NCBI GenBank assembly: GCA_010405405.1
Contig: MU004235.1
Location: forward strand, 1,130,538 to 1,194,537
DNA length: 64,000 nt
Direction: 5' to 3'
Source: Microthyrium microscopicum
Lineage: Eukaryota; Ascomycota; Dothideomycetes; Microthyriales; Microthyriaceae
Shown here one piece after another: positions 1 through 64,000 of this stretch; position 1 is the first letter of the stretch, and the number at the start of each line of letters is the position of its first letter. The notes beneath the pieces were generated by a model. The model was not told where the DNA came from. It did not search any database and was given only the letters and a program-made list of their open reading frames with translations. Made by a program: the position numbers and the translations under genes.

Positions 1-710
1 TAACAAGCCAACGTGCTATGTTTGTCACTGAGTACTCACAAGTTAAGCGAAGTTGATTTAGTGCTGTGTTTTGATATTTGAGAGCATGTTGAACCCACAC
101 CCTTTCAGTTGGTCTTTGATATGCCATGTGAAATGCTGATAGACTGAGAATGCCATTCATGAGATATGGATGCTCCATAGCCAGACCAGGAAGTCCTTCT
201 TCTGTAGCATCTCGTCAGCAAGTATGTCACAAATCAACAGCTGCTGTGGGCTTATCTTACTCCATAGTATGATCATGCCAGATCCCATTGCTGAAAACTC
301 TTTGACGGTGTTTGTAGTGAAATGTGACATTAAAAACACATCGCGACTCCATTGCTAGACAATCTTAGCCACTTGCAGTCCTACAGCACACTCGAACATA
401 CCGATGATAATGCAGGCCTGTCTATGCCATTACACGTGAGGCACTCAACTACGCGATACTCGTTTCTTCTTTCGCATTTCTCATTTCTGTTTACACAATT
501 CGTGCATGGATATAGTTCGTCACACTTGGGTACAAAGTCAGAAGTGGCGATCTATAATATATCGTGAACACTAATTACCTTGACTCTGCGTGCTTTGCAG
601 TGCACACAGCCATTTCGAGACTTTTTGTGCTTCCGTATCCTCGGGTTTGCCGAAGTTCTCCTGGTTGCGATACTGTTCGGTGAGCTATCAGATCGCGGCG
701 AGCGTGACAT
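1..710 (-). CDS. Zn(II)2Cys6 transcription factor, 5' part (runs off left edge)
   Basis: Proposed exons are 710-579, 524-402, 354-261 and 201 to the window edge. Introns of 54, 47 and 59 nt all have GT donors and AG acceptors and keep frame. The first splice rebuilds a complete zinc cluster with spacing C-x2-C-x6-C-x5-C-x2-C-x6-C at residues 35-61, preceded by a basic stretch (RKHKKSRNG). The later exons read like the start of the regulatory domain of fungal sterol/secondary-metabolism regulators: a HFTTNT motif, a conserved Trp, then HPYLMNGILSLSAFH. None of this is visible without splicing. The ATG at 710 is preferred over upstream in-frame ATG codons because it gives the usual short N-terminus. 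The target is unknown; the esterase and transporter next door are possible ones by position only. The rest of the protein lies outside the window. Confidence 0.85.
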
Positions 711-1447
711 GTTCCAAAAATGGCTTCTGCTTGGGTTCCAGGAGAGTAGTGAAGTTAAGGTAAAATGCTTGAATGACGCCAAAGTTTCCAAGATCGGTCC
801 GAGCAGTGCCTGCGATCTCTGTAACATGGGCCAAAAGCACCGCTTCAATACCAACCGCCGTATATAGATTAAGTCCAAAGCGTTGACCCTGGGATTTCTT
901 AGGCTGGTGTAGTAAGTTCTTGTCCTACCTACCTATAAGGTCAGGTACCTTGAGCGCTTGGAATGAAAATGTGCCAGCGTGATTGGAACGTTTGAGTATC
1001 AACTCCCAATAAGTCAATGACCTGGGCGTCGACCCTCGAGCAAACCCTGATTCCGCTTCCCAATCTCAACATGAAACTCTCTACATGACCTGTCTGCGTG
1101 TTCTTCGGGTTCGGTCCGGTACTGCCCTGAGTTGCTACAATAACCAATTGGAGTAAAGTTGCCCAAAGTTCTTTATGGTTATGTGTAGATTCTTTCCGGG
1201 TTCCAAGCTCCTTTGAACCCACGCGCCCTCTGGCGCTAGCTATGTCTCCATGGCCTCTTTAATGACATCTTAATTAAGCTTGCCCCCGGACTTCCCAACT
1301 ACCTGTTTAGTATGTACCAGTTCGAGCAAACTATGCGGTATGCGGCGGCAGTATTTACGGCATCGTGTTTTTAGGTTTAGATAAAATGGCCGCCAACGCA
1401 GCAGAGCCTCCGGGTAGCCAACCTTTCAGGAACTGGAATTTCTCAAA
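711..1447. other. Intergenic region, divergent promoters
   Basis: Separates the leftward zinc-cluster regulator from the rightward esterase and should carry both promoters. A 93-codon leftward open frame at 941-1222 resembles nothing I know and is probably chance. No other structure stands out. Confidence 0.6.
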
Positions 1448-3295
1448 ATGGGAAGTATGACAATTTGGTCGCTAGCAACTTTGCTAGTTGCTTCTCTTCC
1501 AGCTCTAGTCCAGGGTCAAAAGGCAAACAGTCTTCCCACCGTGAAGCTGCCTTATGGCACATATCAGGCCAAGTCCTATGATGCGACTAACGATGTGGGT
1601 CCTCCATGACCTTCACCAGTATAAGTTTTGACCAATGATTTCAGATCTACCTCTTCCAGAATATTCGTTTCGCCGCTCCCCCGGTGCGGTTCTCCAAGCC
1701 TCAACCCCCCGCCAACAACGATACTCTCCAAACTGGAGACTATGGCCCAGGCTGCCCTCAGATGATACCAGGGGGAATTGGCGGTGGTCTCGATCTTGGT
1801 AGTCTCATCAATGGTCTCTCTGGATCCGCTGAAGACTGTTTGTTTGTCGACGTCTTTGTTCCTGGCAAGGCGTTGAAGAGTGGCGCAAAACTTCCTGTCG
1901 TCAACTGGATATACGGAGGCGCCTATGTCTTGGGAGAGAAGAGTGGCATGTATGGGGGTACTCCCATTGTCAAAGCCGCGAACGGCAATCTGATTTATGT
2001 CTCCGGAAACTATCGCGTAAGTCATACCGAAGAAATATTGTAGGATTTCTTCTGACTTGATGCCGATAGCTTGGCGTTCTTGGTTTCCTAGCAGGTACCA
2101 CCATGGAGAAAGAAGGCGCGCCAAACGCCGGCCTATGGGACCAGCGCCTTCTCATGGAGTGGATCCAGAAATACATTGGTCTGTTTGGTGGTGATGCAAA
2201 CGAAGTCAGTGTATGGGGAGAATCTGCCGGAGCTGGATCAATTATCCACCACTTGACTGCGTTCGGCGGAAAGAACGGACCAGCGCTTTTCAAACGAGCC
2301 ATTATCATGAGCCCAGCATACGACCAGCAGCTCGATAGAAAAGGTCAACTGGAAAAGGGCTACCAAGATATCGCCAGGCGAGCGGGCTGTGGAGGCAAGA
2401 ATGTCGACTGTTTACGCAAGGTGTCTCTCACCACCGTGATGAAAGCCGCCAGTGACTGGACTGGCACCGTCCCTGGAGACAAGCCTGGGTTTGGGTAAGA
2501 CTACAAACACCTCTTTAATACTTGACGCTAACTCACTTAAAAGGCCTGCTGCTGACGGAGTGTTTGTCCGCCAAATCCCGTCCTTGGAATTCGCTGCTGG
2601 CAACTTTGCCAAAAACGTCGAATCCGTCATTCTCTCACACACCGCCAACGAAGGTCTCATGTTTGTCCCGCGAACCGTCACTCCTACCTCGTTCAGCGAT
2701 ACGATCAAGTTCTACTGGGGCGCATCACCGAAAACCGTCGCCGCCATTGAGGCGCAATTCCCGCTCTCAAAGTTCAAGGACGAGAAAGATCGATTCCGCC
2801 TGCTCTACCAATGGTCGACATTTGCATGTTCCGCACGCTACGGAGCTGAAGCATATAAGGGCAAGGCGTACAATATGCAGTACTCGGTAGGCACTGGCCT
2901 GCATGGCAGTGACTTGAACGCATTGTTCAATCAAGGAGGACTGGCGTCGCTTTTCAATCCATCGCTGGCTGCGCTGTCCCCAAAGTATCGCAATTACTTT
3001 GTTTCGCACGCGCTGACCAAAGGAGATCCGAACAAGCTCAAGTCTTTGGCCACTCCATCTTGGCCTCTGGTCACTATTGCGCCGAGTCTGTCTGGAGTGC
3101 TGAATGTCACGGACACGGACTTCAAGTTGATTGAGGATCCAGAAATCACGGCGGCGGACTGTGGTTTCTGGACGAAGGTTCTTGGAGAGGCGACAAAAGA
3201 ACTGGGTAAGTACTAACATAAGCAACAAAGCTCGACTGGCTAACTTTACCACAGGATATAGCCCAAGTTCATCTGCGAGTCAAGTTCACTCATAG
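1448..3295 (+). CDS. Secreted type B carboxylesterase
   Basis: Five exons: 1448-1594, 1645-2016, 2070-2494, 2544-3205 and 3255-3295, giving about 548 residues, usual for the family. The N-terminus is a clear signal peptide (hydrophobic core ending near VQG-Q, residues 1-24), so the enzyme should be secreted. Catalytic residues of the alpha/beta-hydrolase fold are visible: nucleophile Ser in GESAG (about residue 225), Glu in ANEG (about 351) and His in GLHGSDL (about 435). The oxyanion-loop position reads YGGAY instead of the common HGGGF. The substrate cannot be told from sequence; relatives hydrolyse carboxylic esters and some detoxify or feed on plant esters. The last intron (GTAAGT...CACAG) is optional: if retained, the protein ends at 3216 after LGKY. 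Splicing it gives a short different C-terminus. Confidence 0.92.
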
Positions 3296-3686
3296 CGGAA
3301 CTTATTTGATCAGGCTCGAAGTGGTATATAAGCTAGAGTGTAGCAGTAATAAGAGGATAGCAAAGATCTGATATATCGCATTTGAATTAAGTGAAAGCTT
3401 TGGGCGGTACTTCCATCACCTACGTTGCCACAAAAGCACCTCTGCAGGAATGACGATGCAAATTCCATTCACACTTCATGGCTTCGCCTGTGTTCTAGAA
3501 CTTGATGGGGAGCAAGGCCTTTGCTCAGTTACATGTCAGTTGGGAGCCATCGCAATCGTTGGAAGAGCGACAATTTATTCAACTGTGTGATATCTTCACA
3601 AGATTGGATTTTCTCTCCTACACGAGATGGGCTACACATTGATTACATTCCCCTAAACATTTCGCCCCACTGTTCCATCTGTGCAA
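3296..3686. other. Convergent intergenic spacer
   Basis: 3' ends of the esterase and of the leftward transporter meet here. The open frame at 3521-3760 overlaps the transporter's last exon in antisense and is not a gene. Nothing else is seen. Confidence 0.6.
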
Positions 3687-6481
3687 TCAGACCCGAGGAG
3701 GCTTCTCCGAATTGGTTTGTGTTGTCTGCTGATCGACAATATCATCTTCCTTCAGGATGAAGTCATCGCTGTTCATGCTGTGGTACTGGATGCGGAAGAA
3801 GATAGAGATTACGAACATTGTGATCGCTGGTCCTATCCAAACCCAAATTAAACCAGGATCTAAAATCCGTTAGTATATATGATCATGAAAGAGTATCTAG
3901 AAAGCCAAAACCCGCTAAAAAGACCACTTGGTCTTTCCAGAACGAAATTCCATCGCGGTTTATGGCAGCCAAGGAGTGCTTTGGGAGCCATGACACGGTA
4001 TTGTATGAACACAAGATTTTTTGCACAAGGAAAACTTACCCTTTATAGCAGGAGTGACGATGAGGCCCAGGGCAGACGATAGCGCGTTCATGAACATGAA
4101 GATGGACATGACTAGTGATTTCATGTTTTTAGGTGAGCGCGCATATGCAATTTCGTATGCGGTGACCTGACAGAAGCATTCGCTCATAGCACCGAGAATG
4201 TAAATCGGAGCCTGAGCCCATACGGAAATGGTCGAAACTCCCTTCTTGCATGTGGTGACATAATAACCACAAGGGTTCGTTTGGTAGACTTGCCATTGGA
4301 GGATTGCGGCAACGACTGAGCTGATCCAAGCGAGCGTGAAACCAAAGGTGATGCGACTGATACGACCGGGCATCAAGTTCCATCGTTCCAAATTAGGATA
4401 GATGACATAGGTCAGAAGAGGCACAAACCAGATGAGGGTAAGTGGGTTGAAGTTTTGGATCACATCATTTGATGCCGCAGAGCCTTTAGTCATGGTGGCG
4501 CCTTGGGAGTTGGCAACGTTACCTGAGAATAATCAGTATAAAATAGACTTCAAAAGTTCAAACAGTCTATATGGTCATTTCGAGATGATACCATGAAAAG
4601 CATCATGAAGGTCATCGCATTTGATGGAAGCGATATCATACGCCTACGAATGCAGCTTATGGCAGCCATCAAAAGCGCTGACAGTCATTATCGCTTTCGA
4701 GTTCTTGAATTTTGTCAAGAAATGAAACTCGACACAAGTGAAGCTTACCAATACCGCCGTCATTGAGGTACCACACAGGAAACCATAGAAACATGACGCA
4801 GGCTCTCACCGTTCGCTTGACATCGTCAACGAATTTGTCGTCCCAAGTAATTGGTTTTTTGCGGTAGGTTGTGATGCCTGGAATCCGTTAGCAGAGATAC
4901 GATCGGAACTGGCTAATAAGCTTTGGATAGACCATTGGGTCTGTTTGGCAGGAAATCACAAAACAGCCATCGCGTTCGGTGGCAGCCACATCACTCGATT
5001 GGAAACGCATTCCATGGGATCCATCGAACGCGCAGGCAGCCATCGCCATTTCTTGCTTGTCTTCAATGGCATCGATATGTGATAGGGGCGGGAAATCTTA
5101 CCCATAGCAGCAAGATTGGTCGGCTTTGCGACATCGAGACCAGCTTTCCCCCAGAATTTGCCCTTGTTATGTTTTAGTGCGATGCCAACAACCTTGAAAA
5201 AGTTATCTAGCTCAGAGGCATCTGGCTGCGTGAGTTTCGTATGCTTCTTCGCAAAGATGAGAACCAGAGGAAGCATGAAATAGATGACCCCAGGGATCAA
5301 AAATGCGAGCCAGAATCCAACAAATTTTTCAGCATATGCGGTGGCAAGGCCAACGAATGCACCAACGTTAACGAAGCAATAGAACATCAAAGCGATCCGG
5401 TTCATAGTCAGTTCGCTCGAAATGATGACTCGTTCCCCACTCTTGAGGGTTGAGACATAATCCTCATGCGTCTCGTATTGATCGAGAACAATCGGCAGGA
5501 TGTTGGGTTTGAACAAGCCTGCGCCGATAGCCAGCAGAATCAAGCTTACCACGAATGGTGCCTCTCCTTGACCCTTCTGCAGAACGCTTGGAAGCGCTCC
5601 AAAGATCTGAACGATATGAGAGATACCACAGATGAGGACGCCTATCATGACGGTTCGATAACGGCCGAGCTTGGCATCGCCAATCCAAGCACCCAAGATT
5701 GGAATCGTGTAAGCCAGGAATCTGAACACGAGAGTGAGAGAATTAGAATATTGAAATCCCTAGTAAAGTCAGTATAGATTATAACGGATGAAGAGTTGAC
5801 GTGGTGCCCATAAGTGGGATTCTCCCATGTAACACGCTTTCATTTCGAATGTTTTGCTTCCCATAGCATGCTAGAGGAAATAGAACATATTCTTCTACCG
5901 CAGGCTTTGGGTAATAAAAGATATACTCTTTACCGCCTGCTATGGGAGATAAAGTATATTTTTTACGAGACCCGATGGAGCCCTTTGTATTCGAGGGGTT
6001 GGCTTACCTTTCCTAGTCCTCCTGGGGCGTCTTCTTTGAAAATAGGATTCGACGGATTTCGAGCTGGAGCACCAGCTCCATTGCCTTCACGAGGAAGAGG
6101 CCACTGCATGAAATTGGAAAAGACCTGGGAAGCGCCGTAATAGGAAGCGCGTTCAGCAAACTCGACAACGCAAAGAATGAATGCTATCCAGGGAACTCGT
6201 CCCGAAATCTTGCGAAGTGTACGAGCTTCTTCTTCCGTAGGAATGGACCCAGGTAGGTGGGCAATTGGAATTGGATGATTTACATGTCCGTCGCTACCGC
6301 CAGAGCTAGATATTTTGGTGCTATCCTCGAGAATTTGTTCCTTTTCTCCGATAATGAGAGAATTGCGAGCATGTTTTTCGACAACATGGGGTGGAGGACG
6401 CGAGGCCACAGCGTCGCCAATGACGGTGGCGGTAGCTAAGCCATAGTTAGCAAAATCGCAATAGCTCTTATGTGATATCAT
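3687..6481 (-). CDS. POT/PTR-family proton-coupled oligopeptide transporter
   Basis: Exons 6481-6008, 5759-5102, 4877-4749, 4522-4040 and 3859-3687 join in frame to 638 residues. Family features appear in order: a long hydrophilic N-terminus, then VEFAERASYYG in the first membrane segment (the E-x-x-E-R-type POT signature region), AYTIPILGAWIGD, then many hydrophobic helices, the ITWDDKFVDDV loop, NDGGIGN and a C-terminal acidic tail. It should import di/tripeptides with protons at the plasma membrane. All four introns are long (248, 224, 226, 180 nt) against mostly 45-65 nt elsewhere in the window. The start at 6481 is the first ATG in frame, but TTGCTAAC...TTAG just inside it resembles an intron end, so an upstream non-coding or coding exon (donor near 6625) is possible. 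Confidence 0.9.
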
Positions 6482-6572
6482 GGCGCCCAGATGCTTCAAT
6501 TGACACGGAGCGGCGATAGAGTGCGCTGGCGCCCAGACGATGCAATGGTCACGCTGCGGCGATAGAGTGCGC
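6481..6572. repeat. 46-bp imperfect tandem duplication at the transporter 5' end
   Basis: Two adjacent 46-bp units (6481-6526 and 6527-6572) begin with TGGCGCCCAG and end with CGGCGATAGAGTGCGC. By eye they differ at 7 positions. The first base of the first unit is the A of the proposed transporter ATG on the minus strand, so the duplication lies in the 5' leader. Confidence 0.85.
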
Positions 6573-8682
6573 TGATGAGGATAGACCACGATGCCAACAA
6601 AAGTGTGCGCAGAAGGAATACGTACCCATTCAGAAAGCGATAGACTTTCAAATTTTGGAGGACCAAACGGATGTGGATGTTGCAACAGAGTGTGTCAAAC
6701 TCTTAGATTTATCGACAAGTGGGGGATGGTTGATGGTGTAAAGTCGGAGGTTGGCACGCTCTCATGTTTCGGAGGGAGTGATACTAAACTCAAGAGGCCA
6801 AAGCTTCCAAGCAATTGGCAAGAACAGTCGTATAAAACAGAAAGAGCGACTGCCCAGTGCTAGCCCACCATTGGGGGGAAAGGGCGACCCGTAGCACGAC
6901 TGCCAGTTGGAGCCATGAGGAAGGTGCCAACTGGGTCCCAAGACAGTAGCTACTTCCCAAGAAAGTCGAAAATAACTGGAGCAGTTTCCACGACAAATGT
7001 TCCTTCCGAGAGCTTTCGCTTGTTGCCGTAAAAAGGTGAAGAAATGGGTTATCAAATCTACCTAGGTAAACTTGATATGTTGTTGAATTGATATCATCTG
7101 GCAGATATCCCTCCTGCTTTTAATAAAGTTTGAAGTCGCGACCTAGAATATAGGCAGCCTTGGCCAACCCATTGTTATCTTGAGTCTGTCAGCTAGGTGG
7201 ATATCAAAGGTATCAAACTGTGTTCGAATGTGTACGCCTTTTGAGATGCGATACATCAAATCAGTTGTCAAGATAGTACATACACGATAGGGCATACAAG
7301 ACAGGGGACTGTTCGCAGATTGGGCGTCTTGACCAGTGCCGAATTCGTCCCGAGAGTGCGGTAATATAATCCAGGATAGTGAGAGGGAAGCATTTCCGTG
7401 GCCGCCTTTCTCTTTGGGAACTTGATAGTCTGTATGGCCAAGCTCTCGTCACGAAGCAACAGAAAGCGGCACTAACACATCTCCTAAATTGACTAGGCTC
7501 TGTAATGGCTGGCACAAGATGAAAACGAAGTTCATGTGATGGCGGAGATATCTGGGAAGCTAAGGCGAGGCTGAAGGCGCCATTGCAGAGATGTTTCAAA
7601 CTCAATTCGCCGTAATCGCGTGCTCTTAGCTAGAATAAGCGTCATTTTCTGTTGGCTTTTGTTCGAGTTCTGGGCGCTAGGAGTAGCCTTATCACAACCT
7701 CATGTGGTTGAGGCCATCATTTCAGAACTCGGTACCATTGTTTACAGTTGACAGTGTTGAATTACGAAGCATCCTTTTCTCTCTTTGATATCGAGGAATG
7801 ATGTTTTAGCCAAGTGGTTCCAAGCTCTTGTGCGCATTTGAGCCATGTCGAATTGTAACTTGGATTTGGCCACTGCAGTAAATTGAAGAATGGGCGACAA
7901 CGTGGTCGACAACGTGAGCTAGCACTGCAGAGTTGGCTGCGTATTGTTAAGATGTTACATTGAACCGTGGAACAGAATCTTACCTGCCTATCGTAGGGTG
8001 CCATTGGTGAGACTGTATTCTTTCTCAAGACTCCAGACATCGATTGGCATCTCGGCGCAAGCGAGGTATTCTGGAAAGTTGATGGGGTGTAGTCCCGCGA
8101 ACCGATCACGAACCAGGAATTTGGTAAGCTCAGAATATGGCATCTGTAGAGGATTTACGAACCAATTCCTGGAAAAGTCACAAGATGGACGTTAGCAAAT
8201 CGGTAGTTCCATACAGGAGACTAGTGTCAGCTTCTGTGTCGCCGAAATGGTTATACTGCAGCTCGGTTTGCTTACCGAGATGAGCACTTACATAGTATAA
8301 CATGAAGACTGTACTCTGGGTGTAACAGGTTTTTAACCGCCGCAGTCCTTAAGTGTCCTCATGACACGCACAAATCAACCAATTCGTGTGCTCGTTGAGC
8401 TGAACGCCAGTAATAGTATGGTACTGCGCTCGAACAACATCTTTTCACGACGTTAGTAGGTCCAGACGCCGTTATAATTGCTGATGCGGTAATTGAATGC
8501 AGCTCACAAAGCTGTGAGTATGGAGAGATCACAACGATTCGAAAGAGAATATAGATGTTGACGGAGTACAGTTTCTTTGAATTAGCCAAGCCGCTCAATG
8601 CACCAACCGGCAAGCTGCTCAGAACTCCGTACCAAATGTGCAAAAGTGGTGACGCCCATTGCCCGGAAGTGCAAGCTGCTTT
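6573..8682. other. Gene-poor 2.1-kb region
   Basis: Upstream region of the transporter and 3' flank of NAC-alpha. Short open frames at 6762-7055, 7261-7605 and 8359-8643 have no recognisable motifs. One exon-like stretch (8002-8180, minus) is listed separately. An 8-bp inverted repeat CCAGTTGG/CCAACTGG sits near 6901-6940. Confidence 0.55.
8002..8180 (-). pseudogene. Exon-like fragment of unrecognised protein, ends in early stop
   Basis: After a good branch point and acceptor (TTGCTAAC...TTTCCAG) the minus strand reads about 58 protein-like codons: NWFVNPLQMP, then LVRDRFAGLHPINFPEYLAC, then IDVWSLEKEYSLTNGTLR, and then a TAG. A GTAAGA donor lies 7 nt after the stop. The composition and amphipathic look suggest real coding descent. 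The NGTLR end faintly recalls the C-terminus of acyl-adenylating enzymes, but I would not assign it. I could not find convincing flanking exons, so it is either a decayed gene or part of a gene I failed to assemble. Confidence 0.3.
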
Positions 8683-9453
8683 TTAGTTACTCAATGCCAT
8701 TATGGAATTGACGATGTCGTTGTCATTTTCCTTGAGAGCCTTGACCGCCTTTTTGCGCGACACACTGGCTTGCGCCATGACGAGGCTAATGTCCTTGTCT
8801 TCCAAACCTTCCTCATCGACCTCTTCACCATCGTCTTCATCTTCGTCCTTCTTGGCTTCAGCGGCATCAATGGCTTTGCCCTTGTGGCTGTGATCGTGGC
8901 CCTCGTGTCCGGCATCAACGTTGGCCATCTGCTGGGCAGCCGCGGCTTGAGCCTGGGAGTTAAGGTCCTCTATCTTGGCTTCGCCGAAGATACTGTTGCT
9001 AGTGGTTAGCTTGGGATAGAGTGAAGGAGGTCGAAAGCGTACATATAGGTGTTGCTCGACGGGGACTTGTAGACATCTGGGCTGTTGATAACGAACAAGA
9101 TCTACAATCAATTGGTTAGTATCATTTAAAATATCAGGCGCTGGAGTTCCCGCATGGAGAGCTTCAGGGCGCTAACGATTCTCTGGAAAAGGAGCACTTA
9201 CGCCCTTTGGTCGGCGAAGAGTAACTCGAGTAATGCCTTCGACTTGCTTCAAGCCAAGCTTTGCAATTTGCTTGCGAGCCTTCTTCTCATTGCGTGAATG
9301 GATAGCAACTTGAGCTCCGGCGGGTATGCTAGCCTCCTCGCCAGCATCGGCAGCCTCTGGCTCAGAGTCGGAATCAGAGCTGTCTGCCTCCTCAACTTGA
9401 ACGTTCTTCTTCTCTGGCTCATCAGGGAGCTCCTCGATGCGTGAACTCGCCAT
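8683..9453 (-). CDS. EGD2: Nascent polypeptide-associated complex subunit alpha
   Basis: Exons 9453-9202, 9101-9043 and 8992-8683 encode 206 residues, matching fungal NAC-alpha. The N-terminus is acidic. The NAC domain follows (about residues 48-110), with NEKKARK at its start, then [34 protein letters not shown] and FGEAKIEDL. An acidic linker leads to a C-terminal UBA domain ([18 protein letters not shown]...[10 protein letters not shown]). With NAC-beta it forms the ribosome-bound heterodimer that shields emerging chains near the exit tunnel and limits wrong ER targeting. The partner subunit gene lies 16 kb to the right on the same strand. The ATG at 9453 is the family start. Confidence 0.97.
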
Positions 9454-10012
9454 TTCGATCGGTAGGGTGAGCGGAATGGGTAGAATGGGTAGCGGGGTTT
9501 GGCGGTGAAATTCAGCACAACTTTCAGGCTGGATGTTCTGGTTGTCTAAGAAAACGATGTGGGCAAGTAGTCTACTCCGAAGTTAATCCGGTATTCGCGC
9601 TAGTGGCGCTTATTCAGCTACCAGTAGCCGCGACCACACATTTACAGTATAAACTCTCACCATTTGAGATTCATTGTGAGGATTGAAGCCCCTGGGAAGT
9701 CGTGGAAATAATCAACCGCAATTAAACGTTCGCGACAACGCTACTGCCAAGTTCTACGAAGCACAATAGAGAAATTTATCTTGAAAAGCCACTCTTGGTG
9801 GTTGCAAAATGTTCGCATTCAACTCCAGCCCATAGCCTAATGCACAAGAGTCATTGAGACTTAATCCTAGTCTGATGACATGAAAGGGTTATTTTGATTC
9901 AATAGACAAGTTCATGGATACCATCCATCCTTCCTTATCTCGCTTGGAATGAAGTGCCCACGACTCTTTGAGAATCCACCCATTATCCGAACTGATCATA
10001 AACGCCGTTTTC
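9454..10012. promoter_or_regulatory. NAC-alpha upstream region
   Basis: 559 bp between the NAC-alpha start and the end of eL14, both read leftward. It should hold the NAC-alpha promoter and the eL14 terminator. No individual site could be assigned. Confidence 0.5.
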
Positions 10013-10818
10013 CTATGCTTTGCTCTTCGCCGCCAACTTCTTCGTCTGGAAGGTTCGCTGTGCCATAGTTAGTCAAATTGGTCCTTGACGCAGTGCGCGG
10101 CGAAAGAAAGATTGAGTACGATCAAGATGCTGTAGAAACGGTCCCAAGATTTTTTCTGTGCCTCCACAAACAGCTCTCCGTAGACTCAAATCTTTCTATA
10201 CGACGGGAAAAGTGAAGGTATAACCCACCTGCTTGCGCGCACGCATGGCCTTGAAACGCTCAAAGTCGTTTAGTTGTCTCCGCTTCGTGCTCTTGACCCG
10301 GCTCTGAGCATGAGCACCCTCCTCCCACTTCTTGTCCACACCAGCGTCTGCCCACTTCTTCTTCAGAGGAGCATGTCCAATAGCACGAGGAAGTTTCTCG
10401 ATTTCGAATGGTGTGAGGGCGAGATGTGCGAGCGCAGCGGAGTGACGTGGGACGAGCTTGTCAGCTGATTCTGACGGGTTCTCGACGACAACCTAAAGAG
10501 AATGAGTAATTGCGCTTGGTTATATGACGGAGTATCGGATGGGAGTTGTGGGCTTTCAGTGCGGTGGACGTACTCGGTTGGCATCGTGAATTTCGACAAT
10601 GGTGGCAATACTGTCTCTGCGTTAGTGGTTTGATGCAAGAAACAAGTCGATTGACACCTACCGGTTCTCGTATTTGGTTCCACTGGAAAAGAGGACGACA
10701 CGGCCGACTTTGACGTTCTTCCAGCTATTAGACCGTTAGTATTCCAAATCCTAGCTGTGGTGAGGCCGTAGCGTTTCCATTAAGCATACCGAGGAGTTGT
10801 GATTGTAACGTCGCCCAT
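10013..10818 (-). CDS. RPL14: 60S ribosomal protein eL14
   Basis: Five exons (10818-10790, 10724-10662, 10610-10574, 10492-10229, 10045-10013) encode 141 residues. The first exon carries only nine complete codons, and introns are clustered near the 5' end, as in many ribosomal protein genes. The spliced protein shows the eL14 order: WKNVKVGRVVLFSSG, then IATIVEIHDANRVVVENPS, LTPFEIEKLPRA and a basic tail with NDFERFKAMRARKQ. It is a structural protein of the large subunit. The single open frame visible at 10363-10701 is not the product, since it reads intron sequence and shifts frame. The last intron is 183 nt, longer than average here. Confidence 0.95.
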
Positions 10819-11699
10819 TTTGTCTGTGTGCAAGAGTCGCCGAGGGTGGAATTGGGTCTTGCGGAGTTTGATGGGTTGTAGATTTCTAGTCAGAGAGGTT
10901 TGGTGTTGAGGTCAGATTTGTGGGCGTCCGTGCGCTTCTTGGCGCTAGTCCCACTTCCGCTCTTGCCTTCAAGATTTTATTTGACTTACAACCTCCAACA
11001 TTCTTCCAAACCTTTTCTTTCTCAGCACCGCGAAAAGCCTCCAGCTGTGGCCTTGGACTGCGCCTTTTTGTATTCAATTTCAAAGGTACGCATGATATAC
11101 TGCTCCTATTCCTTTTTTCTGATGAACAAAATTTGCGATTGATGCCTGCTACCGGAGTTACACGCCTGTTTCTCATACGGAGTTGGACAGCTGATATTCA
11201 ATTTCTTACATATTCTGATCTTTCAACCCACTGATTGCTTGCTAAAGATTCTTTTTGAGCATTGCTAACATGGCTTCCTAGGTATGGTATTCAGTAAGAA
11301 CAAGAGCGCTACTTTGTGAGAGCACCATCTTGGTAAGTCGAGCACATTTTTCACTCCCTCCAATTTTCCTGATGATAAACGTTTTCTGCCTAGATAGTAT
11401 CTGATCCGCAAGGAAATGATATTACCCAAACTAACACCAAGATCTCTGAGCTTTTACCACATCTACACTTTGTTCACTGCCACTTTGAGAATGAAAGCTA
11501 ATCTGAACATGAGCACAGATTTTCCACTTGTAAAAGGTTCTCCGTCTTGATGACGAGTCAGAGTTCATATTAGATAGTACATCTATGGCCAATATAAGCA
11601 GAGTTTTCCACTTCTTTTCCCATCTAGTGAGGCCCCAGGCTATCGGGTATCTCAGCGCCAAATATCCAAATGCTTGCGCTATCATAGTACAAAGTTCCC
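10819..11699. other. Intergenic region with possible spliced non-coding transcript
   Basis: On the plus strand there are well-formed splice signals outside any sensible reading frame: donor AAAG|GTACGC at 11086 with CTAAC...CCTAG ending at 11281, then donor TTG|GTAAGT at 11333 with TGCCTAG ending at 11393. The first putative intron holds TGATGA (11120-11125) and CTGA (11191-11194), box C/D-like, 75 nt apart. This could be a spliced non-coding RNA divergent from eL14. It is only suggestive. Confidence 0.3.
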
Positions 11700-14523
11700 T
11701 CAAAACCAGTTCGACCCTCCTCCAAAGAACGTCGGTCCCATTCCATTCGAGTTGGCTTGGTTCTCTGGTTGCATGGCCCAGTCCTGCACCATATCATCCC
11801 ACGTTGTCCAGTTCATGGAATCATCAGCTGTCATGTTTCCCGTCATCAAGCCAGTATTTGGCTGCACCGTCCCCATACCAGGTGCCACCTCCATGCCTAG
11901 CGGCACGCCCATCATATTCGTGTTTTGTATTTCATTCAGCCATTCATTCGAAAAGTCCGGTAATGGTAGTTGCTGCTGCGTCGCTGATGTCGGTGCCTCT
12001 AATGATGGCTGTCCAGGCATCATTGGCTGTGCAGCTAATACGGCCGGCTGAGCACTTATATCACCCGCGGCTGGGAAGCCTGCTGGCATCGGATCACCAG
12101 GTAGTGTTGTCGACACAGTCCACATGCCCAATAACGAATTCGGTGCGTCTGAAGCGTGTAGTGGTGCAGTATTCGTGCCGCCGGTTTGTGCATAGCCTAT
12201 GCCGAGGATTGTGGGGTTGAGCATGCTGTTCGTCGTCGTCTCTGCATTCATGTTCGTCAATTCGTTCTTCGTCGTTAGTAACGAAGGATTGCTAAAGTCA
12301 AAGGAGGTGTTTGCGCGCTGTTCGGCAAGCGCTTGGGTGCGGGCGTGGAGTGCTTTGCCGCGCAATAGTTTGAGTGGTTTCCAGAGATGTGCGTCTGGCT
12401 TTTCGATGGTGGTATCGGTGTCCCATTGTGAGTCCATGGAAAGATCTACTGCAGTCCATGCGCGGTCTACTTCGGGGCCAGTGGTTCGTTCACAAAGTTC
12501 GCTCAGGAGAAAGGCAATGGCGTGCCATTGAGTATCTGCTCGTGATTAGTATCTAGGTAGACAATCATACATGCAAACCTACAGGTTTGGAGCAGCCAAG
12601 CATATCTCCTGTACTTCTCTGACCGGCCTTCAGTGCGAAATGAGATGCCATACTCCACACATTCAAGAGCTCGCTCAAACAGCTCATTACGGACTTCTTG
12701 AGGAAGGCTTTTTCCTCCATCTTTTCTTTGAAATGGCTGATATAGCATCTAAGCATGATTAGTCTTGCGCTTGAGATCTAATGCTAGAAAGACTTACCAG
12801 CCACATATTAGATATGACTAGTCTCGCAATAGTAGCGCAAACCCAGGCGAGCGGTTGTGACAAATCCGCGTCCTTCAGATATTTTTCTTCAATCATAGTT
12901 TTAAAGTCAAGCAATATTTTCTTTTTTCTCTCCAACATGTCTTTTGAAGCGGGAGGAGGACCTTTGTGCATTGGCTTGAACCCTCTCATGGGCCCAAACC
13001 CAAAGAGCTTTTTCTTAGCCATACCAATCTCAAAGCGGATGATATTAAATGTCAGGTCCGTTATACCCACTCGGGACTCCGGTACTGATTCCATATCGAA
13101 CGTTATATCCGAATCGTTGAGATTGCGCGGCATTTTGGTATCTGCCATTGCGTACATTGCCGGATCGGCGCCCAAATCCTCACTCGCTCTACTGTCCACT
13201 ACAACAGCATGCCACCATATTCGGCGTCGCATTTCTCTTTGAAAGGGTTGTAAGGTAGGATAGTGATCGCCGTCTCGATGCATGCCCAGACCTTGCGCTA
13301 TACGCAACGCCAGAGAAGATAGGGACCATATTACTCGGCTTTCAGTATTGCGCCGGAGACATGTGAGGTAGAGAATGAAGGCTTGTAGCAGAAATATCGA
13401 GTCGCTCCTCAAAAATTCTGCGCGCGCAAGTGACTGCTCCATGCCGAAGCGATATCTGGCCAGCAGGTCGTTCTTCGACTCACCCCATCGAATTTTGCAA
13501 TCTTCCGGCCAAGTGCTTTGCACTGCGCTGTAACAAATCGCCATTACCAAGCAGTCGAGATTCTTGTCCCAGTTCTCCATCTTTGTAGCATAATTCTCTA
13601 TCATTTTGTCGCGGGTGGGAATATGAACCAGTTTGATCATAGGGTCAACATTCTCCTTGAACGTTTCCCAGTAAGTGTAGATCTGATCAGCAGGAGGCAG
13701 TATGGTGGAAATATCGATATTTAAGGAGCTGAGACCGAAGATAAATCCTTGATTCGTAGATGACGAATTGGAAACGTGTGTCGACGGCGAAGGGTAATCA
13801 TCCTCCTCCGAGTCTGACCATCGCATAACTTCCCCCTTGAGATCCTCAACCTAACCATTGTTAGCTATGACTGCAATATTGAATCGATGGGCATGAAAAG
13901 CATACCTCCTCATTCAGCAAAGACCAAAATCCCGGCTTGATATACCTCGTCCGTCCCGCCTTTACCAGCAAAGTCCCAAACCGATCCGCCAAATGGTCCA
14001 TATTCGGCGGGCCATCCTTCCCACCACCCTCCTTCTTTTTCTCTTTCTTGAGTTCCCGAAACTCCTTCTTCAGCCTTTCAAACTTCTCATCTGTCGTCTC
14101 GTCCGCCAACCCTGCACCCGCACCAGCGCCATCTACATGTGGCACCGCCAGCCCCGCCGCTGCCAATGCCTCTGCGCTATCCTCTGGCGATACTTGTGCG
14201 CCAAGCGTCTGGACTACGGATTCTAACCGGCGCAGGCGCTCAACAAGCTCCTGGTCCTGTGGTTTGCGCGGTTTGCGCGGCGCGCGGCCGGGCGCGGGGA
14301 ATATACATTCGATGGATTGGCGGATGCAGTTGGAGCAGGGGTGTTTTTTGTCGCATTTGACTTTGCGCCGGCGGCAAGTCACGCAGGAACGCGGGTTGAG
14401 GGAGCTAGATGCGGTGTGCGTGGATGGCGAGATGGAGTTCTGGTGAGTTTGGCCGTCAGGAGATATTGACTCTTGGATGCCAGGTGAGGTCTTTGAATCC
14501 TCTGCCATGTGTTGGAAGGCCAT
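11700..14523 (-). CDS. Zn(II)2Cys6 transcription factor with fungal_trans domain
   Basis: Four exons (14523-13906, 13850-12798, 12748-12583, 12535-11700) give 890 residues. The N-terminal cluster C-VT-C-RRRKVK-C-DKKHP-C-SN-C-IRQSIE-C (about residues 47-73) has standard spacing. It is followed by a basic linker (RAPRKPRKPQ) and a heptad-like segment (LVERLRRLESVVQTL), probably the dimerisation coil. A second charged helix is rich in K and E. The middle (residues about 240-560) matches the fungal_trans regulatory domain, with the typical sequence RRIWWHAVVVDSRASEDLG. The C-terminal 250 residues are Gln/Pro/Met/Asn-rich, ending FFGGGSNWF, and look like an activation region. The regulated pathway cannot be named. 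Introns of 55, 49 and 47 nt have good branch points. Confidence 0.93.
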
Positions 14524-15549
14524 ACGGCGTGAAAAGTGGACGTAGACTGTCAGAGCAGAGAGTTTAGAACTCTAGATCCTCTAGATCAGAGTGTGGGGTA
14601 TCGCCTTTGATAGAGTATGATGACTTCAGTCGCGATGTCTTGAGAGTTCAGCAGTCTTTGAGATGAAAGGAAATCAAAGCATCAGATAGTAGTCGCAAAT
14701 TATTAGTCTAAGATTTGAGATCAAAGATGCTGAAGTTGGTGGACTACGTACTACGCAAGCTGTTAGGCACCAGTTACAGAAGTCAGAGGCTAGACCCTTA
14801 CTTGAAGACAACGTAATGGACTGCGGGTCAATGATTCTTGCAGGCCTGTGCGTCTGCAATGGCTAGACTGGTAGCTATTCTGACACGGGCAAATAAAAAT
14901 GGCATATGAGACACGAGAAAGTAATAAGTTTGTGGGGAGAAAAATGCTTAAATTGAATGTATGGGCAAGCCGCCAGCAAGGCATGGTGGGAGATCAAGCG
15001 GGAGTAACAATGATTGACCAAAGTGGAGACTCGGATCACTCCGTACGCATTGAACAGGAAAGCCAATATATTTTGAATAATGCCTGGAGAAACTTCAAAT
15101 GTAGGGCTGAGGTCAACAAGAACCTTACTTATGTACAGGTAATAGTGAGTATAATATCAAGGTGGGAAGAAATGAATAAGAAAACTTGGCCGGATAGTTC
15201 AGGCGTTGAAGTACGGTACCAATCTCTACCGGTACGTACTCGTACTGCCTTTCAGGACCTGCAATTTTACTAGTATTCTACTCTAGGGTAGACTTACTGA
15301 CATTGTTATATATGACTAGAATGCATCAAATCTTCAGATGGCCGCACTGTACGGAGTATATCTGCAGTTCAGTGTGGAAAGCAGCTTTATAGAGTAGCAG
15401 AGTACTCTATGTAAAGGAGCGGTTAGCGCCGGGATATTTTTAAGCTTCAAGTTGAGACTCTTTCAGGAGTTTCCCAACTCTAATTAAGATGAACTCGTGC
15501 ACTGAAGCTATATTGGGTGGGAACAGGGTCCCTGCTGGCAGATCAACGC
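14524..15549. other. Upstream region of the zinc-cluster gene
   Basis: About 1 kb between two leftward genes, so mostly promoter of the 890-residue regulator plus the LTV1 3' end. The 124-codon plus-strand frame at 14899-15273 has no family resemblance and is treated as chance. Confidence 0.55.
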
Positions 15550-16848
15550 TTATCCCAACGCTACAGGCTTTTCTTTAATTCGAGCAGGTCCCAAGTCTCT
15601 TCGGATCTCATCTAGAGCCTCCATACTGCTCTGCGGTTTCCCCTTCCTCATGCGCCGTTTACCAACTTGTGAGTAATCGCCCAGGAAATCGTCAACTATC
15701 GAGTCAAAGTCGGCTCGAATCAGCGATGGTGCATTGCTCGAAACGCTTGCTTTGGACAGGGCAGAAACCTTGGACACGTGTGATGTGGACGAGAACATGG
15801 AAGCACTTTCGTCAGCCTCATCCTGATCATACTCTTCTTGAATGCGGTCAAATCTTCGATCCAGCACTGACAGCTCTTCTGTACGTCTTAGAACAGACGA
15901 AGTCATACTGTAGCCGCTGGTTGCGGTCAATGCGCCTTTGCGCTTTTTCCGTCGTAAGCCTGTGATACTCGATGCACCGGTCAGGACTGAGGATTGCATG
16001 TCAGCGGGGACAGCTCCTGGCTTTTCTTTTTGCTTGGATTTGACTTCTTTGTCTTTCTTGAACTTATTGAATTCGCCCATCCAGTCCGCATTCGCACCTT
16101 CAGCTGGTGCAGAGTCACTTGCTGTAGGATCAAATGCTTTGACGGTATGATCAGACTCCCATCCTTCATCTTCCTCTTGTATCATGTCCCCATCCGCCGC
16201 AGATCTCTCAAACTCCCACAGATCTACCTCTTCACCCTCTTGTTGCAACGCATCGAAAACATCATCGTCATCGTCAACGTATGCTTCGTCCTCCAGAGCC
16301 TCCAACACCTCCCTTAATCTAGGATCCATATCCGGCTGAAAACCTGCAATGACATCCGGTACATCTTGCTGCGCTTGGTATGAGGTCTTTTGCACAAACT
16401 CCGAGGGCAGCATGTCGCTCGGCAAGAGTGATTCGGCCAACGATACTCTCGAGCTAGCATTGCTAACACCATCATCTGCCTGAATCTCCATATCGCGCAG
16501 CGCATCTTCAAGAGACACGGCTTGTTTGCCCTTCTTCTTGGGCTCATTTGGTACGAGGTAGGCATCGCTACTTGCTCCCACTTCACGCAAATGTTGCATA
16601 TAGTCGTATTCGGAGTCGTCGTAGAAGATGCCATAGTTTGCTGCCTCGCCCTCATTTTGCCGCACGCGGTCGCCAAACTCTTGTTCTAGTTCTTGCCGGC
16701 TTTTTATCTTGCTCTGGTTGGGATTGACTTTTTCGGTGAAGACCATGTCCGAGGCCTCGGGGTCGTGGATGAGGGGATCATTTTGGGCACGGTAGACGAG
16801 GGAGAAGGTTGTGGAGTTTTTCTTGTCGAATGCTCTTCGTCGAGGCAT
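15550..16848 (-). CDS. LTV1: Ribosome biogenesis factor LTV1
   Basis: A single 432-codon exon. The start MPRRRAFDKKNSTTFSLVYR and the following HDPEASDMVF are the family's N-terminal signature. Acidic low-complexity stretches (DDDDVFDALQQEGEEVDLWEFE) and a C-terminal region with the DDFLGDYSQVGKRR-like block follow. LTV1 is a late-acting 40S assembly factor that helps position uS3 and is removed after phosphorylation; it shuttles between nucleus and cytoplasm. No intron is needed. It is transcribed divergently from ORC2, sharing a 401-bp region. The usual length is 420-480 residues, so the model looks complete. Confidence 0.95.
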   Translation of the reverse strand: MPRRRAFDKKNSTTFSLVYRAQNDPLIHDPEASDMVFTEKVNPNQSKIKSRQELEQEFGDRVRQNEGEAANYGIFYDDSEYDYMQHLREVGASSDAYLVPNEPKKKGKQAVSLEDALRDMEIQADDGVSNASSRVSLAESLLPSDMLPSEFVQKTSYQAQQDVPDVIAGFQPDMDPRLREVLEALEDEAYVDDDDDVFDALQQEGEEVDLWEFERSAADGDMIQEEDEGWESDHTVKAFDPTASDSAPAEGANADWMGEFNKFKKDKEVKSKQKEKPGAVPADMQSSVLTGASSITGLRRKKRKGALTATSGYSMTSSVLRRTEELSVLDRRFDRIQEEYDQDEADESASMFSSTSHVSKVSALSKASVSSNAPSLIRADFDSIVDDFLGDYSQVGKRRMRKGKPQSSMEALDEIRRDLGPARIKEKPVALG

Positions 16849-17249
16849 CTTGATGCAAGATACCGGCTGATCAGGTTAAAGGATTGTTATTGTTTTTTGA
16901 TCGTGAGCCAAATGTTTGTTGCTGCCTGCTGGAAAGTTGAGAGCCTTAAACGGAATTTGGGTTGTACGAAAAGTGTTATCGATAGGAGATTTTTTTGATC
17001 TAATCTGATCGGGACCCCCACACCCTTGTGTTTAGCTTGGTCGCGGTAGCCCCTGGAATAACAACAATTCAAGCATCTGGCACGTCACTCATCATATCGC
17101 ATCCATGGACTTCGTCACATTGTATCAGATACCTCTTCATCCAATGGCACGAACAATATAGCATCTGGAGTCCGAACCTACTACTCAACAACATATCTGC
17201 CCTCAGGGCCCACCAGATCGTCGCGAGCTCTGGAGAATCGGACCCCAGC
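16849..17249. promoter_or_regulatory. Shared divergent promoter, LTV1 / ORC2
   Basis: 401 bp between two start codons pointing away from each other, so it must hold both promoters. The frame upstream of the ORC2 ATG is open to 17028 but contains no ATG. Confidence 0.7.
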
Positions 17250-18686
17250 ATGAAGCGTAAACGAGGTCAAGCTCAAAATGCACAAAAGACACCCTCGCGA
17301 TCTCCCTCAGCAGTGCCTACTCCAGCAAGCGAAGCCAGTCAACAATCTACTCCCGCTCCCCCATCACGCAGAAAAGGACACCGAGCTCTTCGCCAACAGC
17401 AACTCGTTGACCAATTAAGCGACGATCCTGAGCGCGGACAAGATGACCTCGCTGCACACATATGGGATGATGGAGAGGCTGGCTCTGCTGATGAAGTAGA
17501 GGGAGAGGGAGACGGCGAAGAGACCGCTGCTCAGACGCCCTCAAAACCTCGTCGTGGACGAAAGAAGAAGGAGAAAGAGCTCTCGCCAATGCCACAGAAT
17601 CTGCCGCCAAACGAACGGTATTTCTGGGAGAACAGACCTGGGGCGAACAAAACCTCCAACAATACTCTTCCACCAAATGTGCTGCTGAATCATGATGATT
17701 TCTTCACTGAAAAGGATGATCACGAAGATCCACATGAACAAGAATTGCGGTTTTTGCTATCACTTCATGAAGCCGCTTTTGAGCAGTGGTCATTTGAGTT
17801 GTCAAACAAGTTCAACTTATGTCTCTATGGCTATGGATCCAAACGCACTTTGACAGATTCTTTTGCTGAATACCTTGCTGATACAATTAAACCAAGCCCT
17901 AAGATTGTCATGGTCAATGGATTTGTTCCAAATTTGACTCCAGTCGACATCTTGAATGCCGTTGCAGGCACGATAATACCCGTCCACATTAAGCTTCCGT
18001 CTTCAGCGGCCAATCTTTTGGATCTTATTCTCGAAACTCTCGATTCTCAACCTCCAAAGTCTCCCATATTCCTCTTCATCAACTCCATCGATGCTGCATC
18101 CATCCGTCGACCCAACACTCAGGCAATACTTGCTACCCTCGCTTCTCAGGAATCGATCCGCATGATCTCAACAGCTGATACTCCCAATTTCCCACTCTTA
18201 TGGGACGTCTCATTGCGGACTAAATTCAAATTCCTTTTCCACGATTGTACGACATTTGTGCCCTTTAGCGCGGAAATGGACACTGTTGAAACGGTCAATG
18301 AGCTTCTGGGTCGTAGTGGTAGACGACTGGGCGGCCGAGATGGTATTGGCTTTGTCTTGCGCAGTTTACCTGAGAATGCTCGCCATCTTTTCCGGATTCT
18401 CGTTGCAGGGCAAATTGCTAGTAGTGTTGATGATGGCTTGCAAGAAAATGATGTTTTGAAAAAGGCCGATGCAAACAAGGCAGCTGGTGTAGAATACAGA
18501 GTACTGTACCACAAGGCAAGAGAAGAACTAGTCTGCAGCACGGAACACCAACTTCGTACCCTTCTAAAAGAGTTTTACGATCATCAAATGGTAGAATCAC
18601 AGCGAGACGCACTAGGAACAGAGAGATTGCTTGTCCCATTTAGACAAGAGGAATTGGAATCGCTTTTAGAAGATCTGGTTGAATGA
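17250..18686 (+). CDS. ORC2: Origin recognition complex subunit 2
   Basis: A 478-residue intronless frame starting at the first ATG. The N-terminal third is basic and low-complexity (KRKRG, RRGRKKKEKE), typical of the disordered region. The ORC2 core begins with NERYFWENRPGANKTSNNTL, then FELSNKFNLCLYGYGSKR, the family hallmark where a P-loop-like GYGSKR replaces a working Walker A. It ends with a winged-helix region (YHKAREELVCSTEHQLRTLLKEFYDHQM). It acts in the nucleus as part of the six-subunit complex that marks origins and loads MCM. The frame is open upstream to 17028, but there is no ATG there. Confidence 0.94.
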   Translation: MKRKRGQAQNAQKTPSRSPSAVPTPASEASQQSTPAPPSRRKGHRALRQQQLVDQLSDDPERGQDDLAAHIWDDGEAGSADEVEGEGDGEETAAQTPSKPRRGRKKKEKELSPMPQNLPPNERYFWENRPGANKTSNNTLPPNVLLNHDDFFTEKDDHEDPHEQELRFLLSLHEAAFEQWSFELSNKFNLCLYGYGSKRTLTDSFAEYLADTIKPSPKIVMVNGFVPNLTPVDILNAVAGTIIPVHIKLPSSAANLLDLILETLDSQPPKSPIFLFINSIDAASIRRPNTQAILATLASQESIRMISTADTPNFPLLWDVSLRTKFKFLFHDCTTFVPFSAEMDTVETVNELLGRSGRRLGGRDGIGFVLRSLPENARHLFRILVAGQIASSVDDGLQENDVLKKADANKAAGVEYRVLYHKAREELVCSTEHQLRTLLKEFYDHQMVESQRDALGTERLLVPFRQEELESLLEDLVE

Positions 18687-18787
18687 GACTCGACGGAAGA
18701 GCGAGTTAAATAATATCGACTACAGGACCACACCAAGAATGAACGCCTACCACATGCATCTTATGCCAACAGATATATCCAACACAA

Positions 18788-19776
18788 TTACCATCCACGG
18801 GTAGCTAGGCGCTCCGACTCGGACATTTTATCAACATTAATTCCCACCATTGCCTCGCCCAAGTCCATGCTGACCTCTGCAAGAACTTTAGGGTCCTTGA
18901 AATGTGTCACAGCTTGGACGATAGCCTTTGCTCTCTTGGCCGCGTTTCCAGACTTGAAGATACCGCTTCCCACAAACACGCCATCGCATCCCAGCTGCAT
19001 CATCAAAGCAGCATCTGCTGGAGTAGCAACACCACCAGCAGCGAAGTTGACGACTGGTAGTCGTCCGAGGTCAGCAGTGCGCTTGAGTAGGTCGTATGGC
19101 GCGTTGATCTCCTTGGCAAGGATGCGAAGCTCTTCGGGTGACATGCCCTTTGCGCGTGCAATCTCTGCGTTCACTGTACGCATATGCTTAACCGCCTCAA
19201 CGACATCGCCTGTTCCAGCCTCGCCTTTGGTGCGGATCATGGCCGCGCCCTCTGAGATACGTCGCAGCGCTTCGCCCAGATTCCGGCAACCACACACAAA
19301 CGGCACCTTATATGACGCTTTCTCAACGTGATGCACATGGTCCGCCGGCGTCAACACCTCAGACTCGTCAATATAATCCACGCCAATCGCTTCAAGAATC
19401 TATCAATCAATATCATTAGCAGATATCCCCAACTGCACACCAAATAATATGAATCTTGACGACTTACCTGGCATTCCACAAAGTGTCCAATCCGCGCCTT
19501 GGCCATGACAGGAATAGTAACAGTGTCCATAATCTCCTTGATCATCTTGGGATCTGACATGCGCGCTACGCCGCCAGTGACGCGAATATCGGCGGGAATA
19601 CGCTCGAGGGCCATGACGGCGACGGCGCCAGCTTCTTCAGCGATGCGTGCTTGGGCAGCGTTCGTCACGTCCATGATGACGCCGCCTTTGAGCATGCGGG
19701 CGAGACCTTCCTTGACGGAGGCGTCGGAGGAGCCGCCATTGGGGGCGTTGGCGTTGTGTGGGAGTTCAGTTGCCAT
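18788..19776 (-). CDS. PDX1: Pyridoxal 5'-phosphate synthase, Pdx1/SNZ subunit
   Basis: Two exons (19776-19468, 19399-18788) encode 306 residues. This is the TIM-barrel synthase that builds pyridoxal phosphate from ribose 5-phosphate, glyceraldehyde 3-phosphate and ammonia, the last supplied by the Pdx2 glutaminase (not in this window). Key sites are present: [20 protein letters not shown] with the conserved Asp, [12 protein letters not shown] with the Schiff-base Lys, [14 protein letters not shown] with the second Lys and the phosphate-binding GEAGTG, and [20 protein letters not shown] near the C-terminus. The 68-nt intron falls just after the GHFVECQ segment. It is convergent with ORC2, with a 101-bp gap. 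Confidence 0.97.
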
Positions 19777-20885
19777 GGTTGATGTATGGGAGGGAGTTTG
19801 TGGTTGAGGCGATGGATTTGCGATTGATATTTATGGTTTTGAAGAAGCTTTGTGAGTCAGCTTTGGTTGATATTGAATTGGACTTGTGAGTCAATTTCTG
19901 ATGGAGCAATGGAAGAAGGTGAGAGAAGAAAAAAATAGAAAGCGGCCGTTGTCGGCTTGCGGCGCAAAAAGTTCGCCAATGAGTCAATGTGGCAGGGATC
20001 AGAGTATGGTGTTATGCTCCAGACTGTCTACTATCCGTATATAGACAATTGTTGACAAGTCAAGCCGTCATGCAGGGAAAAGTGCTATGTTGCTTTTGCT
20101 AGGGCGCATATGTCAAATTGGTGGGGTATATTCAGATCATCAATTCGGTTGGCTTCGGCTTTGGTGGGGTTTTTATTCTCTGCTTCGGGCTTTGGTTCAC
20201 TACTTCTCTCCATTCCGTGTGGTGTATAAACCTCCATATCGGGATCTGCTTGGTTCGCCTGTCGTTGTTTGTTGCCCATGATTTCCCTTTATCAAATCTT
20301 TCACTGTTAGCTTGCCGCTGCGGCAATCCGTTTCCAGGCTATATGCTCCAATCACTATCTTCTAGTAGTTCCGCTTTCAAATATGTACTTTGAAGGCAAA
20401 GCTGAATCATACTCAACTTTGAGTTGGTCGTAAGATCACTACATCGTGTATATCAATCCCACTCAGAATCTACCCGAATATGTGCCTCCTAGATACGGTA
20501 CATTAGGGGATACCAGATTACTTCCTAGATAGGCACGATGGTTCGATATCACTAAGGCATGTTATCAACCATCGAAGTTGCTCGATGGAACTAGTACACA
20601 CATTTTCAAGAAAGTAATATTTGATTAAGCGTGCGAGAGTCCACAGAGATATGGCTCATGAAATAGTCTAAACTGCTTCTCAATCTCAGGCCTTTTCGAC
20701 ATGCTTGTGATGGTTTCCTTGCCACATCAGCCAACGGCTTATAGATCTCATATAGAATGAAGGTCTCCGCAACAGCAACATGTATGTCTCCGACTTCTTG
20801 GACAGATATAATTCCCAGATCATGAGCACCAGTAAAAGTGAGTAAGCAGCTAAAATGTGAGTGTTGATCAGCTCCAGGCCTGCTA
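19777..20885. other. 1.1-kb intergenic region
   Basis: Holds the PDX1 promoter and the 3' flank of the next leftward gene. Short frames at 20085-20279 and 20606-20893 show no motif. No RNA gene was recognised. Confidence 0.55.
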
Positions 20886-22017
20886 TCAACCAAATCGTTT
20901 ATTGATAGATTCCCTGATGATTTCCACTAGTATGAAAGGCACGTACAGCAAGAGCTTAGCGGTGACCATGCAACAAGAGTCAGAACGATGAGGAAGGGAT
21001 CCGATCCACTCAGCTTCATCTGGTCTGACCCGAGCCTGTTCCGGAGTTGGACGCAAGATTTTGAACGCGTATCCTTCATCTGCGTCAAGCGCGAGCTTGG
21101 GTTTGTAACTGCGTAGCCATGGTAATTGCACGGTGAAATTTGGCACCGTTAGAGCCTGCAAAGGTCGAAGAAGTTCCGCCTCTGAGATTCTCCAGCGGGC
21201 ATCGTGTATCTTGACATGCAAGTCCTGCAAAGATGTCGCCAAGCCTACGATTTGCCAAAGTCCTCTCCAATGAGCCTCTTCTTCTCGAATAGTCGATATC
21301 AGAATATTGGCTAGCTGTCGATCATTTTCTTCGGGCCCACAACGACGAAGATATTCGGAGTTTGGTATATACATCGGCGTATTTGCCTCAACTACTATCA
21401 CAAGAGTCTTGAGTGAGCTCAATGCGGCATCACTGAAAGTGGTGAGAAGTGACCAAATTGAAGAGGAACCATATCCGCGAACGATCATACTCGTGCTAGA
21501 ATAGAGCTCGTGTCGTAGCTCTGCGGTACTTGAAGAATCTGTTAGAAACTTGCATCAGAGTAAATGACGAAAATGCTTACGCTTTGGCACAAGTGAGCAT
21601 TAGTGCTACAATTGAGCTTCGGCTTCTTGCTTCCCACTCAGCTCCGTAGGATTTAATTACCTTGCCGACTTTGTCAGGAAATGCGCTGAAGCAACGACGG
21701 TGATTCATATGAAAAGAATCTTTCTCATTTCTCCCAGAATGGCCTTCCCAAGTCGCAAAGTCGCACGCGAACAGGCAGGGGTTACCAATTGTCACCGCAC
21801 CATATACATGGTAATGTATACGGTGGTCGTGATAGCTCTCCAAATGAACGGCATGACCTGGTACGGGAAGGAGTTGCTGATAGATCATGATTCGAATTTC
21901 GGCAGGAAATTTGCTGAAGAACGGAGATTGTAGTTGTTCGTGGGGCTGTGATACTGAGGATGAAAGCCACTGCTGTTTCTCTGCAGATATTGGAGCGTTG
22001 TTCATTGCGTCTGACAT
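20886..22017 (-). CDS. DUF7730/2EXR-like fungal protein, intact copy
   Basis: Exons 22017-21581 (437 nt) and 21528-20886 (643 nt) encode 359 residues. The N-terminal motif FFSKFPAEIRIMIYQQLLP is of the kind seen at the start of DUF7730/2EXR and F-box-like fungal proteins. A histidine/cysteine-containing segment and the short SIVALMLTCAKA follow, with the intron right after that. Exon 2 begins TAELRHELYSS, the usual continuation, and ends in a hydrophobic stretch (KLLLYVPFILVEII). The acceptor at 21529 (CTAAC, then TTCTTCAAG) was chosen because the closer ACAG and GCAG sites break frame. The function is unknown. A second copy with exactly the same exon lengths lies at 38817-39945 on the opposite strand. 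Confidence 0.85.
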
Positions 22018-23452
22018 CCTGGCAGTTGAGTGAACAAAAACTTATGCACTCAATACATTTAAGGCAGTTGAGAAGTTCTTACGAAAAGGATAGGGAAAAT
22101 GTACAACCCTGAGTCCCTGACGGGTGAGAGCTGAAGCATGAAGTACTGTAGGGAACGCGGCCTCAGCCTCAGGGGACATTGATCCGATAGAGCTGAGAGC
22201 TATGTCAGGGGAGTAAATTCTTCAGAGTTTCGGTGTCAATTTACATTTCTCTGAATACCTTGTGATGTTCGATTTCCATGATGATGCTAGTAGGCTGAGC
22301 CTGCAAAGATCAAGTATGTTCATTTCCAGTAGAACGCTGGCCATGCCGTAATATGACATCTGGGCTCAGGCGTCGATTCCGGTAGTCCATTTGAAGAGAG
22401 TCGGATGTGAATTGTGGATGCGCATTGGTATCAACTTGGAAACTTACATATCTTAGAGCCTAGGTTATTTCCGCAGCGAAGACACTTGTGTAGCATTGCG
22501 ATGGCATTGGAAGGAAGTGTGGTTACTGGACAGTAAGTTGAAACTATTTTGATACAACCTGAAGATTAGCGATCGCAAGTACTCTGTCTAGAGTTTTGTA
22601 AGGCCAATGAATTACCAAGCGTAGGCCGGTGTAGCTCGCACATCCGTTCCGAAGCGCTACTTATTTCCATTTCTAAGCCTACGCTAACCTGAATCGCGTC
22701 TGATTTCATAAGTGATAGTCAGGTACCAAATCAGCCAATGAGATCCAGTATCAAATGTTGGATTCTAATTTCTAGAATCGAAGGATTGGATGTTAGAATA
22801 TTAATGCGCTTCATTGAATGCATCAAGATAACCCGCTCCAGCCACATGGTTCAAATAGTCACATGAAGACCTATAAGGACCAGACTTGGATACTCATATT
22901 CATGGAGAATGCAGGTAGAGATAGCCTTGAGGTGATCGCTGCAAAGTGAGCTTACATCGACAAGCGCGAGTTGGAGATAGCCTCATTATTGTCGCACAAT
23001 CCTGCAAGGCTGCAATGGAAATTCCTCGGAACTCCCCACCAACAGCCCGATGATGGGTACATAATTGCTAATGGCTGCTATCGCTCAAAAAGCCGTCCTA
23101 CGCCATTTCTTGTACGATAGGATCAATTGGGCTGTTTGAGATGGTGGAGAGCCACCAAAAGTCGTGGCTCTCAAACATGGCGTTAGTTTCAAAGGCCCTT
23201 GCACTCCTTCGGATGGTGATTTTTGCCGTCAAGACGGTCGTGATTATTAAAGCTCCACTTTAGGCTTGAGACTGTTTCCATTGGTATATAATCTCTGCTT
23301 ACTCCCCCAACATCTTCATCCTCAAGTTTGCATTTCCATCATCTGGAATCCGTGTTTTTGTGCTTCGTGACATCAACTCTCGTTGGCTTCATCAAACCCC
23401 TAACCCGTCTCAAGCACCACAGAAAAGCCAAACACCAAGAAACAACAAAGCA
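22018..23452. other. 1.4-kb intergenic region with TATA-like box
   Basis: Divergent promoters of the DUF7730-like gene and the oxidoreductase. A TATATAA sequence near 23285 lies about 165 bp before the oxidoreductase ATG, at a reasonable distance for a TATA box. The remaining sequence is featureless to me. Confidence 0.5.
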
Positions 23453-24876
23453 ATGTCTTCTGCCGAGCCTCAAGTCGCGGCCACCGGCGTACCTACTACT
23501 GCTGCTGCAGAACCTCAAGTCACAGAACCTCAAGCTCTACCCTCAGTTGCGACAAAGCACATTGTCGTCCTAGGAGCCTCCTATGCCGGTCTCCAGGCCA
23601 CTCACCACATTCTCCGACACACAATCTCATCACTCCCGAATAAGGCGTCTTACCACGTAACTCTCGTCGATCCCTCCAGTAAGCACTAACTACACTCTTC
23701 CGAGTTGACTCGAGACCAAACTGACAATCCATAGCAACCTGGTTCAACCGTATCGCCGCCCCACGCGCCATCGTCTCCGAAGCAGCCCTCCCACTAGACA
23801 AAGTCCTATTCCCCATCGCCGAAGCCTTCAAGGCTTACCCCAAAGAACAATTCACTTTCGTCCAAGGAACCGCCAACGCCCTCGACACCACCACCCGTGC
23901 CGTCACCATTAGCAAAGCAGATGGCACCACCGAGTCCATTAGTTACTACGCGCTCGTTATCGCTGTTGGCGCCGCGTCTCCCTCACCACTACTAGGCGTA
24001 CAAGGTTCCCACGAGCACAGCGTGACGGCCATCAAAGCCTTCCGCGAAGCCTACCCCAATGCCAAATCCATCGTCATCGCAGGCGGCGGACCAGCTGGCG
24101 TGGAGACAGCCGGTGAACTCGGCCAAGCACTAAATGGCAGCGCCGGTCTCTTCGCCAAGCGACCAAAGGTCATTAAAACGAAAATCACACTCGTTACTGC
24201 CGACAAGAAACTCTTACCCGTACTACGACCTGCGCTCGCAGCCAAGGCCGAGAAGCTGCTAAATCGTGTTGGCGTGGATGTCGTATACAACACCCGCGTC
24301 GAGTCCACACTCCCCGAATTCGCCGGCCGTATCGACAGCGCAGGTAGTCTAGACAGCGTATTGAGCGCCACAAAATTCACGCTCAGTGATGGAACTGTGT
24401 TGGACGCAGATATCTACATTCCCGCAACTGGTCTCAGCGTCAACACAAAATGGCTTCCTAGAGACCTCCTCGATGACCGTGGTCGTGTAGCAAACGACAA
24501 GCATCTACGCGTAGCCAAGGCGGGTGCACGCGTATATGCAGTCGGTGATGTGGGTGCCCATGGACGTGGTGGTGCATTTGAGCTGATGCAGACATTACCT
24601 GTGGCACTGGTCAATATTGACCGGGACTTGAAGCACGATGCTACGCGGGAGAGTGGAAACGAGACAGCACCCAAGGGCAAGGACAATGAGTTTGATAATA
24701 AGCTACAGGAGAGCCAGTTGGTGCCCATTGGAAGCAAGGGTGTAGGTGCGGTATTTGGCTGGAAATTACCCAGCTTCATGGTCTGGTTGATCAAGGGACG
24801 GGATTATATGGTCAGCCGATCGCCTGGTACGGTCAATGGCGATGCTCAAAAGAAGCCCATCAAGTGGACAGGTTAA
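23453..24876 (+). CDS. AIF/AMID-type FAD-dependent NAD(P)H oxidoreductase
   Basis: Exons 23453-23678 and 23735-24876 encode 455 residues. Two Rossmann motifs are seen: the FAD site HIVVLGASYAGLQA (about residue 36) and the NAD(P)H site SIVIAGGGPAGVETAGEL (about 205). A later VYAVGDVGAHGRGG is the GD motif that contacts FAD. This order and length fit the family of apoptosis-inducing-factor-like proteins (AMID, FSP1-like, ferredoxin reductase fold). Such enzymes reduce quinones with NAD(P)H and some have roles in cell death. The N-terminus is Ala/Pro/Thr-rich with no obvious mitochondrial presequence. The C-terminus has a short hydrophobic stretch (SFMVWLI) that may bind membranes. Confidence 0.9.
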
Positions 24877-25213
24877 GACGGAGTCGCCGAATTGTGCTTT
24901 GTTTGCTTGTTTCTTGGGCGTGATACCAATCTGTTTTTAGTTGTAGTTCTCGGTCCTGGATGGGCGGTTATATAGGTTTAATCAGTAGCTAATTCATACA
25001 CTTCTATACATATTCACGAATGACAGAACTGAGCCTGGTTAGGAAGTGGTCACGAATACCAGCAAATGTGTTTGATTTTGGAGTTGCCACAACCGACCAG
25101 AGAACTCCGTAGCCAGTACATTTTGAGCACACTGGTGTGAACTAGCATAACCCCGTACGGCTTGATACGATAATTTGAATTCCTTAGACAAGAGCAGGTA
25201 GATCGTCGTCATC
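24877..25213. other. Convergent 3' spacer
   Basis: 337 bp between the 3' ends of the oxidoreductase and NAC-beta; no structure seen beyond terminal A/T-rich tracts. Confidence 0.5.
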
Positions 25214-25929
25214 CTATTCAACTTCGGCAGACTTGCTCTCAAAGGTTTCGTTGTCCACCAATTCGGGGATATCATCATCGTCATCACCATCCTTGCCTTC
25301 ACCGGCCTTTTGCATGCTCTGGTAGCTTTCAGCAAGCTTGCGTAGCGATGCAAGTGAGTCTGGGCCGAGTTGGTTGAGGATACCGGGAACGAGTTCGGTC
25401 AGCTCCTTCTCTTCAGCGTTTCCGTAAATGGCGAACAGGTTGCTTGAGATTGCGGAGTGGACTTTGAACAGTTAGCAACGAGAGGTTCGGTTTCCAATGA
25501 GACGGCAAGACAAACCCTTGGGAGCTGAGAAGTGGATCACGTTGCCGTCGGACTTGAACATGTTGACTTCCTCAATGGCCTGGATAGGTTGAACATTGAG
25601 CTTCTTCAAGGATTGTTGCAGCTTCTTCTCATCCGTGCCACTGCTCTTGTGAACCTTCTTGATCTTTCTTCGCACAGTTCCCTTGCCGCTGTTCAGATAT
25701 GTAATTAGTCACTATTCCTTGATGGGACATTTTTGATATGTGGTCGTTTTGGTAGAATGAGGAAACAGGGTGAGGAGAATCTAGCAAAAGAGCTTGCTGA
25801 TCGATGAAAGTATAAACGTACCCTGATAATAAGTCAGCAATAGATCAAGTTGAATGTCTAGTACAGCTTTGAGAGAAACTTACCAATGCGAACCTGCGCT
25901 TGCATGCGCGCCAACTTTTCTGTATCCAT
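25214..25929 (-). CDS. EGD1: Nascent polypeptide-associated complex subunit beta
   Basis: Proposed exons are 25929-25884, 25822 (one nucleotide), 25688-25516 and 25461-25214, total 155 residues. NAC-beta features: [24 protein letters not shown], written as the ribosome-binding VRIGG...RRK-KK segment, then the NAC domain ([32 protein letters not shown]) and the conserved [17 protein letters not shown]. The acidic tail ends [11 protein letters not shown]. It pairs with NAC-alpha at the ribosome exit site. Between exon 1 and the RRK exon the only way I found to keep frame and the conserved Gly-Gly is a single G flanked by TATCAG and GTACGT. This gene is divergent from RRP41. Confidence 0.93.
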
Positions 25930-26339
25930 GTTTGCAGCGAGGAGTTGACGGGGGAATTGGGATGACAAGGAAGGCTGAGCAGTGCCAACAATTACAGTCG
26001 GCTCTGATAGAGATGATTGGAGGATGAAGGAGGGGAGGAGAGGTTGAGTGTGGTGTGACAGGCTCCGGCAGTCTTGAAGTTGAAGCAAAAGCTGTGAGAA
26101 ACTCTTGGTGGAGAGGTTCCTGACCGCCCGCCAGCCCACAGTGGCTCTTTCCTCATCCTCAGCAGTCGTTCCGCCTACCAATCAGCGCAATCCATCCGGA
26201 GAATTTGTTTTTCCGCTCCACGATTCTTTACCCCTGCATGGCCCAAGCTCCATTTTTTATATCGTCAAATCATCAGTTGTTCAAGAGCCTCAATGGATAT
26301 TTGTAGAATTACTAAGTTTCCTACTATCATAAATCAATC
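25930..26339. promoter_or_regulatory. Shared divergent promoter, NAC-beta / RRP41
   Basis: 410 bp between two outward-facing start codons, so it should serve both. A CCAAT motif (minus-strand ATTGG) lies at about 26176-26180 within CTACCAATCAGCG, a possible target of the HapB/C/E complex whose HapE subunit is encoded further right in this window. Confidence 0.6.
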
Positions 26340-27210
26340 ATGCCACTCGACACTTCCTCCTATTCTCTCGCCCTCTTACGCCTCGACGGCCGCCGTTGGA
26401 ACGAATTGCGCCGCATCCATGCCGTCATATCTTCTCAACCCGCCGCCGATGGCTCCAGCTATCTCGAAATGGGCAACACCAAAGTAATCTGCACCGTAAC
26501 CGGCCCCTCAGAGCAAAAGCGCACCGGCCCACAACAGCCCACCGGGCCCACTGCGTCTGCGCGCATCGACGTAGAAGTTAGTGTCGCCGGCTTCAGCAGC
26601 GTAGACCGCAAAAAGCGCTCGCGAACCGACAAGTAATACAGCCGCCATCCCAAGCAAGGACTACGAAAGTAGCTAACATTATAACAGACGCACCGCCGAA
26701 ATGCAACACATCCTCGTATCCGCCCTTAGCGACATAGTCCACACCCATCTCTACCCACACTCCACCATCCTTATCTCCCTCCACGTCCTCTCTCTCGACG
26801 GCGGTCTGCTCGCCGCACTCATCAACGCATCCACACTCGCGCTTGTCGACGCCGGTATCCCCATGTCCGATTACCTAGTCGCTTGTACGACAGGCAGCAC
26901 CGTAAACAACGCCTCTTCACGCGCTGTGCCTGCGCGCCAAACGATACCAGGCATCCGCAGTATGGCCAACGAGGTGGACGATCCACTGTTAGATCTGAAC
27001 GGGCTGGAGGAGCAAGATTTGCCGTTTGTGACGGTGGCGACGGTAGGGAGCGAGAAGGGTAGGGTGGCGGTGTGTTTTAGTGAGACGAGGATGATGGCGG
27101 AAAGATTGGAGGAGATGTTGGCGGTGGGGGTTGATGGGTGTCAGATGATTCGGAAGGTGTTGGATGCAAGTGTGAAGGCGCATGGACGCAGGATGTTGGA
27201 TGATACTTGA
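26340..27210 (+). CDS. RRP41: Exosome complex RNase PH-like subunit RRP41 (Ski6)
   Basis: Exons 26340-26632 and 26688-27210 encode 271 residues. The RNase PH fold is clear: LALLRLDGRRWNELR at the start, then GSSYLEMGNTKVICTVTGP, RTAEMQHILVSALSDIV, STILISLHVLSLDGGLLAALINASTLALVDAGIPM and a final strand set with the FVTVATVG segment. In eukaryotes this ring subunit is not catalytic; it helps thread RNA to Rrp44 in the nucleus and cytoplasm. Compared with yeast (about 246 residues), there are small insertions around the EQKRTGPQQPTGP and NNASSRAVPARQTIPG loops. The 55-nt intron splits the Lys-Arg before TAEMQ. Confidence 0.95.
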
Positions 27211-27601
27211 AGCGGTTTGGAGAACAAGAGAACAAGCGAAACAACATCGCTGAAGATTTTCACCCAGCAGTGTGGAAAGACGCAGCGTGTTGGGACAAGA
27301 GATCCAGATCATCACATGCATAGCTCAACGGGACACAAGTCTTGCGGAGACTGTCACGCTTGAAAGCCAAGATAAACCAAGAGAAGTACGCAAAGCGTCC
27401 ACCAAGAGAAAGACTCATGACACAGATGAGAGGATGCAAACAGCCGTCCATATGATGAATAAGCGGAGCAGAGTCGTAAGGCGCCAACATGGCCCTGTGG
27501 TATCAAACAAACCCAACATCAAGAACACCCTCCTGTATACCGGAAGGGAAACCGTTCGACTCCAATATACCTATAAACAACTCCTTATTGAGAATCCTCA
27601 T
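27211..27601. other. Convergent intergenic spacer
   Basis: 391 bp between the 3' ends of RRP41 and the FYVE-RING gene. The plus-strand open frame at 27272-27685 runs antisense into the FYVE-RING 3' exon and shows no motif. Confidence 0.55.
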
Positions 27602-29449
27602 TCAGTCATGCAATTGATGTGTTGGACACGTGCCCTGTCCTTTCGTCTCCCACCAATCCTTGATGCATTTCTCAAACCAGGTTAGTCCATGAATTTCGAA
27701 CTCATGCACAGAGATAACTTACGCGATGAAATTTGCATAAACAAGCCAGCCGCCCCATCTCATCGCCATCCTCAAACTCTTCCAGACAAATCACACATTC
27801 CTGTGGCAGTCCGTCTTCGCCCATACAGTCCTTCTCTGTAGCAGTATACACAAGCATGCGCCCACTAGTCATGCGTCGCGGTCTCGAGCCCGAAGCTTGC
27901 GTAGGTATCGAGGGTGTCGAACTCTGCGGGGCCATCACGCCAGCGAGCGTAGGCCGCGGTTGTGGTGCCGACGAGCTATATAAGTGCGACTTGATACACT
28001 CTTCAACATGGCCCTCTCGGGCAGCCAAGTCTCCGTCTGCACCTTTTGGTGGGAGTTCTTCGCCACACACTGGACATTCATCTTCTTCTGCAATTTGAGG
28101 TCGTGGAGGGGGGCCAGAAGCTGAGATAGGAGGCATGCCTAGCGGCCGGGGCCGATTCGAGTTGAAGAAGGAGTTTAGGTCTTGTGGAGTAGATGGACTA
28201 CCTGCGTTGGGTGGTTGACCATAGGGCCCATAGTTTGGCCCCATGCTGTGTGAAGTAGGGACGCTACCAGATGGTTGATAACTGGCGCCTTGGTATGGTG
28301 GCCGCATGCCACCTTGAGCTTGTGGACCTGGCAGGTTTGAGCCGCTAACAGTGTTTCTGTGTCCAGGAGATTGAAAGCTGTAGGTTCGCCCAGACGGGCC
28401 CATCCACACCCCTGAACCATTTTGAGCTGGTGGAGGGTTGCCTCCGTAATATGATGCTTGAGCCGGGGACCAAGGAAGATGGTGGACAGGCGATTGCTGT
28501 GGGTGTGGTCGTTGCGGCGATATGGCGGAGTATGCGGGTGGACTGAGATTCGGGTCGGGAACGCATGGATTGCACACTCTGACTTCTTCTCCTCCCCATG
28601 TTGTTTCGTGAACTCGAGGAATTTCTTCGCCATTTAGGTCTGTTACTGGTGGGGGTTGAACGATATACTGTCGTGGCATCGTGATGCGATGAGGAGTGCA
28701 GTTAGCACATACTACTCTACCACATCTCCTGTTATGCATATTAGTTTATATTCTCCACAACATAGACTGATAAGGTTGCAAGTAAGAGAGTTGAGGTATA
28801 GAACATACCGGCAGTGATGTTTCCGGAACCAGAATGTAAATTGCATCTGACACACAGGACAACGCGTTGCCTCTGAATCCGGTTGCCATCTTGGAAGTGT
28901 AATACGTTGTGTCAAATGCTCCTGAAGCTGAGGTGTTGAAGGGACGCTTGGAGACTGCATCGCAGGGCGAACTGTAGGCTGAGAAGGTTGAGCAGCGTTA
29001 TGGTCGCCGGTCAGATCGATAGCCAGCTCTCTCGAGCTTCCCTGCTGGGATTCTGTGGGTGTAGATACTGGACTGCTCTGCATTGAAGGAGCAGTAACAT
29101 GTCTAGTGTAAGGGTAATAGGAGTGTCCTGAGGCTCTTGCGTATAGGGCTGGGTTGGAGTAGAAGGCAGGACCACTGGGACGGCGATGATCCTCAGAATC
29201 GGACGAGGTCAGACGACGCTTGCGCTCGCTGATGTAACGATCACGACTTAGCGGTGGTTGTTGGAGTTGGGGCGGGAGAGTGTTCTGGAAGAGTGATGGA
29301 TGTGGCGGAGGTACGGCAGGTAGGTAGCTGGACGCAGATGACTGGTTGGGATGAGCAGTGGACTGGGATGCGTAAGGAGGATGTGTTGTAGCTGCTGGCT
29401 GGGTATAGGAGCCAAACTGATGAGGCAGATGAGGAGGCTGTTGATCCAT
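27602..29449 (-). CDS. FY​VE and RING zinc-finger protein, Pib1-like E3 ligase
   Basis: Exons 29449-28809, 28728-27723 and 27670-27602 join to 571 residues. The N-terminal 190 residues are Pro/Gln/Ser-rich. A FYVE domain follows (about residues 195-285): CPVCQMQFTFW, then RKHHCRRCGRVVCANC made by the first splice, and VRVCNPC. This should bind PI3P on endosome or vacuole membranes. After a 190-residue low-complexity linker comes a second CxxC/HxxxH-like zinc site (CPVCGEELP...HVEECIKSH) and a C-terminal RING (CVICLEEFEDGD, CLCKFHRKCI, then GTCPTHQLHD). The last RING pair is Cys-Pro-Thr-His, not Cys-x-x-Cys. The architecture resembles yeast Pib1 with long disordered additions. The longer frame to 29527 begins at TTG, so the ATG at 29449 is used. 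Confidence 0.9.
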
Positions 29450-30399
29450 CAAGGTATATACAAGATGAAAAATGCCAGTATTCGGCGTTGCAGCAGGTCG
29501 AATGGAAGTGGGGAAAATAGGTCCCAATGGTGCTGGAAAGGGCGAGCTATGGACGATGGATGGTAGTGGTCATAGTGAAAGTGTGAAGCAATGGATGACA
29601 AAGACTGCAATGTAATAGATAGCACGGTGCAGAGCGGGTGGTGCAATGGGTATATTCAATGAAGAGTAGAGCAATAAATAAAACAGGACGATAGAGAAGA
29701 GAGAGATTGGAGGCGAGGTTCTGATAATGAGGAGCCAAAGAAAGGAAACGCCCCTTGAGCGACGGCGCTGCAGACTCAGTAGGAAGCTGCCATCTGATAT
29801 CAAGATCTCACGACCCTATCGTTGTAAAGTACGATAGCTCATATGTCTTATGTCTCTTCCTCTCTTCCATTCTAAGCCTAGCAGAATTTGCTGCTGGTAT
29901 GACATTTGAACTGGTTGCTAGCTTGCAATGTATCCAACGACTCTCGATGCCACGATACATTAAATCAGACAGTACGGGCTGGCATTTTTCTGTAGACCGA
30001 ACCGGGTAAAAAGCCACATTTCTCTCCTCTATTCATCCGCTTAATGATACTTGATATCAGCACTCGGAACGAGCTGAATAATAGCTGCCATCTTCCTTTT
30101 AGTAGAGTGAAATAATACAAAAATAGATACAGCATTTTATTGATTATTGTGCTTACCAAGACGTAGGTCACATGATATGGTGGATCTTTCGTGTCAACCT
30201 CTCCGCGTCTAATGTCGCGTTCGCCCACCTCAGCCTTGCCTGCTAGTACTCTACACCTCAAATAATGAGTTGGTCACTACCTACAGGTCAAGTAAATGAT
30301 GGGAAAGGCTTATCCTAGAACATCGCTCCCTTCTTCAATATCTTCACACCACCATTCCTTCCTTCAGTTCCAGGCAACAGGAATCCGACTGTTTCCAAC
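29450..30399. other. Divergent intergenic region, 950 bp
   Basis: Promoters of the FYVE-RING gene (left) and the SNF2 gene (right). Several overlapping minus-strand frames at 29449-29803 are low-complexity leader sequence. No site assigned. Confidence 0.5.
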
Positions 30400-33300
30400 A
30401 TGTCTCTCCGTCGACGAGTCAACGGCGTCGACGAGCCTGATAGCTCTGACTTCTTCATCTCTCCTGTCGCTAAACGCAAAACAATGGATCTAGGTTCTTA
30501 CTTTGATGACGCTGCCCAGGATGAAGATGCTGGCTCTACCACTGAAGATGAACAAGCCTCAGACATTGCTTCGTCACCTTCACTGGCCGCTGGCATCAAG
30601 GAACTATGGGATTCTGACGATAACGTGGATATGCAGCCTCCTAAAAAGAAGCCCAAACGTTCAAAAACTACAAACAAGAAACGGACCAAGAAGCCCACCT
30701 CTAAATTCAAGAAGCGGGCCTCGAAAGGGAAAGTGATGCGCGGAGACAGCGACGACGAGCTCACTCTGACCGAGGACGAGCAGTCTGAAGATGACATTGA
30801 ATTGCCGGATTTTGTTCGAGACCGACGAACTGCATTCGAAACCACCGTTGATCGGTTTGACGAAGCAGGCCTTCGAATGCCTCCAGACTACTCTGGCCTG
30901 AGTTTGGGTGCTAAAGGCGTAGGCTGTAAGCCTAAATTTGACAACATCCAGCCAGGCTTCGCATTTGAAGACCTTGAGCTGTATTCACGAGGCCCCAATC
31001 CCAAGAAGTCCCACAAATATCTCGAACCCTTGAAGATCGGAATAATACCCGCCGCCATAGCCCAATGGCTCAAGCCATATCAAATCGATGGTGTGCTATT
31101 TCTGCTTGAGCGTTTTGCCTGGCAAGAAGGTGGCATACTAGGCGATGATATGGGTCTCGGCAAAACCATACAAATCATCGCCTTTTTGACTGCAGCTTTT
31201 GGCAAAACTGCAGATTCTCGAGATAAGAAGCGTCGACGGGTAACGCGAGCGATGAAACCAGACGCTTGGTACCCAAAAGTGCTCATCATATGTCCTACTA
31301 CTTTGGTGGACAACTGGAAGTCTGAACTCGAGACTTGGGGATATTGGCAAGTAGACGAATATGCTGGTTCTGCAAAAGAGGATGTCTTGTCAGCGGCGAA
31401 GAGTGGCAGTGTTGAGATTGTCATTACGTCTTATGATCTTTATCGACGCAATCACGACGCAATTAATTTCATTGATTGGGACTGTGTCGTTGCAGACGAG
31501 TGTCACAAAATCAAGGAACCCAAGGCTCAAATCACCAAAGCCATGAACGAGATCAATGCGCTCGCCCGATTTGGCCTCACCGGCACAGCAGTACAGAACA
31601 ACTACGAAGAACTCTGGACTCTGCTCAATTGGGCGAACCCCGGTGCTGTGAGCACTTTGTCCAGGTGGAAACTGTGTCTCAGTAATCCACTTCGCGCTGG
31701 TCAAGCTCATAACGCGACAGTTGAACAGCTAGGAGCACATCGTAACAAGTCTGAAGCACTAACAAAGGACCTTCTTCCTAGGTTTTTCATACGACGAACC
31801 AAGGCTTTGATTGCTGATCAGCTACCTAAAAAAACCGACCGCGTGGTCTTCTGTCCACTGACTCCGCTACAAGAGCAAGCTTACACAAACTTTCTCAACA
31901 GCGATAGGGTGCAGCTTATCGTTCGCTCTACAGAGATCTGTAACTGTTCAGCTGGAAGCAGAGACAAAAGAAAGCGAGGCTGGTGCTGCGATACGCATGA
32001 TGAGAATGGTGTACCATGGCAAAACCATATGTTTCCGGCACTCCTCACGTTGAAGTATATCTCTACCCATCTCGCTCTTCTCATTCCATCAATGGCAGAC
32101 CCAAAGGCTTATGAAAATGCCATGATGCACTTCAAATGCGCTCTACCAGATGATTGGGCAGAAATGAGACGAGCTGGGAAGGACAGTCTTCAGAATCAAG
32201 TCAACGTGGATTTCTGTGGCAAATTTCGAGTGCTTCTCAAGTTACTGGAAATCTGGCAGGCAAGTGGAGACAAAGTTCTCATTTTCAGTCACAGCGTTCA
32301 GTTGTTAAGAGGACTCACAACACTTTGTGGGTCGACGGGTTACAGCCACTCATATTTGGACGGTTCCATGAAGCCTGAAGAGAGAACTCAGCAGGTCAAC
32401 AGATTCAACACTGATGACAGCCAGTTCATCTTCCTCATTAGCATCCGAGCTGGAGGAATCGGACTGAACATCACGTCTGCAAATAAAGTGGTAATCTTCG
32501 ACCCCAACTGGAATCCATCTCATGATCTTCAAGCTCAAGATCGAGCCTATCGCCTTGGTCAACAACGGGATGTAGAGGTTATACGCATGATATCGGCGGG
32601 CACAATCGAAGAAGTAGTATACGCAAGACAAATCTATAAGCAGCAACAAGCGAACATTGCTTACACCGCTAGTTTGGAGCGCCGTTATTTCAGCGGCATT
32701 CAAAAAGATCCTACTCAGAAAGGAGAGCTATTTGGGCTCCAGAACATCTTCTCTTATACCGCAGATCAGGTCGTCTTGAAGGAGATTATGAACAAGACAA
32801 ACATTGCGGAAAGTAAAGCAGGTCTAGCCATCATGGACGTCGAGTTGGATGGCGAGGACGAACTGTTGAGATTACCTACGGGACCCAAATCGAGCAAGAT
32901 AAAAGCAGAAGAAGATGATTACGTCGATCCTGTAATGAAAATTCTCGCAGATTGTCTGGTCTCTCAGGCAGCGGAAAAAGCTGGTGACAAGAAAGCGCTG
33001 GCCAGAAAGCAGACAAGTCAAGCAAGAGAGGCCAGAAAGCAGGCAAGTCAAGCAAGAGATCCAAGTTATATGGAGCATGTTCTTGCTCAAGCTGGCGTAC
33101 AATACTTCCACAACAACGCTGAAGTTCTCGGAACCAGTAAAATAGAATCCAAGCTGTCTCGACGTGCTATGGAACGCACGACAGATGCTGAAGCGTACGA
33201 AGAGCTTGCCTTTGCATCGGACAATACTGTGCACGAAGACGATGAGATGGACCTTGATCGACCAAGAAGATATCCAATCAAATTTCGACCCACCGAGGAT

Positions 33301-33462
33301 ATACGCATTCGGCAGTTCTACTCCATGGCTCAAGCAGAGGATATGAGCATTGAGGATTTTGCGATCATGGTGGAAGGTTGGACGCAGGCTCAGAGACGCG
33401 ACTTTCTGGACAAATTCTATCGACAGCGACGTGAGGAGCTTCGGGACTTGAATGATATCTAG
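30400..33462 (+). CDS. SNF2-family DNA-dependent ATPase, ERCC6L2/Rad26-like
   Basis: A single 1020-codon exon, the longest uninterrupted gene here. The N-terminal 170 residues are acidic and basic patches (PPKKKPKRSKT). The helicase core has all expected motifs: GGILGDDMGLGKTIQ (Walker A, about residue 245), LIICPTTLVDNWKSEL, VVADECHKIK (DEAH-type, about 366), FGLTGTAVQNN, then the C-lobe with KVLIFSHSVQLL, SYLDGSMKPEERTQQVNRFN, and RAYRLGQQRDVEVIRMISAGTIEE. An inserted Cys-rich patch (CNCSAGSRDKRKRGWCCDTH) lies between the lobes. This arrangement fits the ERCC6L2-like group linked to DNA repair rather than chromatin remodellers with bromo- or SANT domains. It is likely nuclear. A 30-bp tandem duplication in the C-terminal region is listed separately. 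Confidence 0.93.
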   Translation: MSLRRRVNGVDEPDSSDFFISPVAKRKTMDLGSYFDDAAQDEDAGSTTEDEQASDIASSPSLAAGIKELWDSDDNVDMQPPKKKPKRSKTTNKKRTKKPTSKFKKRASKGKVMRGDSDDELTLTEDEQSEDDIELPDFVRDRRTAFETTVDRFDEAGLRMPPDYSGLSLGAKGVGCKPKFDNIQPGFAFEDLELYSRGPNPKKSHKYLEPLKIGIIPAAIAQWLKPYQIDGVLFLLERFAWQEGGILGDDMGLGKTIQIIAFLTAAFGKTADSRDKKRRRVTRAMKPDAWYPKVLIICPTTLVDNWKSELETWGYWQVDEYAGSAKEDVLSAAKSGSVEIVITSYDLYRRNHDAINFIDWDCVVADECHKIKEPKAQITKAMNEINALARFGLTGTAVQNNYEELWTLLNWANPGAVSTLSRWKLCLSNPLRAGQAHNATVEQLGAHRNKSEALTKDLLPRFFIRRTKALIADQLPKKTDRVVFCPLTPLQEQAYTNFLNSDRVQLIVRSTEICNCSAGSRDKRKRGWCCDTHDENGVPWQNHMFPALLTLKYISTHLALLIPSMADPKAYENAMMHFKCALPDDWAEMRRAGKDSLQNQVNVDFCGKFRVLLKLLEIWQASGDKVLIFSHSVQLLRGLTTLCGSTGYSHSYLDGSMKPEERTQQVNRFNTDDSQFIFLISIRAGGIGLNITSANKVVIFDPNWNPSHDLQAQDRAYRLGQQRDVEVIRMISAGTIEEVVYARQIYKQQQANIAYTASLERRYFSGIQKDPTQKGELFGLQNIFSYTADQVVLKEIMNKTNIAESKAGLAIMDVELDGEDELLRLPTGPKSSKIKAEEDDYVDPVMKILADCLVSQAAEKAGDKKALARKQTSQAREARKQASQARDPSYMEHVLAQAGVQYFHNNAEVLGTSKIESKLSRRAMERTTDAEAYEELAFASDNTVHEDDEMDLDRPRRYPIKFRPTEDIRIRQFYSMAQAEDMSIEDFAIMVEGWTQAQRRDFLDKFYRQRREELRDLNDI
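33001..33060 (+). repeat. 30-bp tandem duplication inside the SNF2 gene
   Basis: Two 30-bp copies differ at two positions and encode the repeated ARKQ-TSQARE / ARKQ-ASQARD peptide. The unit is a multiple of three, so the frame is kept. Confidence 0.9.
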
Positions 33463-34691
33463 TCAGCTTTCGTGACTTTATGACACGAATTAATAAGAAC
33501 ACGTCCAAAAGCTACACAGGTAATGTCATCAATGCTCTAGTTGTTCGACCTCGCCTTATTGGTCCCCACATTCAATGATCTGTTGAACGCATTAACCTGG
33601 GGCTACCGCGATCTAGTGTCGTCTGGCCGCGTCTCTACAGCGCCAATCCATGTGGGATTCATCTGCATGATTCAAACTGGCTCCAAACCAAGCTTTGCAT
33701 TACTCTATTTTCTGAGCGCTTTTACTTCATTCGACCAACCCAGACCACGTCTGGTGAAGGATGTTGTGGCAACATCAAGTATTGCTGCCCGGAATCCGAT
33801 TTCCGACTGCTGCTTCGGGCCGCCCCACACTGTTAAATGTCTATCGGTCTTGTAATTAATGGATGCACGGCTAGCCACACAACAGCTCTGAATCTGTGGG
33901 CTATTTCCCCATGAAAATGTCTAGCGGTTGCTGCAATATGCTTCGCAAGATCCGGGGCAAGTTATGCGGAGACTTGCCGCTCTGAAGCTTTTGCTCAATG
34001 CAATTCAGGTCAATGTTGCAGCGTGGTATTGGACAACATTGAGGAACCTGATGCATTGGCTGCTATGTTGTATCATGATTCATCACTGGAATAATGGTGT
34101 ACGGTCACCGTAAATATCAAAAGTTTTAGACTATGGTACTAAGTATCTATCCGATGAGCTTGTGGGCTAGTTGCCTTTGAATCCTTCCCCAGCCTCGCCA
34201 CCATCAAGTGACTGCTTGCCAGGACAGGAATTACAGTCTGGAATCTTGAACTTCTAGGGAAGCTAATTGTGTAGCTGCGGCCGGATTCCGTTACCGTTGT
34301 TTCTGGATCTACATTTATGGACTACACAATGGAGGAACTATATATCCCCCTAGACTCTCTAACTTGGCTTCCTGTAGCAACAGAGTCCGCCTTTAAGACG
34401 ACAATTCCCCAGCGAGTAACAATTAGTTCTTCATATTTACATATACTCCAAGCCTACCTATACCTCACCTCGATTAGCACGTTCTGCTTCATTGTCCAGA
34501 GCGCTTGCATCTTGTTCATCTCTCTTGTCGTATATCCACGCCGTGTGTTTAATTGAGATTCTGTGCAACATCATCTGCCTACAATTTATACAGTTAGCTC
34601 AAATTCTCTTTTGAGGCAAAGACGCAACATTCGCCTTCACGACACTATCTAAGCACCAATTCTGGACCTGAAGCCTTGAATATCATACGCA
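33463..34691. other. 1.2-kb intergenic region upstream of the monooxygenase
   Basis: Contains the SNF2 3' end and the monooxygenase promoter. Frames at 33541-33855 and 34317-34556 are short and unrecognisable; the first starts with TTG. Confidence 0.55.
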
Positions 34692-36624
34692 ATGGCAGAC
34701 TTTCCTGTTCCAGGCTTAACGCACGATTCGCGCAAGCGTATCATGAATCCCATTCACATGGAACGACATGTCAAGATTATTTGCATTGGAGCTGGCGCTT
34801 CAGGATTGTTAATGGCATACAAGCTTCAAAAACATTTCCAAAATTTTACCCTAACCATCTACGAGAAGAACGAGGCGGTCTCCGGTACCTGGTTTGAAAA
34901 CCGTTACCCCGGGTATGTATATATGTTGATTTTAGATTTGCAACCTTGTTGACTGAGCTGTAGATGCGCCTGCGACGTTCCATCACACAACTATACATGG
35001 TCTTTTGAGCCAAATCTAGATTGGTCTGCGGTTTACTCAAGCAGCAAAGAAATTTTTGCTTACTTCGATGGGTTTGCCAAGAAGTACCAGCTTCACGACT
35101 ATATTAAGACGAAGCATCAAGTGGTTGGAGCCAACTGGATCGAGGAGACTGGTGGTTATGAAGTCAAGATTGAGAACCTTCAAGCGGGAACAGTTATCGA
35201 CGATAAATGTGACATCCTCATCAATGCCGGTGGCATTCTCAACAACTGGCGCTGGCCAGCAATTCCAGGGTTGGACAACTACAAGGGCAAACTCCTTCAC
35301 ACTGCCAACTGGGACGATAGCGTCGATCTCGCTGGAAAGCACGTTGGTCTCATCGGCAACGGGTAAGACATGTCGACTCCTGCAAGGCATTGGATTAAGC
35401 TAACTTTTACAGTTCGTCTGGTATCCAAGTACTTCCAACAATCCAACCCACAGTTGGAAAATGCACCACATTCATCCGTGAACCAACATGGGTATCTCCC
35501 GTCCAAGGTCTAGAGCAGCATGTTTTCAGCGAAGAAGAGAAGAGAGACTTTGCAAACCACCCCAAGAAGTTACTCGAATACCGTAAAAACGTCGAGCGCG
35601 GCCTCAACGGCCAATTCGGCATCTTCCTCAAGGATAGCAAAATCAACACCGAAACCCACGCCTACATGCAATCACAAATGAAAGAAAAACTAGGAGATGC
35701 TTATCTCGAAGAGAAGCTCATTCCCAACTGGTCCGTCGGCTGCCGTCGTCTGACCCCTGGCGTAAACTACCTCGAGTCACTCCGCAAGCCCAATGTCGAA
35801 GTCGTCTATGGCGAGATCACTGGCGTCTCTGAAAAGGGTCCAGTCTGTGACAACGGCAACGAGTATCCCGTCGACGTTCTCATCTGTGCTACCGGCTTTG
35901 ACACTGGTTTCAAGCCTCGCTTCCCACTTATCAATGGTGCAGGCACTAACCTGCAAGACCAATGGGGCAAAGTCGCCGAATCATACTTTGGTATTGCCGC
36001 CGCTGGTTTCCCCAATTACATGATGTTCCTCGGCCCCAACTGCCCCATCGGCAATGGCCCCGTCCTCTGCGCAATTGGTAAGTTCCCTATCTCGTTACTC
36101 TTATACAAATACTAACGGTTACCCCAGAATGCCAGGCCGACTACTTCTGCAAGCTCATCGACCGCTATCAAACCCACAATATCAAATCATTCGCCCCCCG
36201 CGCTGACGCCATCGCCGACTTCATCGCCCACAAGGATTTCTTTATGAAAGACACCGTTTGGAAAGAGCCATGCCGCTCATGGTACAAGGCCGCAGGTGAC
36301 GAGACCGTCACAGCTCTATGGCCAGGCAGCACAGTGCACTACATGGAGGCCATGCAGGAACTGCGACTTGAGGACTGGGACATCAAGTACGATGGCAACA
36401 GGTACACGTGGATGGGTAATGGATATTCTCAGTGCGAGATTGATCCTACGGCAGATTGGGCGTATTATATCCGGAATCGTGATGATGATGCGCCACTGAG
36501 CCTAGGAGCGAGACGGAGAATATTGACAAAGAGCGGGACGGTGAAGCAACAGGGAGGTGTTAGCTTTACGGGAGCGAGTACAGGACACAATGTGAAGGTG
36601 GAAAAGGATGCGGCACGGTTGTAG
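34692..36624 (+). CDS. Flavin-binding monooxygenase, Baeyer-Villiger type
   Basis: Four exons (34692-34912, 34964-35362, 35413-36077, 36128-36624) encode 593 residues. The FAD site KIICIGAGASGLLMA (about residue 28), the NADPH site HVGLIGNGSSGIQVL formed across the second splice (about 200), and between them YKGKLLHTANWDD, the Baeyer-Villiger fingerprint (F/Y-x-G-x3-H-x3-W). ATGFD near residue 395 is the linker motif of class B flavoprotein monooxygenases. It should insert oxygen next to a ketone or oxidise a heteroatom with NADPH and O2; the substrate is unknown. The next gene, a short-chain dehydrogenase on the same strand 471 bp on, could supply or use the ketone. Confidence 0.93.
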
Positions 36625-37095
36625 ATGGTGGTTCGTGAGATGGCGGTGTTGTTGAAAGGTGTTGATTAGCTGGCTCTTTGTTTGTACATAAGATCAGATT
36701 ACAATGTATGGATAGTTCGCGTCCTTCGAATGTCAGCATTTTCTATGATCATATCATTAATATGATGGGAATCAGTCAATTATCCAGTTACCACTGACCA
36801 GCTTTTGCAACCACTATCCATACATGATGCTGCTCGAACTTGTTCGCGTCTTTCTTCAAGCTCCAGATAACAGGCATGTGGATAATATTTTAAGCTTCGA
36901 GGGACCGAAAAGCTCCTGGATTCTCGGATATCACTGGAAATACTCGGCTCTCTATATCCTCCATGTCAAACAATATAAACTTGATAAAGTCGCGAAGCAA
37001 ACGCCAACTGCAAGCAAGCTATATCAAAACTTACCCCTATTCCTACCATAACATCACCCGCTGCCTCGTCAACCGTCCCTATCCAAGAACATAAT
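36625..37095. other. Spacer between monooxygenase and dehydrogenase
   Basis: 471 bp. It contains the dehydrogenase promoter. The open frame at 36824-37051 has no motif and overlaps this promoter. Confidence 0.5.
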
Positions 37096-37993
37096 ATGGC
37101 ATCTAACCTACTCAACGGCGTTGCCTACGTAACAGGTGCTGGTTCCGGAATCGGACAAAGCGCAACCGTCGCGCTGGTAAAATATGGCGTCCGCAAGATA
37201 GCCATCACAGATCTCAGTCAAAAAGGGCTCGACGAGACGGTCGCTCTGCTCAAAGGCACCAATGGACTTGAAATCGAGACCATCGTTATGGATGTTTCTA
37301 AGGAAGCAGACGTCGTAGATTCGCTACAGCGAGTAGTCAAGCGCTTCGGAAGACTGGATTATGCGCTCAATAATGCTGGTATTGGCGGCCCACCAGTGCC
37401 CACACATGAGATGGAGTTGGCAGGCTTTGAAAGGTGCATGGCGATTGATACCACGGTAATACCAGATCGGATGTTGAAGAATGAATGGCTAATGATGAAC
37501 AGGGCGTATTCTTATGTCAACGCGAGGAGCTCAAGATCATGCAAAAGCAGGCGTACTGCTCTCCTCTACCCCTTTCTCTCTCGCAGGCTTCACTAACAGA
37601 ACTCACAGCAATGCCGGTCCACGTCTCGGCCGCGGGGCCATCGTCAACACAGCGTCCATGTACGGCCTCGTCAGTACACCACCTCAAGGTCTCAGCAACC
37701 CCGCATACGTCGTCGCCAAGCATGCTGTGGTGGGTCTCTCCAAGTGCGACGGAACGTTCTACGCGTCGCAGGGTATTCGCATCAATGCTATCTGCCCCGG
37801 TTACGTGGAGACGCCGATTGTGGCATCGATCAACCAAGATGGACATATGAATGCTGAGTTTGCGAAGGCGCCGCTTGGACGGGCGGCACAACCAGAAGAA
37901 ATTGCTGATGCGATTGTGTTTCTAATGAGTCCGATGGCTAGCTATGTGGCGGGGTCTGCGATGGTGGTTGATGGTGGTTATACGTCTTATTAG
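37096..37993 (+). CDS. Short-chain dehydrogenase/reductase, classical type
   Basis: Exons 37096-37455, 37503-37552 and 37609-37993 encode 264 residues. Classical SDR motifs are present: TGAGSGIG (cofactor loop), the NNAG motif, the catalytic Ser in NTASMYG, Tyr and Lys in AYVVAKHAVVG, and PG in ICPGYVETP. The Asp after the second strand (TDLSQKG) suggests NAD(H) over NADP(H). The 50-nt middle exon supplies GVFLCQREELKIM, which is standard for the family and supports the splice choice. The C-terminal Y-V-A-G-S-A-M-V-V-D-G-G-Y closes the fold. It probably oxidises an alcohol; a functional link with the neighbouring Baeyer-Villiger enzyme is inferred from adjacency only. Confidence 0.93.
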
Positions 37994-38816
37994 GGATGTG
38001 AGCTGGTGATAAAGGATCTGGATTCTGGGATATGGGACTCAATTACATACTAGTAGTACATACGTACCTGGATGATTTGCCTTCAAGGTCTTGATATTAT
38101 ATTAGCCCAGCATATTGGAACTCCATTGCAGCTAAAAGATCTTCCAGTACCGTTTTTATCCATCCAGTATTCCAGTTGCATGAGTCTACGCAGTAGTAGC
38201 GCGCTTTTATTTTTGCAGGCGGCGTTCTGAGCTTAGGTAGCGACTCATTATCGATTGGGATGAATCTCCCCTAAAAAGCACGCTAGACTCATGCAACTAG
38301 ATGAAGAAGAACGGTATCTGAGACGTTGATCGGATCGTTGATCGGATGGAACAGAGCATACTCTTAAGATATCAAGAGGTAAATATTGTGGTCATTCAAG
38401 TCGGTCAATCAAATACCGGCAAACCGGTATACGTGAGAGCGGCATACATATGTACCGAGCACAACATTGATCACGGCATGCCGATATGCTAGTTACATAA
38501 AGCACGTCCAACATTTGAACCAGTTGACGTACTTTGAGTTGACGTACTTCCAGTCGGCTCCCTTCACCCTCAAATTTGAAAATCCTGAGGAGTTGATCGA
38601 AACATGCAATCACGCCTCAGCGATGAGCAATTACGGTGCCGCCTCCAGTCTCCAGGTGTTGGTTATTCTTGGCATGGCTGCATCCCCGTTTCAATAGGAT
38701 CAAGCTACCAAGCTGTTAACAACAACTCTTTACTGCGATCTGTTCTTTATGAGGACCATTTTGCTACCTGTTGACCTGTTCGAATACTGAGCAGTGAGCA
38801 GTCCTCGATTCTCAAA
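37994..38816. other. Intergenic region with small local repeats
   Basis: Near 38329-38348 the sequence GTTGATCGGATC is tandemly repeated, and near 38524-38552 GAGTTGACGTACTT is repeated (TTGACGTACTT twice). Otherwise featureless. Confidence 0.5.
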
Positions 38817-39945
38817 ATGCCCATCGCGATGGGAAATGGCCAAGGACCTGCAAGGATGCATCTGGCTGATACTGGAATATCGCTTTCACCGCTTATATCG
38901 CCAAACGTCCAAACACAATCTCCCATTTTTGGCAAACTTCCTCCTGAAATCCGACTTCTGATCTATCAGCATCTACTTCCTTCGTCGAGTGATGTAATAC
39001 ACTTGGAAAGAGCTTTGTTCAAAGACAAGAGCGCAAGCATAGTGTGTTCACCGTGCATAGTCAAGCACGACTTTTCTGCTTGGGAAGAGGATCCATTTCT
39101 TAGGAACAAGGAAGGCTGCGAAAATACAAATCATAAGCCTTGCCTGAATATCCTTGCCGGCAAAGCTCGGAGAATCGAGCAGCTATTACAATCGGAGTTG
39201 CGAACCATAGAGTCAATTTCTATAGTGGCCTTAATGCTGACTTGCTCTAAAGCGCAAGTTGCCCCGGCCGTAATATGCATATTTTCTAACGAAATGTCCT
39301 AGATACTCCGAAATACGCCATGAACTCTACTCTCGTATGAGTATCATACTCAATGGGAATTCTATGTCTTCAATCAAGTCACTTCTTACCATGGTCCATG
39401 ATAATATATTATCCTCAGCCAGTACAGTTGTGCTACAAGTTCGAGTCATCACTCCTCTTTATCTGCCGGACCCAGAATACTATTGACGTCGAGAGTTTGA
39501 TGCAGAGATATATAGCCTTTCGCTGGCAGAAATTCGACAAGATGAGTCTGATTGGGAGGCCATATGGCACATCTTAAGCCCAGTAAAAAATCTTAAGAAC
39601 TTGCACGTCAAGATCTATGACTCTCGATACAGACTATCTGAGGTAGAATTTCTGCGACCTCTACACAATCAAGTTTTAGATCACACCGTTCAATTACCCT
39701 GGCGTCGCGACTACAAGCCCGAGCTTGCACTTGGATCGGATAATGGGCATAGTTTCAAAGTACTCCGGCCAACACTAGAGCAGGTTAGGATTATACCAGA
39801 CGAGCCACTGCCTCGTGTTCCAGCAGGAGGACAAAGAGTTTCACATCGGTATAGTTGTTGCGAGCACATTGTGATGAACCTTCCATACATTCCATGCATG
39901 ATTGTGTCATTAGTCAAGACGGGGTTCAAAAAGGCATTTCGCTAG
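38817..39945 (+). pseudogene. DUF7730/2EXR-like paralogue interrupted by one TGA
   Basis: Exon 1 (38817-39253, 437 nt) and exon 2 (39303-39945, 643 nt) have exactly the lengths of the copy at 20886-22017. The proteins align without gaps through LPPEIRLLIYQHLLP, IVALMLTCSKA, YSEIRHELYS and LRPTLEQVRIIPDE. The intron starts with GC instead of GT (AAAGC|GCAAGT) but has a good branch point (TTCTAAC) and CCTAG acceptor. At 39484-39486 an in-frame TGA falls at codon 207, where the other copy has an Arg (CGT). The rest of the frame, about 150 codons after the stop, is fully open. This points to a recent single C-to-T loss, or a truncated protein of 206 residues. Confidence 0.8.
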
Positions 39946-40385
39946 ACCACATTTTCTCTGCAGTCGAATCAATCATCTTGAAAACTATGGATGTACCGGC
40001 TAGAAATTCGAAGTCATACATTCAGAGCTGCTCGCTTCCAGCTTGTAACAATAAACTTGTCGCGAAAGCTGTGAGGTGGTGAATGATATAAGGATATAAA
40101 TATTGAGTAGCATACCATTACATTATTCGAAAAGTTCTTGATATTCTCCCCATATTTTTCTTCAATCTTGGGTACTGACATACGTCTTGGGCCACAGCGC
40201 AGAGAAATGAGTCAGTCATCGATTATATTTTTGCCAGCTCCTTCTATCAACAGCAGAAGCCACTACTGATCTACTATATTGAGATATGCCTGCGAACTTC
40301 TTGACCAATTCAAAATTATAATTCAAGCACAACTACAGCGGCCTAAGCCATCCGTTTTTTTCAACTGTAACTTGATGTTCAGTGA
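39946..40385. other. Convergent spacer
   Basis: 440 bp between the DUF7730-like pseudogene and the zincin 3' end; nothing recognised. Confidence 0.5.
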
Positions 40386-41662
40386 TCAACCAAGCTGCCA
40401 AACAAAGTAAGCGAGATTATCTATAATGAAACATTAGTAAGCGCAGAAATTGTAGTCTTCAGACAAATACCAGTATTCTTCCATCGATCATTATCCGGGA
40501 CTCTGCTCACGGCATTTTGCCAGCCATATGCATAGTAAAGTCTTCCGATATCATCAACACTTCCACCCTGGAATCCGTGGAAAAACTGTACCTGTCAGTT
40601 ATCTATGTTTCCAAGTAGTCAATGAAAAGCCCAAGTACAAACCTCGTGAAGTAGGGTGTGATCAAGATAACTTCCCAGCTTGTCAATAGGTGTGTCAAAG
40701 AACCCGGTAAAATCGATTAACTTTTTAGCTTGTCCAACTTTTGCGATCGTCTTGTACCAGGCATTAGCTCTTGCAGGATCTTTCAGTGTGTTAATCTCGT
40801 CTTCAAGTAGCATTGGATGCTTTTCCACCCTCTTGACATATTGGGCACATAGCATAGTAACATCTCCTTGTACTTGGGCCCGATCTTCGTCTCCTGTACT
40901 GTAAGTTGAAGCCCAGGGCCAAGGATATGACCAAGTTTGATCTGTACATTTCCGAACATCTCCATACATGTCGGCATCTATAAACATACCCGAGTGCTTG
41001 TGGTAGTAATCCGGTCCCTTGTTCTGTAAGGCCCATTGATCTGCATTACAGTAGACGCCCTAAAACTATTAGCTGACATATCTTAGGTAGTCAAATCCTC
41101 GAAGGGGAGAACCCACTACACTCCCGAGCTGGCGCATACCTGCTCTTTGTGCAGGTGTGCCATTCTCTGTGGGAAGGTACTGTATGACCTGTCTAATGTT
41201 GTCTGAGCAATTGTCAGCTAAGTTTGAGAATACTCAACAGAATCGCAATTCACCTCTAGCTGTATTTATTTGGGCTTGTGTCTTGAACAGTAGCATAGCC
41301 ACTTCCTGGACGTTGGGATCAACTGGCGATGCTGTCAAAGCCTAATACTCGTAAGTCTTTGATCAATGTAGGGGGGCCCAGTCAAGTGGTAACAGTGTTG
41401 GTCGCTACGATTGGCCTTGTAATTTTCTCGGAAGTGCTAATACCAAAACAGCATATGGTATGTAGCGACTTGCAGCGATGCGGATGCATGGGCCGTTATA
41501 ATCCCGCCATGAAATGACATGGCCTCTGAGAATTACCATCTGGCATTTCGCCAGTCGAGCTAGTTAAAGGATTTTCAACTGGGAGATCTTACCGTGAGAG
41601 CTGCTTGAGCCCAGCTCATTCCTTGATTTGCCGCATCGAAGAATCCGGTAATGCTATCTTTT
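40386..41662 (-). CDS. Zincin-like metallopeptidase (HExxH), 5' end unresolved
   Basis: Exons I can support are 41658-41593, 41341-41254, 41202-41120, 41059-40643, 40585-40471 and 40420-40386 (267 codons to a TGA). Splicing at 40643/40585 creates H-E-F-F-H, a zinc-binding HExxH, followed by GFQGGSVDD and YGWQNAV, and the chain ends DNLAYFVWQLG. This resembles fungal secreted zincins related to the aspzincin / Lys-specific metallo-endopeptidase group, and three of the introns are about 50-60 nt. Upstream of 41658 the natural continuation (SEALSKLNVADLEK) is in another frame, separated at an A4 run at 41659-41662; one more A would restore it. No start codon or signal peptide was found, so the gene may be broken or its first exons missed. 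Confidence 0.65.
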
Positions 41663-41837
41663 CCAAGTCAGCGACATTCAATTTCGATAAGGCTTCGCTC
41701 TGAAAAGTGGAAGTATCAAGATATGTGTCGATGTCTCCAAAACATAGACAATATCGGGTTGAACCTACCGCAGCTTGAATCCCTGTATATGGATGACTGA
41801 ACTGTTTCACACCGACTGTTGTCGCGGCTCCTCTAGC

Positions 41838-43588
41838 GCTTCTACCAGACGCCGCTGGTAAACATATACAGTTCAACTTCAGGCCGATGTCCGACTAATG
41901 GTTCATCACAGGGGCGTATGATTTCCTCATCAATCCGAAAACTATAAAGGATATATCAGTCAACGCGATCCAGCAAGTTTGTGGCCTTGCGCCAGTAAGG
42001 AGAAGATGGTTGCTTCCACGTGCCATCGATCTAGCTACCTGCGCTCGAACAATTAGTGCTAGCCAGGCCAAGTTTGAAGAGATCATGGCGAGTGTAATCC
42101 AGTCAGATGTTGGGAACAGACTAGCTCTCGTTCCTATAACGCTCACTGCCGGAGACGTGCAAGCGACTGTGAACGGTGCTGCCGCCGCAATCGTGGGCGG
42201 TGCATTAACTGCATTGCTGATCTCGCATATAAAGTCTACAGGAGCGACCCTGGATAATGTACCTTCCGGTGCGGGTGTGTACAAGGTCAATGTCGATAAA
42301 ACTACCTAAGGATGCCAGTATCTGTGATTTTGGGGACCAGACTGATATGGCAAATTGGATGAGTAGAAGTCCTCGAACGGTTTCCGCATGCTTATCTGTC
42401 AACGTTTAGCCTAGTTGTGTCCTACCTAACTGCCTCGGGGCATGGACTCAGCTACCATCGGGGGAGAGGACTAAGAAGTGTACAGTAGAGGTGAGTTACA
42501 TTGAACAGTCTCGAGATCCATATTGACTTTCCTAAGGGCAAGACTGACTGCGAATGCCTAATTCCTGCGCAGTCGGTATCTAATATCACCATCAATTACG
42601 ACTTCTGGGACGTAATGGAAGCGGCGATGATGACTACAAAAGCATTCGACTCCTCCTGTCAACATGCCAATGCTATAGCACCACAACGAGATGCGGACAA
42701 CGTTCGAGGCGTTTCAACCGGAATTGAGAGTTGGTGTGCATCAGTGGATGGCCATGAGGTTACATCGGACAAAGGTGGCATCGACCGAGCTTTTGAACTA
42801 AACATCCTTCAAGCAGTCCCCTTTGGGTACTGGCTTTCCGCAAAAATTCGAAACAAAGATAACGCTTGTGGTACTACACAGAAAATTGCCAAAGATGAGT
42901 GTACCACGTTTCTTACTCTAGCTATGGAGACTTGTGATCCAGACTCTGGTGACACCCATGGCGGCATGATGGCCACCCAGTGCATGGAATATGTAAGCAA
43001 GAATACCATTACAGCTCGAGATTAAGGTACTAAAAGGTGTGATAGTCTATAGTTCTCGACGACCAAGTAACAGATGGTCAAGATCCTCCTTGGAATCGAC
43101 AATTGAAAACCTCGGATCCAACAATGGGAGTAAATACACTAGACACTGGATGCAAGCCAGAAAGTAGCGGAGTACAAACCAACTTCTGGAAAGGTGTGTA
43201 TCCGCAGTTCTGTAGCAAAGTGAACTTCAAAAGCAACAAGCAACAAGCGTTCGACTTGACAAACAAGGATTTCGTTGCTCCATCGACAAAGCGCAGCCTG
43301 ACGTCGTCCAACCTTACACGCCGTACTCCGCCAGTCAATGGGAATTTGTATACGGATAAGAAGTTCAAATTCGTATGGTATCCAAAGAACGGGCCATGCT
43401 CAGATGATTGCAACACTGCGATGAATAAGCTGGCTCAGACAGACTGTAAGTCCTCAAGCAATAGAACTGAGAAAGAGATGATTCATCTAACTCTTGCAGG
43501 TGGCTTAGCTGGATCACAACAAATGGACATGTCGCCATATGGAAATATTGACGTCCATTGTGGCTCATACGCGTATTGGATCAATTGA
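41838..43588 (+). CDS. Cysteine-rich secreted-type protein, family not recognised, 5' end unresolved
   Basis: A chain of in-frame exons: up to 41857, 41912-41994, 42067-42285, 42410-42490, 42537-42992, 43046-43445 and 43500-43588. Every junction has GT...AG and correct phase, and the protein reads smoothly: DAAGAYDFLINPKTIKDISV, then LVPITLTAGDVQATVNGAAAA, a Cys pair region (PSCVLPNCLGAW), TDCECLIPAQSV, DFWDVMEAAMMTTKAFDSSC, a WCASVDGHEVTSDKGGIDRAF segment and a C-terminus KFVWYPKNGPCSDDCNTAM...HCGSYAYWIN. The many Cys residues and Gly/Asn-rich loops suggest extracellular folding. I recall similar C-terminal modules in large fungal secreted proteins but cannot name the domain. The N-terminus, including any signal peptide, was not found; the frame closes at a TGA about 20 codons before 41857. 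Confidence 0.6.
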
Positions 43589-44404
43589 TACTGATGAGAT
43601 CGAAGGTTACGAGCTGGTCGAGATACTGTAGATTCATCATTAGCTAAACGAGAAATGGGAGTAATGTAAGATTGATTTTTCGGGAGTATGATTTGCGGCA
43701 GCAGTTTATCACAAAGTTCAGTTTATGGCGAGTGCGTACAAGGGCCGTAGTTTTGATATCAACTCAGCTTCTACTTGATCCCTTTTCTGTCCTATTGTTT
43801 TGTGAGGTTCCCTTCGCTGAAAGAACTAACAAGTCATCCTATAAATGTCCATCAAGTTCGACTAGCACTGCTGATTTCAGCCGGCTCCTGGATGCTTCGC
43901 AGCATCTATGACAGAGAAACATTCTGTTGATCATTTGTGGGGCGAGAAAAGGCAGATCTGGCTCAATGATGAAGGGACATAACAGCCTGAGCTAGTCAAA
44001 CAATAAATAGGGAAACTTCCCGAGTGAATGCTGTGTGGACAGTGCCGTTATGAAAGGAGGAGATTAGTCTAGAGGAGAATACAGATTAGTCGGGCTGCCG
44101 ATTCGCCTAGCCAAGATAATATCGGGATGCCGACGGAAAACACGTCCCTTCAAGCACGCCCCTGCACGTGTTGATCCCGGTTTCCGGATGCTGCCAGATC
44201 TCATTGCTGGCGCTCTTTCCCAAAAAGGACGTCATTTAACATTTCTTTTTACTCCTTAACGAACTTCATACATCCTCCAAAACTTAGTACCCTCACGTTG
44301 CACTCGCCTTACTCTGCAAGCCTCATGTTACTGCACTAGCACTTCGTATACCTTAACCTATATCGTCATCCTTCTCTTCCCAGCGCCAACACATACAACC
44401 TACA
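43589..44404. other. Intergenic region upstream of SEC12
   Basis: 816 bp, containing the SEC12 promoter. Pyrimidine-rich stretches precede the ATG (about 44240-44400), a common feature near fungal start sites. No other structure. Confidence 0.5.
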
Positions 44405-46237
44405 ATGCCTCCCGTTTCATACTCTCATATCACCCTCGATTATCCCCCATGGGCTATCGAGTTCGATCCTTATAGTCGGGGCTACTTGGTAGTAGGCGGA
44501 GGTGGAGGTCAAGGTCAAAAAGAGGTCCCAAACAAATTGACCGTACTCGACGTATCCGATCGATCAATAGTCGAGAAGGCTGCAGAATTAGACGTCAAGG
44601 ATGATTCACCCAGTTCGCTTGGTCTGTTAGCTGATAGGGACGGCCTGTACATCTTTTGCGGCATCAATTCCACCGCATCGGATAGAAAAAGTGGGAAGAA
44701 TGAGCATCTGAGGACATTCAAGGCTACGATCCCCAAGGACAAGCAGAAAGCCTCCATCAATCCAATTGGCCAATCGTCCCTTTTCTCTGCGCAATACTCC
44801 AGCAGCGATGACGCATATCAACGAGTCTTGCGATTTTCTCCTGCGCAATTACGCGCTGGTAGCAAGCGCATAGGTGCTATAGCTAGCAGCCTAGCTACCA
44901 AGAGCGAGATCGTTGTCTTTGACGCGACCAATGCCCTTCCAAATACGAAAGACATCATCCATACAATCGAGCCAGCCAACAATGCGGAAGCGAACGATGT
45001 CGATTTATATGAGCAAAGTGAGGGAGACTTTCAGGTAGCCTACTGTACTCGCTCGGCTGTCTACATTGTCGGATTATCTTACGACTTTGAAAAGAATCAA
45101 TTGAAGGAGCCTGCCAAAGAACCAAACTGCGTTTCCGAAATCCGCTCTCCTGGAAAAGTCCGATGTCTTCGCTTCATCTCCAGCAATCACATACTACTTC
45201 TTTTAAACCGCAACGGTGCGTCGGAACTAGTCATCCTCAAGATATACGCAAAAGGTGGCCCAGGAGATGTAGTGCTCAAGAAAATCCTCCCCAAGCGAAT
45301 GGCGTCCGCCGTGTCACTAGATGCAATCGCACTAGATGCCGATTCCCAAACCGGCGAACGCCAAGTCGTGATCGCAGTCGCCGGCCAAACACGCGACGTC
45401 AGCATCCTCTCCATCAACATACCCGTCAAAGGCTCCCCCACCGCCTTCAAAACCTACGCCGATCTCAAAGACATCCACGACGCGCCCATGAAAAAAGTCG
45501 TCCTCTCACCCTTTCAATCCCCCTACGCCTCACCCTCCAACACGAAAGGCACGCCCGGTTCCAAAAAGGCCGCAGATCAATATCTCCGCCTCGCCAGCAT
45601 CTCCCTCTCCAACAACGTCGTCGTTGACGCTCTGCCCTTACATCCCGTCCCGACGAAAAGCGGGAACCCACGCTATGTCCTCGATAAAGCTGGCCCGGTA
45701 GCCAAGGCCTTACACACCGGCACCAACGTGTTCGTCGCCGCCTTCGTCCTCCTCATCAGCCTCATCCTCGCCCAATCCTACCTCGACGCCCAAGCCGCAC
45801 ACGGCGGCCAAGTCTCCAAATACCAGCTAATACCCGCGCAAATGCGCACCTTCATCAACGGTGCACGACAAGATAACGATCCCCTCAAACAAGTCATCCA
45901 TGATACTGCCGACGCTATAGCAGAGACCGCGCCAGTCGCTAAGATCGCAGACATTCTGCATCTGCATCGCGACGCGCAAGAGAAAGGCATCGTGGTGCGT
46001 TCAGGTGATACTGAGCTATCGACGGAAGTGCACGATGACCAAAAGGCGCTGGTCCGCGATCCAAATGCGAAGCGCTGGCATGAGTTGACGCCAAAACAGC
46101 AAGAGAACTGGAAGCGGAAGCTGGCCAAAGCTGGACACTGGTCTGCTAATGAAGGCGAGGGGATATTGAAGAGTATTTTCTTTTCAGAGGTTGCAGGTGC
46201 GATTGGGAGGGCGGCGATGGAGGCTATCAATGGGTGA
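44405..46237 (+). CDS. SEC12: SEC12-like guanine nucleotide exchange factor for Sar1
   Basis: An intronless 610-residue frame. The cytosolic beta-propeller starts with PPWAIEFDPYSRGYLVVGGGGGQGQKEVPNKLTVLDV, here summarised as a Gly-rich N-terminal strand followed by the K-loop (GGGGGQGQ...NKL) that contacts Sar1. Further blades follow (VRCLRFISSNHILLLL and similar). A single membrane helix VFVAAFVLLISLILAQSYL lies near residue 450, giving a type II topology with a lumenal tail of about 150 residues. The protein starts COPII vesicle formation on the ER by loading GTP on Sar1. It works in the same pathway as the downstream TRAPP subunit gene TRS33 in this window. The codon choice turns C-rich around 45.4-45.8 kb. 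Confidence 0.9.
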   Translation: MPPVSYSHITLDYPPWAIEFDPYSRGYLVVGGGGGQGQKEVPNKLTVLDVSDRSIVEKAAELDVKDDSPSSLGLLADRDGLYIFCGINSTASDRKSGKNEHLRTFKATIPKDKQKASINPIGQSSLFSAQYSSSDDAYQRVLRFSPAQLRAGSKRIGAIASSLATKSEIVVFDATNALPNTKDIIHTIEPANNAEANDVDLYEQSEGDFQVAYCTRSAVYIVGLSYDFEKNQLKEPAKEPNCVSEIRSPGKVRCLRFISSNHILLLLNRNGASELVILKIYAKGGPGDVVLKKILPKRMASAVSLDAIALDADSQTGERQVVIAVAGQTRDVSILSINIPVKGSPTAFKTYADLKDIHDAPMKKVVLSPFQSPYASPSNTKGTPGSKKAADQYLRLASISLSNNVVVDALPLHPVPTKSGNPRYVLDKAGPVAKALHTGTNVFVAAFVLLISLILAQSYLDAQAAHGGQVSKYQLIPAQMRTFINGARQDNDPLKQVIHDTADAIAETAPVAKIADILHLHRDAQEKGIVVRSGDTELSTEVHDDQKALVRDPNAKRWHELTPKQQENWKRKLAKAGHWSANEGEGILKSIFFSEVAGAIGRAAMEAING

Positions 46238-46632
46238 TGAGGACTGTAGGGTTTATTGTATCATTATTCTGTTCCCGTATCAATACTGTAATGCACTGCA
46301 CAGCTCGACGCTCTACGAGACGGTTTTGTCTACAACATCTGGTGTTTATCATGTCAGCAGCAGAAACGACGACAACGCATGGTATAAGCAACCAAGAAAA
46401 GGGGTTCAAATTTTCTCTATAAACATGCTGCACCAAGCCCAATGTTCCGCAAACTAGGATCTTTGTTCGTCAGGCCAGCCCTGTCGATACAGGTTCGAAA
46501 ATCTTCTCAACCTGGCTATACAAGCAGCGTTCTCCCCATTATCCATTACCCACCAGCATAGAAATACCGGTAAAGCAACACAGGCACAGGAATACCAGGG
46601 ACAGGGCGTAGTTTTCACAGCAAGCTAGCATT
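46238..46632. other. Convergent spacer, SEC12 / malate dehydrogenase
   Basis: 395 bp of 3' flanking sequence with no gene. Confidence 0.55.
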
Positions 46633-48040
46633 CTATGCGCGAGCAAACTCCACGCCCTTGGCAATGTTGCCGTTGAGGCCCTTGTAGCAAGCCTCGAGCA
46701 GCTTCTTTTCATAGTCGTTGGCAGACTTGACCACGTTAATGGCCTTTTGTGCGCCGCTGGGCTATAGTTGCGATTTGTTAGTAAATCATTCACTCATCTT
46801 TGGAATGCTGAGGAGGGGGGGGGGATAATTTACGCCGAGCTCAATGGGTACGCTGAAGAAATCGCAGCCGGTCAACTTGTGGATCTCTTCGCCGCCTTCA
46901 ATGCCTGGTAGGTAGACGAAAGATGGCTCGACGATACCGGACTCGCCAGAAACGGCTTTGATAACTTTCTCGGCGAAGCGGTAGCCGGCGTAGGCCATGG
47001 AGAGGGTTGCGGATCCGGCGCCGTCTTTGGCCTTGACGACCTCGTCACCACCGAATTGGATACCTATCGCCACATTAGCCTTCCTACCAAATCTTGTAAC
47101 GAGAGACGAGGGACATACGGTAAGTAAGCTTATCAAGCTCCTCGCCCGCGATGTTGACACTTGGCTTCGCCTGGCTAATCAATGGCACAATTGTCTCTCC
47201 CGAGTGGCCACCAATGACCGGAATAGTCAACTTTCCAGGGTTCTTCTCGCCGACAATACCAGCGACGAACGTCTCGGCGCGCACAACATCAAGTGTAGTG
47301 ACGCCAAACAGGCGCTTAGGGTCAAAGACACCCTTGGCCTTGAGGACCTCGGCGGCAATTGGCACGGTGCTGTTGACGGGGTTGCTGATGATGAGGATGA
47401 AGGCTTTGGGGCAGGTTTCGGCAACGGCGGTGATGAGACCCTTGACGATGCCGGCGTTGATCTTGAAGAGATCATCGCGTGTCATACCGGGCTTGCGGGG
47501 TACACCGGCGGGGATGATGATGATATCGGCGCCAGTGAAGGCTTCTTTCATGGAGGCAGCGGACTGAGCGGCGTCTTTGAAGTCGGTGGGGACATAGCCT
47601 TTGACGACCTGGAAATGGGTGTGTTAAGGACAGGTTCAACAGTATTCGAAGTGTGCTCGGTTTGACTATTCGCCTTTTGTGCTTGAAGGTATGGTGCGTT
47701 TATAGAGAAGGAGAGAACTCACAGCTGGGCTTGAAATATGGCTCAAATCGGCGGCCACACCAGGTGTGTTTACGACATCATAGAGGGAGAGCTCACTGAT
47801 GAGTGGGCATGTCTTGAGGAGAAGGGAGAGAGGCTATGGAATACAAGTTAACGGCTGTTTGAAATAGTCTCAAACTCATCTTTTGCTCAAAGATTTCGTC
47901 TTCTTAGAGCTCAAGTTCCAGTTGAGGGAATAGAGAAGCTTTACCTGTCCGATTCCGCCAGAAGCACCAGCAACAACTACACATCATTAGCACCAGAAGA
48001 TACCAAAATTATGAAGGTTCAACCTACCAGCTTTGACCAT
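46633..48040 (-). CDS. NAD-dependent malate dehydrogenase, cytosolic type
   Basis: Six exons (48040-48028, 47976-47945, 47833-47723, 47608-47119, 47063-46834, 46761-46633) give 334 residues. The first exon codes for only four residues. The assembled start [22 protein letters not shown] has the NAD loop GASGGIG. Then come [17 protein letters not shown] (substrate Arg residues), [28 protein letters not shown] and the catalytic His in [13 protein letters not shown]. The protein begins directly at the Rossmann strand with no mitochondrial presequence, so I favour the cytosolic or peroxisomal isoform; there is no PTS1 (ends FARA). It interconverts malate and oxaloacetate. The intron before the last exon contains a run of ten G (46815-46824, plus strand). 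Confidence 0.95.
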
Positions 48041-49237
48041 ATCTGCGATTTTGGATAAAACTAGTAAGGTAGAATGTAAAAAGAGCAGTGACGAAAAGAA
48101 TCTATGATGATGATGTCTAATCAGCAAACAGCTTCAAGAAACGAAGTCGAATGGTAAGATATCAGATTCAAGCCAAAGTTATAGGGAGAAGAGAGGAAAG
48201 CGGTGAGCAACAGGTACGAGTGGTATTATGCAGAGTATGAATAATGGTACTGAAGCGTCCACGTTGTGTCTGTGGTCATGGAATTTGGTCTCACGAAGCA
48301 CTCGGTTCCATTTCCCCCACCAAGCTGTTGGTGGGGCACGCCGCACACAAATTCAGAACTCGCGGTCGCGCAAGCATCGCGGAAACCACTCAAGCCACTC
48401 AACGTGTGAACTAGTAGCTCCATGATTCAGAGATCCATATGGAAATCAATTGGCCAATTGCATGTTCGGAGTAAAGAAAGTGGGGGAGGGACTTGCCTGA
48501 CGGGCAGCAGGAACGGTCTGGAGCTGTGGAGGACAAGTCTGGAGTTGTGTGGAGGAGCGGATCAAACGTCTAACATCACTTGTCTATTTTGCGGCAGCCT
48601 CTGATCATATAGATATATTGATTCCTTGACGTCTCTGTTGCCGTTGCTACCAACTATCATATGGCTATATCTTCCATCTGAACCTAGGATGCTGTCATAG
48701 AACCTCGGGAGCAACCGGCGAGAATCGGATCATCACTGAAATACTTTATGATCCAGGGACTTGTTTGCGGGATGAGTAGCTCGAGCATCTAATATCTACC
48801 GGGATCTCTGCCATATGTATTGTTGGGGCAGAGGGAGGAAAATCACGGATATGAGGCTCTGTCATTTGGCACGTGTAGAGCCAATGCAAAATTACAACAT
48901 CACATGTTTGATATTATACTTCATGGTAAAATAATGCATAGAAATTGTTCTATCTAGCAGACCTCGACCTACTCTACCTATGAATCTTAAATGGTACTCG
49001 GTACATGCTATTGACCACATGATAGAGACAAGCCCAAGTAGAGTAGGCTGAAGCCAAAGAGTTGTTTTGATAAAATAAATCCAATGAACTTCAGCGCCAT
49101 TCTATAAGCTGGAGATGGTCGCACTTTGGAAGAGTCCTGACTCTAGCGGGAACGATCGGAGTAAATTCATATATTGGGTATCTGGGTGTTCGCACTGGGG
49201 TGATTCTTTTTTTTCTTGAAAATTTTAGCGAAGGGAT
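48041..49237. other. 1.2-kb intergenic region
   Basis: Malate dehydrogenase promoter and the HapE 3' flank. Frames at 48226-48604 are short, unrecognised and probably chance. Confidence 0.55.
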
Positions 49238-49453
49238 TCATAGTCTTCTCTTTTTGTTGGAACGTGGTATAGTTCCTGGAGAGAGCGACTCTGAATGCAA
49301 GCGTGGATCAACAAGCATGGGGTCGCGCTCCGGGCCCCATTCTGGAGCCTTGAATTTTGGTGGTTCGTTTTCTTTATCGTCGTCATCAAGCAGTGGTAAT
49401 CCTGAACTTGTTGCACCTATATTGTCTTTGGTGTACTGATCCATCTTGCTATT
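49238..49453 (-). other. 71-codon open frame directly after and in frame with the HapE stop
   Basis: HapE ends CAG-TAG at 49454. The same frame continues AAT AGC AAG ATG and stays open for 71 codons to TGA at 49238. The peptide looks protein-like: an acidic LLDDDDKENEPPKF patch, then APEWGPERDP, and a basic C-terminal KKRRL. It could be a readthrough extension, an alternative last exon (a 54-nt GT...TAG segment ending at the stop would remove the stop in frame), a remnant of a longer ancestral HapE, or a separate small gene starting at the ATG 49444. Confidence 0.45.
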
Positions 49454-50356
49454 CTACTGCTGCTGCATGGGGTACTGATACATGTTGAATCCTGATGGAT
49501 CCTGAACTTGCTGTTGAGGATGTTGTCCATAGGCGCCAGCGGCTGCCTCTGCTTGCTGCATTTGTGATGCGACTTGAGGAACTGGCGCGGCATAGATGCC
49601 CGGTTGACCCATGTGCGGATCCATGGCATACTCTGGAGCACCAGCCATCTGTCCGTGCTGAGGATGAACTCCAGGGGCTTGTTGAACGGCACCATGAGCG
49701 CCCATTTGAGCTGCCGCTGCTTGATGGGCAGCATTTCCATGATGTGCGGCTCCAGATCTCTTACTTCCGCCTTGGCCTTCTTCCCGAGGAACAATATCAA
49801 TCAAAAAGTCGAACATGTCGGATTTGCTGAGGGCAGAGGCAATATCTGACCGCTGCAGAGTTCGACGCTTGTTCTCCTCTGCATGGATCCAGGCGCGCAT
49901 AGTGAGTTCGGTGATGAAGATATCGCAGCCTTTGGCAAATAAGATGGGTGCTTCGGCGGATATCATTTTGACTTCTGGGTCGGCCTTCATGACCTTCTTA
50001 ATACGAGCTAACGGCAGCTGGTGTAGCTTGAAATCATGCTCTTCGTTCTCGAGACGAGTCACTTGGTTTTGCCAGTAGACGTTCAAAACATCCTGTGCTT
50101 GAGCGGCCAATCCTTGGCTTACCTAGAACAGTGTCAATAACCAATTTCGCGACTGTATATCTCAAACGCTTACATTGGACCAAATTCCTGTGAAAACTTG
50201 GGGATCTGGCGCAGCATTTTCTAATGCAATTTTCTGACAAGCTCCATAATGACCTCCATTGTTGGTGTTGTAGAGCGGGCCTTCACTTCCATCGTACTTG
50301 CGAGGGTGGCCCTGCTGAGCGCTGGGCGCGGCGGCGACTGGTTGAGGGTTCGACAT
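49454..50356 (-). CDS. hapE: CCAAT-binding factor subunit HapE (NF-YC)
   Basis: Exons 50356-50174 and 50122-49454 encode 283 residues. The histone-fold core is in exon 2: [14 protein letters not shown], then [45 protein letters not shown] and the segment [31 protein letters not shown]. This is the NF-YC signature. It pairs with HapC and HapB to bind CCAAT boxes, and with HapX in iron control. The tail is Gln/Ala/His-rich. The intron is 51 nt; exon 2 itself starts with GTAAGC, the same hexamer as the donor, so an AG|GT site sits at the junction. Upstream in-frame ATGs at 50371 and 50380 would add eight residues at most. Confidence 0.94.
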
Positions 50357-51917
50357 CTGGTTACTGCGCATACTATGCATGCAATCTGAAATTTCGAGAT
50401 GTAATTTCTGGAAATATGTTAGTGTACCGTTAAGAAAGAGCGTTGTTCGGGTTTCCAGAGCTAGAACGCGCCAAGAAACTCAAATTTCATGGTAGAATCG
50501 CATCGCATTGCGTTTGAACTATAGAATGCTACGGTAGCCATGATATGCGACGGGATCTATCCATTATTTTGGAAGTATTGGAGATCTTACCGGATAGCAA
50601 CAGCGTGTGGAAAGCAAGTGGTTCGCTCACCGCTCTTCCAACAGGCACGCGTACGAAGTTTTTGCTTTGGTAGAGGTGATTCTATGGGAGCAGATGGTTT
50701 GCGCAAGGCAACCGGCGTAGTATAATTCTTGATTTGTTGCACGACAGGAGCGCGACGTGTGTGAGTGGTTGAGTAGACGTGCGATTGGTTCGTGGAGATC
50801 TGATGGTCTCTGAGTGGTGAGGGGAAGAGAAGCAGAAGGCTAGCTGCGGCTGACACTATGTAAGGGATTAATAAACGCGCAGGCAGAAGGGCAGCAAGTA
50901 CGAGATAAAGGTAAATATAAGGTGGGAAAGAGAAGAGTATGTAAACAAGAGCAGCGTACCTGGAAGATATTGGAGATGTGTTGACGAGGTTGAAATCAAA
51001 ATCCAATGGTGGTTGAGAGAAGATGAATTGATCAAGGCTGGGGGGGAAGGAGCGAAGCGAATCAAATCGTAAAAGAGCAGGAGCGACTGGCAAGTCAAAG
51101 GTCGCTCCTTCCTGGCGGGTGTGCTGGCTTTGGCTGCACTTGCTCAACAGGGCTGCGCTGATCGAGTTGCGGGGGCAGGAGCGACCTCGATTATTGGATG
51201 GAAGGTGCGATGCAGTGTGATTGGTCACAATGCCAGTCACTCGCAGCAAATTGCAGTTGAATGTGACAGGACAATATCTCATCTAACCTCTACATTTCTC
51301 TGCAACCCAATTTCGACCTCTATTACTTCTTAAAACCCTTTTCAAAGTCTGCTACTTCATACGCGCCAAACCTGACAACACTCGCTTTACTCCGTAGAAG
51401 GTGAGCTAAGTGGCGTAATTCCCGCCCTGTCATTGGCCCTTGTCCCAGCCTGTTATGCGTTGGCAATTGTTGCATAATGCTCCGCCTTGGTCAATCCTGA
51501 CCGCCTCTGTGTGAATTTTATTTCCAAATGCTAAAATGATGACATTTGGGACGAGACAAGGCTGTGCTATGCGTTATATGCGTATGCGTTGGCCGTTGGG
51601 TAGCATGCCAGCAACTGCTGCAAACTGGTTGGCGCAAGCTCTCAGCCTTGTGAGGACCAGATACTGTCTCTCATTGGCCAAGACATCCGCGTCTTCTTCC
51701 GACTGATATAATGCATGTCCTCTATCTTCTTGCCATGTCAGAATAAAAGTTTATGTTGTGCAGCTCGGCCGTTGCAAGGGCACTTACGCCTACTTCTTCA
51801 CCGAGGTGTGACTAATGCTCGTCATAGTCTGAATCTTGCATGCTGTGCTTTTGAAGCTCCACATCGCAGAGCATGGAATGTCTCGCATCTCTTTATTGAA
51901 AATGGTTCCGAAACATT
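50357..51917. other. 1.6-kb region upstream of HapE
   Basis: Likely a long HapE leader and promoter, plus the 3' flank of TRS33. The 231-codon minus frame at 50587-51282 is low-complexity, lacks motifs and probably reflects a pyrimidine-rich leader. Short uORFs may exist in it; none was singled out. Confidence 0.45.
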
Positions 51918-52963
51918 TCATCTTGCAGCTAGCGTGCGTATTTGGAATGTGGCTCCTGGAAGTTCGATAGATTCTGCTTGCACAGTAGCGACGATGCCCA
52001 TGCTAGCAAGTGCTCCACGGATCAGTCCGGCAGGAAAATAGAGAAACTGTGCAAGAGAGTTTAGCTTTCGAAGGATATCAAGTGAAGTGAAAGTAACATA
52101 CCGGTTGTGCTTGTGCCATCATGCCCTCTCGTCCTTGTTCCAGACTCATCTTACTAAGAGGTCGGAAAGAGTTGTCCGTGAGAACATAAACACCCTGTAA
52201 ATCATCAGTCATGATCCAAATAAAAGTCGTTTAGCGCCATACTCGATGATTTGTCTTCAGATTGTCAATCTGCTTCTTGAATACCAGAGTCCATAGATCT
52301 TTACACAGGAACTTGATGACGTCCAGAGTATCGGTAAATCGCGGTTTGTCCTTTGCGAACCTATGATCATACCAATTAGCCACACGTCATTGAGGCAAGC
52401 ATGATACGCATGTTCCAATGCCAACCCGTCGCGAAAATCGCTGCCTGTCATCTTAAGATATATCGCTCACGAGGATCCTGACAAGAAGACTCTCGACAAG
52501 AAGACTCTCGACAAGAAGACTCTCGACAAGAAGGCTCCCAGCACAACACACACTCTCTCCCAAAGAAAACTCACCGCTCAACAATCCCCAACCCAACACG
52601 ATACCCCAGCCCATCCAGCCTCCAAAATACCGCCTCCCTCGTCTCCTCCTCATCCATCCCCTCCACACTCCCACCAATTCCACCCACGCCCACGCCCGTA
52701 CTAACACCCACCGTGCCCACCGTGGATCCCGCGCCGCTCTTACTCACCACCTTGCCCACACTCTTGTCATTATTGTTCGAAGTAGCGGTCGTTGTAGTGG
52801 GATTCCATCCATTGCCTGATTCGGTGGCTGCTTGGCTGCTGGTGAGTCGGTAGGCGAGGGGTACGAGCTCAATGAGCAGGAATTCGAAGCAGGAGGCTGC
52901 GACGTGTGGGCCGGCGAGGTCGGCGGGGGCGGAGAGCGGGGTGTGGGACGTGTCGAATGCCAT
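51918..52963 (-). CDS. TRS33: TRAPP complex subunit TRS33 (TRAPPC6-like)
   Basis: Exons 52963-52575, 52360-52243, 52194-52102 and 52046-51918 encode 242 residues. The family motifs come in order: [17 protein letters not shown], a long Asn/Thr/Gly-rich insert (residues about 45-100), [19 protein letters not shown], then [39 protein letters not shown] and [16 protein letters not shown]...[11 protein letters not shown]33 is a core subunit of TRAPP, which activates Ypt1/Rab GTPases in ER-to-Golgi and later transport. The first intron is 214 nt and contains a four-copy 15-bp repeat; the other introns are 48-55 nt. Confidence 0.94.
52480..52539. repeat. 15-bp minisatellite, four copies, in TRS33 intron 1
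   Basis: The unit GACAAGAAGACTCTC repeats at 52480, 52495 and 52510 with no change; the fourth copy (52525-52539) differs at two or three positions. The unit length is a multiple of three, so the minus strand reads an ESLLV repeat in an open intronic frame. Confidence 0.92.
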
Positions 52964-53297
52964 TTTGATTGTGTATCTTTAAAATATCGTGCTGGTTTTT
53001 CGGGGCGATGGGTTTATGGAGGAGAGGGGTTGTGGTGGGTTGGTAGATGGTGGGTTGTTTGGTGAACATTGAAGGTGAGGTTGGAGCTTTGATGATTTTT
53101 GGTGTTGCAGCGGATGAGATCTTTGATGGAGAGCTGTTGCTTTACCCCTTTTCCAACACCAAAAGTTAACAAGTTTATGGAGTTAAAATGGCAATGCTAA
53201 TTCGCTATGTATATGTAAGCTATTTTATGTACTAATATGGGTATCCCGGTTTATCCTATTCAAGCGTGATTTCGTTAATTATCCTACTCGACCTGGC
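52964..53297. other. Spacer between two leftward genes
   Basis: 334 bp holding the TRS33 promoter and the TRM44 3' flank. Confidence 0.5.
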
Positions 53298-55346
53298 TCA
53301 TTTTCCACTTCCGTGTCCATACGTCGTTCGCTTTATCGCCATGGCGCCTTCAATCCAGTCTTTGGCTGCGACGATTACATCGCCAATCTCGCGCTGCAAT
53401 ATGCCCAGCACTTTCTCCTGCCGTACTAGCTTCTCATCCTCTGTGGCATCGACATGTAGTGGTGCCGGAGGGCTTTTGGCCACGATAGATAGGTTGCGCG
53501 TGCTTGGGATACGCAATACTTCGCTTTCCACACCATAGCCTAGCTCGGCGGCCAGCTTAACAACGTGCGCGGTGAAGCCGGCATATGCGGAGGGAACGTT
53601 ATTCTTGCGTCCTGCGGTGAGCGGGCGCGCAAGACTGCCGGACTGTGGGCCTGGACCTGTTTGTGTAGTTGGCCGTGAGGCGAGAGAGTCACGAACTGTC
53701 TCGCTAGGCTCGGATATGATGTCAGAGTCAGCTTTGCTCGTGACAGAGCTAGCCTTGTGGTTGTCTGATTTCTCAGGAAGGGTATCGTAGAAGCGAGAGA
53801 GCTTGCCGTTGAGTGCGTGGCTGCAGCAAGGGATGGCAATGAAAGGGCAGTTGGAAACGTAGGCAAGGAGGGGAGTCCAAGGTGTAAGTTGGTCGGCGTG
53901 GTTAGATATTATGAATGTGCCAGCGGGGAAGATGCCATCATGCGTACCGCCAGTCTCCAGAAAGTCTAGTATCGCACGGTCTTGATCTTGTGGTACTGCG
54001 GATCGTAGTATCTCGGGAATTAGGACAAAGTCTTTCAATTTGTCTTGTACGAATTCAGGGAAGACAGCCCAGGACTTCCGTCGCCTGACGTCGAACCCCC
54101 AACCTTCGTAACCTTCGCTCAGAAGAATATGAACCAAAACTCCATTGCCGCAGCCTATATCGACAAACCCGGGAAAGACATTCTCTGCATCCTTCGCTTT
54201 GCTGCTTCCGAGTAATCCACAAAGACGAGAAGCTCCCTTCTTGTTTTGGTCGCCGTACATGCCTCTCCATATTTCAATGAGAAAGGCTGCAATTCCCAGG
54301 TCTTCGAAGACGTGTTTCTTTGGGTCCGTCACCTCCGCCCAAGTCTCCAATAGGCCTTTTGCATACTTCTTCTTTAGCCTGGTGTAGGTATCTTGGAATG
54401 TTGCCTGATCCACCAGCAAATCGTGGTGTACTCTCTTCTTGTATCCTGCTTGCTGACCCGTTGCGTGCTTGTGAACAGTGCGAAGCAGATTCAACGCGAT
54501 CCTTTCTAGACGTTGTGGAAGGGGGAGCTTGGAAAGGGATTCTGTGAGCGATGAAGGTTCCTCTTTTTGTGTCGACATGTCCACGTTTTGTGAGCCGAAA
54601 AGCCGGTAATGAAGTGACAAAGTACCACTCTGCGTTTCAGGTGTAAAGGAGTGTAAAAAAGCCAGCGATTGGACTTTGGGGTGGTAGAAAGGTATCGAAT
54701 CGGGGTCGTCCGCATGTGGTATATAAACGACCAGATTTTTCTCCTCCTCGACCTCGTCCTCGCCAGCACTTTTCTTTAAATTCCACACCGTCTGGACTAG
54801 TTCGGGGTCGAGATTCGGGTTTCGTGGGACGAGTTTACGCACAACAGCTCGTTGCTTGGTATAGCCGTCAAAGGTCGTTCCTGGCCTAGGCTTCAACTCT
54901 TGCTTCAAATGTTTCACAAGTCCACGTTCTTCAAGAACATCGTCAACTAGGTCGTTCTCGGGATCTTTTTCGCTGTCGTACAATATATCGGCTCGAAATA
55001 AAAGACTGGATGTAACATTGGGGTTACGAAGCAGATTTTCCATCACCTGGTTGAAGAACCTAGGTGGAAACGAACATGGTGTAAGGAGGACCGACTGCCA
55101 AAGTTCGCCTGAAGGAAATTGTAGGGTTGCTGAAGCCGACAAGTCGCGCGATGCAACTGTCTCCTCTGAGGACGTCGAGCTTGAGGGAAATTGTAGCGGG
55201 ATAAATGGTAACGAAGATGGAGGTGGGGATTTCAGAGAAGTAGGAGTTGATATTGGGGGCCCTTTGTCCGAGTCGATTCCCTTGGTATTGCCTGTTTCGA
55301 GAGCTTTTGCAGGCTGGCCTTCAGAGCTGGAGGTGGTGTCACGCAT
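53298..55346 (-). CDS. TRM44: tRNA (uracil-2'-O)-methyltransferase TRM44
   Basis: A single exon of 682 residues from the ATG at 55346; the frame is open to a TTG at 55418, so a short extension or an upstream exon is possible. The N-terminus has FFNQVMENLLRNPNVTSSLLFRADILYD as in fungal homologues. The catalytic part carries VFEDLGIAAFLIEIWRGMYG, the SAM-binding VDIGCGNGVLVHIL, GWGFDVRRRKSW and, later, FIISNHADQLTPW and IPCCSHALNGK. The enzyme methylates the ribose of U44 in tRNA-Ser in the cytoplasm. A Ser/Gly-rich insert (residues about 560-600) is a probable loop. Confidence 0.93.
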   Translation of the reverse strand: MRDTTSSSEGQPAKALETGNTKGIDSDKGPPISTPTSLKSPPPSSLPFIPLQFPSSSTSSEETVASRDLSASATLQFPSGELWQSVLLTPCSFPPRFFNQVMENLLRNPNVTSSLLFRADILYDSEKDPENDLVDDVLEERGLVKHLKQELKPRPGTTFDGYTKQRAVVRKLVPRNPNLDPELVQTVWNLKKSAGEDEVEEEKNLVVYIPHADDPDSIPFYHPKVQSLAFLHSFTPETQSGTLSLHYRLFGSQNVDMSTQKEEPSSLTESLSKLPLPQRLERIALNLLRTVHKHATGQQAGYKKRVHHDLLVDQATFQDTYTRLKKKYAKGLLETWAEVTDPKKHVFEDLGIAAFLIEIWRGMYGDQNKKGASRLCGLLGSSKAKDAENVFPGFVDIGCGNGVLVHILLSEGYEGWGFDVRRRKSWAVFPEFVQDKLKDFVLIPEILRSAVPQDQDRAILDFLETGGTHDGIFPAGTFIISNHADQLTPWTPLLAYVSNCPFIAIPCCSHALNGKLSRFYDTLPEKSDNHKASSVTSKADSDIISEPSETVRDSLASRPTTQTGPGPQSGSLARPLTAGRKNNVPSAYAGFTAHVVKLAAELGYGVESEVLRIPSTRNLSIVAKSPPAPLHVDATEDEKLVRQEKVLGILQREIGDVIVAAKDWIEGAMAIKRTTYGHGSGK

Positions 55347-55865
55347 TTGAAGGCCGGCGCAATTGTGATCGTGGACAAGGCGTGAGCGCGAAGCAATTTT
55401 GGCTTGGCCAAAGCCCAATTGTCCGTAAACAAGTCAAGATCGTCGATTTGCCAATTTCGGAAGTCGACGGTACCGTTTTGGTTGGCACGGTTGGCTTGTT
55501 GGTGGAGCTGAGTTGAGTGGCGTGCGGAGAATCGATCGAGTAAGAATTGGTGGCGTTTAGCCAACCCCGTATTCTGACAACCTTGAAAAAATATTCCGTC
55601 CAGAATTGCTGTCTTCTACGTTTGTAAATGTTCGAATTTCTGGGCGAGCTCTTTCCGACACTTCTTACCAAAGCATTCGAAGCCGGGCTAATAGCGAAGA
55701 TTGAGTACTAGTGGAGTAACGCAACCAAAATCGAATCAGGCGGGTCTCACCATTTTTATACAACATAATAAGTTTTCGCTACATAATCATTCATCGCATC
55801 GTCAAGTATCCAATCAGCCTGTTCACTGTCTATAGTACTCCAAGAAAACAATTGCTTTCTACAGC
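55347..55865. other. Spacer with TRM44 5' region
   Basis: 519 bp. Open minus frames at 55339-55671 and 55232-55564 overlap the TRM44 start region and might include an unspliced N-terminal extension; no conserved motif supports that. Confidence 0.45.
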
Positions 55866-56492
55866 CTACGCACTCAATATCTCGTGAACATACTCCTTTC
55901 TGAACTCGTTGCCATCTGTCTCTGGTCCTCTAGTCAACGGAGTCCATTTGGGATCATCTTGGAACAATCGCATGGCTTTCGTGTACTACAATCCGTCAGT
56001 GCTAACCTCAAGCCTTCTTAAAGGCTGCTTACATTTTGCTCATCGGTAGTAAATCGATGATAAATACCAGCAGGCATAATCATCAAATCATACTTGGCCA
56101 GCTTGATTCGTACCCATTCATCGTTCTTATCGCGAACATCAAAGAATCCACCGCCATCCAGAATGTACCGAATCTCTTCATCCTCGTGGAGATGTTCATT
56201 GAAGAACATTTTGACCTTTTCTTCATATGCTTCGCCCATGCTCGTTGGAGAAATTGTGATCACATCTCGATTCTTGTAGCCCCGGTTGGCTGCTAGTTTG
56301 TCTACATCGTCCACGGAAGGATAGTTGAAGTGCTTGATGCCTAGCTTCTCAAGATATTCCTCAGATACATCACGGCCAGAATCATGAGGAAGGCGCTGGT
56401 CGCCCTGCCGATTCGTCAGTTAACCTTCAAGCTATTGGCTGGGACAAGTCGAGTCGCATTACCGAATTGTTGTCGAACCAGTACGCTCTCAT
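55866..56492 (-). CDS. ADI1: Acireductone dioxygenase (methionine salvage)
   Basis: Exons 56492-56463 (ten codons), 56404-56033 and 55985-55866 encode 173 residues, the usual cupin size. It starts MRAYWFDNN, followed by [10 protein letters not shown]. The metal-binding set is visible: [15 protein letters not shown] gives His, His and Glu, and PAGIYHRF gives the last His. Then [16 protein letters not shown] closes the fold. With Fe(II) the enzyme converts acireductone to the 2-keto acid precursor of methionine; with Ni(II) it makes an off-pathway product with CO. Introns of 58 and 47 nt have standard signals. Confidence 0.97.
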
Positions 56493-57277
56493 ATTGTGTG
56501 ATTTCTTGCAAGTCTCTGGAGATTATAGATTGAAATTGAGGTATGGTGTAGTTGAACGACATTACTAGCAACCCGCGACGTGAGGAAATAGCCTCTTATG
56601 GTTGGACAATAGAATCTCACGTCATATTGCACAAGGCAACTAGTTCCGACGACAAAAAACTTGCGGACACTTCGGGCATAATGACAAACTTGCCGATGTC
56701 GGCCGCCATTTCACTTCAGCCTTGTAGAGCTACTACATCACAAGGCTGAGATTCACCACGACGATGTCTTTAGTGTTGTAGTTGTTAACAAAATTCACTG
56801 AACCTATTACAGCTGTGCAAATACTTTTATTGACAATATTTTGCCGTTTCCAGTGATTTAATTGGGCAAACCTCATTGAGCAAGCCAAAATTCCGACACA
56901 ATAGGCTCCCTATTGTCATGGGTACCTGCATGAATGCAATTGCTCCTCAATCGAAGCTACTAAGACACGAGGTCAAGACAATAAGAACAGGTAAAAAGCA
57001 CAATGACTACCTCAACCTCAATTTATTCTGACCATCATGAATCGTGTTCGACCTCATGTCTCAGCCTTTGTAGCTGTTTCCCAAACAGTCTATCTGAGAG
57101 AAAGAATACAGTCAAAGCCGGAGTCAATCAAATACACGAACCAACAATTCTTGAATAGTCTTATTGTGCCAATTTAGACACTACTAAGCATGATCTCACC
57201 CGAATCTATATCACCTCTCCGAATCTCTCCACTTTGCATATTCTCGCTTTCGAACTTCGTTTGTATCTATCGCAAAT
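56493..57277. promoter_or_regulatory. Divergent promoter region, ADI1 / unknown protein
   Basis: 785 bp between two outward-facing starts. No individual element was identified. Confidence 0.5.
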
Positions 57278-58725
57278 ATGACTGACCGTCGCCTCGAAAA
57301 CCTTGTCCAAGATGAAGGTGATCTATTCAGTCCATACGCTGATTTTGACAATTTCTGTGTTGATCGTGAGCTGGTTGCAATTCCTGGTCAGACCTTCCAA
57401 GATTTTGGCTATTACAATGGCCAAGGATTTACACCAACAGACACCGAAGCCGGAGCAGAAAGTGAAGCAGAAGCACTTGTCAATCGTGACAGTCATTGGA
57501 ATGGTTATGGAGCGCCATGGGATAGACTGCCGTGGTTCGACAACAACGAGCCTGCGTACGGTCATGAGAATCTACCACCAGCTACAGTTTCGGAACAACC
57601 CATGACGCCGCCATCAGATCAGCTATGCAATGGGAATGACTTGGGCCTTTACAGTCTTCCTCATGATGGAGAATCTCGTGTTAACTGGGACGAATCATTC
57701 AACCTGGGTTATGTCGACCCTCCAACTCCAGTCAGCCAGGTGGACGACTTTACTGATCCAGCCTCCTCCTCTTCGCCAGAGAGTTTGCAACATGAACTTC
57801 AGGAGAGCTTGTACCAGTCGCCAGCAGGACATTTACACCATGTTCCACAACAATCCCGAGTTTGCCGTAAGCAGCCATCGCCAAGTCCTCGTCAGGCAAT
57901 ATCTGAAGTTCAAATTCCCATGGCACGCTACTCAAGATTCTGTAAGTTTTTCAGAATCTTCCGACTCTTCTGCTCTAACATCTCAAAGGGAACGCTCCTC
58001 GACGTTGGACAGCTGCACACGCTACAACCCGCGGTCTCGAAGTCTTCCACGATCCCACCCTCTCCATCGACAACCTCCCTCCCGAAGCCGCCCTGATATT
58101 CATGCCCGCGCGTCCCGACTTTCCACTCATGACCAACAGTCTCGGCCACGCCGTCATGTCTCCACGCTTCCCGAACATCCAACTCAAAGCCATTCCCTGG
58201 CTGCCCTTCCCCTTCGACATCACCAAGATCGACGGCTGGCAAGTCTCGCTGTACATGGTCTTTGGCGCGACCGTCAAAGACATGGCGCAACGACTGCCTG
58301 CAGACTTTCAGCCGAGTCACTCGGCAACACAACTCGAGAACCGCGTACTCAAGAAGTCACTCGACTATCGTAACCGCCACGGCGGCTTTGGCCAAGACCC
58401 GCGGCCCATCAAAGGCGGCAAAGTCAGTGACAACGCAAAAGCAATTCTGACAGGCCATCATGACAAATTTTCAAGGCCAGCATTGGATGCGCTGCAGTTG
58501 TTGTTTGGAGTCATGTGGGAAGTCGATACCGATACCTGGACGATGCGGCAGAGCAAGGAGAGTCGGCATGCATATCTGCTGCCCGAGCCGCGTGAGCTGG
58601 ATCCCATATTGCGAGATATCTTGATGCGGTTGAATTCTCGGGCGACTGTACCGACGTTGGCGCAGATGGGGTGGCATCGGAATGAGATTGATGGGACTTG
58701 GTGGGCGACGAGCCAGGCAGGCTAA
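57278..58725 (+). CDS. Conserved-looking fungal protein of unknown function
   Basis: Exons 57278-57941 and 57989-58725 encode 466 residues. The splice (TTCT|GTAAGT, branch CTCTAAC, acceptor CTCAAAG) joins a low-complexity acidic first half (rich in Asp, Glu, Pro, Ser) to a compact second half beginning WNAPRRWTAAHATTRGLEVF. That half contains LIFMPARPDFPLMTNSLGHAVMSPRFPNI, FGATVKDMAQRLP, LENRVLKKSLDYRNRHGGFG and ends TLAQMGWHRNEIDGTWW. The even spacing of hydrophobic and aromatic residues suggests a folded domain. I do not recognise it. The absence of signal peptide or membrane segment points to an intracellular protein, possibly regulatory given the disordered acidic half. Confidence 0.85.
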
Positions 58726-61700
58726 AGTTGTGTAGGTAGCTTCAGATCGATATTGCATTGCATTGGGCGGCGCTGTTGTGGCATTTTCGGTATACCCCAT
58801 GCAGTTTCCATATAGTTTGTTGGCATCTTGTGGGAGATGCTCAAGACGTAGACATGAGTGGTTTATACGAAAATTTGTTTTAGCATTGACGTATTTAGCG
58901 GGTGATTTCATGGTGTGATTGTAATTCTTATCTTTATCCCAAAATTCAATGGATCAGAGTGTACAGAGAACTTGTGCAACATAGGTACATAACAGTAGTA
59001 TTCTAGAAAAAGTGGCCTATCTCTAGCCTTCCTTCCGTTCTGGATCGTTGATCATCCAATATCTATCAACCTTCAAAAGCTATAAGACTTCGGAACATAA
59101 AGAGTCAGTGTCCAAAATAAGGAAATATGCGAACGGAAAAAGGTGTGTTGGTCACGAGGACTCATTGTATGGAAGTTAATTGAGTTTTTGCAAATATATA
59201 GAACACTCCTGGAGTCTTGGTAGATTGGAGTCCAGTCACTGAGCCTCAACTCCACGGCATTACTTGAAATGTATGTAATTCAATTTGAGGTAGATGCCAA
59301 TGACGAGCCTTTACGGAATATTCATGATTGAATAACATTTATTCTGCTTGATTGGCGTCTATACGCCGTCGTCCGTCAAATGCTAAACATTTTCGTATCA
59401 GCAAAGTTGTGGAGCAGAGGGCAAAAAACATATCATATAAACCATTTCTATATAGATTTCCTTCACATCTCTCGCGTCTTATTTCATAGCCCTTTAGTTA
59501 TCCATTAGGCAAGCCCACAATCGGACTAGAACTCTGACTGACCTGAAGACATCTTTGTCCGTCAGCCAGGCCACTCGTTGTAAGGTCACCATCATTAATC
59601 TGACGAATCAATTATAGAAAATCATGTGAGCCCAATGTACCAATACTGTATTGTTATACCAAGTTCGATTACTCGTAGCTTGGACCCTACGGGCGTATGT
59701 GTTACCTCAACCTTGGCTTACAATGTGAATAACGATGGTAATAGCTTATTATTCCGTCTTGGATTGCAGTATGAGCTACTTGGCAAGATGCTTTGTACAA
59801 GTAGCATGTGCTTCAGTACTTGCGTATCTTCGATTAGGACTAGTATGGCATATGTGAACCTTGATGTCTTGGAGTTGACTCCGACTTCCACACTCTATTG
59901 ATCCCCGGAATGTCTGATCTGTGGATTCCGTCCGTGGCATATGACGGCTTAAACTTTGTTTAACGGCTAGGGAACTATACTGCAACTACCCAGCACACAG
60001 TGGAAACTGAGATAGGCTGACTAGAGTTTGACTAATGGACATGGCTTCAAAATACGTTTTTGTTATTGAACTTCATCACTGTAAGATACCTCTTGGAATG
60101 GCTCTTCGTTCCTGTACCAGTCAATACTCAACAGGCAGCATCAATTTGAGCTTATGGAAAACTTATAAAGTGACGAAAGAAATAACAGGTTGAAAATACC
60201 TACCACATGTTTTGAATCATGTGAGATATTCAAACATCACTAACTCAACTATACAACTCTGAGATTCTACGTTCTTAGGCGTACACTTCTTACGGAGCAT
60301 GCCGTCTAGATTGCTTAATACATAACGATATGAGGTAGTCCTTGAGAATACCAAAACCGTATTGTTGGTCGAAATTCCCACGGAAGCTGTTGAAGAACCT
60401 GTGAAACAAATCACTCTGTATTCAAAGATTGAACATCAAAAGCCAAGATACATGCATCACAACGAGAATATCGTCGTTTTCAACTCTTATCCGGAATGCA
60501 TCCGAAGAGTCGGTGTCTCAGTAGCAGGCTCGCTTTCGTTTTCCACATCAACCATGCTGGCAACCCAGCGCTGTCGATGACGTTCTCCAAGACTTTGGAT
60601 ATCGCTGATATTGAGATTTTTACCTGCCAAGTGGTGTGCTAGCAATGAGTTAACCATCGGAGTATATCCGGAGATGGTTCCTTGCTCTGGTCGCTCCATC
60701 TGTTGGATTCATGTGTTACCCGGTACATTAAATCGGTCCAGAAACAACCAACCGCTATAGTCCAGCTACATGCCATATAGCAATGCCACGGCGAATCAAA
60801 TACCCGATCCGAGATACATTTTCTCCGCATCCCGGAAGACCCATGCGATGATCATGAACTGGCCTCCCTGGTAACCGCCAGGATCCCTTTCATGGGCTTG
60901 CTTGGGAGTAGCCTTGTACGGATCACGGTGCTTGATACCTGCGGGCTGGGCAGCGTCAATCATTTCTGCCACTTGGACACGGAATTGAATATATGAAACT
61001 CTAGATCGCGCCTGAGAGAGCCCGGATCAATGGCCGATCAGTAGTAAGACCTCCAGTTCAACCCTGAATGCGAGCACCTGGATCAAATTGGTCAAAATAA
61101 AGCTCAAGTTGAACAACCCGGCGCCAAAGAAAATAACGGTACGTAGCAGTTAGCACGTAGGGAGCATGTCTACACGCGCATCCATGAGTCGCGAGCACCA
61201 TATTGGGCAGTCCGGCAAATGTGGTGTTATTGTACCCGCGAATGCCACACCCATATTCCGGCAATTGCCTATGCACCGTGAGTGAATACTAAAGATGGCA
61301 AAGATCCTACATTGGTTCCCATGTCACCGTTTTACGCCAAAGCAGCCTTCGGGTTGGCGGGAGGAGGCGGCGCATGAGTAGTTAGCGACTTCTTGTTTTA
61401 GTATGACAGATAATCACAGACTTCCTGAGTTCCTAAACTTCCTGTCCATAGCCTTTTCGAAATTGTGGCTCATGATTGGCCGAATGAACATTTACAATTT
61501 TGAGAATTAGATTGAGAAGCTGCTACTGATTGCCGTGACCTATGGACAATTCCAATTTTTTTTTATCTCAGATTCTAGGAAATTTACCGTAGTTGGAAAA
61601 GATCGTGAATAACGTCAGAGGCGCGATATGGAATGTTCCACAAGTGGAGTTGGTGGTAGTAACGGTTCACTATTATCGTTGATAGCATCAGACTAAGTAT

Positions 61701-64000
61701 CAGTAGTAAGTGCAGTAGTCCTAATTTTTGGGTCTAGAACATCAATATAGACCCTTTGAACTAAAGGCCATTGTGCAAGGATCGTCGTGAGATTCAGCCT
61801 TATGTCTGCGAGCGTCATCGATAGAATTGAAAATAGCAGGATGTAATGGTCTGTGATGCAAAAGGTAATTTTATTAGTACTAGGCTTACAATTGCCTATG
61901 GACTTGGCATTGTCCTAGCAGTAATGACAAATAGCCATTGTGCTAGGTTCATAGTTTTCAACTGAAAATAAGCTTGCATGAGTAGAAGAGCAAGTCGAAT
62001 ATCTGTTTTCATAGTGTAAGGGATTCCAGAAATTGACCTTGAAAATGGAATAAGAAATGATAGCCTGATGAAGTCCCTAAGATAGGAGGTTGTGATACGA
62101 CGAAACTATCACAGAGTACTTTCTATAAATCTGGTCAATAATAACGGGGTTGTTATACGAAAACTTGGTACTGTCTTGGGTATTGATGATATCCCGAATT
62201 CCTACCTATTATCTACTGCCGGGAAAGCGTTGCATGTTCCCCGGTACAACTAATGGTGAACGGTTTCAACTTGGTGTGCACCTCGTAAGTCGTATCCCAA
62301 TGATAGACAGTAGATTAAAATAGTGTAATTAGCAGCGACAATGAACGATTGGAGGGCACAGTTGCCCATGACTTGCACCGTGAAAGGGGTTGAGAAATTA
62401 ATGCTTGACTCGTGAACATGGAACTGTCAGAATTGCACTTTGTAAGGAGTACCCGGGGTCGGAATATGCCGAGGGGCTTGGAAATTCAGCCACCGTTGGA
62501 GACTCTTCCGCAGCCTCCAGAATCCAGATTATCATTCTTTAGATAATCTATGAGCTCGTGCCCCCAGCTAAAGACGACTGAAACCGAAAGCGATGGCTCA
62601 CGATAACCAGATTAGGTACCTAGCTTGCTAGCTTGATAAGGCCCTTGGTCAACCAGAAAACCCTACAAGAAAGAACACTCAAAATCATGATCTGAGTCTG
62701 GCTCCTACTTTAGAACTGACCCGGAGCATGCCTTCCATCTTGACGAGCCGGAGAAGTGTCATTCAAAATTGCATTTGTAGAATAACCTGAAGTACGCGAA
62801 CAGGGGCTAGAAGAAACGAAGATTAATGTCCATGTTGTAGATTGGAGGTTGGCGCATCCTGGCCGACCACGTTGTGATCGATTTAGCAAAAGCAATGAAC
62901 TCACCAAAGTGTTACAGGTACGGGGTACGATACTTTGAAACTCAAACCTTGGACTTGAAACATTATCATTGATATCAGTAGCCTGATATCAATGTACTCC
63001 TTTTCCCAGGTCTGGAATCGCCCTTTACAAACATAATTGACAGCACTATAGTCTGTTCACCTGCACTTGCAGACAGTGACTATCATACCAATGCAAGTCA
63101 GATTCGCATAGGGCACGCCTTGTGATTGAATTGCAAAGGGCTGGAGATGCACACATCACATCACATGAAACGAAAAACCTCGACAACGGCCAATTGCAGG
63201 GCTATCGCTGAGGTTCTGCTTGACCTACACAGGCTTCTTGCATCTGGCTACATGCACATTCTACGGATAGCCAGGAGCGTTTCGCGTTTGGCTAATCATC
63301 AAGTTGCTGGTGAAAATCAGCATGAACAGCAACAATAATTGATGCAAACAATCTACACACGAACTGCAGGCCCCAGACCACGGCACGGATGTTGGCAATT
63401 TGGGACTCTGATCGACATCCTCTGCAACTGTGCAGTCTAGCTCCAATCGTAAGGCAACAACTTGGAAGATATCGGCAAGCTGTAGCTTTAGGTATCTGGA
63501 ATGTTGACTGGATTGCCAGGTTGAGGCTCCTGTGAGAATGAATGGACATCACAGAGGCTCAAGCTGAACAGACTCGATCGACTTGAGGTCGGTGCCATTG
63601 TGTATGATCCACTGCTTCTCCCTTGACCATGTCATGGCTCGCATGGTAAAAGACAACCTTCTCGTAGGCCAGTTCAAGGAACAAGAATCAAGAGTGATGC
63701 TCAAAGCAGGCCTCAGACAGGAGCTTGAAAGTGGACACTGCTGCAAGCGGGATCAGTAAGTGGACGGAGCGGGCTACAATGCGCGCTCCAGTATAAGGAA
63801 GGGATCCCTTGAGAAAACAGAAGTGCGAACTGTGTCAGAGTCTTAGAGACATAATGATAACCACTCACAGGCAGCCAATCTTCAGAAAAGTTGACGGGAG
63901 GCGGGGGCCCTGGCCCGGATGGTAGAGTGGGCCGTGATCGTTGCTGAACTGACTGCATTCTCACAACGGTCTTTCGTGCACCAAGTCGGAGATTTTTATG
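58726..64000. other. 5.3-kb region without a convincing gene
   Basis: Only short frames occur. Two places look like former coding sequence: 60796-61254 (minus, listed separately), and the right edge, where the minus strand reads KNLRLGARKTVV...PSGPGPPPPVNFSEDW up to a GTGAGT donor near 63870, possibly the first exon of a gene outside the window. Stretches such as 61.5-62.3 kb look AT-rich. No transposon ends were recognised. Confidence 0.5.
60796..61254 (-). pseudogene. Decayed coding frame, family not recognised
   Basis: One minus-strand frame of 153 codons contains three protein-like blocks interrupted by two stops: GVAFAGTITPHLPDCPIW; then VIFFGAGLFNLSFILTN, a membrane-like segment; then VQVAEMIDAAQPAGIKHRDP, followed by GGYQGGQFMIIAWVFRDA. 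Both stops could lie in small introns (a 39-nt GTCTTA...CTCAG segment would remove the second), but the first is harder to explain. The blocks keep a single frame, which argues for descent from a real gene. Confidence 0.35.

Follow-up and report, generated by a model that had tools for sequence, protein, structure and literature searches.

A putative one-nucleotide exon in the NAC-beta gene of Microthyrium microscopicum

How does the NAC-beta gene (BTF3/EGD1) of Microthyrium microscopicum encode its conserved VRIGGKGT motif, when the two exons that carry the halves of the motif do not fit each other in frame? NAC is a chaperone sitting on ribosomes, and the gene for its beta subunit is expected to be highly expressed. 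The coding region lies on the minus strand at 25929-25214 of the window, by which we mean the whole 64,000-nt stretch of contig MU004235.1 that was analysed. Here we present a reconstruction of this gene, in which the gap between the two exons probably holds an exon of a single G. Judged from the genomic letters, we give a real and obligatory one-nucleotide exon, spliced in two successive steps, a probability of about 0.85. The reconstructed gene has the following features, in the order of transcription.

25884..25929, minus strand: NAC-beta coding exon 1, ending ATT G (phase 1), with a gap-free alignment to the N-terminus of human BTF3
25823..25883, minus strand: intron 1, 61 nt, GTAAGT...TATCAG, assigned by splice-signal match
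25833..25837, minus strand: branch-point match CTGAC in intron 1, by the fungal consensus CTRAY
25822..25822, minus strand: putative single-nucleotide exon G, second position of the codon for the first of the two adjacent Gly residues
25689..25821, minus strand: intron 2, 133 nt, GTACGT...GAACAG, assigned by splice-signal match
25704..25708, minus strand: branch-point match CTAAT in intron 2, by the same consensus
25516..25688, minus strand: NAC-beta exon 3, starting C-GGC-AAG (GKGTVRRK...)
25462..25515, minus strand: intron 3, 54 nt, GTTTGT...CAAAG, the reading frame continuing across the junction
25214..25461, minus strand: NAC-beta exon 4 with the stop codon, by translation

The initial annotation had exon 1 ending ATT-G before GTAAGT and the next conserved exon starting C-GGC-AAG after ACAG, with a strong acceptor, one G and a strong donor in the interval, and all these letters are present: ATTG|GTAAGT at 25884/25883 and GAACAG|CGGCAAG at 25689/25688. 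The internal signals read TTATTATCAG|G|GTACGT (TATCAG-G-GTACGT) with the G at 25822, and the gap measures 195 nt, composed of 61 + 1 + 133. The foreseen frameshift on direct joining of exon 1 to exon 3 and the Gly-Gly-Lys on inclusion of the G were also recovered. The directly joined product stops after 42 residues in all, and the product with the G contains VRIGGKGT and is a full-length NAC-beta of 155 amino acids. Exactly one nucleotide lies between the acceptor AG and the donor GT, and it is needed both for the frame and for the conserved protein sequence. Each flanking intron has splice signals of its own that match the consensus, namely a GTAMGT donor, a branch-point match and an acceptor at the first AG. 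The branch-point A is located 11 nt before the end of intron 1 and 16 nt before the end of intron 2, with no AG between in either intron.

In the reconstructed protein the NAC domain PF01849 was matched with an E-value of 9.5e-24 (83.5 bits, cut-off 21.3). Human BTF3 shares 58% identity with it, and the alignment is gap-free across the first 124 columns, VRIGGKGT included. The protein carries the NAC domain together with the N-terminal VRIGGKGT..RRK stretch, as in BTF3, and is assigned to NAC-beta on these two features. Only one NAC-beta locus was found in the 36.9-Mb genome of 20 contigs. Two open frames on the plus strand neighbour the gene. A long one at window positions 23725-24876 lies tail to tail with NAC-beta and, by eye from its motifs, has the look of what we take to be an FAD-dependent oxidoreductase. 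The other is an ORF start at 26316-26636 (MPLDTSSYSLALLRLDGRRWNELRRI...), head to head with NAC-beta at a distance of about 400 bases, which by eye presumably represents the start of the exosome subunit RRP41.

The same DNA was searched for other ways to join exon 1 and exon 3. With the outer ends fixed, there are seven two-intron models whose middle exon has a length of 1 modulo 3 and whose frame stays open. Among these seven the one-nucleotide exon has the top splice score (43.0) and is alone in producing VRIGGKGT; the next model, at 35.0, combines a 25-nt exon and a GC donor. This and all other splice scorings use consensus weights that were not fitted to this species. A codon-usage de novo intron finder, tried as a source of trained weights, was too noisy and was discarded (73 hits for GTRNGT donors versus 68 and 55 for two control donor patterns).

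For single introns, the claim that no alternative AG or GT nearby corrects the frame was too strong, because a donor GTTTCT at 25879 restores it. Twenty single introns whose ends are GT/GC-AG or AT-AC bring the frame back; a wider count of 42 includes mixed ends such as GT-AC and falls to 20 with proper end pairs. For the exact motif the claim holds, as none of these 20 models yields VRIGGKGT. In three of them VRIG...GKGT is preserved around an insert, which is shortest in VRIGNGKGT and longer in the other two. Of all models examined that use standard splice sites, the one-nucleotide exon alone would give the conserved motif.

The VRIGNGKGT model, a single intron with GT-AG ends and one extra residue in the protein, appears very unlikely. 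Its weak donor GTTTCT lies 4 nt inside the perfect GTAAGT, with mismatches to it at +3, +4 and +5. T at +3 and +4 is nevertheless used in this gene, since the donor of its own intron 3 is GTTTGT. Some Aspergillus-group NAC-beta database entries read VRIGTGKGT, and by these one extra residue may be tolerated. Human BTF3, however, does without the extra residue, and the model leaves the internal AG-G-GT to chance.

Single introns with non-standard ends can also give VRIGGKGT, namely GT-CA (25883-25690), TA-AG (25882-25689) and AA-GC (25881-25688). Their mature mRNA would be identical to that of the one-nucleotide exon, so it cannot by itself tell the two apart. To our knowledge the spliceosome uses such ends rarely if ever, and the internal splice signals would stay unexplained, so that we regard an intron of this kind as extremely improbable.

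How often the internal signals arise by chance was estimated from shuffled and genomic sequence. In dinucleotide shuffles of the interior of the gap, AGGGT with both halves of at least 40 nt appeared in 490 of 20,000, Y-AG-G-GTRNGT in one of 20,000, and the latter together with a CTRAY branch point in none of 20,000. The pattern YAGGGTAMGT is found in the genome at 116 sites on both strands together, about 0.0003 per 195 nt, with 276 sites for the reversed control pattern. The looser YAGGGTRNGT has four sites, the NAC-beta site included, in 528 kb of strand (0.0014 per 195 nt), that is, on both strands of 264 kb made up of the window and 20 fetched stretches. No other AG-N-GT site in these 528 kb reaches the NAC-beta score for branch point, acceptor and donor combined; the score-matched rate is about 0.0002 per intron of such length, with the observed NAC-beta site counted. 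If exon lengths of 1, 4, ... 31 are allowed, one other site in the 528 kb reaches the score.

These rates bear on the reading that the assembly misses one base at an edge of the 195-nt stretch, which in the gene itself would be a single ordinary intron of about that length. A further G next to either the donor or the acceptor would alone restore VRIGGKGT, and loss of a base in a run of G is a common long-read error. The internal AG-G-GT, the branch point and GTACGT would then, however, be a coincidence of about 2e-4 per such intron (observed site counted), or of one in 20,000 by shuffling, and the intron would be long by the local standard described below. We consider a lost base improbable, though less so than the single introns with a weak donor or non-standard ends.

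The local standard was taken from ten proteasome gene stretches of the genome, nine of which, with ten exon gaps, were scored for introns with the same consensus weights under a frame constraint. Nine of the ten gaps gave intron solutions, and eight were accepted as introns, with lengths of 49-70 nt and the branch-point A 9-19 nt from the end; because the same splice weights picked them, these introns are not a fully independent check. One of them (L131) has two possible donors, giving 67 or 49 nt. The gap in L129 is an in-frame acidic insert, the second gap in L127, which gave no scored solution, appears by eye to be an insert plus an ordinary intron, and L123 has by eye one in-frame intron. 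NAC-beta intron 1 (61 nt, A at 11) falls within this standard. Intron 2, with 133 nt and its A at 16, exceeds all eight accepted introns in length. A single intron of 195 nt is long against the same 49-70 nt. No frameshift was seen in the ten stretches, a partly by-eye result that sets a weak bound on assembly error and counts to that extent against a lost base.

The NAC-beta site was also ranked against other sites of the genome. For 100 of the 116 YAGGGTAMGT sites, those listed, the surrounding 701 bases were scored for two-intron models. An open two-intron model is possible at 47 of these 100 sites, with NAC-beta first at 52.3 and the next at 43.1. By splice signals alone, among the best 30 of the 47, NAC-beta is again first (37.7, next 34.7). 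When neither a G nor a strong donor was demanded, the 264 kb contained 1579 AG-N-GT sites, and 85 models proved admissible; NAC-beta leads with 57.5, followed by a site in L012 with 53.1 and a third with 47.1. The runner-up (L012 position 3567, minus strand) was rejected as a one-nucleotide exon: it belongs to an ordinary gene in which a single 53-nt intron accounts for the site. Among the ranked candidates, with NAC-beta and the L012 runner-up examined, no second one-nucleotide exon was established. Several YAGGGTAAGT sites have an upstream GT at a matching distance, 86 nt for three of them and 88 nt for two (L039, L045 and L057; also L032 and L040), and could be repeat copies instead of exons.

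One-nucleotide exons are known from a few other genes. The initial annotation mentioned one plant gene, which is incomplete, as plant VPS55 (PMC8831610) and CYP621A of Fusarium (PMC12940212) belong here as well. In the account of Nelson and Syed (2026, PMC12940212), the CYP621A exon has an AGGGT core in all 24 genes and is covered by RNA reads in two species, and it is called there the first for a fungal gene. CYP621A resembles NAC-beta as a nuclear fungal gene with a G exon in an AGGGT core, where the G supplies the second position of a codon for Gly within a conserved motif; in both, ill-fitting exon phases led to detection (PMC12940212). It differs in being a rarely expressed P450 documented by 20 orthologues (24 genes in the discussion) and RNA reads (PMC12940212), whereas the NAC-beta case comes from one genome and its letters.

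The one-nucleotide exon of Arabidopsis APC11, as described by Guo and Liu (2015, PMC4674806), is likewise required to keep a core cellular gene in frame and is constitutive. In contrast to NAC-beta, it is an A within a 422-nt interval and was proven by cDNA and by GFP constructs in protoplasts (PMC4674806). APC11 and VPS55 are both reported to carry one-nucleotide exons across land plants (PMC8831610). In VPS55 the exon is followed by a strong donor, GTRAGT, comparable to GTACGT in NAC-beta, but this is a plant gene, its exon is conserved throughout the land plants, some of which show intron-retention transcripts, and it was confirmed by RT-PCR (PMC8831610). Mitochondrial one-nucleotide exons also exist, with other intron types (PMC12308204, PMC5436844). 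In PMC5639578, PMC9024468 and PMC6616335, micro-exon terms led to no passage about a one-nucleotide exon, and no publication on such an exon in NAC-beta was found among open-licence PMC texts.

Stwintrons, nested spliceosomal introns of fungi that include the [D1,2] type, resemble the NAC-beta arrangement in that two introns lie at one place and must be removed consecutively (PMC12403724, PMC9024468). In the [D1,2] type the inner intron interrupts the outer donor directly after its first base, whereas in NAC-beta GTACGT is intact and separated from the inner AG by a G. A [D1,2] stwintron was rejected for NAC-beta on the ground that its outer donor is uninterrupted: the inner AG is followed by a G and then by a complete GT.

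With a one-nucleotide exon as the preferred reading, splicing of NAC-beta would proceed by intron definition, the spliceosome taking out the two introns one after the other. Removal would have to be consecutive, because the overlapping AG-G-GT sites cannot both be occupied at once. The short upstream intron of 61 nt would most likely be excised first, although the reverse order is also possible. Its removal would leave ATTG-G|GTACGT, a complete donor with G at -1, and the second intron would then be excised with this restored GTACGT. The single G would supply the second letter of a GGC codon for Gly and complete VRIGGKGT; skipping of the G would lead to the frameshifted peptide of 42 residues. 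The letters, the frame, the splice-signal matches and the lack of the motif in every standard single intron examined are direct results; we infer that the G is used in RNA, that splicing takes this order and that inclusion is constitutive.

The exon might further be old and common to a fungal lineage, a wider proposal that we rate as unlikely, if somewhat less so than a lost base. NAC-beta annotations in that lineage would then be wrong at VRIGGK, every NAC-beta mRNA would need two mutually exclusive spliceosome assemblies, and skipping, with its 42-residue product, would tie the amount of chaperone to splicing efficiency. Protein and two-row alignment queries found no NAC-beta orthologue in the viral contig or genome contig collections.

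The NAC-beta exon most likely joins a very small known group formed by those of APC11, VPS55 and CYP621A. If confirmed, NAC-beta would be the second fungal nuclear gene with a one-nucleotide exon, a core translation-associated gene that shares the AGGGT form with the one from Fusarium. This would suggest that introns placed in invariant motifs repeatedly give rise to one-nucleotide exons, and that conserved genes are mis-modelled by gene finders at such motifs.
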